Assembly (NCBI GenBank): GCA_944548615.1
Contig: OX155972.1
Span: 6,702,975-6,766,974 of the forward strand
DNA length: 64,000 nt
Source of the DNA: Micropterix aruncella
Taxonomy: Eukaryota; Arthropoda; Insecta; Lepidoptera; Micropterigidae
Reading direction: 5' to 3'
This document shows, piece after piece, positions 1-64,000 of the stretch (position 1 is the stretch's first letter; every line of letters starts with the position of its first letter). The notes beneath the pieces were generated by a model. The model was not told the DNA's origin. It saw nothing but the letters and a program-made list of their open reading frames with translations, and made no database searches. The position numbers and the translations under genes were made by a program.

Positions 1-45
1 GTGTTACCGATAGTGTCAGTGAAAATCATGTTACAGGTTAAGGGT

Positions 46-640
46 TAACTACTAGATTGTCAAACTATAAATATAAATAATCAAAATAGAAGTTGAATAT
101 TTGAAGTAGTTAGTGATTCGAAAAGATACGTAGTAAAATTATTTATCGTAATATTCAAATTGTCAGTAAAATGTTAAATAATCAAATTAAATCTACGTTA
201 TGCATTTTAAACTAAAAGTACAGATATAAGACCATATAAAATAATCAGACAATAAGGCTCTACTTTTTTAAGTAATTTAAATGGGCACAATATTTGAAAA
301 ATCGTGGCCCTCAAATTCGGCCAGATTATAGAAAGGGTGGCCTATCAGCATCTCTTTGATGTTTTTTTTTAATTTTATGTCCTCCAGCTGTTTAAATTTT
401 GTAGGGAGTAGATTATAGAATTTAATGCTAAGGTACAAGTAGCTTTTTTGTACTTTCCAGAAAGTAGAGGTTCCACAAAGTAGAGGGTTTGAAACCTTTG
501 TCTCTATTAGAGTTCGTAGTTATTCTTATTTTAGTGGCTTCCCGGATGAGGTCATAGCAAAATTGTTCTTTACAGTGATGAGGAATAAACTGAGTTCTGA
601 GGATCACCCGATCAGCTTCAAATTAGCGCGACAATATTTT
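46..640 (-). mobile_element. LINE 3' end, copy 1
   Basis: The minus strand reads as a LINE C-terminus (I-K-F-Y-N-L-L-P-T-K-F-K-Q-L-E-D, about 440-350), then a 3' UTR. Bases 46-360 are nearly identical to 1750-2370 minus a MITE, so the two are the same repeat. Confidence 0.65.
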
Positions 641-834
641 TATTTCAATATTAATGTCAAATAATTAATTTCTATATTACCAATATTCTCCAAAGTTCTT
701 TCTAGAATGGGATGTCCTTCAAGATCAGTTGTCTGAAAAAAATCTTTAATCTGGTTTCCGACCATTAGATTTCCAAGTCATTAGATGCGCTGTGAATGAT
801 ACTGTGAATGGTACTGTGAATGATATGTGAAAAG

Positions 835-960
835 TAATCATTCTCACGCTGCTTGATTTTAGTAGCGCATTTAATTTGGTCGACTTTGAACATCTCCTTG
901 AGCGACTTCACTCGCTCAATGCCTCTAAAGGAGTGGTTAGATGGTTTACCTAGTGGTGAG
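835..960 (+). pseudogene. Reverse-transcriptase fragment
   Basis: L-L-D-F-S-S-A-F-N-L-V-D-F motif with H-L-L-E-R-L-H, an RT palm motif A remnant of a LINE. Confidence 0.6.
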
Positions 961-964
961 ATGG

Positions 965-1012
965 TTACCTAGAGTTAACTCTAGGTAGCACACATATAAA
1001 CACACACAATCA
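965..1012 (+). repeat. CACA-rich microsatellite
   Basis: ACACACATATAAACACACA-type run just before Nup62; it resembles the SINE tails near 8930 and 9300. Confidence 0.6.
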
Positions 1013-1121
1013 TACACACACTCACATACACCGGATAGCGATGGATTTATAATGTCAAACAATCGCGATAGTCTTTAATTTAAAATGTTCCGGTTTGTAA
1101 TCTATCTTCTCGTTGTTACAG

Positions 1122-1296
1122 AACGACGGCTGCCACTCCACAGCCTCCGTCCGCTATTTCGTCTATGAACTTCTCCCAGCTTGAGGAGATGATTAACAAG
1201 TGGACTCTGGACCTAGAAGAGCAAGAGAAGATCTTCATCAACCAGGCCACGCAGGTCAACGCTTGGGATCGGCTACTCATAGCGAATGGCGAAAAG
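1122..1296 (+). CDS. Nup62: Nup62 exon (start of coiled-coil region)
   Basis: Preceded by a pyrimidine-rich tract and CAG at 1119-1121; ends AAG before GTAGGG at 1297. The first base completes a codon from an upstream exon, then 58 codons follow and the exon ends in phase 0. It encodes a Pro/Ser linker, then the first p62 helix with A-T-Q-V-N-A-W-D. The open frame runs on into the intron to 1383, but that extension is not coding. Confidence 0.94.
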
Positions 1297-4200
1297 GTAG
1301 GGAAAGTGCTTTACAGTGGGCACTTTTTCCCTTATTGGGTTCTTACCTATGTAATTGCTGTTTTTTTATACTGGGCACTTTGAACTTGGATAACTTTAGT
1401 TTGAGTTGGAATTTCAAATTTAAATAAATTTTAATTCAAGGTCATTTTAGTCTATTTTGAGAATCAGCTGTTTATTTGTCTTTCCGTCGTTTGCTTTAGC
1501 TTAAATATTTTCGTTTGTGCAACCATGGTAAAGTTGAAAATTTGCATTATTTTCAAATATGAGATCCGCCGGTGTTTTCTATCACAGCTTCTTGCAGTCT
1601 GGCTATGTAGTAGTAGTATTACATTTACATTACATTACATTTTCGTCGTGTCCAATTGACGGCTAAAGACCGCTCTTGGACGTGTCAAAATAATTGGGTT
1701 ATGTAGTAAGTTTCGTTACTACTCTTTACTGAACATACATAGTTAGTCAAGAATTAACTACTAGATTGTCCAACTATAAATATAAATAATCAAAATAGAA
1801 GTTTAATATTTGAAGTAGTTAGTGATTCGAAAGGATACGTAGTAAAAATATTTATCGTAATATTCAAATTGTCAGTAAAATGTTAAATAATCAAATTAAA
1901 TCTACGTTATGCATTTTAAACTAAATGTACAGATATAAGACCATTAAAATAAACAGACAATAAGGCTCTACTTGTTTAACCCTTGGAGTAAATGGGTATT
2001 TTCATGGATGCATCTGTCTCTTTTGAAGGATTTTCGGCGACATCGACCTTAAAGTACTATAACTACGAAACTACTACACCAATCATAAAAAGAACAACTG
2101 CGCAATGATTGCATTGAAATTTCGAATATAGAATATTGAAATATTATTTTGTAAAACAATTAGATAATTATGAATAAATATGAGAACGTCTAAGAAGTGA
2201 AAAAAACCCAGAACCAGATCTGGTCGTATCATACTCAACCGATAATTGTTTCAGAACCAGATTTGGTCGTATCATACTCAAGGGGTTAAGTAATTTAAAT
2301 GGGCACAATATTTGAAAAATCATGGCCCTCAAATTCGGCCAAATTATAGAAAGGGTGGCCTATCAGCATCTTATTAGTAAACGGAGTGGGGGGCTTGTTT
2401 CCAGCCCTTGATGTCACCTGGATCTATAAGATCTTTTGTAACTACTCACTTTGTGGTTGGGTCAGTGGTCTGCTAGAAGCCCGCTACTGTTTACCAGTCC
2501 ATACAGATCACTGATCTTTAGGTTGGGCAGGTCGCTGGGTTTGAGAAAGGCTCGTCCCAGTAAACTGTATATTTTGTGGTGAGGCCTGGGCAGCGACCAA
2601 CGATATGTATGCTGTCTTCAGGTTCTTCGCCACGTATTCGGCAGTCCTTGCTCTCGGTCTAATTATACAGTTACCGTAAATGTTTTATTGTTAATAACTG
2701 CAAACAATGATGGAGAAGCTCATGATTAAATAACCGAGTCTAGTCAACCGCTCATCGCGACTGCTTCTGCATGACAACATATAACTACAGATTTCACCGC
2801 AAACAGGTTCAAATTTGCAGGAGTTGCGGCTGGAGACTCTTGGTTATCCACCTTATTTGCCAGACCTTGCTCCAATAGTATTTTTTTTCAGAGTTTAGAT
2901 AACTCTTTACATTGGAAAGAAAACAACTTTGAAGAGTCGGTGAAAAACACCTTTAAAGCATTCAATGGTTCCTGTCCGCAAGAGTTATACAACATAGGAA
3001 TTAATCCCTCGAGTAGCGGCATAATTTCATGGCAGACTGCGGCAATTTATTAGAATTTCTTGCAATATCGCCGCTCTCGACAAAAAGTAATATAACTATG
3101 GAACTTCTATAACAATTATAAAAAGAATGACTGTTCAATAATCGCATTGAAATTTACTATATAGAATATTGAAATGTCATTTTGTAAAACAATTAGATAA
3201 TTATGAATAAATATGAGAAAGTAGAAAAAAGTAAAAAAACTCGGCATTTCTAACTTGTACTTGTCTTACGGAAAAATACGGAACCCTATTTAGACATTGT
3301 AAATACTATCGTGATCTTTATTAGATTCTCTATCAAAAGTAATATTTCGTTTTGCTTATTTACATACAAAAATGGTTGCACATCTGTGACTACGCTGTAC
3401 TCTGTAACACCTGTGAAAAATATTAGCTCATAAATACCAATAAAAATTTTGATGATTTCTCGAAAAAAAATATGATGTTTGACAATGGAATTTTAACAGA
3501 AATATCCGCGAAACGACGTGCGAAATTATTCTAGCGGCTGTATATGTATCTATGGTAATAATGAGATATTTGGTATGGATGTTAGGATGCGTTCGAATTA
3601 GAAAATAATATTACTGTGCGATCCGGGAGCAAACTGCCAATATTGGTCTTTACGTAGTCACAGGTGTTACAGAGTACAGCGTAGTCACAGATGTGCAACC
3701 AAATTTGGTTGGTACGTAGCCGAAGGGTTAACCCTTCGGCTACGTACCAACCAAACGGCTACGTACCAGCAACTCCCATTAAATTTCTATTAATTAAATA
3801 CATATTTTTCACACAACATTTTTGGTCCTTAAATTTCCTTTATAGAACAGCAACTTCATAGGTAAGGACCTAATATATTTACTTGTTTACTTATATCATA
3901 AAGTAACTGTAAAGCTTGAATAATATAAAGACAGAAGTTGCTCTTTTACTTAATAAAAGATAAGATAAAGATAAAAGTATTTATTTCCACCGTTGGTAGT
4001 ATCTCAACGGTGTCTTAGAGGTAGTATCTCACTTTTGCTACCTTGGCAGTGAGATTAGGAATGATAACCGTCTGGACACTAAAATCCCAGTACGCATAGC
4101 TAGAGCTGCCTCCGCCTTCGGCAAACTAAACCAACGTGTCTGGAAATCGCATGATCTGAAAACAAAGCTGGCCATCTACAAAGCGATTGTCCTACCCATA

Positions 4201-7200
4201 TTGTTATATGCCTCCGAAACGTGGTGCCTCTACAGCAGCGATGCACAGACCGCGGCCCGCCGACACTTTGTGGGCGGCCCTCGTCCTCGAAATTATTTGA
4301 AAAATATTTTTTCAATATACATAGGTAGAAAACTGTGCACGCTCGCCGAGCGCCTCACCGCTACGACGTCTCGTTCGCACTTCGCTACTTGCCACTTCTT
4401 GCATCTCGCTCTCGCTCGTTGGCCTGCATGCCGTTAATTATTAACTTCTTCAAATCACGTGGACTTAACCATCGTCAAAATAAGAAATTTCTTGATGATA
4501 TTGAAAGTGACTTTGGCGATCTGATTTTTTATACGGAAGTCAGGTGGTTGAGCCGTGGAAGAACACTGGAACGCTTCCTGATTTTAATTGATGAAATTGA
4601 CATATTTATGAATGAAAAAAAATAAGAATATTCCCGAATTACGAAATGCTGATTGGTTAAGTGATTTGTCATTCATGGTTGATATTGTGATCCATTTAAA
4701 TATGTTAAATACAAGGCTTCAAGGTAAAAATCAACTAGCTTCTCGATTATATAGCTCTGTGGTAGCATTCCAGTGCAAATTAAAGTTGTTTCAACAACAG
4801 TTAGAAACAGGGAACTATGTTCATTTTCCAACATACAAAACAATGTCGGCAAAATTGAAAATACTATTCAAACCAATATATGTGGCAAAAATTGTGGACT
4901 TTAAAACATCTTTTGAGGAACGATTTGCGGATTTTAAAAAAATCAAACCGCTTCTCGATATTTTTAGCAATCCTTTTTCGGTATTGCCCGAAAATGCACC
5001 AGAAGCCGCTCAGCTTGAATTAATCGATATCCAAAACGACGACACTTTTCGAAATAAATTTAACGAAGGTGATTTATTGGGCTTTTATCTTTGCCTCAGT
5101 GCAGATATGTTTCCCACATTGATTGGTAACGCACTCAAATATACTAGTTTATTCGGGTCAACGTATATATGCGAGCAAACATTTTCAATAATGAATGCTA
5201 ATATATGTAAGAACCGAAATCGTCTTAACAACGAAAATCTTGAAGCCATTTTGCGCTTCGCCACGACTAAAGTGACCACCAACATACAAAAAATTGTGTC
5301 TTCTACACAATGTCACGTATCTAACTAAGAATAAAATTTATTCTTAGTAGATATATAGAATATTCTTAGTTAGATAATAGAATAGAATACGTTATTCCTA
5401 GTATATTATACTCTACTCTATATATGGCTCTAAAGGCAAAAAACATTTAACTACAAAACCTTTCTCAATAATCGAGAAAGCTACAGATTGGATTCTGGAG
5501 GTTGATTCGGTCTCTAAGCAGTATAAATTCCCTGAAAGTCTCGGATGCACATCCCTCCGTCCAGATATAACTCTTTACTCTCTATCTCGGAAGGTGGCTC
5601 TTATTGTAGAATTAACTGTTCCATGGGAATCAAATATCCCAAAAGACCACGAGTACAAATTAAATAAATACCATGATCTTGCAAATGCCGTAACCCGGAA
5701 CGGCTTCACTGTTCACCTTCACGCGGTGGAAGTTGGCACTCGTGGCCTGCCAGCTAAATCTCTATTTCACCTCTTTAAAGATCTTGGCCTTTCCAGAAAA
5801 ATAATCAACTCTTTCTTAGAAAAATTATCTAAAACTGCGATTTGCGCATCTCAAATTCTATGGCTTCGAAGGGGGAGTGAATGGGTGGTAAGGTGAACGC
5901 TCACATGTGGCAAGACAGCTGTCCTAAACCTACCACAGCCGGTTCGTAAGTCCGGAATCCACTGCTCACCCCCCAGAAGTGTAAAAAAAAAAATAGTATT
6001 ATGATGGGCCCGACTCCGGTCGGTGAATTCCATGGCAGCTCCGTTTGTATTTATTTATATGGATAACAATGATACGTATTTGTAATCTAAAATTTTCCAT
6101 TCTTTAACTATAGTATTGGCACTAATATATTTTGTATTATTATTATGACATTGATACTCGTGAGGTTGAATGATCCAAATTTTCAAAGAAGCAGAAAATA
6201 AATAATTATTCGAAGACCATAACCATAACATTGTTTCATTGGCCCTCCGTTGGTTGGGAGAAGGTGATGCGGCCCTCAAGTAGAAAAAGTCTGTGCATCG
6301 CTGCTCTACAGGAAAGAGATTTCCTCCGAAACATCCTGAGTATACGGAGGTTACGACGGACGAAAATGCAGGGCATGGAAGCTATGCTCATGAAAGCTCA
6401 GCTGAGGTGTGGGCATGTAGTGCATATGAAAGACGACCGCCTCCCGAAAGCCGTGTTATATGCCCAACTCTCAAAAGGCGCACGCAAAGTCGGCAGACAG
6501 CACCTACGCTATAAAGATGTCTTAAAAAGGCACCTAATCGCCAGTGGTATTCCACCTGAGAGCTGGGACAGGGCTGCTCACAAACGCAGCGAGTGGTGCT
6601 CCACGGTGACCACAAAAATTAAAGAGTTTGAGGAAGCCCGGCTTGAAAACCTCGACTCGAATCGCCAACAGCGCAAAACTCGTCCGAAGCCCACTTACAC
6701 ATACACTTACAACAACTGCGGTGAACTCTACTGTAGTCATTTTAATCGGACCTTTAAAAACAAACTGGGATTCACGAGTCACTTCCGTGCGCATCTTCAA
6801 AGACGTCCTGTTAACCAAAAGGTCGCCGTCGTCGGATCACAATGAGGAGGACATCATCATCATCATTTATTTCCAATACGACCATAACACGATCGGTTGA
6901 AGGTAATGGGTTTTATTCCGGGTGTCATGACGATGTACTTCTTCATGGGATATTGCCGAGCTCTTATTGCATTAGAATTTGCAAAGAGCTTTTTGAGCAA
7001 AAATCGCATATACGGTCAATATCCCTAGTATTTGGAAGTGGTTTAAAAAACCATTGACTTTGTTATTTCTTGTTTTTATTATTGATACCTCCTGCATAAT
7101 GCTTACTATTGCCTCTGTACTTCTCAGATTGTACAACTGAATGGTGCCATTCAGAATGTCGAAAGTGAGCAGCATAACCTCGATCATGAGTTGGACTTTG

Positions 7201-10200
7201 TGCTGGCTCAACAGAAGGAGCTGGAAGACTTGCTGGTTCCACTCGAGAAAGAACTCGCCAATGTCACTGTTGCAGATCCTGAAAGAGAACAAATGTAAGT
7301 ACTATCTAGAGAAATCTAGACCTAGAACATCAGCACTATCTAAGACCATTATTGTTACAGTCGCGAAGCAATAGGATCTAGGCATAACGATAGTGAACAG
7401 TCTGAAGTGGGATATCATATACACTTGTTTTTAAACTTGTGACTGTTTTGTACTAAGAAAAATGTCCAGTTTGTTTTTAAAGCTATTGACAGAGATAGCA
7501 CTGATCACATCCTCTGGCAACGCATTCCAAGCATCCACTACATGATTTGTCAAAAATTATTTCCTGGGGTTCGATGCTGCAATTGTCTTATTTAGCTTCA
7601 ACGAGTGTCCACGCAGTTGCTTATTGGTGTTCAGGGTATACATGCTCTCGAGGTTGGGCACACTGTAATAACCGTGAAGCATTTTGTAGCATTCTATTAA
7701 GTCTCCTCGCTGCCTACGTTCCTCTAATGTCAGGTGAAGTTCTTTCACTCGTACTTCGTATGGTTTGTTCCTCAGCGATAGCACCAACTTTGTTGCTCTT
7801 CGCTGAACTCTGTAGGAACTTCGTCCTACATATCAAGTCAACAAAAGCATTAGATTCTAAAGAAATCTATAAACGCAAACACAACCAATCCTGACATTAA
7901 ATTCCACCTAATTTCGGTAATTAATGCAATCGCAAGCCGGTGACTTATGTCAATTTCTTCTGATCGATTCAATCGACACACTTATTTCCCCCATGCTTTC
8001 AGCATTGCGTCATGCAATACAATACATAAACCAGTACATTCGACCAATTAATTATCATCCTCGAGTGACCGTCTACCGCTCTCATACCTCGCAATCATTC
8101 TAGGGTAGTCACCCTCCGCGAACATCACACTTCAAATCTCTCGCCGCACCTCATACCTCGAGCACACATCCGCGATATCAATCTTCGAGCACTCACTATC
8201 TAACTGCACGCCGGGACTCAATATTCGGAAGCGTTATAACTGGCAATCACCAATCAAGTTCATCAATAAACAACTTCAGCATCATCAAGAACGCCTTTCA
8301 TTACGGAGAAAACCCCCTGATGATACCACCTCCTCACTACGAGCAAATTGGAGTCCAGTGAGCGGTGGTCCCTCACAACTCTTTCCAGGTGCTCTATATC
8401 CTTCCAAAAGTAAGGATTCCATACCTGTAAGTATGGATTCCATGTATTCGAGGAGCGGGCGAATGTAGGTTTTTTAGAGCTTGAGGAAAAGTTCACTGGT
8501 GATAGTGGAAAAAGCTTTTCTTATTAAATATAGAAGTGAGTTTGCTCTCTTAACTATTTCGATTATGTGGGTTTCCCATTTGAGGTCCCAGGAGATAGTG
8601 ATGCCGAGGTCTTTCTGGGTCATAACTGGCTGTACTTTTTTCCCCTCAATCATATACGCTAGCCGTGGATTTCGAGATCCGATATGTAGGACAGTGCATT
8701 TATCTGCATTGAGGGAAAACAACCATTCCTTTGTCCACTGCACTGTAGAGTTATCTTCAATCCTTAGGCGGAATCACATGTCCCGGTGGCCTAGTGGTTA
8801 GGTCGCCTGATCTTACATTGTAAGGTCCCGGGTTCAATTCCTGGCCGGGTCACCATTTTTCCGTTGGGATCAAATTAACAGAATTGCATTTTCAACTCTG
8901 TGATGAAACGCAATAACAAGACACACACTTACACACATGTTACATACACACATAGGTACATATAAACATTTCATAGTAGGGTTGGTTGTAAGAGATTGTC
9001 ATATATCAATAAACCCGCCCATTGTGAAATTTCACAATAAAGAGTGGAAAACAAACAAAACAAACAAACATGTATCATCTACGAGGACACGATTTTAAAT
9101 TGGATAAAACGCCATTCTACACCAATCCCAGTAAACACTTCCTAGCCAAGCGGACTGTGGCATAGTGGTTAGGTCGCCTCATCTTACATTGTAAGATTCC
9201 GTGTTCGATACCCGGCCGGGTCACCATTTTCTGTAGGGAAAAAAAATACGGAATTGCATTTCAATTCTATCGATCGAATGCAATAAATAACAAGACACAC
9301 AGCTACACACATGTTATTTGCACACATACATATAAACTTTTCATAGTAGAGTTAGTTGTGATAGATTGTAGTATGGTAATAAACCAGCTTATTGTGATAT
9401 TTCACAATAAAGAGTATAAACAAATAGACTGTGGACCAGTGGAACAGTTTACCTGCTGAAGTGATTGAGACGTGTAGTGTCATAAATAGATTGGACATAT
9501 AAATAGATTCATAAATAGATTCATAGGACATCATAAATAGATTCATAAATAGATTGGACACTAAAAAAAAATACATTAAAAAATATTGTAAATAAACCCA
9601 GTGTTACATTCAGATATATTAGCAATTATGTTGCCTGTCTCTAAAATATAATACTAATAATAATAATGTTTGACATAAATAATATGTAATAATAATAATA
9701 ATAATAACAATATTAATAATAATGTTTGTCATTTTTTACAGGTACAATATGGCTGAAAACATAGACACACAACTCAAGTACATGTCAGAGGACTTAAAAG
9801 AAGTAATTGAGCATTTGAACGAGACAAATAAAAATCAGGATGAAAACGACCCAGTAAGTTGAGTTCAGAAAGTTGAAACACGGACCGTGATTCATACAGG
9901 GAATTGAAACAACTAGAGTTGTCGACTACAGCGGGCGAGCCCGTCACCTCGGGAAGTTTTAACGATTGGTCGTTCTATCTCCCTGGAGTGAGCGCAGAAG
10001 ACTTAGGACAAAAACAGTCCACCATCTAGCTCCGCCACAAACCCGTAAGAGGCCAACGCCTTAACCGCGAGATAGCCAGGAGTGTTACCCAACGGGCTTA
10101 CACTCACGCCCTTACGGGTTACGCCCTCGAACTTGGTTACGAGTTCGAGGGCGCTTGCGCGGTCCTCTCCCTTACGAAGCGGTGAAACGGTGTATACCGA

Positions 10201-11892
10201 ATCTATCGCGGACTACGGCATCCTTTGCCCGGCTGTTCACCCAGGATCGGGTAGCCGATGGTCGTTTCAAGAGCAGTCGCCGTAAGGTCCGCAACCACCC
10301 CCGCTCTATAGGAAACAGTACTGCTTCCAGACTCCCCTGACGGTTAGTCAGAGTGCGCAATCGATTGGCTTATGCCGCATAGTGCGCAGACCGTCCAGGA
10401 CCGCCAGAAGGTTGATTCCCAGGGGAAACTAACCATAAGGCCAGAGTCCTACCCAGGCTCGCACTTCATGCGTGGGGGCCTCTGGATGGGTGTTGACCCG
10501 AGAGTGTGACCAACCCTGAACAGAATGGGTCTTCGTGGCCAACTCAGCAAGGGCCCATTAACTCCCAGGGAATTAAAACAGCAGGTTCCGCTGATACAAT
10601 CATCTCTTTCTATCTAGCAGGTAAAAAGGAGAGCAATAATGTGGACTGCTAGATAGTGGGGGTCGCTAATTTATTAATCGTACTGCAAATTGGCCCGGTG
10701 GCATAGTGGTTAGGTCGCCTGATCTTACATTGTAAGGTCCCGGGTTCGATTCCCGGCTGGGTCACCATTTTCCGTTGGGATCAAATTAACGAAATTGCAT
10801 TTTCAATTCTGTCGATCGATTGCCTATGCCTGATCGATAGCTATTGCCCACAATAGCAACGTTAATATGTATAGATTATTATATAGTATAGATTAGGTAG
10901 TAAAGTAAAACAAAAATAAAATAAACCAATGTCCTTAGTAATCCATGGCAATATGACCTACTTGATTCTCGCCACAGTATTTGGCCGATTTGCTCTTCAA
11001 AAATTTTTGGGCACTATATTTCAAAGCAATGGGTCAAGCGTCCTTTGGTCCATTGCAAACTGGGACCATCGGATAAATAAAATTCAAACAGAGCTGGGCC
11101 CATCATAATACTCTTCTTACAATTCTGGGGGTGAGCGGTGGATTCCCGACTAACGACCGGCTGTGGTTGGTTTAGGACAGCTGTCTTGCCACATGTGAGC
11201 GTTCACCTTACCACCCATTCACTCCCTCTTCGAAGCCATAGAATTTGGAATGCGGAAATCGCAGTTTTAGATATTTTTTCTAGGAACGAGTTTTCCTGGA
11301 GAGACCAAGATCTTTGAAAAGGTAAAACAGAGATTTGGCTGGCAGGTCACGAGTGTCAACTTCCACCGCGTGAAGGTGAACAGTGAAGCTGTTCCGGGTG
11401 ACATCATTTGCGAGATCATGGTATTTATTTAGTTTGTACTCGTGGTCTTTTGTGATATTTGACTCCTATGAAACAGTTAATTCTTCAATAAGGGCAATCT
11501 TTCGAGATGGAGAGCAAAGAGTTATATCTGGACGGACGGCTGTGCGTCCGAGACTTTCAGGAAATTTATACTGCTTAGACCGAATCGACCTCCAGGCCTG
11601 AGATGACTGTCGCTTGGCCGAAACTCTGTCGGATTACCCCGCTATTCCATATGTCAGAGATGGATCTTAAATATCCTACTTTTCAAAAGTAGACCTTTAT
11701 ATTTTACTTGATTAGTATTTTTCATTATTGCAGATCGTCCAAATCGGCCGGATACTCAACGCTCACATGGCATCTCTTCAGTGGATCGACTCATCTTCAG
11801 TACAGATATCCGCAAAATTGGACCAGATAACTACGATGAGGAACACCCTACGTAGAGACAACGAGAGATCATTCCACCTAACATACAACTAA
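1122..11892 (+). CDS. Nup62: Nucleoporin p62 (Nup62), 3' four exons, 5' part outside window
   Basis: Four exons (1122-1296, 7128-7294, 9742-9853, 11734-11892) have AG/GT borders and join in phase to give the last 203 residues and stop. Landmarks shared with animal Nup62 appear in order: a Q-L-E-x-M-I-N-K-W start, the A-T-Q-V-N-A-W-D block, E-L-D-F-V-L-A-Q-Q-K-E-L-E-D-L-L, A-E-N-I-D-T-Q-L, I-E-H-L-N, and I-L-N-A-H-M-A-S-L-Q-W-I-D near the end. This is the conserved alpha-helical coiled-coil region that binds Nup54 and Nup58 in the central channel of the nuclear pore (family knowledge). The FG-repeat half must be encoded upstream of base 1. Introns are 5831, 2447 and 1880 bp and are full of transposon remnants. 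It is convergent with Hus1. Identity is near certain. Confidence 0.95.
1750..2370 (-). mobile_element. LINE 3' end, copy 2, with nested MITE
   Basis: Second copy of 46-360 in Nup62 intron 1, split by the TTAA-flanked element at 1980-2285. Confidence 0.65.
1976..2289 (+). mobile_element. piggyBac-type MITE with empty-site proof
   Basis: TTAA at 1976-1979 and 2286-2289, inner ends CCCTTGGAG and CTCAAGGGG. The paralogous LINE copy near 265 has a single TTAA and no insert. 306 bp, no gene. Confidence 0.85.
2385..2680 (-). pseudogene. LINE C-terminal zinc-knuckle fragment
   Basis: The minus strand encodes C-R-I-R-G-E-E-P-E-D-S-I-H-I-V-G-R-C-P-G-L, the CCHC-like end common to R1/I/Jockey-type LINEs. 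Short, broken frame. Confidence 0.6.
2815..2999 (+). pseudogene. mariner-like transposase C-terminal remnant
   Basis: P-P-Y-L-P-D-L-A-P, then Q-S-L-D-N-S-L and F-N-G-S-C-P-Q-E-L-Y-N-I-G-I with a frameshift between. These match the P-D-L-A-P and R-S-L-x-N blocks and C-terminus of mariner transposases. Confidence 0.65.
3001..3731 (+). mobile_element. piggyBac-type MITE with nested foldback
   Basis: Interior 3050-3240 is similar to the MITE at 1980-2285. It runs from TTAA (3001) to TTAA (3728). Ends match poorly, so limits are tentative. Confidence 0.5.
3374..3700 (+). mobile_element. Foldback MITE with 43-bp perfect terminal repeats
   Basis: Arms 3374-3416 and 3658-3700 are exact reverse complements (GGTTGCACATCTGTGACTAC start). 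The 241-bp interior has no gene. Confidence 0.85.
3704..3755. repeat. 52-bp perfect palindrome centred on TTAA
   Basis: Both 26-bp arms match exactly about TTAA (3728-3731), with CCGAAGGG and CCCTTCGG beside it: two piggyBac-type ends back to back. Confidence 0.9.
4030..4235 (+). pseudogene. LINE reverse-transcriptase segment, left part of interrupted copy
   Basis: Open reading Y-L-G-S-E-I-R-N-D then A-F-G-K-L-N-Q-R-V-W, T-K-L-A-I-Y-K-A-I-V-L-P and L-L-Y-A-S-E-T-W, typical of the RT thumb region of CR1/RTE-like LINEs. It continues at 6312 beyond the hAT insertion. Confidence 0.82.
4397..5328 (+). pseudogene. hAT transposase, C-terminal half, frameshifted
   Basis: Two frames (to 4625 and from 4612) join at an A8 run with a one-base shift. 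Residues F-K-S-R-G-L-N-H-R-Q, T-E-V-R-W-L-S-R-G and W-L-S-D-L-S-F lead into a hAT C-terminal dimerisation segment: C-E-Q-T-F-S-I-M-N, N-R-L-N-N-E-N-L-E-A-I-L-R and S-S-T-Q-C-H-V-S-N. The closest style is the GTF2IRD2/EPM2AIP1/ZBED-related hAT group. The N-terminal half, with the BED finger and first catalytic Asp, is missing; inactive. Confidence 0.85.
5428..6055 (+). mobile_element. 5'-truncated LINE (RPD/ELTVPWE family), copy i
   Basis: Bounded by TATATGG duplications (5421-5427, 6056-6062). Compared with hAT copy 2, which lacks it, the insertion is clear. It encodes a C-terminal segment with S-L-R-P-D-I-T-L-Y, V-E-L-T-V-P-W-E and V-E-V-G-T-R-G-L, then about 155 bp of 3' UTR ending CTCCGTTTGTATTTATT. 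The R-P-D and E-L-T spacing suggests a restriction-like PD-(D/E)xK fold; this is inference. Confidence 0.82.
6312..6890 (+). pseudogene. LINE C-terminal segment, right part of interrupted copy
   Basis: Continues the frame cut by the hAT element: L-R-N-I-L-S-I-R-R, L-R-C-G-H-V-V-H-M-K-D-D-R-L-P-K, G-R-Q-H-L-R-Y-K-D and a degenerate C2H2-like end with F-T-S-H-F-R-A-H, stop at 6843-6845. An ATC microsatellite follows (6853-6867). Confidence 0.82.
7128..7294 (+). CDS. Nup62: Nup62 exon (central coiled coil)
   Basis: Acceptor CTCAG ends at 7127 and donor GTAAGT starts at 7295. The exon has 55 codons plus two bases and fits phase 0 from the preceding exon. The product is heptad-rich, with E-L-D-F-V-L-A-Q-Q-K-E-L-E-D-L-L followed by an L-E-K-E-L segment, matching the middle of the p62 coiled coil. 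Confidence 0.95.
7440..7830 (-). pseudogene. LINE C-terminal fragment
   Basis: Minus strand: Y-E-V-R-V-K-E-L, L-E-E-R-R-Q-R-G-D-L-I-E-C-Y-K and L-R-G-H-S-L-K-L, typical of CR1/RTE-like LINE ORF2 ends. In Nup62 intron 2; likely one insertion with 8300-8760. Confidence 0.72.
8300..8760 (-). pseudogene. LINE reverse-transcriptase fragment
   Basis: W-L-F-S-L-N-A-D-K-C-T-V-L-H-I-G, K-D-L-G-I-T and A-N-S-L-L-Y-L-I-R-K-A-F, the RT thumb region. Same strand as and upstream of the fragment at 7440-7830. Confidence 0.75.
8781..9064 (+). repeat. tRNA-derived SINE, copy 1
   Basis: RNA polymerase III A box TGGCCTAGTGG (8787-8797) and B box GGTTCAATTCC (8831-8841) in a 73-base tRNA-like head ending CACCA, then a body with ACACAC and a CACAATAAAGAG end. 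The anticodon arm does not fold well, so this is not a tRNA gene. Confidence 0.82.
9153..9420 (+). repeat. tRNA-derived SINE, copy 2
   Basis: Same head with A box TGGCATAGTGG; the B box is mutated (GTGTTCGATAC). Same tail. Nup62 intron 2. Confidence 0.8.
9742..9853 (+). CDS. Nup62: Nup62 exon (A-E-N-I-D-T-Q-L helix)
   Basis: Acceptor TTTTTTACAG ends at 9741 and donor GTAAGT starts at 9854. The first base completes the Met codon split across the intron; 37 codons follow. It encodes the A-E-N-I-D-T-Q-L and I-E-H-L-N signature and an Asn/Asp-rich linker. Confidence 0.95.
9912..10565 (+). repeat. GC-rich repeat family, copy 1, full length
   Basis: 654 bp from ACTAGAGTTGTCGACTAC to GGGCCCATTAACTCC, flanked by a 15-bp duplication with one mismatch (9897-9911 and 10566-10580). 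It is much richer in G+C than its surroundings, has no long ORF and no A-tail. Class unknown; the duplication length points to target-primed insertion. Nup62 intron 3. Confidence 0.85.
10691..10850 (+). repeat. tRNA-derived SINE, copy 3, tail replaced
   Basis: Best-preserved head with B box GGTTCGATTCC; the body diverges after about 10825. Nup62 intron 3. Confidence 0.8.
11083..11620 (-). mobile_element. LINE (RPD/ELTVPWE family), copy ii
   Basis: Reverse copy of the family at 5428-6055, decayed by frameshifts, between Nup62 exons 9742-9853 and 11734-11892. Confidence 0.75.
11734..11892 (+). CDS. Nup62: Nup62 last coding exon and stop
   Basis: Acceptor TTATTGCAG ends at 11733. Fifty-two codons then TAA at 11890-11892. 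It encodes I-L-N-A-H-M-A-S-L-Q-W-I-D, a final helix, and an E-R-S-F-H-L-T-Y-N end comparable to the E-R-S-F-R end of vertebrate p62. A candidate poly(A) signal ATTAAA lies at 11960-11965, followed by a T-rich tract near 12002. Confidence 0.95.
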   Translation: MVQIGRILNAHMASLQWIDSSSVQISAKLDQITTMRNTLRRDNERSFHLTYN

Positions 11893-12130
11893 ATTGTTTT
11901 GCCCAATTTAAATTAATGTTTAAGATTGTAAATTCAAGTTTTGTAATTCAACATTGTAAATTAAAGTTTTGTATTGACATTCTAAATTTGAGTAAAAATT
12001 ATGTTTTTTTTTTAAATTTGTTTCCTTTTTTACCAGTCTTTAGACTTGTCACTGCTGGATAAAGGCACCCTCTCTCAAGTTTATGCCACTCATCTGGTTA
12101 TCCACTATACAGAAAATATAAATAAATAAA

Positions 12131-12607
12131 ATACAAACGGAGCTGCCATGGAATTCACCGACCGAAGTCGGGCCCATCATATAGTGTTATTACACTTCTG
12201 GGGGGTGAGCAGTGGAGACTAACGACCGGCTGTGGTAGGTTTAGGACAGCTGTCTTGCCACATGTGAGCGTTCACCTTACCACGCATTCACTACCCCTTC
12301 GAAGCCATAGAATTTGAGATGCGGAAATCGCGGTTTTAGATAATTTTTCTAAGGAGTTGATTATTTTCCTGGAGAGACCAAGATCTTTAAAAAGGTGAAA
12401 CAGAGATTTAGCTGGCAGGCCACGAGCGCCAACTTCCACCGCGTGAAGGTGAACAGTGAAGCCGTTCCTGGTGACGGCATTTGCGAGTTCATGGGATATT
12501 TGATGCCCATGGAATCCAATTGGCGAATTTACCACTCTTGGACATGGCACGATATACTGGTAAATTCAACAATCTTGGTCTCTCGACCACAGACTCAAAA
12601 ATGCATT
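12131..12607 (-). mobile_element. LINE (RPD/ELTVPWE family), copy iii, 3' part
   Basis: The 3' UTR and C-terminal codons (frame 12272-12550) of the same family, downstream of Nup62. It is split from its 5' part (13508-13715) by another LINE. Confidence 0.78.
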
Positions 12608-13507
12608 CGCATATAGTTTAGTTTAGTTTATCTGGGATTTTTCCCGCACTTGGCCTCTTGATTGGGCCGTTGTGTGTGGCTCATGTTTCTATTTATGTTA
12701 CTCCAACCAACCCAGGCTGTCCCAGAAGGTTAGCAGCCTGTTTGGGTTACTACAGGCCTCCGGGACAGATGCTGGAGATTGTAGTACTTTTGCCCGTTGC
12801 TCTGCCACGCTCCTGCATTCCATGAGCACATGCTGTGGCGTTTCTTCTTCCTCCATGCATCCTCTGCATAGAGGGCTGTCTGTCACACCTATGGTAAACA
12901 GGTGTTTGTTTAGGGGACAGTGGCCTGTCATAGTACCTATGACTACGGATTTTGTCCCTTTTTAATCTGGTGAGGTTGCGGGCAAGTTTTTTAGACGCTT
13001 CTGGAACCGCATTCTTTGTTTGCCTACATCCTGAGTTTTTTTTCCATTCGGTAAGGTGCGTTTCGTCGGTGTTCCTGCGTAGCCATGTTTTTATTTGGGC
13101 CTGGGGTATGGGCATCAAGGGTTCCGGTCCATATACTATTTTCTTTGATCCCCTTCTGGCCAGTTCGTCTGCCGCGTTGCCCAGTGAGTCTCTGTGCCCT
13201 TTAATCCATTGCAGGGTCTCTCTAATTGACCTTGCAATGGATTGAAGCGCATTGTGGCATTCCAATACAAGGACAGAGGTTATAGTATTTTTTGTTAGCG
13301 CTTGTAGCACAGAGGCACTGTTGGAGACAAATTTCAAACTTAGGTCTCCGACATCTTTGGCTGCAACTGCCTATGCTGCTCTGGTGATGCCAATGCATTC
13401 TGCTTGGAAGATCGTATTTAAGTTGCCTAGGGTAGTTGATATTTTGATGTTTAGATCATTTAAGAAGACGCCGGCTCCGATACCTTGAGTGGTTTTGGAG
13501 TCATGAA
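12608..13507 (-). mobile_element. 5'-truncated LINE with RNase H, flanked by 49-bp duplication
   Basis: On the minus strand the frame near 13337-12750 encodes an RNase H end (W-I-K-G-H-R-D-S-L-G-N, A-D-E-L-A-R-R-G) and then a zinc-knuckle-like C-R-G-C-M-E-E-E-E-T-P-Q-H-V-L-M-E-C. It has frameshifts. The 3' end has short AAACT repeats (12610-12632). The flanking 49-bp direct repeat is the target-site duplication. Confidence 0.8.
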
Positions 13508-13715
13508 GGTAAATTCAACAATCTTGGTCTCTCGACCACAGACTCAAAAATGCATTGCATTTGAAACCGTAACCCCACTTCTTGTCGAACTGGGTCAGGC
13601 TTTCAAGCAGTATATTGAAAACGATATTAAATATCGCCGGAGAAAGGCAACAACCCTGAAACAGTTCAATTGAATGATATGGAGCGGGTAGTCCATTCTT
13701 GAATTTTGACATGGA
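13508..13715 (-). pseudogene. LINE reverse-transcriptase fragment, copy iii, 5' part
   Basis: Codes for Q-G-C-C-L-S-P-A-I-F-N-I-V-F-N, a reverse-transcriptase motif. The sequence 13508-13556 is a 49-bp exact direct repeat of 12559-12607, so both pieces belong to one interrupted LINE. Confidence 0.7.
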
Positions 13716-14022
13716 ACGTCAGACAGTTCCCAGTAACCTCGACAGTTCCCAGTAAGTCTCGTCTTCTGGTCTCCATATTTTTTCGCCGCTCGAGAATATT
13801 ATGGGCCAGCAAACAAATCCTCGCTTTACAGCTAGTCCCCTTGTTTCATATGTACTCGTCTCCCTCAGTTGGCATATGTTTGTCCCGCTCGCTCCGCCGC
13901 ATGGCAACGACCGGGCATAATATCACCATTATTATGCTTTTCGAATGTTCGCAACATATATATAATTAGAACAGAAGGCGCTCAAATGAATAGATCTTAT
14001 TTTCGCAATTTAAAATATTTAT

Positions 14023-14249
14023 TTACAAACGGACAGCTGGCATAAAACATTGAAATTTGACTCCTTCGTCAGTTTCTATGCACAGATTAACCAATTTCTT
14101 ATGTACTATGGAGCATACGGCGCGCGTATGGGCAATTTGGTCAGAGTTTAGGAACATTGCAAACTTTTTCACAACAATTCTGCATAGCACGTACGTCTCT
14201 TGTTGGTTGGTAGCATTGTATGTCTCGTCTCCTTCGAATTGAACGCCAT
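14023..14249 (-). CDS. Hus1: Hus1 exon 6 and stop (residues 218-292)
   Basis: Acceptor CGGCTTACAG precedes 14249; TAA at 14025-14023. It encodes the E-T-Y-V-L-C-R-I-V-V-K-K-F strand, the C-S-I-V-H-K-K-L-V-N segment and the F-Q-C-F-M-P-A end. The stop runs straight into AATAAA (RC around 14018-14023), a likely very short 3' UTR poly(A) signal. Confidence 0.94.
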
Positions 14250-17200
14250 CTGTAAGCCGAAAATGAAATATTTTATAAAGGGATTGTAGAATCCGAAACA
14301 CGTCAGTACAAAAATATGAGGTATATTAAAGTATAGGTAATACAATCACAATAATGAATAATAATAAATCATTTGTAGCGATGCTACTTAACTCCTAGAG
14401 CGCCGCCGTCACATACGCTGTGCCAGACGATTTTTGTCCCTCGGCGCCGGCGTCACACCGTCTGACAGCAGATGCGGCGCTGATTTTTATTTTTTTTCTA
14501 CCTAATGTTTACTACCAGCGTAATAAATTTAAGTACAGCCGCTTGCCAATAAAACTAGCAACCGAAAGAAATATCGCAGTTTACAAAATATCAATTTTGA
14601 GATGCCTAAACCGACCCTGAAATGCGTACATCATAATTTCTTCGGACGGCAACGTTTAAAGACGTTCCTAGAGTATCTGTATAAGTGATTTGTGTTGTGG
14701 ATACCAGAAATAATGTAAGTAGATGTTGTTTTAATATTATTTAAATATATGATTATCATATATAAACCTTCAATTCTCCGAAATAGGAAGTAACAATAGG
14801 TATTATTCGCGATTCAATGCCGGTTCCTTGGAACAGTTAACACGAGCAAGCCGTTTATTGAGTAAAATCTCGTATTTTTTCAAATAATTTATAATAAATT
14901 ATATATCATGTTATTAGAAATTTAGTCTAGATTACATATACTTAAATTAATCTGACGTTTCACAAGTAATTTCCTGGAAAACTTTAACCTACTGTAGCAA
15001 CGCCCAAACACATCGCGACTATAGAGGATGTTTTATATTTGTTACATAATGATTACAAGAAAGTTTTTTTTAATTTATTTTTTTAACGAAAGATTTTTTA
15101 ACATAAAAAGTGAGTTTATATCGCTATATTTTTTTTTAAATTCAGACTTTGTTTCACAGGATATTCAATTTCCGAGGATATATATTTTTTTATTATTTCC
15201 TTTTCTTTGTAACAAAAGTCTACGAAAAATAACCTGCACACGATTTTTAACAGTTTTTTAAGTACATAAACAAAAAGTGTTTGATAAAATATTAAAAAAA
15301 TGGAGTATACATTTTTTAAAGTTTTCAACTATAATTTTATGTATAGAATCAAGCTTACGTCTTTTACTCTCCAATAAATACTAAACTTGTATCTTCATTT
15401 TTGAGTCTTAAAATTCCTTGATGTCATAGATTTTTGATTTGAGAATTCCAAAGAGAGATTAGAGGTACAGTATTGTATAGGCAATTTCGGCGAGCAAGGA
15501 TCTGCGGCAATTCGTAAAGTCCGTATTTATGATTTTGACATGTAACGGTATCGCCAGCGTTAACCACCAGACCACGCGTTTCCAAACTGTTGAAGTAATG
15601 TACAAAAAAAGAGACATGGACATACATACTATCTTATATGCAGAATCTTTAAAAATAAACATTATTATAGAGGAAAAAACATAGCTCTATGCATATAAAT
15701 GTGCTAGCATATCCGAAATGAGGCGAAGTGGTACAACCAACTAGACCTATAAGGTCTGTATCTGGCTGTCCTGGAAATATATCTTTGAAATACATTGGTA
15801 AATCATTTACATAAACTAAAAATAGAATAGGGCCCAAAATTGAACCCTGCGGGACACCAAATTTATTAATTAAAGCAATCGAACAGTGTTTCGTAATGTT
15901 TTGATTTTGACAATGTGTAATTTCCACGATTAAAGTTCTATTTTTTAAATATGAATCAAACCATTTTAAGCAGTCCTCTCTAACTCCATAATGATTTAGT
16001 TTGTTTAGTAAAATATCACGTCCCAACGCAATCAAGTCGCCTAGATAACCATAGTCAAAATAGTCGCCTAGATAACCATGTCAATGAGTCTCGGAAGGGT
16101 ATAAAAGAATTTTGGTTACGAATGTATTCTATTAGTTAGAAGGTATTGTCTATTTTCGTCTACAATCAGGTCGCTTTAAATATAATATGTAAGTATAAGT
16201 TACTGCTTTTTGTGGGTAATTTTTATATTGTCATTATCAATGGTGCTTTATAATTCTATAATCCTAATACTACCAGTCCTACTTGTCAATGTTTCATAAA
16301 TAATAACCCCCTTAAAATGTTGTAGGTGGTTATAAAATCCATCAGTTATTTTCCTGTGAGTTTCTCACACTGCTGAAGGGTGGTTTTTGTGGACTGTAAA
16401 TGTTATTTACCTTCGCGTTCTCTCGTTCTTCCTGGCCGCCGAGTAGTCTCCCGTATCTGGTTCACACTCTATTAGATGATCACACAGTGAAAGAGTTTAT
16501 TTCAAAAAACCGTTTATTGTCCCTCAATTTACTCGTGAGTTACAGTATACACTTAAATTATGCGCGCGAGTACGAGACCAGCCAAGGGCTGCCGTATGTA
16601 CAACTATTATCCCGCCGCTTAAGGGTCGTTCATTCTCGACCTCGGTATTTTTGTGACTGTTCGATTTTCCAAAATCGTTCACTAGCCTCGCTAAAGCCCC
16701 GCCACTCTAACCCGTGATTGGTTAAAAGGCAATGGCGGCGGTAAGAGACCGGCCTACTGAGGGTTAAGGGGTGTGGCTTAGCGAGAGTACATATTATTCA
16801 ATCAGGCTTAAATTTTTAACTTAAATTAATCTCACCTTAATTGAAGGTAATTTTCTATAATATGTATTACTACTACATTATCATTAGGTTTATAGCGAAA
16901 ATATGTAGATTAAACATTAACAATACATCATATTTAGTACTTAAAATTCCTTCGAATAGCTAGCAAAATTATAAGTATTTGATTTTATCCAAGCTTTCAG
17001 TCGAATAATTAATAGCCTCCTAATTACCTCAAACATTGCGATTATTTTGAGATTACCACATTTGTTTTAATATAAGAGGGTTGCGCGAGCGGCTTGCCGC
17101 GTTTACGATTTTTTGTTATCGGTCGACACCCTCGATATATCCACTGCGAGAAATGACAGGCTGATAATTAATTAGGGGTCTTCGGCCCTTAAAGACGGCG

Positions 17201-20200
17201 ATATATTATTACCAGGACCTTTCATGGAATTTTGTCCTGCGTATTTAGTTAGGACTTCCTTGCGGATGATTTTAATATTTGAATGAGCCGTATTTTGTTT
17301 CAGTGTCTGTTATTTATGTCTGTTATGGGGTGGCTCGAGCGTGTGAAAGAGGAATATAAGCTTCTAAGAATCGATCTCTCGCGAACAGCCACCCATATTA
17401 GATAATGCAAGTGATAATTCGTACATTTCCCCGCTCATGGCAACGTGCCATTAACTTATTTTACGAATTATTTACCTTAAATCTACGTTATTTATATCTA
17501 TGGCTTATTCTATTCGGGCGGACAATTCTAATCTAACTAGTTTGCTTATTGACCTGCGATAATTTTTTCCGTCGACTTTTACATCTACTATCCTGACAAC
17601 ACCTGTTTTGTCAGGGTAGACTTCCGTTACTATAGCGCGAGGCCATCTTCCTCTTTCTAGAGAGGGATCCAATATTAACACCAGTTCCCCCACCCTTAGT
17701 GGAGGTTGTACCTCCTTCCATTTAGGTCGAGAGACTAGCATAGGTAGTACTTCTTTAGACCACCTATTCCAAAAAGAGTCAGCTAGAGCTTGGGTCTGTC
17801 TCCACTGTTTACGGTTACATAAATCTCCAATGGTAAATTTACCCATAGCGGTGCTGTTAGAGTGTCCTAACAAAAAGCTTTGCGGCGTAAGTGGCTCCTG
17901 GTCTCGACTGTCTATAGTAATGTGCGAGATAGGCCGCTGATTAAGGATTGACTCCACTTCAGCCAATAAGGTCTGCATCATTTCCACAGAAGGCGCTCTT
18001 TCTTTCAATATGGCGTACAAAGCTCTTTTGGCTGACTTAACCATCGATTCCCAGCAGCCGCCATGATGGGGAGAAGCAGGTGGTATAAACCTCCAGTCAA
18101 TCTGGTCGTTACTTAAACGTTCACGGATACGTTCATCGTCAATCTCTGAAACGACCTTCTTCAATTCGGCACTCGCACCTTTTAGATTAGATCCATTATC
18201 TGACATTATCACCCTTGGTTTGCCCCGCCGGGCTATGAATCTTCTTATCGCTTGTATTGTCGAATTAGTAGACAAATCATATGCTAATTCAATGTGAACC
18301 GCTCGTGTGGTTAGACAAGAGAACAACACGCCATATCGTTTCTCCACTTTTCTTCGTATAGTCACCTGAACCGGCCCGAAGTAGTCTACGCCTACGGCGT
18401 TAAAACACCTCGTATGATGCTGCAAACGTGACATCGGGAGTTGTCCCATCAACGCTGTGACTGGTTTTGCCCTTCTCATTTTGCACAGCATACACTGGTA
18501 TATAAATTTTTTGACCGTTTGACGGGGACTAATTAGCCAGAACCTCTGGCGTAGGCTGGCCAATGTCGTTTCAACCCCGGAATGAGCCATCTCCTCATGA
18601 GTTCTTACCACCAGTAGTTGTGTATAGCGATCCCGGCCGTCAAGTATTATGGGATACTTAGTGTCGTGTGGTATACCCGGCGCATTTGCGATGCGGCCGC
18701 CTACTCTTATTAAGCCCCGCTCGTCTAAGTACGCATTTAAACCTATCAAACGGCTATTCCTAGGTAAAGTCCCTTTCACTCGTATAAGTTCTATTTCTTT
18801 CTTAAAAGAACGACTCTGCGACTCCTTTAATAATATTATTTCAGCGCTGGCAATGTCTTGTCCGTTTAAAATGCAGTTATTCGTGGCACCTCTACATAGT
18901 TGAATAAACTTCCTAACGTATGCGGCTACGCGCAATAATCTGCGATGTTGGGAGAATCTCGCGACATCTATTGTGCTCGTAGGTACAGCGTGTAGCGCAA
19001 ATACCGCCAATGGTTTATACTCGAGGGATATCTTATCCTTTTCCCCGGGTTGATGGGGAACCTTTGCCGGCCATACCTCTGGTGGCTGTCTAAGGTATTC
19101 AGGACCATTCAGCCAACGGCTCTCGGGCGAGAGGTCAATTTTTGACTTCGCTCTCGTAGCTTCATCTGCAGGATTACTATTTCCGCTTAACCATCTCCAC
19201 TCCTCCGGGGTAGTCAGTTCGTCCAATACTCCCAGACGGTTAGAGACAAATTGTTGGTGGTCGGAGCTACGTGAACGTATCCACCAAAGTACGTTCATCG
19301 AGTCTGTCCATAAAATCTTTTCATGAAATTTAATTTTGTACTCGCTAGTGATTTTTTTCGCTAGTTCGGCGCCTAATAGTGCTGCTGTCAGTTCTAAACG
19401 CGGTATTGTCATTTTTTTTAACGGCGCGACTCTGGTTTTACTTGCGATAAAGGATGTGGTCGGTTCTTCGCCTGGTCTGGCTATTCTCATATACGCGACA
19501 GCGCACATAGCCTCTTGAGACGCGTCACAATATATGTGTAATTGTCTATTTTCGGAGGGATTCTTTGTTACGCCGTGATAGCGTGAAATCCTTACGTCCT
19601 TCGCCGAGCGAAGGGCATTTATCCATTCACCCCAACCTTTGAAAATATCTTGTGTGACCTCCTCATCCCAGGCTACACCGCTGGTCCACACCTTTTGCAT
19701 TAGAATTTTGGCTCGGATAGTTATTGGGCTTAATACCCCGAGTGGGTCATAAATTGACATTACTACCTTAAGAGCCTCTCGTTTCGTTGGCACTCTCTGG
19801 CCCGTTTTTAAGGCGTCATCGAGTTTTTCTAACCTAAAATTAAATGTAAGTTGGTCACTTTCTGGCAACCATTCTAACCCTAAAAGCCGTTGAGAGCTTA
19901 TCTCTCCTTTCTCCAGAGCAATATTATGGGTAGCTTTCCTTTCTTCGGGTATTTCATTCAAAACGCTTTGATAATTAGACGCCCAGCCCTTTAAGAAAAA
20001 AATCCCTTGTTGATGGATGTAAATTATGTTTTTTATCACGTTACGAGCTTCTTCTATTGAAGAAGACCCGAAAGCAAGGTCGTCCATAAAGTGATGGTCT
20101 GTGATAGCCTCCACTGCTAGAGGGTACTGATTCTTGAAACGTTCAGCGTTTTTATTTCGGATATAGAGGGCTGATGTCGGGGATGACCGAGAACCGAATA

Positions 20201-23200
20201 TTAAAGAGGACATTTTCAGGATACGAGGTTCTATATCGCGCCGATATCCCCGCCAAAGGAACAACTGACTATAGGTATCGTCCTCGATCACCTTAATACG
20301 CATGAACATGTCCCCAATATCGGCGGTAAAAGCCACCGGATGCTCGCGGAACCTAAAAAGTATACCTGTTATGCTTTGATTATAGTCTGGCCCCGTTATC
20401 AGTAAGCTATTTAGAGATACTCCCTTTACGCTAGCAGCAGCGTCATGCACGATCCTAAGCTTGTTTCCTTTGGCGGCGCTACAGACACCCAAGTGTGGTA
20501 AAAACCATATATCAGTTCGGCCGGCTAATTTGGAAGGGTCTACTTCTTCGGCGTAACCTTCTGCTAAGTACTTGTCCATTTTCTGACAATAAGCGTCTCC
20601 ATAAGTCCGATCTCTGTCCATTTTTCTCTCGACGGCGTGAAGTCGAGCTAGCGCCATAGGTCGGCTATCAGGAAGAACACGTCTGTCATCTCGCCAGAGC
20701 AACCCCGTGTGCCATACCCCGCCGTTTAACGAAGTAGTGGATTCCAATAATTTTTTAGACCTTACCGAGTCCGCAAGTTCTCGCTTTTTATTCGGCCAGT
20801 CTTGCTCTAATCTGAGGTTTTCCTCGAGTAATCTCTGAAGAGACGCGTCATTGCTACCGCTATCACTTAGGCAGAAGCTATGTAATGCGTCATTTTGCCT
20901 ATCTACAGATACTCGTCCCACTGGAACCCAGCCCAGTAGTGTTTTTGACAACGATAATTCGTCATTAATGCGCCTTAATCTGCGTGAAACGATTAATTCC
21001 CAACAATTAGCCCCGATTAGTAGGCGCGGTTGGACATCTGATATTTTGTCGACTTTCACCGCAGTCAAAGTGTCAAAATCAGAGGCGGCCGCCGATAAAT
21101 TTTTTAATTTCGGAAGGTTTAACGCCGCAATACTATAAGCCTGCACGTCGAAAACCTTACGGCCCAATTCCCCCCTTATTTGAAACGAGACTGTTTCAGC
21201 CCCTTTAGAAGAAGTTTTCATACTTCCTATACCACATACCTCCATATTGGTGGGAGGCCCTCTAATATTCAGCTCTTGCGCGACTTCGCGGTCTATTATA
21301 GAGACCGTCGATCCGCTGTCTAAAAGCGCGTAAACTACCTTTCTCCCCTTTGGTCCTATTAACGTTATCGGTAAAACTTGCAAGAGGACTCTGTTGTTGG
21401 CTACTGTATGCGCGACAATAGCCCCGGTCTGTGTTTCACCTTCGGCTGTTGCCGTAATTATCTCGGTTCCGCCGAGCGCCGCGTCCGCGGCAGTAAGTAA
21501 GAAATGATACTTAAATCGAGGAAACCTTTTATAGGCTGGGCAGTTTTTCCTGCCGTGCGAAGGTGCAAGGCATTTAAAGCATCGCTTAAGTGATTTTACG
21601 ACTCCCCAGCGAGAGTCTAGGGAAAGTTTTTTAAACCTTTCGCATTTGCTGAGAAAATGATCGCCGGTACAATTTGGGCATTTCATACGAGACTGCTCAG
21701 TCATGTTAAGAACGTAATTTTTATGATTTTGCTGTTTATACTTTTTATCGCGCGCTACTACTTGATTTTTTCTACCGCTGTCTAATGGACCTATTCCCGC
21801 ATCTTGCGAGTCTATCGCTAGTGTTTCTAGCCAAGATGCGAATCGTATGATAACCGGTTCGTCTGGTTTACCCTTTCCTTTATCTCCTAGCCACAATGTT
21901 AATAAGTTTTTTGGCAACTTCGCTACAAGAGAACCTAAAGGTTCTGGGTTCCATAGGTGCTCAATCCTATTTACTGATTTTACTGTGGCCACCAGATTCT
22001 TAACTTGGCAAGCAAATTGCAACAATTCCTCTGCTTCTATAAATTCAGAGAGGTCCCTGGTTTTACGTAAATCAGCTAGTGTGCGCTGAATAATTACATT
22101 TGGATTTCCAAATAACGTCTCTAATGTTTTCATTATTTCGCCAACGTTCGCAGGGGATAAAAGTAACCCTGAAACGCAATCTCTTGCTCGTCCGCGTATC
22201 GCGGATTGCAAGCGAAGTAAGTTTTGTTCGTCATTCAGACCTATAACTTCGGTGGACTGGTTAAAAATCGATTTAAAGGCTAAAAACTGAAGTGGATCTC
22301 CACTAAAGGGTGGAAGTTCTTTGTTATATTGCGGCTTCGAGGAGGCTATTGAAATTACTCGACATACCTGGCTTATTAATTTTTTGCTCGCGCTGTCATC
22401 GGACCCGTCTCCTGTGCTGGAGCCAGCGGCCGCGGCGGCGTCTGTGGCCGCCGCGTCCGCTTCGGTCGCGATTTCGCCGCCCGCTGCGCGATGCGCTGCT
22501 CCGTGAGGTGCCGCCGCGCCCGCCTCGAGCCGCATCCCCTCGTGCGCCGCGCGATGTGTTGCTCCGTGAGGTGCCACCGCGCCCGCCTCGAGCCGCATCC
22601 CCCCGTGCGCCGCGCGACGTGTTGACCCGTGAGCTGCAGCCGCGCCCGCCTCGTGCTGCATCGCCTCGTCCGATTCTTCTTCTCTCCTGCCGCGGTATCG
22701 CTCTTCATTTCGTGGTTTTATTTGGTCGGGTTCACTATATGAAGTCAGCGGTGCTTGCGTCTCTGCCCACAGCGTAGTACGACCTGCTGTTTCTTCAAGA
22801 TCGGCGTAACTTCTTGTCTCCCATTCTCCGCTTTTTTCTGAGTCGTAAGCTTCGGAAACTACGTCTAACACTCTAAGTGCGTGCTGACGGTCTGCTTCTA
22901 GCATCTGCAATTCAGCTTCTAAATCTGCATGTTGCACTTGAATCGCAGCCGCCGCCCCTGCCGCCTCCGATCTGCGTTTTGCCGTCGCTATCTCTTCGGT
23001 CGCACGGAGTTGTTCCCTTTGCGTTATCGCCTCTGATTCCAATTTTTTCTTTTCCGCGGCTACCTTTGCTTGTTCTCTGGTGACCCGCCTCAGTTGTTCT
23101 GATGCTTCTTTCACTTCCTGAACTCTTTCACTCCTCCTGCTGCTTTGTGACCAGGTCCGCCTCGATACGTTCGATTTTTCTGCGGTCGACTCCATCGTAA

Positions 23201-26200
23201 AATTTATTTTTCAAGATTCTTTTATTTATTTTTCATCCGGCTCGAAGGACCACTTATGGTTATAAAATCCATCAGTTATTTTCCTGTGAGTTTCTCACAC
23301 TGCTGAAGGGTGGTTTTTGTGGACTGTAAATGTTATTTACCTTCGCGTTCTCTCGTTCTTCCTGGCCGCCGAGTAGTCTCCCGTATCTGGTTCACACTCT
23401 ATTAGATGATCACACAGTGAAAGAGTTTATTTCAAAAAACCGTTTATTGTCCCTCAATTTACTCGTGAGTTACAGTATACACTTAAATTATGCGCGCGAG
23501 TACGAGACCAGCCAAGGGCTGCCGTATGTACAACTATTATCCCGCCGCTTAAGGGTCGTTCATTCTCGACCTCGGTATTTTTGTGACTGTTCGATTTTCC
23601 AAAATCGTTCACTAGCCTCGCTAAAGCCCCGCCACTCTAACCCGTGATTGGTTAAAAGGCAATGGCGGCGGTAAGAGACCGGCCTACTGAGGGTTAAGGG
23701 GTGTGGCTTAGCGAGAGTACATATTATTCAATCAGGCTTAAATTTTTAACTTAAATTAATCTCACCTTAATTGAAGGTAATTTTCTATAATATCTATTAC
23801 TACTACATTATCATTAGGTTTATAGCGAAAATATGTAGATTAAACATTAACAATACATCATATTTAGTACTTAAAATTCCTTCGAATAGCTAGCAAAATT
23901 ATAAGTATTTGATTTTATCCAAGCTTTCAGTCGAATAATTAATAGCCTCCTAATTACCTCAAACATTGCGATTATTTTGAGATTACCACATTTGTTTTAA
24001 TATAAGAGGGTTGCGCGAGCGGCTTGCCGCGTTTACGATTTTTTGTTATCGGTCGACACCCTCGATATATCCACTGCGAGAAATGACAGGCTGATAATTA
24101 ATTAGGGGTCTTCGGCCCTTAAAGACGGCGATATATTATTACCAGGACCTTTCATGGAATTTTGTCCTGCGTATTTAGTTAGGACTTCCTTGCGGATGAT
24201 TTTAATATTTGAATGAGCCGTATTTTGTTTCAGTGTCTGTTATTTATGTCTGTTATGGGGTGGCTCGAGCGTGTGAAAGAGGAATATAAGCTTCTAAGAA
24301 TCGATCTCTCGCGAACAGCCACCCATATTAGATAATGCAAGTGATAATTCGTACAGTAGGTATTCAAACACCCGACATGTATTTTATTATTTTAACTATA
24401 GAATATTGTATTGTCATCGGAACTTTTTATGTATGTAAAATTTAAAAATAATTGGTTATGTAAAAGTTCGTCAAAATCGAGTTACAAAAGTAGACCTACC
24501 TTCTGTCATCGTACTGAGAAACAAATGAAGTTCAATTAAAGCCATAAATAGTAAATACAACATTTTTGTACATATTATTGTTTTTGCTACGGACAATAAC
24601 GAATAAATAATTGTTTTTACACCAAATCAAATAATGAACTCGATAATATACTTGAGATCATAGTTTTAAATTATAATATGAATATTTTAAAATAACTTTA
24701 TTTATAATTCTAAAACTACTAACCATAACTTAAAAAGTAATGTTTATAGTATCCATGCAATTTCTAGGACTTTCATTTGCCAGCGGTCAGTGGAATTATT
24801 TGGGAATAAATGTTTTCTTTAATAAATTTTACATGACATAAATCACGGTGTTATTTGTTGCTCTTGATCTCTTTCAGACTTTTGAGCTAAATTTTATATG
24901 GACATTATTTCTGAGTTGCCGAATATTTCGTGTCATCTCAGAAAGTCAACCTGGTGAGTTAAAATTGTAAGGTATGTTGACATTTTTGAATGTAAACTTT
25001 ATCTTTATTATTGGTACTTAACTATCACTATCAAACAATCGTCATTGAGTACCTGTCTTATATTCGTATAGTAACAGTAAGTTGTATTTTTGTTATCTAC
25101 TTAATCAAGATAAGAATTATTATAAAATTATGAAATAACTAAATCTCAAAATATCACGACAATAATTACTGGTAAAATATTTTGTTTACAATGATGAAAA
25201 ATAATAATCAGTGGACTAATAATACGCTAGTGTTCGTAAATATAGATGAGTACTATAAGTAACCCTAATGAAAATTTATTTCTTAAAACGTTGACAATGA
25301 TTCTAATACGTTAACGCAAGTCCAAATGTGACACGGTGTCTAATTAAAAAGGACAAATTTAAAAGAAATGATTGACGAAGTAAGAGTTGTTGCAGATTAA
25401 AGTTTTGGAAACAGAGTACAGACCCTTGGTCCCAACGCAGGGATATCGATGCTTCGACCTTCATAGGGCTTCGTCATTGTATCGGTCGGTCGCGTGGGAA
25501 GTGACAAACAGATGTTAGACATTACGATTCGACTTGAGTAATCTAAAAAAAGGAGTGGCCTTTTGAATCGCCTTTTGCAGGTATATTATAGTCAGTTACT
25601 AGAAGCATGGCTACTAATAAATTAGGCTCTAAAATATGAACGGTGTGATTCTTTTACACCTGTTTTATTTATTTACGAATGATGGTTTTACACAAAATGT
25701 GGGATAGTTGCAATCTATAAGTAAAAAAGTACCTACCCAGGAAGTACCTAGGTACAATTTTTTTAATTAATTATATATTTTATACTATATTCCCTTATTA
25801 ATATTATTAATAATAATTACACTTATATTTTGACTATACCTTAATTTTATTGGAAAATACCTAGGTATTTTTTTTTCAAAAATAGCTATAATGATATTGA
25901 TGAAATTTTTCGAAAATTATATTTTTATGGATAATCATAACACACCCTTACTAATTACTTTGAGAAAACTGTTTCTGGGTAGTGTTTTGTAGCTACCTAG
26001 CTATTCAACCAAATTGGTATTAAAAATACGAAATAAATGGGTATATAGTTGGGGATAAAAAGGGATTTTACTAGGTAGATTACCTAGTAAATCTTTGTCT
26101 TGGTAGCCGTTATGTTTAGTTTCAAGATTTCAGAGGCATTACAGAGAGTCTAACTAAAATAATATATCGATCGTTTACAAACACCCTATGTTTTGAGTCA

Positions 26201-29200
26201 CGTAAACTCCGCCGGAAAAAGTAAAACCAAAAATATTGACATATTGAAATTAATATTACACTACTTATTAGTACTATAATGTTATACGATTTTATTTTTA
26301 TTCTAAAGAGAATTTATTTAGCTTTCTGATAATTTAAAAAAAAGTGAAAAAATATGCTCAAACAATTAATTGTGGGTGTTTTATTTACGTTCGGGAGAAA
26401 ATGACACTCGTTTGAATAAATCATTATTCTGATCAAACGACCTTGGCTATCACTGTGAAATTTTGATAAATAGGTTAACAAGTATATAAGTTAGGCAATT
26501 CATTGATAGATATTTAGTAGTTTTGATCGATATGATGGTAATATGGAAAATACTTAGTATAAACACAGCGCGGCGCTCGCCCTTCTTTTCAAAACAGGCT
26601 GGCGCGGGGCGTATAATAGCTTTCTGGAGGGCCGGCGGCTGAAAGGTTAACCCTTCAGGCCTCGGCCCTTCAGACGATTGACAAGTTGCTGTCCCAAAAA
26701 AATTTTGTAAAAATTAGTAAAAAAATTTAATTACAACACTGTCTCACCAAAACATTAATTACTGCCAAACCACTGTATCCATAATTAAAATGAAACATAT
26801 TAACATAATAAAACATAATAAAATAAAACAAATTAAAATTAAATTAAAACGGGGCCTTCACGCTGAATCATGTTGTGGCAGATATCGGCCAATCGGGGCC
26901 TGAGGGGTTAAGCAGGCACCTGCCTGGTATAGCTGCCAGGAGACCCGACATTAGAGACTACGCAATATCAAGCAAGAAGGATGGCAACAAACATACCCAA
27001 GCAAAACCTTAGGGGCTCTAGACGATCAAGCATCGCGTCGTTGGCTGGGAAGGGGTCGTAAGCTGCAGGAAATATGCAAATATTTACCAAAAATGCCTAA
27101 TTTTGTAGTTTATACCAGGGAATCACGTCATTTATCAATCAATTACGTCTAATTAACCTGACTCCCTGGTATACAACCTCAACATTAGGCATTTATGGTA
27201 AATATTAAAAAATATATTTTCATATATCCTGCAGTTTACGATCCCCTTTCAGTCCGCGACGCGATGCTTGACAAGCATGCTTGAACCTTATAGAGCCCCT
27301 TAGAATCAGCAATCTCACGGCAAGAAATACCGACTGAAGTCCAGGCCTTACAAGGCGACAGAATAAATTATTCAGCACACCAACATTCACTGATTGAAAG
27401 AGACACCTAATATACTGCATGAAAGAGACAGTATACGTTACCGTGGCATCCATTCCAGGAACCTCACAACGAGAAAAAAGAAGAGACTGCAAAGGTTACC
27501 AAATAAATATATAAAGTATGTACCTCTAAATTCTTCAATGTGTAATCCTTGAAACCTCGATGATACTTTGATGAGGTCTGTTTTAATCTGTACAATGAAT
27601 TTTCCTTGCGGATTCACTTTCATCATAATGTGCGGCGACATCGTTTTCATCCTGTCGATTGTCATGCGCAATAATTTGAGAGTTGGCAAACTAATTGTGA
27701 CCTGTTTGAATGAAAACGAGTTGAAGGATGATAACAATGAAAGATAAAATGGAGGACACTTAAAGGTGTCAACTACAACGGGTGAACCCGTTACCTCAGA
27801 AAGTTTTAACGATAATGATCGTTCTATCTCCCGTGATGTGAGCGTAGAAGAAGAGACAAATACAAACCTACCGTCTAGCTAAGCCGACATGCCGGTCAGA
27901 GGCCAACGTCTTACGGCGAGGCACGGGGAAAGGTATCCATTGGGCAGCCTCGCCTCCTGAGTACGTTTTGGAAGGATATCTCCGTCTGGAATTAACCATC
28001 AGGATACCTCCAACCTCCCGACTGGTTACGGGTTCGAAGTCGCTTGCGCGACCTCTACCTGCAGTATATTCAGCGGTGATTCAATTTGAATCTATCGCGG
28101 ACCATTGGCATCTTTTTCCCGGCTCTGAATTCAGGATCAAGTAGCCAATTGGTCATTTCAAGATGGTTGACGACAGGTCAACATCCACCCCCGCTGCTTA
28201 GGAGACATGGGAGTTAATGGGCCCTTGCTGAGTTGGCCACGAAGACCCATTCTGTTCAGGGTTGGTCACACTCACGGGTCAACACCTATCCGACAGCCTC
28301 CACGCATGAAGTGCGAGCCTGGGTAGGACTCTGGCCTTATGGTTAGTTTCCCTTGGGAATCAACCTTCTGGCGCTTATGGACGGTCTGCGCACCTTGCGG
28401 CGTAAGCCAATCGACTGTGCACTCTGACTAACAGTCGGGGGAGTCTGGAAGCAGTACTGCTTCCTATAGAGCGGGGGTGGTTGCTGACCTTACGGCGACT
28501 GCTCTTGAAACGACCATCGGCTACCTAATTGTGGGTGAACAGCCGGGCAAAGAACGCTGTGGTCCGCGATAGATTCGGTAAACTCCGTTTCACCGCTTCG
28601 TAAGGGAGAACCGCACAAGCGACCTCGAACTCGTAACCAATCGAGAGACTGGAGTAATCTGGTCACAATTGGAAATAAGGGCGTGAGTGTAGGCCCGTCG
28701 GTTAACACTCCTGGCTATCTCGCGGTTAAGGCGTTGGCCTCTTTACGGGCTTGTGGCGTAGCTAGATGGTGGACTGTTTTGTCCTCAAGTCTTCTGCGCT
28801 CACTCTATGGAGATAGAACGACTAATCGTTAAAACTTCCTTAGGTGACGGGCTTGCCCGCTGTAGTCGACAACCCTAGTTGCTTAGGAGACAGTATATTT
28901 CCATAGTCTTCACACTCCTTCGGTAATTAGTCAGCCACACAGTGCGCAAACCGTCTAGTAGGAGGCAATCCCCCAGAGGAAACCGATCCACCAGCCTTGA
29001 GGCCTGAGACACAAGAATCCTACCCGGGGTAGTCTTTCACATTAGGAGGCAACTGAATAGGAGCCGTGTCGTGAGTTGGACCGATCCGAAAACACAATGT
29101 ATATGGCCCAAGCTGGCTAAAATAAAGGACATTGGCGGATTGGCAGTGCGATGTGGGCGGGCGTGCCATTGATGATCAATTGCCAAATCAGTGATGTGCC

Positions 29201-32200
29201 CTTTGAATGTAAACTGAGGATCAAAGAAAACTTGTTGAGGGTTTGGTTATGCTGATTGTAGCACTTGGTGTTTTAGACAAAGAATAGCCTCTATTATCCT
29301 ATTCTCTGAATTGTATCTAACTCCATATGTGTTCTAGCACAGTGAAAGTCTATTTTGAAGTACAACTTTATTGAAAGCCCTTTGTAATTACAATGTTATC
29401 GTGCCTGTGACCGGTGCTCAAGAATATTTATCTGCGACTGCGCTGAATCGATGCAATGATCACTAGGTGGACTATTGTAGGGATGTGTATCATATGGTAC
29501 TGTACTGTATCATTTGCATAATGCATTTGTGTATTATCATCAATCATGCGTCGCTACAAACTCTTAGATCCTTTACCTTCACAACTTTGGCAAGCACATC
29601 ACCAGCAATGACCATATTATATACATTACTTTCGTTTTGTCTATATAGATGAGTATGTCCACCAACTCGGTTGGAGATGGGATTGATAAAGAGCAAAAAA
29701 GAAGTGGGAATAGAATTCCTCTAAAACCACAGCTGTTTTTACAACAGTTGTGGTTTAGCGTACGTTGTCCCGTTTGGCTTTCGGTTGGACAGACGAAACC
29801 TGATGGAATAACATTCAGCGAGAAAAATCGGCGATCTGCAAAGACATATTACTTAATGTAATAAACCACTGGGTGCAGTTTCAAATCCCATTGTGCTATC
29901 CAAAAAACAATTTTACTTTCACCGCATAAACCCGGCTATTAAAATAAGAAGAACCCCAAACTTCTATAAAGACGACGGTTCCTAACCTTCTTCTTCCTTA
30001 AAATGTTTTCAATGCCCATCGCCGAGCACAAGCAAGTAACACAAGATACAATGAAAGTTGTGTGACAGGCGGATTTTCAAAATTCGCATAGGCCGAACCA
30101 ACCGCCCCACCACCGTTATAATCTGTACAGTAACAGCAGCAGTTTGCCGCCTACCCGCAGAACAACAGTTGATGATTGACAGCACTTCATTCTACCCTGG
30201 AAACGGCGGTTGCAACATCGTCTAAGCGTCGGTGCTACAAACTTCAAGCGGTAAATTCGTTTTTATCTTATTTATAATATTCTGCGTACAAGTTAAGCCA
30301 ATTGATAGAGGTTTGCGAAAGTTTGAGAGTTTGTAGCCAGGCAACAAGCAAATTGAAATCGACAGAGTTGAAGGCACGTTTTGAAATTAATAATTGACAA
30401 AATATGCCTGGCATGATGTGTAACAAAGCAACAGATTGTTTAATGATATATTTTTATTATTCTTACATCGTATTCAGGAACTCGAGGTTCATTGTATTCT
30501 GCCCATTCTTTCCTGGGTATCACAACTGCCGGCACATCATGGGTCAGCTTACTAGTTTCCATAGTGGTCGCAGACGGCTATGATTAGAAAAAAAAAGCAG
30601 AGATAAATAAAGTACTGTGTCTTAGAAAACACGTCATTGTATTTTAGAAATAAGGAGAAAGACAATATTGTAAACAAGAGAAATATCTATACACACTAAT
30701 TTTTTTGGAATTTATCAACACCGCAGACTGTATATAAGTGTTAATCACGATTGAAGTAATCGCGACTAACTCAATTAATCGTTAATCGTCAATCGCGACT
30801 AACTTGCTCTTCAGACGCCATCCGACAATTCATTCTCGTCGGTCGGTAGACACAGAATCAACGCTACTTAAGGGAGAGGACCGCGCAAGCGACCTCGAAC
30901 CTGTAACCAGTCATGAGGTAGGAGGTACCCTGAAGGTTAATTCCAGACGGAGATATTCTCCTAAACTAGTAGTCAGGGGGCGAGGCTGACAGGCTGACCA
31001 CACCGACCGTATCGACCGCACCGACGCGCACCGACCGCACCAATCGCACTGACCGGAGAAAAACGCAAAATTGAAGTTGACCTAGGTCGAGAATATCAAT
31101 CGCAAACGTTTAATTGTTAGTAACGATTGACGACAAATCAATCGTTAGTCGCCGAGTGACGATTAACCAAAGTAATTGTTAATGGTCAATTGCGATTAAC
31201 GTATTCAATCGTCAATCGTTAGTCGACTAAATTTTGCCCAGCAGCAAGCTTCATTTAGAACCAAATTGAAATCGAAGTGAGCGCGACGTCACTAGTCTAA
31301 GGGCCACCACAAATAGTTATACAATTAGACATTGCTCGACAGGCGTTGTCCGCGCAAACTGTGATGCCCTTGTATGAAACTCGCAGAAGCAAACTCGTTG
31401 TCATAATATGACAGCCACTCCGCCGATGCAGTTATTCAAACGTTTGAGAAATTTGACAACCCCCACCCGAATAACGCCAACGACAGGCGTTTGCCGTAAC
31501 CTATCCCTGTGCTCATTTACCTCGGACCCCATTCCCACAACACCTTGCCTCTCGAAATGTGCTTACTACTCTAACTCGGTATACTGTAATAATGTTTTAC
31601 TAGTCACACTTTGTGGCTGTTAATTAGACTAACTTAGGTACACCCCTTTATGACTGGTGAGGTATAAATCGCAATCATGGCTCTTGCTAAATAAATACTT
31701 TTAAATAATCTACAGAAATCTACAAAAAGACAAAGGTGATAAAATCCAATCGACTGCAAAAGAAGGCTGTCAACAAAGATAAATTAACCTCTTAACAATT
31801 ATTTTGTAAACGTATGAAACCAACCAAAAAAGCATTCTTGGGCTCTCTTGTAGCCAGATAAGTAACTAGACGTAACGAATTTCTCCGGAGTTTAAATTTC
31901 TAAGAAGGATATTGTCAAGATGTAAAAATTAAAATCCAGAGTATTCGATAAAATCCCGCGGGCTCTTAAGTTAAGAAATTAATATATCTAATATAGAAAG
32001 AAGATTTACCAGATATTTTATGATAACTGTGGAAATTACGGGCAGATTAAGCAATAATTTAGTTTATTGGAGCAAAATAATAACATGGAATTCACCGACC
32101 GGAGTCGGGCCCATTGTAATACTATTAATACACTTCTGGCGGGTGAGCTGTGACTCCGGACTAACGATTGTGGTAGGTTTAGGATAGCTGTCTAGCCACA

Positions 32201-35200
32201 TTTGAGCTAGACAGCTATCCTAACCCTATCACAGTACCTCACCACCCATTCACTCCTCCTTCGAAGTCATAGAAAACCTGTGCGCTTCAACATCCTATGT
32301 ATTCGCCTAATTTATCTCTGTGTGACTATTTCCTGTCCTCGAAAGTCAAACTGGACATGAAAGGTATGTTCTATGATAATGTTTACACAAGTCCAAGAAT
32401 AGTTGTACATTTTTATTCTTATTAAAGGATTTAAAGCTAGCACATAACATTTTCATCTGCTGAAAGATAAAAAAATTAAATCCGCATTAAATCTATACTA
32501 ATATTATAAAGAGGTAAAGTTTGTGAGTTTGTGAGGTTGTAGGGAGTAATCTCTAGATCTACTGAACCGATTTTGAAAATTCTATTACTAATAGAAAGCC
32601 ACATTATTTGTGAGTGTCATAAGTTATATATTAATCCGAAAAATTAAAATAATTTTTCGTGGTAGTCGAATTTGCAAAGTAAGTCGGAGAAAAAACGGTC
32701 GAATGAAAATGTTTCTTACGAACGCTGCCTTAACGATGAGAGATATATGATTGAGTTCTAGAGAAAAGTTGTAGAGCTTTATAATGACTACAAAAAAGTC
32801 AGCAACAGCATATGTCTAACTTTTATATTTTGTAAGTCACAACAAGTAGTTTTTTTATATTAAAAAAATAATTTATCAACAATTATCAACATTTATGATA
32901 AAAGTCATATTAATGTCATATTATCAACAAATATGAATTCTTATCAAAATAAGTAAATTCATCGTCTCAAGTGTTTATTATAATTATTTTATCACAATGT
33001 CGTTGGTATTTTGTCGTGTCCACTTTGTTAAAGAGCCAGCCACGTTGAAGTCGATCGCCGCTGCCAAGGTAATTGATTACGAATTATGGAGAAAATAGTA
33101 TGAAATTGATAAGTATGCATTTACGCAATGCGCTAACACCAACGTTACGATTATTTATAGCGCTCCTGAAGAATATTACGAAGAATATCCGAAAGTCACT
33201 ATCGTTGAAGCTCGAGCTCGTCAAAATCAATTCAACGCCTCGATTTTTCTACTTTGGCCATATCGTTATGACGTTCTGCTGTGTCTGCCGTACCAACCGA
33301 TCTTTACGTGCGATTGTCCGCATGTACGAGCTCGCGGACATTGTCGCAGACAACTCTTTGAATAAAGCGAATACATCAGAAATCCAAAATGGAAGAAACG
33401 TCAACCCTGCAAGTGATGTTGGAGAACATTTACCGTCAACACGAAACGAATCATTTGATAAATCATCCGGGCTTTTGGATGACCATTCTGTCAGCAATGA
33501 ACGTGGAGCTGACGTCGAATCTCGATACCATTCCATGGCATGGCTTGCACAAAATTGTGCAGAAGGTATGGTGCCGAAAATCGAAGAAATGGGAGGTTGT
33601 TTCCTGCGATACGTTAATGGCCACCTTATCAAAGGTTCCTGGAGATATATTGCAGATGTCATTCTGTACGATGATGTGCAACACTTACGAAGCATTGTTC
33701 GCGTCCTACGTGACTATGGAAGAGCCCGAGGAAATGGAATGTTCGGCTATAGCGTCGTACCCGGACACATTCACATCATCCACGACTGCTGCTATTCAGG
33801 ATCCCACTGCCGCGACGTATTCAGGAGGCAAATTCAACCTTTTCCGCAGTTCACCCGCTGCGACTGGTATGATGTCTTCCAATATCTGTTTCTCCGAAAA
33901 CGGGGAGATCGTGAAATATGGGTGCGAGGAGAAGGTTGGCAAGTACCGCCTGACTCCAAATTGGTACGATGGGAAGAAGAGTATAGGGCTTGGGGATCGC
34001 TGGTACGAGTCGAAGATAGCCGGAGCAATTATGACTGTATCGGACACAAAAGATGTAAGTCACAAAAGATATGGTAGAGAAATTATTACTTCACCTCACG
34101 ATGAAATTTATGGCAAGAGGGCCAAAGAAAATGGAAAATACTCCTATGTCAAGTCGAAAACGAAAATGGATGAAAAAACCGTTGTAAATCAATGTGTATT
34201 ACGAGCGCAATATCAACCAAAAATTTCCACCATAAAGGAACCCCTGAAAACTATTGGTCAAGGTGTACCGATTGAACCCCTGAAAACTATCGGTCACGGT
34301 GTATTATTACAATTAACTATAAATCAATACTGATAACACGCATTTATTAAGTACAACAAACTATACAATAATATTAATAACGAGCATTAATTAAAGCATT
34401 CTAAATAAGGCGGGAGAGAGACACAAAAAAGAGTAAGAATATCCGCAGAATTATTTTTATTTTCCTCCAAAACTTTATACATCCTGAGTACTACCTACTT
34501 GGTCGAAGAGACACAAAGAAGAGGAAGAATATCCGGAGAATAATTTTTATTTTCCTTCGAAAATTTTATACATCCCGAGTACTTGGTCTATCTTCTTCGA
34601 AGATAATCGACAACCACTCCCTACAACAGCCCCCTTCGGGGGACTTTCCCATAGTAATTCACCAGCCTGACGTCACCAAACATGACGATTCTGACCCACT
34701 TGTAGGTTGGTACATAATGGCGCGGTTCGTAGAAGTTATTAGCGATGTTCCTCGATGGGAGGACTTTTCCCTTTTACTGCATATGGGTCAGGACCTAATT
34801 CTTTGCATTGTGTCACAACGGACATCACAACGGAATGTGTCACACTGGAAAAATATATAGCACAACGGAATTCATAAAGGCATACTCAGAGTATGCCAAG
34901 ATGAACAACAAGATGAACATCACTTATTGCTTCAAAACAAAGAAAAACATCCGAATTTTGCAATGACACGCGGCGACCTTCAACACGCTCCCTCGATTGA
35001 CAGATAAATGAAATGGCAGGAGGATTCCTGGGGGATTTAAAATCTGTTGCCAGCTTGAGGACTAATGTTCCCACAACAAATAAACAATGAATCGGCTGTC
35101 GCTCACCGCTAATTGCGACAATATCGCGTCGCACAACTGATGTCACACAACGGAACGAAATTTGGGACAAGCACAATTTGTTTTTTAAATAATAAAATAT

Positions 35201-38200
35201 AATGTTTTAGCAAACTTATATGTCGAAATACTGTTAAATGCATAACAAAGTATATTATTAAAGTATACCGCAAATGCTGCAGTGTTTTCTTTTATTTAAA
35301 ACTAACCAAGGTGTGTGAAAAATCGGAATGGGGACACTTAAAAGTTGTATGGGAGAAAAAACGATCGTAATTTTGTTTTTAATTTAAAAATGTTTTTAAT
35401 GCTAAGTAATTAAAATGTTAATCGACTTTTAAATGTAAAATACACTGAAAATTAAACATAAATTAAACACAAACAAGTAATTTGGGATATTTTAATATTT
35501 AATTTTTGCTTTCAAACAAGAGGGACATTAAGTTCTGAAAAGAATTTGGTCCTGACCCATATAATTTCCCTTTTACTACATAAATGGTTAAAGAGATAAT
35601 ACGACATAGGCATGGAACCGCGTCCGTATCTCGGGTTGGAACTCCTGAAAGACAATATATTTTCGTACCAAATAATAACATTACATCTAATACAGAGAAG
35701 TTTTGAAAAATTAAAATAAACATAATTTATTCAATCATAATCATTTCATTCACTCATTTGAAACCCGGTAATATAGCCAAATTGGCGTGCAAATACATAC
35801 ATACATATGCAGTAAAAATATCTTTTGGCAGTCAGGAACTAAATCATAGCCCTCAGTACTAACAGAACCACACTCATAATTTCATAACAAATAAAAATGT
35901 TTACCGCCCAACGAAGTGGGCAGGGGTCAGCTAGTCTTGATTATAAAAATATATGTCATACCACTTCTATTTCCAGCGTGAGGCATGGACACTGCTTCTT
36001 TGTAAGTTTCAGTTTGAAAGATTTTGCATTCTGTTTCAATTTGACAAGGGATTTTGCAAAATTTGCTGAAATTTAAAGAAAATCGTTAGATGTTATACAA
36101 TACAATACAATACAATTTAGTTCTGCTCCAGTAGGTAGGCTTTCCTACACTTGGATGCGTCTTTGCCTGTAAAATTTTAAATAATGTAATTAATTAAAGA
36201 ATATTAACTATCATGATATAAGTAGTTGTGGCAATATAAATAAATTTTAGTAAATTATAATTGGTTTGAAAACCATTGATAAATAGAAAATTATCTAATA
36301 ATCAAAATTGCTGATCAAAAAAAGAGCTCAATCTGTAGTAATAATAATCAAGGCAATAATATGATGGTCATGAAAATAGATAAGCGTATATTAAAAATAT
36401 CTAAATTTAAATTAATTATCAAATCTAGCGATATAGCGGTCGTCGATAAAAATTAAAATTACGCTCTTTGGCAAAGTTGATTATCATGAATTTTCTGTTA
36501 TTTTTCATTAGGATGCTCTTGGAATAAGAATTCAGCATTATCCAAATCTCTTAAGTCATATACTGGATTCTTGACTAGTCCATTAAATAAGATTTTTTGA
36601 ATTGGTTCTCTCCAAGACTTCTGATATGTGTTGGGACCTTATTATAATAACACAGGCTTTGGTGAAGGAAACTGTTGCGCACTTTGCTAAGCGTGTGCCG
36701 ATTTAGATGTAGATCAAATTTATTTCTATATAGAGAGATTTATTTCTGTTATAGAGACCTGTGATGTGAAACTCTTGTTACCGTGGGGTTTATAGACTTT
36801 CTTGTACACAATGAAATTTCTTTTTTTTGTCTTCTCAGTCCAAGTATATGTAGGATGAAAGAAGCTCCGCCCTAGTTAGGCACTACCATTGATTATGTAG
36901 CATATTAGATTGATTGACATCATACTACAATTTAGCAACCAGGATTTTAATACGAAACGAAACATGTAGATGGCCCTCATAGTTCCAAATATTTAATAAT
37001 CTTCCATTATTGTGTTGGCGAATGTAGTAATCTGTATGGCGACATTCGTGGTATAACAGTACGGCAGTGCACTGTAAATGCCGCTCTAAACCAGCCATTC
37101 AATATAAAATATTAAAATATTAACTAAGGATTTTTTAAATCACACCTATTATTTTGATATGGTTTATATAGTGCTAGTTTCAATATGTAATAATTACGCA
37201 AATTAATGCTGAGATGTGGTCTCTAAGCAGTATAAATTCCCTGAAAGTCTCGGATGCACAGCCCTCCGTCCAGATATAAATCTTTACTCTCTATCTCAGA
37301 ATATGGCCCTTATTGTAAAATTAAATGTTCCATGGGAATCACATATCCCAAAAGACCACGAGCACAAATTAAATAAATACCATGATCTAGCAAATGCCAT
37401 CACCCGGAACAGCTTCACTGTTCACCTTCACGCAGTGGAAGTTGGCACTCGTGGCCTGCTAGCCAAATCTCTGTTTGCCCTCTTTAAAGATCTTGGTCTC
37501 GGGAAAATAATCAACTCCTTCCTAGAAAAATGATCTAAAACTGCAATTTCCACATTTCAAATTTTATGGCTTCGAAGGGAGAGTAAATGGGCGGTAAGGT
37601 AAATACTCGCATGCGGCAAGACAGCTGTCCTAAACCTACCACAGCCGGTCGTTAGTCCGGAATCCACCGCTCACCCCCAGAAGTGTAATAATATTATGAG
37701 ACTTCGGTCGGTGAATTCCATGGCAGCTCTGTTTGTATTTTATTTATATTATTTATAGACGGCATTCTATTTCTCTCTATTATTTCTGTGATGTAATCAG
37801 CCTACATAAAAATGTGATAGATGGCACTAATAATTGAATGTCATTATTGTTATCATTGATTAAATTATTGAGTTTTTAAAGTCAATCAGTCTGTTATAAA
37901 AAAAACAGTCATTATTAATGTTATCATCCCCTAGAGCCCCAATTGGCCGATATCGGCCACAACACAATTCAGAGTGAATGCCCCATGTTAATTTTATTTT
38001 AATTTAATTTGTTTTATTTTATTATGCTTTATTATGTTAATATGTTTTATTTCTATTATGGTTTGGCAGTAATTAATGTTTTGGTGAGACAGTGTCATAA
38101 TTCAATTTTTTTACTTATTTTTACTAAAATTTTTTGGGACATCAACTTGTCAATCGGCTGAGGGGCCGAGGCCTGAAGGGTTAAAGATAGCTAAATAAAA

Positions 38201-39231
38201 TGCTATTAGTTTCGCCGCCTGCATATCACCAGCATATTGCCGGCGCAGAAGCGTTGCCAAAATGTACTATGGAGTTGAGCTATATAATACCATATATAAT
38301 CAATAGAATAAAGATACAATGAGATAGCCATTAATTATAATGAGATAGAATCTGATTATATAGAGAAATATAGGTAGTAGGAACAGTTTAGGTTTTTCTC
38401 AACTTGGACTGCTGGACACTGTAACATCCAAGGTATAATTCTTTCACCATACGCACCTGACGTAAAACCTAGATAGATATCCTTATGGCTTTCATCGACG
38501 CCTTCCATGTGATACTCAGAAAAGAAGGAGCCTTGAGGTATCTCACACCATAATACAGGAGGCGAAGGGCCTCCTCCATCTTCGGATATGATAAAATACA
38601 CCTTTTCGTTCGTCAATCTCATCACGCACTCCTTGGATAGCTTCGAAATTGTCGCAACGATATCTGTAAAATAAACAATAACCTCGTACAATTATCATTC
38701 GAGTACAGAGGAAGGAATTATTGCAGTATAGGAACCTTTCTCACCAATCGAAAAAATAAAGAAATACTACTAGATTCGATCATTGTAATGCTAAATGTGA
38801 AAGAAAAAAGGGAACTTCGGACGCGTAACATTTCAAGACCAAATTTACATACAAAAAAAAGTTTTTTTAAGCTCAGTTTTTAAAAAAAACTAAGCTAACC
38901 TACCGCCAAATAGGTGTTTATGTATTATCTAAAATGTCAAAAAATCTAACTTACCGAAATGTATGGGTTTGGCGCTTTTTTGAATGCCCATATCTCGCTT
39001 ATTTATTGAGACGAATAAATATGCGTTTATTCGAATAAATATGAATTTATTGAGACCGAATTGCAGATTCGGAATCAGCGTGGTGACTATAGTCTGGTGA
39101 AGTTAAAAAATCAACAATCTAGAAGAAGTTCCTATACTGCAATAATACCCAGAGAAACTCGTGGAATATGACGATTTACTTGAAAATTCACGCATCGGCA
39201 CCGAATCGATCATCACGGCGCGAAATTTCAT
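14023..39231 (-). CDS. Hus1: Checkpoint clamp subunit HUS1, complete, six exons over 25 kb
   Basis: Exons in transcript order are 39231-39180, 38663-38457, 36065-35962, 30577-30467, 27701-27524 and 14249-14023. All borders are AG/GT and all phases agree (1, 1, 0, 0, 1), giving 292 residues; human HUS1 has 280. It starts M-K-F-R-A like other HUS1 proteins. It keeps I-S-K-L-S-K-E-C, M-E-G-V with D-I-Y-L, K-L-K-L-T-K-K-Q-C-P-C-L-T, H-D-V-P with V-I-P-R-K-E-W, and the F-M-P-A end. HUS1 is the PCNA-like subunit of the RAD9-RAD1-HUS1 (9-1-1) clamp loaded at DNA damage to activate ATR signalling (family knowledge). Introns 3, 4 and 5 (5.4, 2.8 and 13.3 kb) are swollen by transposons. Exons are intact, so the gene is probably functional. 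Confidence 0.95.
14250..15640. other. Hus1 intron 5, left part, no gene seen
   Basis: AT-rich, with a short GC-rich patch at 14400-14480. Only short chance frames. Probably decayed repeat sequence. Confidence 0.5.
15649..16035 (-). pseudogene. Jockey-like LINE RT fragment
   Basis: H-Y-G-V-R, L-K-W-F-D-S-Y-L-K-N-R, G-V-P-Q-G-S-I-L-G-P-I-L-F-L and Y-V-N-D-L-P: RT motifs leading to but not reaching the catalytic YxDD. Hus1 intron 5, next to the BEL element. Confidence 0.85.
16327..17425 (-). repeat. BEL/Pao 3' LTR
   Basis: Identical to the 5' LTR except one base seen. The copy keeps the GC-rich stretch GCGCGAGC and its reverse-strand TATA-like regions. Confidence 0.95.
17426..17436 (-). other. 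Polypurine tract
   Basis: GAGCGGGGAAA on the minus strand directly before the 3' LTR, in the position of the plus-strand primer. Confidence 0.7.
17505..23195 (-). CDS. BEL/Pao gag-pol polyprotein
   Basis: One uninterrupted frame of 1896 codons. Order: a charged coiled coil (residues 20-115); an Ala/His/Arg repeat region (180-260); a gag core of DUF1759 type starting P-P-F-S-G-D (296-460); a C-x2-C-x4-H-x4-C style knuckle (506-518) and a C-F-K-C-L-A-P-S-H-G knuckle (539-552); an aspartic protease with D-S-G-S-T (627); reverse transcriptase with A-F-T-A-D-I (about 955-960) and F-M-D-D (1036); RNase H with Y-C-D-A-S (1222) and P-R-L-E-L-T (1265); integrase with an H-H-C-C-type zinc region (1533-1571) and core V-D-Y-F (1603), S-D-N-G-S (1665) and W-E (1715); and a C-terminal DUF5641-like domain. 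It makes and integrates new copies. All catalytic residues look present; F-M-D-D rather than Y-V-D-D at the RT site is a mild variant. Confidence 0.95.
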   Translation of the reverse strand: MESTAEKSNVSRRTWSQSSRRSERVQEVKEASEQLRRVTREQAKVAAEKKKLESEAITQREQLRATEEIATAKRRSEAAGAAAAIQVQHADLEAELQMLEADRQHALRVLDVVSEAYDSEKSGEWETRSYADLEETAGRTTLWAETQAPLTSYSEPDQIKPRNEERYRGRREEESDEAMQHEAGAAAAHGSTRRAAHGGMRLEAGAVAPHGATHRAAHEGMRLEAGAAAPHGAAHRAAGGEIATEADAAATDAAAAAGSSTGDGSDDSASKKLISQVCRVISIASSKPQYNKELPPFSGDPLQFLAFKSIFNQSTEVIGLNDEQNLLRLQSAIRGRARDCVSGLLLSPANVGEIMKTLETLFGNPNVIIQRTLADLRKTRDLSEFIEAEELLQFACQVKNLVATVKSVNRIEHLWNPEPLGSLVAKLPKNLLTLWLGDKGKGKPDEPVIIRFASWLETLAIDSQDAGIGPLDSGRKNQVVARDKKYKQQNHKNYVLNMTEQSRMKCPNCTGDHFLSKCERFKKLSLDSRWGVVKSLKRCFKCLAPSHGRKNCPAYKRFPRFKYHFLLTAADAALGGTEIITATAEGETQTGAIVAHTVANNRVLLQVLPITLIGPKGRKVVYALLDSGSTVSIIDREVAQELNIRGPPTNMEVCGIGSMKTSSKGAETVSFQIRGELGRKVFDVQAYSIAALNLPKLKNLSAAASDFDTLTAVKVDKISDVQPRLLIGANCWELIVSRRLRRINDELSLSKTLLGWVPVGRVSVDRQNDALHSFCLSDSGSNDASLQRLLEENLRLEQDWPNKKRELADSVRSKKLLESTTSLNGGVWHTGLLWRDDRRVLPDSRPMALARLHAVERKMDRDRTYGDAYCQKMDKYLAEGYAEEVDPSKLAGRTDIWFLPHLGVCSAAKGNKLRIVHDAAASVKGVSLNSLLITGPDYNQSITGILFRFREHPVAFTADIGDMFMRIKVIEDDTYSQLFLWRGYRRDIEPRILKMSSLIFGSRSSPTSALYIRNKNAERFKNQYPLAVEAITDHHFMDDLAFGSSSIEEARNVIKNIIYIHQQGIFFLKGWASNYQSVLNEIPEERKATHNIALEKGEISSQRLLGLEWLPESDQLTFNFRLEKLDDALKTGQRVPTKREALKVVMSIYDPLGVLSPITIRAKILMQKVWTSGVAWDEEVTQDIFKGWGEWINALRSAKDVRISRYHGVTKNPSENRQLHIYCDASQEAMCAVAYMRIARPGEEPTTSFIASKTRVAPLKKMTIPRLELTAALLGAELAKKITSEYKIKFHEKILWTDSMNVLWWIRSRSSDHQQFVSNRLGVLDELTTPEEWRWLSGNSNPADEATRAKSKIDLSPESRWLNGPEYLRQPPEVWPAKVPHQPGEKDKISLEYKPLAVFALHAVPTSTIDVARFSQHRRLLRVAAYVRKFIQLCRGATNNCILNGQDIASAEIILLKESQSRSFKKEIELIRVKGTLPRNSRLIGLNAYLDERGLIRVGGRIANAPGIPHDTKYPIILDGRDRYTQLLVVRTHEEMAHSGVETTLASLRQRFWLISPRQTVKKFIYQCMLCKMRRAKPVTALMGQLPMSRLQHHTRCFNAVGVDYFGPVQVTIRRKVEKRYGVLFSCLTTRAVHIELAYDLSTNSTIQAIRRFIARRGKPRVIMSDNGSNLKGASAELKKVVSEIDDERIRERLSNDQIDWRFIPPASPHHGGCWESMVKSAKRALYAILKERAPSVEMMQTLLAEVESILNQRPISHITIDSRDQEPLTPQSFLLGHSNSTAMGKFTIGDLCNRKQWRQTQALADSFWNRWSKEVLPMLVSRPKWKEVQPPLRVGELVLILDPSLERGRWPRAIVTEVYPDKTGVVRIVDVKVDGKNYRRSISKLVRLELSARIE
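23235..23252 (-). other. Primer-binding site, tRNA-Tyr type
   Basis: Eighteen bases, four bases from the 5' LTR. On the minus strand they read TGGTCCTTCGAGCCGGAT, complementary to the CCA-tailed 3' end of a eukaryotic tRNA-Tyr (acceptor 5' side CCTTCGA). Match judged from memory of the tRNA-Tyr sequence. Confidence 0.75.
23257..24355 (-). repeat. BEL/Pao 5' LTR
   Basis: 1099 bp, upstream in element orientation. Boundaries set by TG...CA ends and the GTAGG duplication. A 105-codon frame on the + strand inside both LTRs is a by-product of their identity. Confidence 0.95.
24361..26640. other. Hus1 intron 5, right part, no gene seen
   Basis: About 2.3 kb of AT-rich sequence without a recognisable frame. 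Repeated ACCTAGGTA-like words around 25730-26090. A GC-rich patch at 26565-26640. Confidence 0.5.
26647..26911 (+). mobile_element. piggyBac-type MITE, copy A
   Basis: TTAA at both ends with inner CCCTTCAGGCC and GGCCTGAGGGG. A reverse copy is at 37921-38184. Confidence 0.8.
27008..27303. mobile_element. Long-armed foldback element, copy 1
   Basis: The arms begin CTTAGGGGCTCTA and end TAGAGCCCCTTAG and stay roughly complementary for about 130 bp each (ATGCTTGACAAGC, TTTACCAAAAATGCC). Hus1 intron 5, 220 bp from exon 5. Confidence 0.78.
27524..27701 (-). CDS. Hus1: Hus1 exon 5 (residues 159-217)
   Basis: Acceptor TTCAAACAG precedes 27701; donor GTACAT starts at 27523. Fifty-nine codons plus one base. 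V-T-I-S-L-P-T-L-K and the I-D-R-M-K-T-M-S-P-H helix begin the second PCNA-like lobe. Confidence 0.94.
27760..29170 (+). repeat. GC-rich repeat family, copy 2, split by copy 3
   Basis: Left part 27760-28207 and right part 28893 to about 29170 are a diverged copy in the same order as 9912-10565. Hus1 intron 4. Confidence 0.75.
28208..28879 (-). repeat. GC-rich repeat family, copy 3, full length, inserted in copy 2
   Basis: 672 bp flanked by a perfect 13-bp duplication TGCTTAGGAGACA (28195-28207, 28880-28892). Both ends match copy 1 in reverse orientation. Confidence 0.9.
29171..30440. other. Hus1 intron 4, no gene seen
   Basis: No conserved frame. 30185-30270 is similar to 58895-58980 (GGCGGTTGCAACATCG), so it belongs to an unnamed repeat. 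Confidence 0.5.
30467..30577 (-). CDS. Hus1: Hus1 exon 4 (residues 122-158)
   Basis: The acceptor CTAATCATAG follows a T-rich tract and precedes 30577; donor GTAAGA starts at 30466. Exactly 37 codons, phase 0 at both ends, with L-T-H-D-V-P and V-V-I-P-R-K-E-W, which align with the H-D-I-P and V-I-P-R-K-L-W interlobe region of human HUS1. Confidence 0.93.
30740..31240. repeat. Paired AATCG-rich blocks around a CCGAC minisatellite
   Basis: Blocks at 30745-30805 and 31105-31240 are full of TTAATCG/CGATTAA words in both orientations. Between them are the GC-rich repeat fragment and a run of ACCGACCGC-like units (31003-31055). Confidence 0.6.
30865..30995 (-). repeat. GC-rich repeat family, short fragment
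   Basis: Shares GACCTCGAAC and the AGACGGAGATATTC block with copies 2 and 5. Hus1 intron 3. Confidence 0.65.
31240..32085. other. Hus1 intron 3, no gene seen
   Basis: AT-rich with short frames only. Confidence 0.45.
32088..32280 (-). mobile_element. LINE (RPD/ELTVPWE family), copy v, 3' UTR fragment
   Basis: Contains GGAATTCACCGACC and the TAGGACAGCTGTC-like block of this family, with a local inverted repeat TGAGCTAGACAGCTATCC near 32202. Lies in Hus1 intron 3. Confidence 0.65.
32997..33365 (+). pseudogene. Densovirus NS3-like gene, interrupted
   Basis: A frame starting M-S-L-V-F-C-R-V-H-F-V-K has an in-frame TAG at codon 34 (33096-33098), then stays open to TAA at 33363. The second part is rich in Cys near its end (C-D-C-P-H). 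Size, Cys content and location just before overlapping NS1/NS2 frames fit NS3 of lepidopteran densoviruses (Parvoviridae), though it is shorter than the usual 200 or more residues. Identification rests mainly on gene order. Likely non-functional because of the early stop. Confidence 0.6.
33366..34077 (+). pseudogene. Densovirus NS1-like N-terminal region (HUH endonuclease), truncated
   Basis: Frame open from before 33366 to a TAG at 34075-34077. It contains the G-H-I-H-I-I-H-D HUH metal-binding motif (H-x-H at 33766-33774), a following Cys pair, and R-G-D-R-E-I-W-V-R-G-E-G-W-Q-V-P, typical of densoviral NS1 origin-binding/nicking domains. Full NS1 is about 550 residues with an SF3 helicase; that part is absent, so it cannot support replication. 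The first in-frame ATG after the NS3 stop is at 33535; the expected start near the NS2 ATG is missing. Similarity is judged from remembered family features, not from a search. Confidence 0.68.
33389..34333 (+). CDS. Densovirus NS2-like overlapping frame, 314 codons
   Basis: An uninterrupted ATG-to-stop frame shifted by one base relative to the NS1-like frame, overlapping it over 33389-34077. This same-strand, one-base-shifted overlap is the known arrangement of NS1 and NS2 in densoviruses (JcDV NS2 is about 275 residues). The C-terminal 35 codons hold a two-unit tandem repeat with P-L-K-T-I-G. From about 34050 on, the frame may instead represent the continuation of NS1 after a shift. No function can be assigned; whether it is expressed is unknown. 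Confidence 0.5.
   Translation: MEETSTLQVMLENIYRQHETNHLINHPGFWMTILSAMNVELTSNLDTIPWHGLHKIVQKVWCRKSKKWEVVSCDTLMATLSKVPGDILQMSFCTMMCNTYEALFASYVTMEEPEEMECSAIASYPDTFTSSTTAAIQDPTAATYSGGKFNLFRSSPAATGMMSSNICFSENGEIVKYGCEEKVGKYRLTPNWYDGKKSIGLGDRWYESKIAGAIMTVSDTKDVSHKRYGREIITSPHDEIYGKRAKENGKYSYVKSKTKMDEKTVVNQCVLRAQYQPKISTIKEPLKTIGQGVPIEPLKTIGHGVLLQLTINQY
34231..34305 (+). repeat. Short tandem duplication in the NS2-like frame
   Basis: Two units of about 36 bp beginning GAACCCCTGAAAACTAT, in frame, with few differences. Confidence 0.7.
34421..34590 (+). repeat. Tandem duplication of about 85 bp inside the Helitron
   Basis: Two adjacent units share AGAATATCCG, TTTTTATTTTCC and TTTATACATCC in order, with several mismatches. 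It lies just after the viral-like block. Confidence 0.7.
35962..36065 (-). CDS. Hus1: Hus1 exon 3 (residues 87-121)
   Basis: Acceptor TTTAAATTTCAG precedes 36065; donor GTATGA follows 35962. Two bases complete an Ala codon, then 34 codons include A-K-S-F-K-L-K-L-T and Q-C-P-C-L-T, matching K-I-K-L-T and P-C-L-T of other HUS1 proteins. The end of a Helitron (35934) lies only 27 bp beyond the exon. Confidence 0.93.
36085..37212. other. Hus1 intron 2 right part, no gene seen
   Basis: A TACAA microsatellite at 36095-36118 and a TTCCTACACTTGG word shared with 55110. Otherwise AT-rich. Confidence 0.45.
37213..37740 (+). mobile_element. LINE (RPD/ELTVPWE family), copy iv
   Basis: Plus-strand copy in Hus1 intron 2, starting V-S-K-Q-Y-K-F-P-E-S-L and retaining L-N-V-P-W-E and the 3' UTR. 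It has a stop after F-L-E-K. Confidence 0.78.
37921..38184 (-). mobile_element. piggyBac-type MITE, copy B
   Basis: Reverse copy of 26647-26911 in Hus1 intron 2; the right TTAA is intact at 38181-38184, the left one degraded to TTAT. Confidence 0.78.
38457..38663 (-). CDS. Hus1: Hus1 exon 2 (residues 18-86)
   Basis: Acceptor TTTTACAG precedes 38663; donor GTGCGT begins at 38456. It encodes the I-V-A-T-I-S-K-L-S-K-E-C helix, beta strands of the first PCNA-like lobe, W-C-E-I-P, M-E-G-V and D-I-Y-L. The open frame continues past the donor for about 34 codons of non-coding intron. Confidence 0.94.
39180..39231 (-). CDS. Hus1: Hus1 exon 1 with start codon
   Basis: ATG at 39231-39229 opens M-K-F-R-A-V-M-I-D, the family N-terminus. 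The exon ends one base into codon 18 before donor GTAAAT (39179-39174). The A left over joins AT of exon 2 to give Asn, as in the human I-S-N stretch. It is too short to be found by ORF length alone. Confidence 0.92.
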
Positions 39232-39282
39232 TGTTAAATTTTAAAATTTGCGCTTTGATTTGCGCAAACAAAACAACGGAAC

Positions 39283-39290
39283 GCGGGAAA
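39283..39290 (-). promoter_or_regulatory. E2F-like site upstream of Hus1
   Basis: On the minus strand TTTCCCGC lies about 52 bp upstream of the Hus1 ATG. It matches the E2F consensus TTTSSCGC, and replication and checkpoint genes are common E2F targets. No TATA box is obvious. Function is inference from position and motif. Confidence 0.45.
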
Positions 39291-39534
39291 ATTGTCAATT
39301 TTTGACAGTTCTCTGCCTTATTCTGCGACCCAGTCTTATTTGGGCAATGTTTAGGGCTGAGCCAACTTGTTCCAAGCACGTAATAGGTAGGTATTATACG
39401 CGACGAATATGTGACCTTTGAACCCTTGATTACAAAACACAGATGAGACATCCCAAGCAACGTTGCAGGATAAGTGTGTGTTTTTATCCATATTATGTTG
39501 TTTTATCCATATTATGTTTTTATCCATATCCATT

Positions 39535-39860
39535 GGCTCTCTAGACAATCAAGCATGCTTGTCAAGCATCGCGACGCGGGCTGGTAAGGGATCGCAAACC
39601 GCAAGATAGGTATATGCAAATATTTTTAATAAATATTTACCAAAAATGCCCTATTTTGTAGTTTATACCAAGGAGTCACGTTAATTAGGTAGACGTAGTT
39701 GATTGATGAATGACGTGACTCACTGGTATAAAACTACAAAATTAGGCATTTTTGGTAAGTGTTAAAAAAATATTTGCATATTTCCTACGGTTTACAATCC
39801 CCTCCCAGCCCGCGACGCAGTACTTGACAAGCATGCTTGATCGTCTAGAGAGCCCCTAAG
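39535..39860. mobile_element. Long-armed foldback element, copy 2
   Basis: Same family as 27008-27303, with GGCTCTCTAGAC and GTCTAGAGAGCCCC ends and better-preserved GCATGCTTGTCAAGC blocks. About 300 bp upstream of the Hus1 start. Confidence 0.78.
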
Positions 39861-41385
39861 GCCATGGGTTGCGTACGTCGCGTACATTGCGTACTTCGGA
39901 CAAAAGTGGCGCTTGCCCTTACCTACCCATTTAATTAAATTGATCTTTTCGCAAAACGCTAACATACCCATTTTCAATCGCTTTTACGTATTAATATTTG
40001 TCTTTATTTTTCGTATTTTAAATTAATGCGCATTCTGGTTTTCATGTTGCATCTGTGATCTGTGAAAGTATGTGTTGTATGACGGCCTAAAGTTGTTAAC
40101 TCGATTATTTATATTATTGCCCTTATCATTTTACTTTCCCGGCCCCCCAAACGACGAGAAGGGAAAGTGTTGTGAACGCGCTTGTGTTTGTCTGGCTGTG
40201 TGTGTGTGTGTGTATTCCTCCACGATATTGCCCAAATGCTTCATCCGATTGAGCTGAAATTCGGCATGCGGGCATCATTTGGTCATGGCAAGAATTGAGA
40301 AGGTTGTGTCATATTTCAATCTCTATATTGGATTTAGAGACTGGAATTTCGATACACAGATGCCTTGTTGGGCCGAAATCACATGGTGAAATTTTGGTTA
40401 AAAAATCTCTATACAAGATACAATAATACTATTTGAATTCCGTCATACATTATAATTACATATTAACGCTATCTGTTGGCTCTTGGCCCAACCTAAGTCG
40501 AGAAACGAACCGCGCTGAGAGAGGGCGCTCATCGATTTTTTCTGAAATTAATATTTAGATGAAATCAGTCCTTGGCTACTTGGCGCAAAAGTCTTTGGGT
40601 TACACAAAGTATTGGTAAAGGTAATTTCCTGATCCTTTGAAATATAGTAGAGTAGTAGGTACCACTTGAATATGGAGATAAAGACCCATCAAATTATAGA
40701 CCAACTCGGTTTTATCACTGATTATGTAGTATATTAGATTGCTCAACGCTTATCCCACATTTTTTGTAAACATAGATTAGGCCGCATATTTATGTTATCT
40801 AAATATTTTTAATTTAATTCAATTTTATATGACAATCAATGCGATGCAAAATCAACGCGTAGTTGTCGTTTAGAACGGGTCTGTAATTCTGTATCCCCTG
40901 GTTTAGGAATAAATAATTATAATGATAAACAACACTGAATGTAAGTTAATCTATTATGTACTAAGTTTAAACAGATATTTTTTTCCTCGAAATACCACAT
41001 TAACGAGGTATTCCAAAGACCTTGATATGATAGTAGGTACTCAGTATTAATACTACTTGTGGTTAGCGCTCCTATATATTTCCCCAATGCTCTTCCTGGT
41101 TACGTAAAATCAGAGCAAAATAATACCCACTTTAAAAGGCTGCTTGGAAATTGCCTTGTCAAAGAGGGACGACAAGGAAATTAAAAAATATTGAACATTG
41201 TAATCTAATCTGGTTATTTGAATATTCGAATCTCATTTTATATTTTAAATATTTTTTAAACATTTTATTGTTATTTATGTAAGTTACCTACATTAAATGT
41301 AATTTGTTTTATATTTACATGACTGCCCAACAAAAAAGGAGTGTAATGTGTTCAGAATTTATCTATATATTAATGTTTTCCGTTT
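39861..41385. other. Intergenic, repeat-like
   Basis: 40200-40460 (CAATCGGA-type, CCCAACGAGG-type words) is an inverted match of 54820-55010, an unnamed interspersed repeat. A TGTG microsatellite lies at 40198-40213. Confidence 0.5.
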
Positions 41386-41389
41386 CTTA

Positions 41390-42320
41390 ATTGCACCATA
41401 ACTACTAAACGCTTAGACCGATATAGAAGAGTGTAGTATTATACTTAGTTCATTCAAATGTTAGAAATTATAGTTTCATAAAACTCAGGTGCACAAATTA
41501 TCGATATATTTTTAAATATGTATGTTTACTATATTTTAACATCAAACTACCAAAAATTATTTAACTTTTTGTTATATATTGTTTTGACAACGAATTGTAC
41601 TTTTTGACTAGGTATTTTTATATTAAATTTTATATTAGGTAACTATATTAAATATTAATGACTTTTTATATCTTTTCTAACATGTAACTTTATTTTAGTT
41701 TTAAGACTACTCCGTTTGTCATTGTCTATTTAATAGAATGTTATATTAAATTCAATGCCAACTATATAATAGAATTCTATTCTATATATTTTATGTATTT
41801 TATATATTATATTATTTTGTTAATAATTTTTTTGAGAACCACATTTCAGGGCAATTTAGTTTAATTAGCATTTTACTAAAACTTTTACATATTCTTTTGT
41901 AATATTAGAGTCCTGTCTACCCTAGAACGGGATAGTCCCAGTTGGGTGACAGAATCAAATAAGCAAAAGGTTTAAGGTTTAACCATTCGGTTCCTTTAGT
42001 TTCCGCTATTCGGTTCCGGTTAGTTTTGTAAGCAAAAACAATGTTTTATAGTAATTAATTCAATTGTCATCCCGAGTTTCATAGAATACAATAACTGTCC
42101 AAATATAATGTAAGTAGTTGTCTAAATGTCCAAATGTCAATAAATTTACATACATGTATCGTGTTTAGTATCAAATGAATGGTCTGAGTACAAATATACA
42201 TGTATCTATATGGATAAATGCATAAACCACAAATATTTAATTAAAAACAGGTAATACAAATAATTATAAATACAACGTTCACTTTCTGTAATGGTAGTCG
42301 TGTTTTTTATAATCTTTTAA
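41390..42320 (+). repeat. AT-rich interspersed repeat, copy 1
   Basis: Similar over most of its length to 50950-51600 (ACTACCAAAAATTATTT, CACATTTCAGGGCAATTTAG, GTCCCAGTTGGGTGACAGAATC). Its right part matches 52240-52474 inverted. No gene; class unknown. Confidence 0.65.
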
Positions 42321-42479
42321 TATATGCACTTGTGTGAATTAGTTCGTAAGTTCTGAAATTGTTGACTAAATATTATATTTGAATTATTAACATAAATATA
42401 GGTATTATATTTGTGCATGTTTGTTATATCTATACGTCTCAGTATAGTGTATCTAGCTCGTTTTAGCAAAAGTGCTTAG

Positions 42480-42910
42480 CTTAGTAGGGCTTTGCAGCTG
42501 CAAGCAGCCGGCTTTTATAAGTTGTTAGTCGACGCTTGCATTATTTCACAATGGCCGTTCGCCAAGGAAGTAGTACGGAGCTCTCCGCCCGCGATCTAAG
42601 AAAATGCAACTCAAGAGCGGAGGGAAATTGTTCGGGTAAAATGCATTATTAAAGCTCGTGCTTTCCGCCTTTTTCGCGACCGGAAGAGCTCTCGGGGAAT
42701 TATGATTTATACCGCCATAAGAAAAAGTGTTTCTCGCTGCTGGTCGGTTGTTTGCGAACATTTCTGAAGACCTTGGGGTAGACATTTTAATCGATAGAGG
42801 AAATGTCGTATGCGAAGTGACGTCATATCTTTGTCATATCTTTTTCGCTGCTGGTCGGTTGTTTGCAATCGTTTCTGAAGACCTGGGGGTGGATTTTTGA
42901 TTATACGTCC
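42480..42910. repeat. Short duplication with CGCTGCTGGTCGGTTGTTTGC
   Basis: Two units at about 42736-42790 and 42846-42905 share the CTGCTGGTCGGTTGTTTGC and TCTGAAGACC words. A short GC-rich patch; no gene recognised. Confidence 0.5.
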
Positions 42911-43019
42911 CGACTACGGAATTCTGCGACTGCCTCTGAGACAACGTAAAAACCTGATCGAGTTTAAAAAATAGAGACATTTATTTATTTATTTAAGAAT
43001 TAATTTCTACTCGTTTAAA

Positions 43020-43225
43020 ACATTGATTTTGCTTACAAAAATAACTGGAACCGAATGGCAAAAACCTAAACCTTATGTTTATTTGATTCTGTCACCCAAC
43101 TGGGACAAGCCCGTTTTAGGGTAGATCTAGGGCTCTAATATTACAATAAAGTATTTAAAAAAATTAGTAAAATGCTCATAAAACTAAATTGCCCTAAAAT
43201 GAGGTCCTCAAAAATAGACTACACA
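43020..43225 (-). repeat. AT-rich interspersed repeat, reverse fragment
   Basis: Contains GATTCTGTCACCCAACTGGGAC and TTGCCCTAAAATGAGGTCC, the reverse complement of parts of 41820-42010. Interrupted by a LINE from about 43226. Confidence 0.65.
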
Positions 43226-44390
43226 TTCATTTGCAACAGGTGGCGAGAGCCAGCATGTACAGGCTATCTGCCCGAGAGAAGGTAAACTGGATCTCACAAG
43301 CACTAAGATCAGTTCTTGACTCAGTCAGTGAAAATCCAACCCTCAACATGGTATCAGACACCATGCTCCCACTCCTAAACTTTGGAAAACTTTTTACAGT
43401 GGAACTGCCGCCCAGAGACGACTGGCTAAAAAGCCAACTGCAATGGGAGGCCAGTAGCCTTAAATGGTATACTGATGGGTCCAAATCGGGACTTGACGTA
43501 GGCTGTGGTATATATGGAGAGCGACCAAACTTCGAAAGAAGTATAAACTTGGGAAAATACGCCTCCATATTCCAAGCGGAGGTTCAGGCCATTATTGAAT
43601 GTGCGGATATCAACCTCCAAAAGGACTACGCCAACCACCGTATCTATATCCACTCGGATAGCAAAGCAGCTCTTATGGCACTAGCCTCGAATACCATTAA
43701 TTCAAAGCTAGTGCAAAACTGTATATCACTACTGAATTCCCTGGGCGAAAAGAACAGGGTAATACTAAGATGGGTTCCCGGCCATGCAGGAATCGAGGGA
43801 AATGAAAAAGCCGACGAACTTGCTAGGACGGGAGCAAAGGGAACGTTATACGGCCCTGAACCTTGCTGTGGCGTACCAAAAAGCCTTGCAAACCTAATGC
43901 TCAAAAACAAATGTGTTTAGAACAATCCGTCAACAACTGGAACAACACGCCAGGGTTGAATCATTCCAAAGCGCTTATTAAGGCTTACGACCGTAAGACG
44001 GCCTGTGATGCCCTATCGCTAAATAGGAACAATCTACGCATACTGGTGAGGGCGCTCACGGGGCATTGTGGCCTGAACAAACACATGTTCAACCTCAAAC
44101 TCAGAGACACAAAAATGTGCAGGTTCTGCCAAGGGGCAGAGGAAACTCCCCAGCACCTCATGTGCGAGTGTGGCCCGCTGATGCGTAAAAGATACACCCA
44201 CTTGGGTGGTCACTACCTCCAACCTGAGGAGGTAAAACAATCTGGCGCCAAAAGCCTGCTGCGGTTCTTAAATAACACGAGGCTTAGCGCAGAACTATAG
44301 TAGGTGGCGAACACAATAGATCAGCAATGGTCGCAGTGTTACAAGGCTCATGAAGACCTTAGAAAAGCCCCACTCAACAAATAAATAATA
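43226..44390 (+). mobile_element. 5'-truncated LINE with RNase H and zinc knuckle
   Basis: Frame 43231-43920 has an RNase H domain: L-K-W-Y-T-D-G-S-K, Q-A-E-V-Q-A-I-I-E, I-H-S-D-S-K-A-A-L and G-H-A-G-I-E-G-N-E-K-A-D-E-L-A-R. It is followed after a frameshift near 43910 by C-R-F-C-Q-G-A-E-E-T-P-Q-H-L-M-C-E-C and a stop at 44300. RNase H after RT is typical of I, R1, LOA and related clades. The end is AAATAAATAATAA. A second copy is at 56463-58000. Confidence 0.88.
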
Positions 44391-44690
44391 ATATCTCAAT
44401 AACCAAAGAGTGGATTTTTAATATTTTAACAACTTTCCGAAAAATAAAAGAACTCGATGCAGGCGGAGTTTAATTAAAAGCTTGATGAGCTTCTCTGCTA
44501 TCCGAGAAGTTTTTCTCGACGATGAAATTAAAATGTACTTCACGAGGAGCACTCTCTTGAGCGCAGAGTTTTTCCTCCTCGTACGAATGCTTTAAGGGAG
44601 ATAATTAATGACTCAGTGCAGATATTTTATAATATCTCACAAGGATCCCTAATAAATATAAATAAAATCTGAAGTCATATTTTGAAATGT
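44391..44690. other. Intergenic, no gene seen
   Basis: Two short Glu/Leu-like GAGAAG blocks with local inverted repeats near 44500-44530. Nothing recognisable. Confidence 0.4.
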
Positions 44691-44699
44691 TTATTGTTG

Positions 44700-45530
44700 C
44701 TGGAAACTTTATCTTTTTAGGGTGAATATCTATTAAAGGTCAATCGAGGTGAGGGACCTGGGAATTACATTTGATACGCAGTTGAATTTCTGTGCACACA
44801 TTACAAATATTTGCAATAGTGCTAGCAAAATGGTCGGTTTTGTTATTCGCATATGCAAACAGTTTAATAATATTCATTTAATGTTTCTACTATATAATTG
44901 TTTAGTCCCTAGCATACTTGAATATAACTCGGTCATCTGGTGTACAAGTGAAAACAAATACATTCAGATGGTAGAGCGTATTCAAAGAAATTTTTTAAGA
45001 TATATTTATTACAGAAAGTACAATATTTATTCATACTTATTTCCGTCCGATTTTGTGCTAGGAATGGTAGGATACAGTCTTGAAACGCGTTGATATATTT
45101 CCCTAATTATATTTGCATATAAATTAATTCAAGGAACTATTTATTTGCCAGATATACTATGTAAGTTTGAATTGTACGTACCGATAAATTACACAGCGAA
45201 GAGATCGCATCGTACCATCGTACAAATATTTTTGTAGACAGGCCAGTGGGAAGGGTTATAGCTCTTCTTAATTCCTTACCCACAGAAAAAGACATCTTTT
45301 GTATATCCCTTTGGCAGCTAAAAAGGCAACTCCCCGCTATCTCATGTTTATCATAATCTGTCTTTTATTTAGTTTTATATTTTTATGTTTTTTTCTTGTT
45401 CAATTTTAGCATTAATTTAGTTATGTAATTCATGTTTTTTAGACTTACACTCTAGCTTTAATATTCAAGGGCGAATTGGATTCGTCTGTAATGCTCTTGA
45501 ATAATATTGAAACTAATAAATAAATAAATT
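44700..45530 (+). mobile_element. Jockey-like LINE 3' end
   Basis: L-G-I-T-F-D-T-Q-L-N-F, H-I-T-N-I-C-N-S-A-S-K-M-V-G-F and L-E-Y-N-S-V-I-W are the RT thumb region, then decayed sequence and an AATAAATAAATAAATT end (45515-45530). Confidence 0.8.
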
Positions 45531-46440
45531 AAGCGGGCTACTCACACGCCTGCAGCAGAGGCAATCTAGGGTGAAAAGTGGGGAGGACCCTTAATTGTGA
45601 TGTGTATAGTCAATTTCCTAGATTTATTTTTATTTATTTATTTTAAACAAACATTTTTTAAATTATTTTATTTTATCTGTTTATACATAACAAACACAAA
45701 ATATAACAATAAAACTATTAATTATATGTTAACACTATCTATCTACAATGTACAGTACATATCTCCGTCATTATACCTTATTTATAATATGCGAAATTCA
45801 TAAAATGGTCATACCAAGTAATGGTGCGAAGTAAACGACGACCCACATTCACATGACCATGCGCAGCGCATGCCCAACTAGGCCGAGTAAAACCTGTATC
45901 TGGGCATACGATTTATTTTCAGACTTGGGTGGAGAAGCATAACTGACGTAGGACACATACACTTATACACACGCACATACATATACACATCTGTACATAT
46001 ACATATTCATACATACACACATACACATATAGGTTACATTGTGTTTATTATTTTATATCACATTTATGCAGGTATATTATTTCCAAGAGATGATTTGCAG
46101 AAGATCATTCTCTGTCCTTGAACGACCTATATCGTCAAGAAGCCATTTTTTTATTTGATTGGCCCTCCGGCAGGGCAGCAGGGGCCAACACCTTCCTACA
46201 TGCCCAGATCATCCCTGCCGCCTAGATGCCATCGGACTGTAATAGCGAGAGTAATTTTGACTGAAACAAAAAAAAGCAAACTAAGATATTAATTTGTACA
46301 TTTGTATTTTCTATATGAACTAAAAAAAATATGAACAACTTTTCAAGGATTTAAATAAATAAAATCGATTTTCGCCCGAAAATATTGTGTTTAACTAGTA
46401 GTAGTAGTAGTACCTCCAATCATGATGAACAGTACAACCT
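45531..46440. other. Intergenic, no gene seen
   Basis: Includes an ACACATAC microsatellite (45953-46025) and a GC-rich patch at 46160-46230. Confidence 0.45.
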
Positions 46441-46449
46441 TATGACATC

Positions 46450-46580
46450 AAGGAAACAGCTGGACCTGTCTCGATGAGGGAAACGGACAACCGATCCGGA
46501 TGGAGAGTGATTGGAGAAGCGTATGCCCAACGGTGGGCGAATGAGCGCTGATGAAGAAGAAAAAGAAGAAGTAGTAGTAG
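46450..46580 (+). pseudogene. LINE ORF2 tail
   Basis: E-T-D-N-R-S-G-W-R-V-I-G-E-A-Y-A-Q-R-W then stop, like the D-R-x-x-W-R end of RTE-type LINEs, followed by GAAGAA and GTAGTA repeats. Confidence 0.55.
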
Positions 46581-46689
46581 TTTTCTGACTTTTTTAGTTC
46601 ATATAGAAGAGAATTAAGAAATCTTTTAATATTTTTTAGAACAATTCGATCCATTAAGCAGTTTTTTATCACCGTCACAGAACAAGAAT

Positions 46690-47400
46690 AAAATGGTTTT
46701 AAGAAAAACGCGTTTAATTTTTTTTTAAAAACCAGTACTTAGTTTTTTATACTGTCAGTAATCTGCAACTATCAGCGATTCCAGAGGTAAAAGATTCATA
46801 ATTAGATGAATGAAACATTTCTGAAAGATTCATGAATAGATGATTCAACGTTAAGTTTAAAAAATCATGAAAACATGTTTTTATGGCCGTCCAAACCAGT
46901 CCTTCTCCTTAATTTGACCCCTATTAAATCGCCGCTCCGGGCAAGTACCCCGGGTTGCCCCCTTCCCCCTCCCCCCATTCGTGGCTGTCGCCATTAAAAC
47001 ATTGATATCCAGACTTAACTAAACCCACATAATCCTTGAGCGCTACACAATCTTCTTTCTCCAATTTGAATGGAATGAGCGCTAAATCCATTCCTAATCC
47101 AATTGGTAAAGTGGAAAGTGGTCATCCAATTGCGGGGATATTGCAGGAGGGCGACTGCAGCCGTATTACACGGGGATTTCGACGCAATCACGGCAGGCGT
47201 AATAAGAGGAAAATGCTCTGCCGTTATGGTCCCTCGTTTCCGCTGTACACTGTTAGATAGGTGCTGTAAAAATATTCCCCAGGTGGTTGGAATGGTAGGT
47301 AGAAACGCGATAGTGGCGAGACTCGGTATCTGGACCTCATATTAATAACTTAATAATTGTAAAATCACATTTCTAAAAACAAGCCTTTATTAAAATGCAC
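46690..47400. other. Intergenic, no gene seen
   Basis: C-rich stretch at 46950-46978; otherwise no frame with family features. Confidence 0.4.
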
Positions 47401-47840
47401 TGTCCCGAGCCAACTCTGGATGCAGCAGCCATGTCATAGTGGAACTTAAAACGGGCTATCATAATTGAATGCTATACAGAACTTCGTGTTTGTGCTGTTG
47501 ACCGTTGATGAGTCCCCTCGTTGAAAGCCAAGCCTAGATGCAGCAGCCCTGTGAGCAGCAGCGCTGAAATGCGTATACAACATTTCGTTTCTCTGCTGTC
47601 AACTATTGAGGAGTCCCCTCGTTGGAAGCAATCCCTGGGCGCAGCAGCCTTGTCGCGGTGAAACTTAGAACGTGCTGTCATATTTGAATGCTTATACAAA
47701 ATTTTGTTTCTGTGCTGCTGACCGTTGAGGAGTCCCCTCATAGTAAGCCAACCCTGGGGACAGCAGCCATGCCATAGTGAAATTTAGAATAGGCTATGAT
47801 AATTGAATGAGTATAAAAAAATGTGTGTCTGTGCTGTAGA
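47401..47840 (+). repeat. Minisatellite, four units of about 101-119 bp
   Basis: CAGCAGCC recurs at 47423, 47541, 47642 and 47761. Units share GAGTCCCCTC and TGTGCTG blocks. A related sequence follows at 47830-48000. Confidence 0.75.
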
Positions 47841-48420
47841 CCATGGAAGATTATCCTCGTCGGGAGCCGTTCCTGGGTGTAGAATTAGGTCATGCTCATC
47901 ATAAAAATACAGTTTCATCAGAACTGAACCAACATGTAAATTTTCAATTTCATAGTATAATAGGAAGTGGTTCTAATTCAGCTTCCAAGATTTGACCTAA
48001 ACAAACATACTGACAAACATTGCAAGGCAAATATAAATTAATAGTTTAAAAAAACACTAAAAACACGCTTTTGGGCTATGATACGATATTCACATACACA
48101 CAGCTATGATACGATATTCCATCATGGAATGCCAGTGCCTATCTTCCGGCTTCATCATCAGACCTTGAAACCTAATCGTGGTCAAAGTTCATTCCAAGAC
48201 TTTTCTAACAAGTCCAAACACAGCTATGATACGATGTTCCATCATGAAGTTCCAGTTCATATCTTCCGACTCCATCATCAGATCAGTTCGACAGTACCTA
48301 CCATATTATTGTATTGTCATCAGAACTACATACAGCTGCCAATTTTCATGACGCTACGATCCTTGGAAGATGGTTAAATTAGTTACCTTAGATTCCATTA
48401 CATAGTTACATACAGGTCGA
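47830..48420 (+). repeat. Repeat unit with intact empty site, and a GCTATGATACGAT tandem
   Basis: 47830-48040 is a paralogue of 48440-48590 plus 49274-49350. At 48075-48300 two units contain AGCTATGATACGAT and CCATCATG. Confidence 0.7.
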
Positions 48421-48590
48421 CCTAATAAAAGCGTGTTAAAAAAATGTGCGTCTGTGCTGTAGACCATGGAAGATTATCCTCGTCGGGAGCCGATCCTGGG
48501 TGTAGAATTAGGTCATGCTCATGATAAAAATGCAGTGTCATCGGAACTGAACCAACAGATACAATTTCAAATTTATAGTATAATAGGAAG

Positions 48591-49273
48591 TGTGAGGGAC
48601 CACCCCTCAAGACTCCAAATTGTTCGGTGTGAGGTGGTGGTATCAACTTGCGAGTTATCTCCGTATTAAAAGGCGGTTTTGATTGAAGTAGAAGGAATTT
48701 ATTGATCGAAGGTTTGAATATTGCCAGTTATAACGCTTGCCCAAGTAACGAGTGCCCGGATTACTTTATCGAGACGCGAGGGTTGCGCGACGGAGGTTAT
48801 GTGGGAATAGTGGATGAGGATTGTGCGTGTGCTCCTAGTATCCTGTACTGGGCACGGCTCGAGTCTGTGGGATTACAGACTGATGCTTCGAGACTCAGGG
48901 AGAAATGAGGAAAGGAAACCAAGGAGCCGGATTCGTTGACCTAACTCGTGAGAGAGAGTGCCGAATGCCGTCCCAACCTTGGGGGAAAGTGATCACTCGG
49001 GGAATGATATGTGACCGAGAAGTTGGGACACCAAAGTGTGCCGTCGCTATCTGGAGACATGACCACTCGAGGAATGATAATTTGGTTGCTTTTTCGCCGG
49101 TTTATATAGGCCGTGAAATGATGCCAATCCAAAAATATTCCGAGTAAAAGTATTGTTTCATCGTGCTGATTCATAGCTGCTCGAGTCAAAATAATAGCTG
49201 AATTGTGTCTGTGGCTTTCACTGGAAATCGATGCATTTGCTGATCGCATGTAATGGACTTAAGGTCCGTTACA
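48591..49273. mobile_element. Solo LTR, 683 bp
   Basis: Starts TGTGAGGG, ends GTTACA, flanked by GAAG (48587-48590, 49274-49277). The paralogous sequence near 47967 is uninterrupted at the same point, proving insertion. No internal gene: the element was lost by LTR recombination. A 4-bp duplication suggests a Gypsy-type element. Strand unknown. Confidence 0.8.
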
Positions 49274-49436
49274 GAAGTGGTTCTAATTCAGCTTGCAAGA
49301 TTTGATCTAAACAAACATAGTGACAAACATTGCAAGGTAAATAAAAGCTAGTAATTATAGAAAATAGATACTCATTTGGCAAGACTAGCTATGTGGTATA
49401 AGATTGCACAACTTCATATTTTGGGGAGCTAATGTG

Positions 49437-50790
49437 ACCTGTCGCAGTTTGGCCGCTAAGACCCATGTGTTCAGGGTCGGTCAAACTCCAGGGTCAACAC
49501 GCATCCGGCGGCCTTCATGCAGAAGTGCGAGCCCGTGTAAGACTCCGGCCTGCGGGCTGGTTTCCCCCAGGAGTCAACCTTTGGACGCTCCTGGACGGTT
49601 TGCGCACCGTGCGGCGTCAGCCAATCGATTGTGCGTTCTGACCGACAGCCGGGGGGTTTGAACACAGTAATATTCAGTATTCAGTATTCAATTTATTCAT
49701 TCAGAATATACAATAAAAGCATGAGTTATGAATTAAAGCTACTTAATTATCGCATATTGGAATTCGACAGTTGCTAGTAATGTATTAATATTATGTAGAT
49801 ATAAAACTATTAGGGCATAAATATTAATTCGATATTAGCGTTGACTAAAGTCGGCTTTACACGGTAGACAAATAAAATGTTAAAAAATAAAGCTGAATCA
49901 TGTACATGAGTACCTATACATATAAAAAAGATAATTATTATAAGAATATTAATAGTCATCTTAGGCACTTTATACAAAAAAGAATCACACAATAGGAAGT
50001 ATCAAAACAAAATTGGAAAAAACAACGTATGTATATGATCAGTTATGTTAAATTACACATTGTAATCTACATGTTAAATATTAAATTTATAATATTATTA
50101 TTAAACAATAAGAACTAAAATGAGGTACCTGAAAATACATATTAATGTTATTCTCATTTGAAAGTATTGGCATGCTCAAAAAAATCACCCAGATTATAGA
50201 AACCATGTGTGGATTGCAGATTTTGTTTGACAAATCTTTTAAACGCCTTTGTTTCCATCTTTCTTGTGGACAGTGGTAGCTGGTTAAAGAGCTTATAGCT
50301 CAAATATCCAAAGGACTTTTGTGTCTGCGTAAGGCGTAATGTTTGCTGCGTAAGTCGTAATGTTTCCTAAAGAGCGGGGTAGTTGTTAACCTTATGGCAA
50401 CTGCTCTTGAAACGACCATTCGGCCACCCGATCCCGGGTGAAAAAGTCGGACAAAGGATGCCGTGGTCCGCAATAGATTCGGTAGACCGTATCACTGCGA
50501 TTTCGATCCTGAAACCAGTCAAGAGGCAGGAGGTATCCTGAAGGTTAATTTCAGACGGAGAAATTCTTCCAAACTCTTAGCCAGGGGCGAGGCTGCCCGC
50601 TGGGTACCTTTCCCCGTGCCTCGTCGTGAGGCATTGGCCTCTGACGGGCAGGTGGCGTAACAAGTCAATGGATTCTTTTTCGTCCCAAGTCTTCTGCGCT
50701 CACCTCACGGAGAACAGAACGATCCAATATCGTTAAAACTCCCTGAGGTGACGGATTCGCCCGTTGCAGTAGGGACAGCTCTAGTTGTGT
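49437..50790 (-). repeat. GC-rich repeat family, copy 5, split by a LINE
   Basis: 3' part 49437-49670 and 5' part 50366-50790 together cover the family, in reverse orientation. About 690 bp of LINE sequence lies between. Confidence 0.75.
49675..50360 (-). mobile_element. 5'-truncated LINE inside GC-rich repeat
   Basis: The minus strand encodes S-Y-K-L-F-N-Q-L-P-L-S-T-R-K-M and F-K-R-F-V-K-Q-N-L (50300-50180), a LINE ORF2 end, then an AT-rich 3' UTR ending in TACTGAA repeats (49674-49690). Confidence 0.7.
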
Positions 50791-50889
50791 CTTGTTTATG
50801 CATTAGATCGACAAAATTGAAATGAAAGTCCGTCAATTTTATTTTATCGGAAAATGGTAAACCAGTCGTTAATCGAAACCGGGACATTA

Positions 50890-50935
50890 CAAAGTAAGAT
50901 CAGGCGACCTAACCACTATGCCACCGGGCCGTGTA
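50890..50935 (-). repeat. tRNA-derived SINE, truncated copy 4
   Basis: Reverse copy of the first half of the SINE head (A box, CACTATGCCACCGGGCC on the + strand). Confidence 0.7.
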
Positions 50936-50949
50936 TTTTTATAGGCATT

Positions 50950-51600
50950 TTTTATAGGGTTATCGAATCATGACAGACTAACCATATATCAAATGTTTGA
51001 AATAATAGTTTAATAAAACTTAGGTTCACAAATTTAAACATATTTTTAAACATGTATGTTGAATATATTTTAATATTGAACTAACTACCAAAAATTATTT
51101 GACTTTGTTGTTATATATTATTTTGACAATGAATTGTACTTTTTTTGACTAGATATTTTCATATTAAATCCTTTATTACTTAACATATTTATATTAAATA
51201 TTAATGACGAATGTTTCTTTCTTTTTTCACATATAATTTTATTTGTATTATTTAATCGAATTTTATATTATTGCCGATTATATAATGGAATTGATTTTTT
51301 TTATTATATTATCTTTTAATATTTTTTTTAATTATTATTATTTTTTTACTTTTTTTTTGAAGACCACATTTTAGGGCAATTTAGTGTTATTAGCTTTTTA
51401 ATAAAACTTGTACATCTATAAGCAATCAAGCAATCAAGCAAACTTGATTGTAATATTAGAGTCCTGTCCACCCTAGAACGGGCTAGTCCCAGTTGGGTGA
51501 CAGAATCAAATAAGCAATAGGTTAAGGTTTTGCCATTCGGTTCCTGTTATTTTTGTAAGCAAATCAATGTTTTATAGTAATTAATTCTTAAATTAAAAAA
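50950..51600 (+). repeat. AT-rich interspersed repeat, copy 2
   Basis: Diverged copy of 41480-42060 with the GTCCCAGTTGGGTGACAG core at 51487. Confidence 0.65.
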
Positions 51601-52239
51601 AAAATAAAAAAAATGCTGGGAATTCCCTTGGCTGTGATATCAAATAAACTGCAAAGGCGTTCAAAAATCAATTTAGGAAGCATTTCAAAATGCTACATGC
51701 CACGCGCTTTAGTGAAACAAGGTTTTTTCAAACACACAAATTTGGCGTCCCCCGGTTTGCCCCCCCCCCCCCCACTCACAAATAAGAGGCTGTTTCACGT
51801 GACTGTGATGGAAATTTTCAGTGGAATTTATTGAAAAGTATATTTAATATAATTAAATTACATCGGAATTAAAGCAGACCTGCGGATTCGTCATCTTTTC
51901 CTCCTCCCATCCGATTCGGGGAAGAATTCAGAATGTTTTTATAATATCCATATCAATGGATCGGCAGTGCCAAATGTCCTTTGATACAGAAACAGAAACA
52001 GAAACAGAAGAGCCCTTAAATGATTTAATTTGCGCCGCTTCGTCCTTCCAATTCAGATTTTCATGAGTGGCAGTTTGTTTTGTCAATGGTATCCGTTTTC
52101 GTCAAGTGGCGGAAATAAAAAACACAGGTACATAATTGCAAAAACGTTGACAATAGAGAAACACAAACAACTTGACAAAGCAACTAACCAAACAATACAT
52201 GCACGAATATACCTAGAACCTATAACAAGTAAATATATT

Positions 52240-53215
52240 AAAAAGATTAAAAAACACGACTGACATTACAGAAAGTGAACTGTTGTATTTATAATTATTT
52301 TTATTACGGTTTTTGTTATGAAATATTTGTGGTTTATATATTTATCCATATAGGTACGTGTATATTACCGGAATATACTCAATAAGATATTTCATTTAAC
52401 ACTAAACACTATATATGTATGTTAATTTATTGACATTTGGACATGTAGACAACTACTTACTTAGTATTTGGACAACTTGCGGTGTCAACTACAACGGGCG
52501 AGCCCGTCACCACAGGACGTTTTAACGATTTTTCGTTCTGTCGCCTTGCAGTGAACGTAGAAGACTTGGACAGAACAATCCAACGTCCAGCTACGTCACA
52601 ACCCGCAAGAAGCCAACGCCTTTACCGCGAGATAGCCAGTATGATTACCTGGCGGGCCGACCCTCGCGCCTTTGCTTCCAATTGTGACCAGATTTCTCCG
52701 GTCTCTCGATTGGTTCCGAGTTCGAGGTCGCTTGCGCGGTCCTCTCCCTTACGAAGCGGTGAAACGGTGTGCACCGAATCTATCGCGGACCAAGGCGTCC
52801 TTTGCCCGACTCTGAACCGGGATCGGATGGCCAATGGTCATTTCAAGAGCAGTCGCCGTAAGGTAGGCAACCACCCCCGCTCTATAGGAAACAATACAGT
52901 TCCCAGACTCCCCCGACTGTTAGTCGGAGAGCACAATCGATTGGCTTGCGCCGCTCGGTGCGCAGACCGTCCAGGAGCGCCAGAGGTTTGATTCCCAGGG
53001 GAGACTGGTTGACCCAGTGTCCTATCCAGGTTCGCACCCCATGCGTGGAGGCCATCGGATGGGTGTTGACCCGTGAGTGTGACCGACCCTGAACACATGG
53101 GTCATCGTGGCCACCTCATCATGGGCCCGTTAGCTCTTAAGTAGCTATTTGGACAGTTAAGGTATTAGTATTTGGACAGTTAAGGTACCCTATGACACCC
53201 GGGATGACATAACGA
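52240..53215 (-). repeat. AT-rich interspersed repeat, reverse copy split by GC-rich repeat
   Basis: 52240-52474 and 53146-53215 match 42310-42060 in reverse order (AAAACACGACT, TTATTGACATTTGGACAT, CCCGGGATGAC). The 671-bp GC-rich repeat lies between. Confidence 0.65.
52475..53145 (+). repeat. GC-rich repeat family, copy 6, full length
   Basis: Starts ACTTGCGGTGTCAACTAC, ends at GGGCCCGTTAGCTC. Flanked by TATTTGGACA (52465-52474 and 53146-53155). Inserted into an AT-rich repeat. Overlapping ORFs of up to 169 codons are not conserved between copies. Confidence 0.82.
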
Positions 53216-53249
53216 CTCTAACAATATCTTGTTCTCCGTCGTTCCCTCA

Positions 53250-53600
53250 TTACTGAGGATCGTGGCCACTAGACAACAGTTTGCCTACGACGCTCCTCCA
53301 CTTCGACCTGTCTTCTGCATGGCGGGTCGCAGATTGTATTGACCCTTTTGAAACTTCTTTGATGAGGTCGTTCCATGTGGCCGGTGATCTGCCTCTACTT
53401 CTTCTTCCCTCCACTTCACCTCCGGAAAGCACTTTCCCATGATTCTCTGGGTTTCTCCTGGCAACATGACCGAAGAACCGCAAGACCCTTCTCATGCATA
53501 CGGTGGAGAGCCTCACTTGGATGCCGAGTTCATCCAGGACAGATTTGTTGGTGCGGCGTGCTGTCCATGGGCCGTGCATGGAACCTTACAATATCACACA
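53250..53600 (-). pseudogene. RTE-like LINE C-terminal fragment
   Basis: Frame 53579-53250: R-L-S-T-V-C, R-V-L-R-F-F-G-H-V-A-R-R, R-S-R-G-R-S-P and A-E-D-R-S-K-W-R, ending G-H-D-P-Q. Recognised LINE ORF2 end of insects. Confidence 0.78.
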
Positions 53601-54390
53601 CGTTTAAATCGGTTTAAGCATTTAGAAGTTATGGTGGAATAAAGAAATGGGAAACATACATAGATGAAACCTGAAAACATTACACTTCTTTTTTGGGCAG
53701 TCGTGTAAAAACAACCCGGTCTTAGTAAACCATAGGTACTAACTTGTCGCTTAGATTAGGTTTCAAAATCGTTACGGGCAGCTAGCTATACCTCTAATAT
53801 ATGTACGAGTACTTACGAGTACGAGTACGAGTACGAAAATCCACGATTACTTTAATTAAAATCTAAATTGATTTAGTTGAATGCACGATATAAGCTTTGC
53901 TTGCACTTACTAGGATAAGCCACGGATCTATGGGGAGGGGGGGGGGGGGGGTCGGATACCTCTCCTGGGCAACAATTTAAGGGGCCGCCAAATTTTTGTT
54001 TTTGAAAAACCTTGTTTCACTAAAACGCCTATCATTTAGGGCACGTCGTAAATGCTATCGACTGTTCATTTGACTTTAGATATCATCCTGAGTTGATTTT
54101 TGAGCACGTGCGCAGTGTGTGTGTGTGTGTGTGTGTGTGATGACTCTGCCAGGGTAATGCCCGTCACGTATAAAAAAATCCTATGCACAGACATGGGGTG
54201 ATGGGGATATACGAGCGGAGCCGAATAAACTCTAATATAATAGAACGTCCACCGAAGACTTAAAAGCAGTTGCTTTCTGCCAGGATCTCACCATATTTAA
54301 AATGCCTTGTAATCGGAATCATCCCGGCAAGAGGCCAAGGACTGATTTCATCTGAATATTAATTTCATACGTAATATCGATAAGCACCGT
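53601..54390. other. Intergenic, low-complexity and old repeats
   Basis: Poly-G at 53935-53951; a TG repeat at 54115-54139. 53975-54040 is an inverted match to 51700-51770 (TTGTTTCACTAAA). Confidence 0.5.
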
Positions 54391-54394
54391 CTAT

Positions 54395-54625
54395 TGGTCG
54401 GCGGACGAACCTAGTTGGGTCCCATTGCAGCGCCTTAAGTGGGGCGGTTCGTTTCTCGGATAAGGCGGATTTTGCGCCGACTGCCAACAGATGGCTTTAA
54501 ATGGCGGGGTGGATGAAGTGCGCGTCGATGGGCGGCGGCCCCTGCACCCGTCGGGTCGGGACCGGATCCCGGGCCTTGACCCTGCGAACGCACCAAAAAT
54601 CATACCATCGACGTACAACGCCATT
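54395..54625. other. GC-rich island, unexplained
   Basis: About 230 bp of clearly higher G+C with open frames on both strands, none with family features. It could be a host 5' exon or an old repeat. Confidence 0.35.
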
Positions 54626-54799
54626 GCGCGTCAATAATTTAAATGTATGGCGGAATATAAATATTATTAGCTTAGCTTGTATATGAGATATCCCTACCTA
54701 CTTCTTGTTACCTAATTATTTGTTGCAAAGTACCTACTTATTTTTAATAGCGACAACTTGACGAAGTTTAAAAATTAATTGTGTCGCTTGTATCATATA

Positions 54800-55040
54800 T
54801 GAGATATTCCAAACAAAATTTCACAATGTGATTTCGGCCCAACGAGGCATCTCTGTACCAAATTTCAATTCTTTATGTCCAATATTTTGAGATTTGGATC
54901 ATGTCCAATATTTCGAGGTGGATTAAAATGTAGAAATGATGCCTACATATCAAGTTTCAGCTCAATCGGATTAAGCGTGGACGCAATCGTGTAGGAATAC
55001 ATACACAGAGAGACACAGAGAGACGCAGAAACACAGATAG
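54800..55040 (-). repeat. Unnamed interspersed repeat, reverse copy
   Basis: Reverse match of 40210-40400 (AATTTCACAATGTGATTTCGG, CTCAATCGGATTAAG). Ends in ACAGAGAGAC repeats. Confidence 0.6.
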
Positions 55041-55499
55041 ATTTCAATCTCGTCTCAGGGGGCTTATTTTATTTGTTATTTCAAACCAGTTGATAGGAAT
55101 TCCTACACTTGGTTATGTCAAAAACTAACAAAAATAACAAGTATAATATTTAAATATATACCTATTAAGGTATAAGCATTGATTTTTGGTATAAGGTATG
55201 AACGTCGATATTGCAAGGTTTAAACGTTGAACATCCAAGCGCAGATTTTCTAGGTTATATAGAGGAAACAACATTTACCAATATCTTCAATCAATATTCT
55301 TAGATAAATTCGTAGAATTTTCATGTGGACAATAAATAGTACTAAATAATCAAACAAATATTGGATAATTTCGCAAATTATCATACGGAAAGATATTTTA
55401 AATAAAAAACACAAATAACAAACAGTAAGTAATAATAATAGTCAATAGCCAATAGTTAGAAGACAAAAAAAACGCAATTGTAAAATAGTCAATTATAGA

Positions 55500-55830
55500 A
55501 AGAATAAGGAATAATATTAGTCAAGTAGGTCAATTGAGCTGCGAAAAATTGATATCGTCGAAATCCTCAATACTATAAATGGGGTATTTAATCAAAATAC
55601 CCTGTACCTTTTTCTTAAAGTGAACCTCCCCATGGCCCCTGATGTGTAATGGAAGTTTGTTGTAGAATAAGTAAGATTGGCAGAGAAAGCTATCCCTAAC
55701 CTTACTTAGTCGCACCTTAAAATGACAAGTCCTCTTTATTTCGCGTATTATGAGAATGCATATTTGAGTTAGTTGAAGTAGTCTCGATATTTTTTCTCGT
55801 ATACACGATGTTTTGGTATATATACGCGGC
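55500..55830 (-). pseudogene. LINE ORF2 tail
   Basis: R-L-S-K-V-R-D-S-F, S-Y-L-F-Y-N-K-L-P-L-H-I-R and F-K-K-K-V then stop at 55530: the usual end of CR1/Jockey-like ORF2. Confidence 0.7.
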
Positions 55831-55839
55831 GTTAAAAAT

Positions 55840-56460
55840 GACTATTTTCGTCTTCATCTCTAGAAACGAAATTAAAGTAAAATAGGCGGAAAAGTAAAAT
55901 AAAATAGTCAGATTTTGACTTTGTACAATTATTATGGCAACAAACTTTCAACCAATTTTCAGGTGAAAGTCTATAAGTTAAGACGGAAATATAATATTAA
56001 TTTAAATTTTCACACACATAAAAAATTAAAAACCTACTGTCTCATGTTAGCTGCCAAAGTTTGCCATACTAAAGACAGGCATGAAAAATACACGAAAGAA
56101 TCATGTTAGATCCTTATGTTTGAACTTGAGACATTTTTAAACTTATAAAGAATCGTTATGAATAACATACAAAGAAAAAAAAGCTTTCGTAATATTTTTA
56201 TTTTGAAAAAAATAAAATCACCGAAATATTGAAATTAAATCGTTTATTTATGTTAATGTTTGGTTCCGAATCAACGGCATGCATGTTAATCTTCTTAATT
56301 CTCACAAAATATACATTAAAGAACTTAAAATCTACCTTTACAACCTGATTTTTTTAAAATATAACCACTAAAAAAAGCCAAAACCTTACAAAAAAAAATT
56401 AATTTTATTACTGTATTAATGCAATTATTGTTGATATGATTTTTATTTAGTAGTAAATAT
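55840..56460. other. Intergenic, no gene seen
   Basis: AT-rich; a 64-codon frame at 55915 has no recognisable features. Confidence 0.4.
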
Positions 56461-56649
56461 GTCGAGACACCAAAATGTGTAGGTTCTGCCAAGGGGCAGA
56501 GGAAACTCCCCTGCACCTCATGTGCGAGTGTGGCCCGCTGATGCGTAAAAATACATCCACTTGGGTGGTCATTACCTCCAACCTGAGGAGGTAAAACAAT
56601 CTGACGCCAAAAGCCTGTTGCGGTTCTTCTTCTTCTTGTTGCTTTATGG

Positions 56650-57298
56650 CAGCGATGCACAGACTTTTTCTACTTGAGGGCCGCATCACCTTCTTCCAAC
56701 TAACGGAGGGCCTATGAAACAATGTTATGGTTATGGTCTTCGAATAATTATTTATTTTCTGCTTCTTTGAAAATTTGGATCATTCAACCTCACGTGTATC
56801 AATGTCATAATAATAATATAAAATATATCAGTGCCAATACAATAGTTAAAGAATGGAAAATTTTAGATTACAAATACGTATCATTGTTATCCATATTACA
56901 GTATAATATACTAGGAATAACATGTATTCTATTCTATTATCTAACTAAGAATATTCTATATATCTAACTAAGAATAAATTTTATTCTTAGTTAGATATAT
57001 GACATTGTGTAGAAGACACAATTTTTTGTATGTTAGGGGTCACTTTAGTAGTGGCTAAGCGCAAAATGCCTTCAAGATTTTCGTTGTTAAGACGATTTCG
57101 GTTCTTACATTTATTAGCATTATTCATTATTGAAAATGTTTGCGAAGTGCGAACGAGACGTCGCGCGTCGTAGCGGTGAGGCGCTCGGCGAGCGTGCACA
57201 GTTTTCTACCTATGTATATTGAAAAAATATTTTTCAAATAATTTCGAGGACGGGGGCCGCCCACAAAGTATCGGCGGGCCGCGGTCTGTGCATCGCTG
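56650..57298 (-). mobile_element. hAT element, copy 2, internally deleted
   Basis: Same 15-bp terminal repeats (56650-56664 and 57284-57298) and an 8-bp target duplication CTTTATGG (56642-56649 and 57299-57306). Compared with copy 1 it lacks the interior from about 4390 to 5165 and the nested LINE. It keeps the last transposase codons (Q-T-F-S-I-M-N to the stop, 57140-56987). A MITE-like derivative. Confidence 0.92.
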
Positions 57299-57509
57299 CT
57301 TTATGGCAATCACCGATAGTCGGTGCTTTTCTGCCAAGTCGTTTTCGGAGGGCATCTAAGTTAGTTTGTTACATGCACAGTTACATGCATAGGACGGCAC
57401 AATACTGAAACAAGGGATACTTATTTATGGAAATGTAGGTACATATAGCATAAAACATGGTTATTGGGGATGATACAAACAAGGAAAGGGTGTGAAATAT
57501 GCTATTACA

Positions 57510-57866
57510 CTATACAGAAATATTATTAAGGGAAATAAATTTACATATTACTTTATATATTTTGGGAGAGTTGAGGGATAACAAGTGGAGAACACATAGA
57601 GGGAGTTGGATGTTATACTTTACAAGGTCTGGGATAAAACTCGGATAATTATTCAGGATGGGACAGTTAAAAAATAGATGGTCCAGCGTGCAATCTTCGT
57701 GTCCACAATCGCATTGCGGAGACGCGAGAACATTAATACGGTGGAGGTGCGATGGGGTGGAGCAATGTCCGATCCTCATGCGGCAGATTATCGAAATCTC
57801 TTTCCGACTAAATGGCTGGTGGTGGTACCATGGCTTCGAAGGGATTTCGCCCTGGATAAGTGAGAA
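57510..57866 (-). pseudogene. LINE zinc-knuckle C-terminus nested in another LINE
   Basis: R-K-E-I-S-I-I-C-R-M-R-I-G-H-C, then C-D-C-G-H-E-D-C-T-L-D-H-L-F-F-N-C-P and stop at 57510: the CCHC-like end of Jockey/R1-type LINEs. Confidence 0.78.
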
Positions 57867-58000
57867 GTTGCGGTTCTTAAATGACACGAGGCTTAGCGCA
57901 GAACTATAGTAGGTGGCGAACACAATAGAACAGCAATGGTCGCATTGTTACAAGGCTAATAGAGACCTTAGAAAAGCCCCACACAACAAATAAAAAAAAA

Positions 58001-61000
58001 ACTAAATATGTCTCTTTTCGACATCACGATATATTTCGAAGTTTATTGTGATAAAAACAAAGCTTACCTTCGTGCCGTGACTTCGTATAACCGATATATA
58101 ACCAAAAATCGATCTGATATAACCAAAAATGTCTTCAACAAAAAGAAAAAAATATGAGCACAAGCAACTTAGACGCTTGAAGGTTCCGATGACAGTAACA
58201 GTTCGGGTGGGAAGTTTTTGAAAAGTGGAAATAAGGTCAATCAAAATTGAATCGAAGTTTTGTCTCAAGTAAAGATACCCTCTTAAGTAAGGCGATTCGA
58301 CGGTACTTTATGTTTTTAAATAAAAGGTTAGATAAAGAACATGACATTAAAAACTCGCGGCTATATCACATAGGCAACCCATTTTAAACTCTTTTCACGT
58401 AAATAACGCCTGGATCTACCCAGTAAATTTTAGCCCGAAATATTCAACCACCTTACGCATCCGTGTGTCGTTATTAACTTATTCATGTAATGTCAAAGTC
58501 AAACGCGGCGATTTTCATGTCAACATTTATGAAAGCTTATTTAAACTACGTAACGAATATAATATTCCCCTTTTCAAATCTTCATGCAAAGCACATCCAT
58601 AAGTGCCTATTTTACATAAAGGGTTGCAAAATTATATGATATACTTAACGAAGAATAAAGCGTGACTTCGAAATATTGCGCTGGCAAGAAAATAAATACA
58701 AGAGAAATAAGAGGCTATTTTAATTTTATTTTATTATATTCAAGAAACGAACAGTTTCAACAAACTACAACTATATCATAACGAGGGCTACGCGGCTGTA
58801 TGACATTATAAATACGATAAAAACGAATTTACCGAGTGAAGCATTTAACACCCGAAGTTTCGGTGACGCTGTAACCGCCGTTGTCATGGTAGTCTACCAT
58901 GGACGGCGGCGGTTGCAACATCGCCAACACGTCGCGTATTACAAACTTCACGCGGTATTTAAATTTGTTTTATCTTATTTATACAACAATGTGAAGGTGG
59001 CATGATACGTGGGAACGACCACATCTGAGGAATTTTAGTTTTACGATTTTTTTGAAAAATATAAGCATTAGTTTTAAAAAGTTTTGAAGCGAATCCCTCG
59101 ATAAGGAACCAATTTACAACTTGGGTTCAAAAAAGTTGGTCATTGCCTTAGACATTAAGGCTTTAAACTGATTTCGAAAACTTTCAGGAGCGATTACTCC
59201 TACAATGTAAGCGGTGAGTGTGTTTTATTTTAATTTAATTATATTGACTGATTAATTTAAAAAGTTTTAGTCGTATGATTACGTTGTCAGAAAACCGCTT
59301 GCTGCGAACCCCTGAAGTCGTTAATAACTAGTCAGTCAGTTCAGTTGCGTTCAATACGAAACTATCTGCCTACCCGCATTATGGATAGCCAATATTTACA
59401 GTGAAACGAACGGAACTCATGTGAATACGATGCGACAATCACCTCTATACCGCAAAAGAGGGGATGCGCTGTAGATTTTATTCTGCGGTTTAGACAATTG
59501 TTTAAAATACTGAAAAAGGGTAAAAAAAAAAAAATATAATAATTAAAAAATATATAATAATAACAACAATATTAATTATATTAGGTAATATTAATAATGA
59601 TTATAAATTAAAATTAAAATAATTAAAAAATAATATTTTAGATCTTTCCTTGACACTACCGTGGCACTCTAGTGTGACTCCTGAAGGGGGTGCCTAGCAA
59701 GGCGGGCTCGGCTGCTCTTTGCTTAGCACAATTGAAAGATTATCATTTGCGTTTAATGTATGCGCTGCTATGTAACCTGGGCTCTGACAGATGTGTATAT
59801 AACTTTAAAAGCATACGACGGCATTGTCTAAATTGTCTTTTTATTTTCTGTTGTGCTCATGAATTTAAATGTATATGTATATGTAAATAAGTAAAAAAAA
59901 ACCCTAGCTTCGCGCTTAGCCATATTTTTTATTTAGACCGTAAATTTACTAAAAATAATTAAGACGTGAGAGCGCTCTGATAGTTACGCTAAATATGCTT
60001 TGCCATTAACACCCTTATACCACAACTACTCAAAGATAGATATTCTGTGCTAGCGCTGCGATAGAAAGTTTAGTATGCGCCCGGTCGCCCGCGCCAAAGC
60101 TGGATTTTTATTGCTTGAACCCTACAAAATTGACCCCTCCTATTTCTTCGCCCATTTCGGATATTTTTCTGAGGTCTCATGTCGCCTTGAATACCAAAGA
60201 TAAAAAAGGATAATTAAGTTTCCAATTCTTAGGTGTACCTACTTGGCTATACGCTAAAATAACTTTAAAAAATTAACAAAATATTTTATCTGCGAAAGAG
60301 GTTAACTATTTTTATTATTATTCTTTGTTTATTAATATTGTTAGTTTATTTTTTAATATATTGTGTATTTATTTTAAAAACTATACTTTATATCTAATCT
60401 CTAATGTCTAGTAATACACTTCGAATGTCATCTTGAAATTTTATATAAGCCTCAAACCAGGCACAGGCGTAAACCTAGTTAGATGTGTGACGTTCCTAGG
60501 GTTGCTTGAGATTGGGATGAATCAATTTGTCGCTTTTAGAAATCAAATTATCGCTTCGAGTTAGGTAAAATATATCATACTTGTATATAATATAACCTGT
60601 AAATCATTACATAGTATAAAATGAAGTTGAAATTTATTTATGCCAGTTTCTCCGTCTTCTTCTTATAAACCACTTAACGGATTTTGATGCGGTTTTCACT
60701 ATTAAAAAAGCAAAAAACGAGGAAGGTTTCTTTATATAATGTGTAAATTATGATGGTGTTTTTAAAAAACCAATAAATTGAACGCCATTTGTCCAGCGCA
60801 ATTGTAACGTTTTGACATGAACTCCATCTGTGTAACATTGTTAATATTAGTATGTAATAATTTAACAAATGTATTATATTTAAAAAACTTATATTTGGGT
60901 AAGAAAAAAGCACATCCAGAATAAAAATTAAGAAGGGAAAATAAAAGATTATAATAAATTAGTTCAAACAAAAAATAACAGATGACGACAACGGTAATTG

Positions 61001-61180
61001 AAGAAATATAAAGTGAAGAGTGCGACAAAGCATTTACACAAATTGAATATTAAAAGTAAACGTACAATCGATCCATCGCAGACTAAAATATGCGTGTCGG
61101 CAGTGTCAAAAAGTAATTTTCAGCCCCCTTACTTTATCTGGAATTCAAATTATCCTTAAATTATATAGAAAAAATCTGCA
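58001..61180. other. Intergenic, no gene recognised
   Basis: 58895-58980 repeats 30190-30270. AT microsatellite at 59520-59640. 60655-60750 (GGATTTTGATGCGGTTTTCA) is a common lepidopteran repeat motif. Frames at 60674-61028 have no family features. Confidence 0.5.
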
Positions 61181-63290
61181 ACTCGTGATAAAATTATAAA
61201 TTTTCCTACACGTTAAACAGTAGCAGTTGCATTGACAACATATTTTCAAACTGTGAGGTTATTGCAGGCAACCGTATTAACTGCGGTCTATCGGACCACG
61301 ACGGGCAAATGGTGAGCCTCAAATGCTACAATAAATGCAGAGTTAGCCGAGAAGTTTGTGTTAAACGAAAACTTACCGAAAATGGTCTTATTGACTTCCA
61401 GGCAGCTTTGATAGCTAATTCCCCCGATGTAAGCAATGATCCAAATGAGTCATATGAAAACATTTTAAGGTGGTATTTAACATCTCTTAATAATGTAACG
61501 ATTCCCCTAAAAAAAATACCTAAAACTGAAAAAAAACATTTAACGACTGGGCGATTCCGGGTGTTAAGGTTTCTAGATCACCGATGTTTGAATTACTTAT
61601 CAACTAAAAACAGGAAAATGTGATGCCGATTTTTTAAAATATATATGTAGGTACAGACCTATAAGAAGAGCTATCTAAAATCCTTCATAGAACGGTCAGA
61701 AAATAAAATCAAAGCTGTCTGGAATATTATAAGCAAAGTGTCGTAGAAGTTCGTCTACAGAAAATGTGGTTAGGTTAAATTCAAACAGTAAACAATATCT
61801 AACACTAGTGCAGTTGCAGAGCTCTTCAACGACCAATTCAGCATTCCAAAAGTTGACAATATTAGCTTATTTGAGACGACCCAAACTTTCTCTGACCTTT
61901 TCTATCAAGCTATTGCAATAGAAATAGTCGCATACGATGCCACAAGAAATTATAAAAATAAGATAATTATATTAAAATCAAGGACTCTACCGACCTCTGA
62001 TCTATTTCGACAAGAATAATGAAGAGCAGTATTGTCCCGGTGGCCGAATATTTGTCTTCTTTATTAAAAAAATGTATTAGCTCTGGAATTTTCCCAACTA
62101 AAATGAAGATGGAAAAAGTGATTCCTATCCATATAAAGGGACCCCGGGAAGACAAACAACTACCGGCCAATATCACTTTTGCCATCTTTTAGCAAGATAT
62201 TGAAAAAATTAATCCTTCAGAGGCTAAGTACCTTTTTTGCCGAACACAACATCCTTACGCCAAAGCAATGTGGGTTCCGCAAGTCACTATCCACCATTGA
62301 TGCGATTGCAGGTCTTATGGAAAAACTATTATCCCGCGTCGATAAGTCGAATAAAACTTGTGGCATTTTTTGTGACGTATCCAAGGCTTTTGATTGCGTC
62401 GATCACCTTATTTTGCTTCAGAATCTCGAGCACTACGGCATTAGAGATACAGTTCTAAGCTTAACCCTTTACAACCTGTTTGATACAATCGTGAGTTTGT
62501 ACTTAGAAAAAGGACGAAATAACTTTTGCGGACGCAACCGGCCCCGATCATTCGTGAGCCTATCTGTGAACGCGAGAAAAAATACATACGTACTGTGCAA
62601 ACTTGTTTGTTCTTGTCAGTCGCCTCTAGACCTCGATCGGCATGGCTGCGTTTTTTAACTCCAGTTCCCGCTCACGTAAGTTATTCATATTTTGATTAAC
62701 ATAACTTAATTTAAGAAAAACAATATGGTAACTGTTTGTTAATGAGTTGTTTAAGAAGTATTAACCTGATTTTGAAAAAAATAATGAGTAGTTTTTCCAT
62801 TAGCCTCTTCGAAAGTTTAACTATCACGATCGTGCAATGTCGGTTGTAACACAAAAAGTTATTTTTTCGTCGTATCAGATTATTAGTGTACCTAATGAGT
62901 AGTTTTCTCCATTTTAGTCAACCCGGATGAGATATACGATATATTACATGATGGAAGTCTTTCGGAGATAGAAGAATTGAACCAGGATGAACTTGAATTT
63001 GAGCCAAATAACTTATTCAACCAAACAGCGGAGGAAGGTTCCTCGGATGAAGAGCCTGATGAGAATGTTGCCATTGATAGCTCTCTCTTTTCACCAATGA
63101 GTCCTCCGCCGGTGATGCAGTCACCTCCTGCATCGCTACCAAGTATATATCTGATAACGATGAAATTGTACTGTACGCAGATGATACCTCAATAATTTCA
63201 GCGATGCAAATCATGAACAACTAATTAGGCGAATTGATGTTACCATGAAAAAACTTTGTACTTGGTTGCAATTAAATCAATTGTCTCTTA
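61180..63290 (+). mobile_element. LINE remnant (endonuclease, RT), interrupted
   Basis: Endonuclease end with I-D-N-I-F-S-N and L-S-D-H-D-G-Q (61230-61305), linker (61309-61620, frame broken), RT with Q-C-G-F-R-K-S-L-S-T-I-D-A-I and C-D-V-S-K-A-F-D-C-V-D-H (62265-62410), then after an inserted piggyBac piece V-L-Y-A-D-D-T-S (63165-63190). Many breaks; inactive. Confidence 0.85.
62461..63145 (+). pseudogene. Truncated piggyBac-like element with N-terminal exons
   Basis: TTAACCCTTT at 62461 has the form of a piggyBac end. An ATG exon 62642-62675, donor GTAAGT, acceptor TTTTAG (62917) and an exon from 62918 give an acidic N-terminus (N-P-D-E-I-Y-D, S-E-I-E-E-L, S-S-D-E-E-P-D-E-N) like PGBD-type transposases. 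The catalytic domain and right end are missing. Confidence 0.55.
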
Positions 63291-63519
63291 ATTAAAAAAA
63301 TACACATAAGTAGAGTAGTTCATATTTATAACGGCAGTCTTGTTTTTTATGCCTTTTAATATATTTACTTGTCGATACATGAATATGGCATATTTTGCCT
63401 GAGAGGAGGAGGCAAGTCATTTCATTACAAACCAGCTTCAAAACAAAAAATGCGTTAACATTTTTTTGAAGAAAAAAAATATACATTTATTATTTTATTA
63501 TCAAAAACAGTATTTTTTC
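63291..63519. other. Spacer before zinc-finger gene
   Basis: GGCAGTCTTGTTTTTTATGCC near 63332 resembles 42294-42315, so an AT-rich repeat extends here. A likely 3' UTR of the minus-strand zinc-finger gene. Confidence 0.4.
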
Positions 63520-64000
63520 TTAGTTATAAAGATGTAACATACAATGTATCTTCATATTACTAAATGTACCGAACGTACGATCGCATAGATTGCATACAAA
63601 CTTCCGTTGCTGCCCGTGTATAACGCGTGTATGACCGTTCAATTCTTGTTTCCTCAAGAACGACCTTCCACATTTCTCACAATTGTACGACTTTGATTTA
63701 TTATGTTTTTCATTGACGTGCCTCACCAACGAATTCCTCATCGTGAAGGTTTTGTCACATTTTTCACAGGAATAACGTACAGAGGTTCGAATCTTCGGAT
63801 AAAGGTTCAATCCTAGATGTATGGTATCCGAGTGAATCTTAAGTCCTTCTTTATATTTAAAGGTTTTATCGCATTTGGGACAGTTGAAAGGTCTGACACG
63901 AGTGTGCACTCGTCTTAAGTGACGATTCAAGTGGTTCTTTCTCACGAACTTGGCTGGACACTTGTCGCATTCAAAGAATACTGATTTTTCGTGTATACAC
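63520..64000 (-). CDS. C2H2 zinc-finger protein, C-terminal part
   Basis: The frame is open from the window edge to a stop at 63520, about 160 residues. Five C2H2 fingers of form C-x2-C-x12-H-x3-5-H follow each other: F-E-C-D-K-C, F-N-C-P-K-C, Y-S-C-E-K-C, Y-N-C-E-K-C and F-V-C-N-L-C. They are joined by short linkers, and the protein ends six residues after the last histidine. The first methionine-like codon near 63945 is internal: the first finger already begins upstream, so the gene continues beyond the window. Such proteins usually bind DNA as transcription factors; the exact orthologue cannot be told. AT-rich spacing and single-exon appearance fit a host gene rather than a transposon. Confidence 0.85.
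   Translation of the reverse strand, partial: CIHEKSVFFECDKCPAKFVRKNHLNRHLRRVHTRVRPFNCPKCDKTFKYKEGLKIHSDTIHLGLNLYPKIRTSVRYSCEKCDKTFTMRNSLVRHVNEKHNKSKSYNCEKCGRSFLRKQELNGHTRVIHGQQRKFVCNLCDRTFGTFSNMKIHCMLHLYN

Follow-up and report, generated by a model that had tools for sequence, protein, structure and literature searches.

Endogenous densovirus elements of tapeworms, as described in PMC6880638, occur as many broken NS1 and VP copies, with remnants of ITRs, within a single host genome. In Sf9 cells transfected with JcDV DNA, junctions between an NS1/NS2 fragment and a VP4 fragment, near an ITR, arose repeatedly (PMC5978394). Parvoviral genes repeated in a genome are described for parvovirus-like transposable elements (PMC3198968), and fungal Helitrons of Pleurotus are described with herpesvirus-like, caulimovirus-like, and retroelement domains inside (PMC4289320). 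The lepidopteran non-autonomous Helitrons Hel-2/Lep1 are described with TC and CTAG ends, a 3' hairpin, and A and T flanks (PMC4344730, PMC4038834). Among the papers listed by full-text searches of open-licence literature, none was seen to report a densovirus inside a Helitron.

The locus described here lies in a window of 64,000 nucleotides (the whole stretch of Micropterix aruncella DNA that was analysed) and is an endogenous densovirus fragment nested in a non-autonomous Helitron; its mobilisation is not supported. A host genome with many broken NS1/VP copies and remnants of ITRs is common to this case and the tapeworm elements described, but here the Helitrons are of lepidopteran type, one copy lies inside a Helitron, and the ITR tips occur in both orientations. 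The Helitron has the ends, 3' hairpin, and flanks described for Hel-2/Lep1, a likeness drawn from described ends and not from a reference sequence. A scrambled NS1/NS2 and VP4 joint close to the ITR is shared with JcDV in Sf9, where, however, the DNA was transfected and the NS and VP4 fragments had opposite orientations (PMC5978394), whereas the window holds a natural copy of another virus with both on one coding strand. Virus-like sequence within Helitron ends is shared with Pleurotus (PMC4289320), but here it is a fragment of an ssDNA virus with its own ITR. Unlike in the parvovirus-like transposable elements as described (PMC3198968), no ITR-bounded unit with fixed ends on both sides was found here.

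The Helitron and the site of the viral insert

The Helitron extends from 32492 to 35934. Its 5' part (32492 to 32977, plus strand) is alignable with other copies and begins with TC at 32492, preceded by A at 32491. Its 3' part (35559 to 35934, plus strand) has the hairpin GCCCA-ACGAAG-TGGGC directly inside the 3' end and the terminal CTAG, which ends at 35934 and is followed by T at 35935. The 3' end had 9,831 matches (4,900 + 4,931; up to two mismatches) in the assembly of 1.08 Gb and 742 contigs, and the reversed control had none. With TC/CTRR ends between A and T, a 3' hairpin, and many copies with the same end, the element is a non-autonomous Helitron, and the earlier note, which described a Helitron with both ends visible and A and T as flanks, was right in this.

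Exact 3' ends number 33 including that of the window, and sequence was compared for 28 of the 32 others. At 21 of these 28 loci there are matches to both halves of the window Helitron (in L015 and L016 the match is to a neighbouring copy), and at seven to the 3' part only. Empty copies are about 0.72–0.88 kb long, with a mean of 756 bp (n = 10). Alignment to them resolves the window copy into 884 bp of Helitron and two inserts, at 32978–34762 and 34785–35558, and the 22 bp between these (34763 to 34784, plus strand) are a Helitron remnant that matches empty copies.

Empty copies run continuously across the site of the first insert. The site has no target-site duplication, and 8–9 bp of Helitron are missing there in comparison with copies such as L019. 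The right edge of the insert is the tip of an ITR hairpin, and the left edge is a break in the NS leader. Similarity of L030, L048, and L052 also stops within a few bases of the ITR tip, while L069, L071, and L092 continue into the opposite ITR arm, and viral ends are not always at the tip. The earlier note had named copies lacking the block, together with ITR boundaries of the block's own, as evidence against its reading; the empty copies are there, as is an ITR boundary on the right, but not on the left.

Densoviral sequence in the first insert

The first insert (32978 to 34762, plus strand, 1,785 bp) holds real densovirus sequence. From 32978 onwards it is matched by L030, L032, and L046, and ITR matches end near 34762. 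The frame at 32998 to 33362 (plus strand), read by translation and found in other viral copies, has one internal stop and no Pfam or protein match (the query is short, and proteins much above 150 residues were not candidates); by its position it is a putative NS3. The amino-terminal half of NS1 follows at 33361 to 34166 (plus strand), with the HxH motif (HIHII) and a frameshift at about 34050–34077, and is cut before the helicase. Protein search with frame 33073–34077 gave four proteins, 44–49% identical and with E values of 4e-40 to 1e-52, of which one has Parvo_NS1, and the HxH signature is invariant across five aligned sequences. For the window half itself, neither Pfam nor the solved structures gave a match. 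Sister copy L034, with 95% DNA identity over 281 columns, continues into the NS1 helicase (PF01057, E 3e-14), and a parvovirus-type NS1 is recognised through this copy and the protein homologues.

An NS2-like frame at 33389 to 34075 (plus strand) overlaps NS1 and loses its normal frame at the frameshift of NS1; the listed ORF continues in another frame to 34330. Frame 33389–34330 found three NS2-like proteins (E 1e-44 to 1e-49), one of them named 'MAG: ORF4 [Parvoviridae sp.]'. The frameshift affects both frames, and the match to viral copies continues past it to 34166. No relative was found in the viral_contigs or phages databases. Densoviral origin, as proposed in the earlier note, is confirmed by the NS1 relatives, the one with Parvo_NS1 among them, and the NS2-like matches agree; of the NS3, NS1, and NS2 arrangement on one strand that it proposed, NS1 and NS2 stand and the NS3-position frame matches nothing in the databases. 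Domestication is not needed to explain the largely open NS1 and NS2 frames, as at 2% change they would stay free of new stops with a probability of 0.44 and 0.49, respectively, and at 6% change with one of 0.09 and 0.12.

The right part of the insert, absent from the earlier note, contains a capsid piece and an ITR. The VP4 fragment of 110 bp (34164 to 34273, same strand as NS) matches Pfam Denso_VP4 at E 1.6e-4, which is below the Pfam curated cut-off, and the Galleria densovirus capsid at E 0.0017. Longer VP frames with Denso_VP4 above the cut-off are present in L049 and L050, and the Denso VP4 capsid gene is represented in the window as a fragment only. The densoviral ITR (34303 to 34762, plus strand) has an internal repeat at 34417–34492 and 34507–34583 and is assigned as such because the same sequence precedes NS, inverted, in L030, L032, L046, and L048. 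Its last 40 bp, the tip at 34723–34762, occur in either orientation among copies. In 23 tip readings, where a complete hairpin such as L069 is readable from both sides, seven shared the orientation of the window tip, 14 had the opposite one, and two were unclassified. Flip and flop of the replicating parvovirus terminus give both tip orientations.

The NS and VP pieces at C24:27.474–27.484 Mb lie on different strands, whereas those in the window share one strand, and therefore the window fragment appears to be rearranged and its VP4 piece displaced. The source would have been an ITR-bearing densovirus, probably of the ambisense type. In L030, L032, and L046 a TATA-like box stands immediately before the point of the left break, and a retroposed NS mRNA was considered; the ITR tip at the end of the block and the displaced VP piece within it led to its rejection.

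Densoviral copies elsewhere in the genome

DNA search with 32990–34340 gave 29 matches, merged into 19 places including the window. The ITR search gave 67 matches and added 27 places (40 of 785 candidates scored), and the ITR tip pattern was found at 25 genome sites, one of them new (L092). After merging, viral lineages are present at about 47 places, a number that may leave out truncated copies and older ones. For complete tips, which number 25, the 785 first-look candidates do not translate into hundreds of ITRs, with the same reservation. Together with the ITR tips in both orientations, these places are a natural record of integration and scrambling of densovirus DNA.

Two of the places, the window and L071, are inside this Helitron family. 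The other 45 of the 46 places besides the window are not, as judged from 0.8–1.5 kb of flank on each side; Helitrons whose ends lie farther apart because of a longer insert could escape this check. In L037, L038, and L066 the Helitron adjoins the viral part and does not enclose it, and in L092 the Helitron match is 30 bp only. L071 (C46:6840266-6842539) is a 170-bp ITR-only fragment in a 906-bp Helitron, at another position than in the window, and the empty copy L004 is continuous at its insertion site. L071 is an event separate from that in the window. Besides these two, no fetched tip-bearing place is inside this Helitron family. In L023, about 3 kb outside its Helitron, 90 bp resemble the ITR weakly, at 77% identity.

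The nearest viral relatives of the window block are L034 and L035, with K2P of 0.015 (271 bp) and 0.016 (249 bp), respectively. Other copies of its own lineage differ from it by about 0.04–0.08 and older ones by 0.11–0.24. The Helitron parts have K2P of 0.05–0.10 to L018 and L027, the fullest siblings in a sample of 28 fetched out of about 9,800, and nearer siblings may exist. These divergences fit a Helitron that was older than the viral insertion it received.

Origin of the nested copy

Starting from what was observed directly, namely the sequence identities, the boundaries, junctions found once, and many viral copies outside this Helitron family, the nested copy very probably arose when rearranged densovirus DNA was integrated, by end joining, into a non-autonomous Helitron already in place, with the composite not copied afterwards. 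The densovirus, presumably through germ-line infection, would have left many scattered fragments in the genome. One rearranged linear fragment, consisting of the NS half, the VP4 scrap, and the ITR, would have been ligated into a break within the Helitron; cellular end joining is suggested for this step by the junctions alone. That the Helitron was there earlier is suggested by divergence from the 28 fetched copies, not by an orthologous empty site. Of the two options offered in the earlier note, integration of a densovirus into a Helitron is the better one, and a virus picked up by the Helitron is not supported.

In the latter option, the viral block would have been captured during transposition or repair as filler DNA, and the composite then mobilised to the present site. 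Around the block, the Helitron retains both of its ends between A and T, and pick-up of foreign DNA is reported for Helitrons, as described in PMC4289320. Against this, the left and right virus/Helitron junctions had one match each in 1.08 Gb (up to three mismatches; none in reversed controls), and hence no second copy of the composite and no donor copy were found in the assembly. Gene capture with spread would be seen as at least two copies sharing block and junctions; with a single match for each junction, capture and mobilisation by the Helitron were rejected. The expectation that same-end copies share the viral block was also disappointed, as none of the 28 fetched copies (of 32 other exact matches) carry it. 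The insert is internal to the Helitron and not at an end, and the virus is outside this family at 45 of the 46 other places; with junctions found once each, this speaks against the suggested spread of viral sequence by a rolling-circle transposon. Capture is very improbable, and the striking claim is corrected to a virus nested in a transposon, which is not the same as capture.

A preference of densovirus DNA for Helitron targets, for example if NS1 or Helitron Rep, both HUH nucleases, nicked Helitron DNA or held it open, would be in agreement with two independent integrations in one family. The share of this family in the genome is roughly 0.69% (9,831 ends × 756 bp), an approximation that gives partial copies full length and omits the more diverged ones, and at least two nested places out of 47 including the window have a P of about 0.04. 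However, the window was selected for nesting, and the fair figure is therefore the one without it: one nested place observed among 46 against 0.32 expected, with P(≥1) of 0.27. The window and L071 also differ in Helitron position and junctions. What is left is a weak case for non-random targeting, and such a preference is, if anything, slightly less credible than capture. It is likewise a long shot that ends of the densovirus and this Helitron family join beyond chance through HUH nucleases acting on single-stranded DNA, with the window and L071 as products of a targeted reaction; if they did, moving Helitrons could carry viral ITRs. The pairing of Helitron Rep with NS1, pointed out as curious in the earlier note, is a coincidence without a demonstrated role. 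An assembly chimera would agree with junctions found once, but the assembly has similar fragments in many other positions and the block diverges from every compared relative, which makes it the least probable explanation, close to negligible. The chance test, in which viral places are set against the genome share of Helitrons, is applicable to other genomes.

The second insert (34785 to 35558) is a 774-bp MITE with the TIR GGGTCAGGACC and a 4-bp TSD ATAT, and it was not mentioned in the earlier note either. A viral nature of this segment was ruled out, as it is a separate repeat unrelated to the virus. The MITE also inserted here, 22 bp from the viral block and either before or after it in time. 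It was found at 39 further places with 94–97% identity (40 of 119 candidates scored), and three of its sister copies have the TSDs ACAT, ATAT, and ATTA.

Helitrons of the window family

A second virus-bearing Helitron of the window family lies at positions 804-1709 of locus L071 (G000:C46:6840266-6842539 in the M. aruncella assembly). Its insert is a densoviral ITR only, 170 bp long, and occupies a different position within the Helitron than in the window copy. On contig C36 (G000:C36:1091592-1433055, loci L009-L014), the Helitron 3' end was found six times, all exact, on one strand, and spaced 38-135 kb apart, suggesting that a larger block was duplicated there.

Densoviral sequences elsewhere in the genome

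Loci L037 (C46, 12.63 Mb) and L038 (C51, 24.33 Mb) are two copies of one unit of at least 2.6 kb, sharing one set of rearranged viral pieces, with 94-97% identity in the main blocks. Contig C24 has three densovirus-rich regions at 22.41, 27.47-27.49, and 29.71 Mb (L032, L035, L036, L042-L045, L048, L049, and L091), and a DNA search of the genome revealed NS1 pieces repeated about 0.6 kb apart in one of them. These regions may be a piRNA cluster. Viral or ITR matches at L036, L039, L074, L078, L079, L083, and L086 are more diverged (72-80%) and point to older densovirus lineages in the genome. Two ITR repeats of about 85-90 bp are present in the window (34417-34583) and more in L066 and L075; judging from these sequences, their number seems to vary among copies.

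Other mobile elements of the window

The 774-bp MITE inside the window Helitron (34785-35558) has the TIR GGGTCAGGACC and a 4-bp TSD. It was recognized at 39 further genomic places with 94-97% identity when 40 of 119 candidates were scored. At 17508-23210 on the minus strand, a frame of 1,901 codons without stops encodes Peptidase_A17, DUF1759, DUF5641, and integrase domains of BEL/Pao type, and is a long and open retrotransposon polyprotein.
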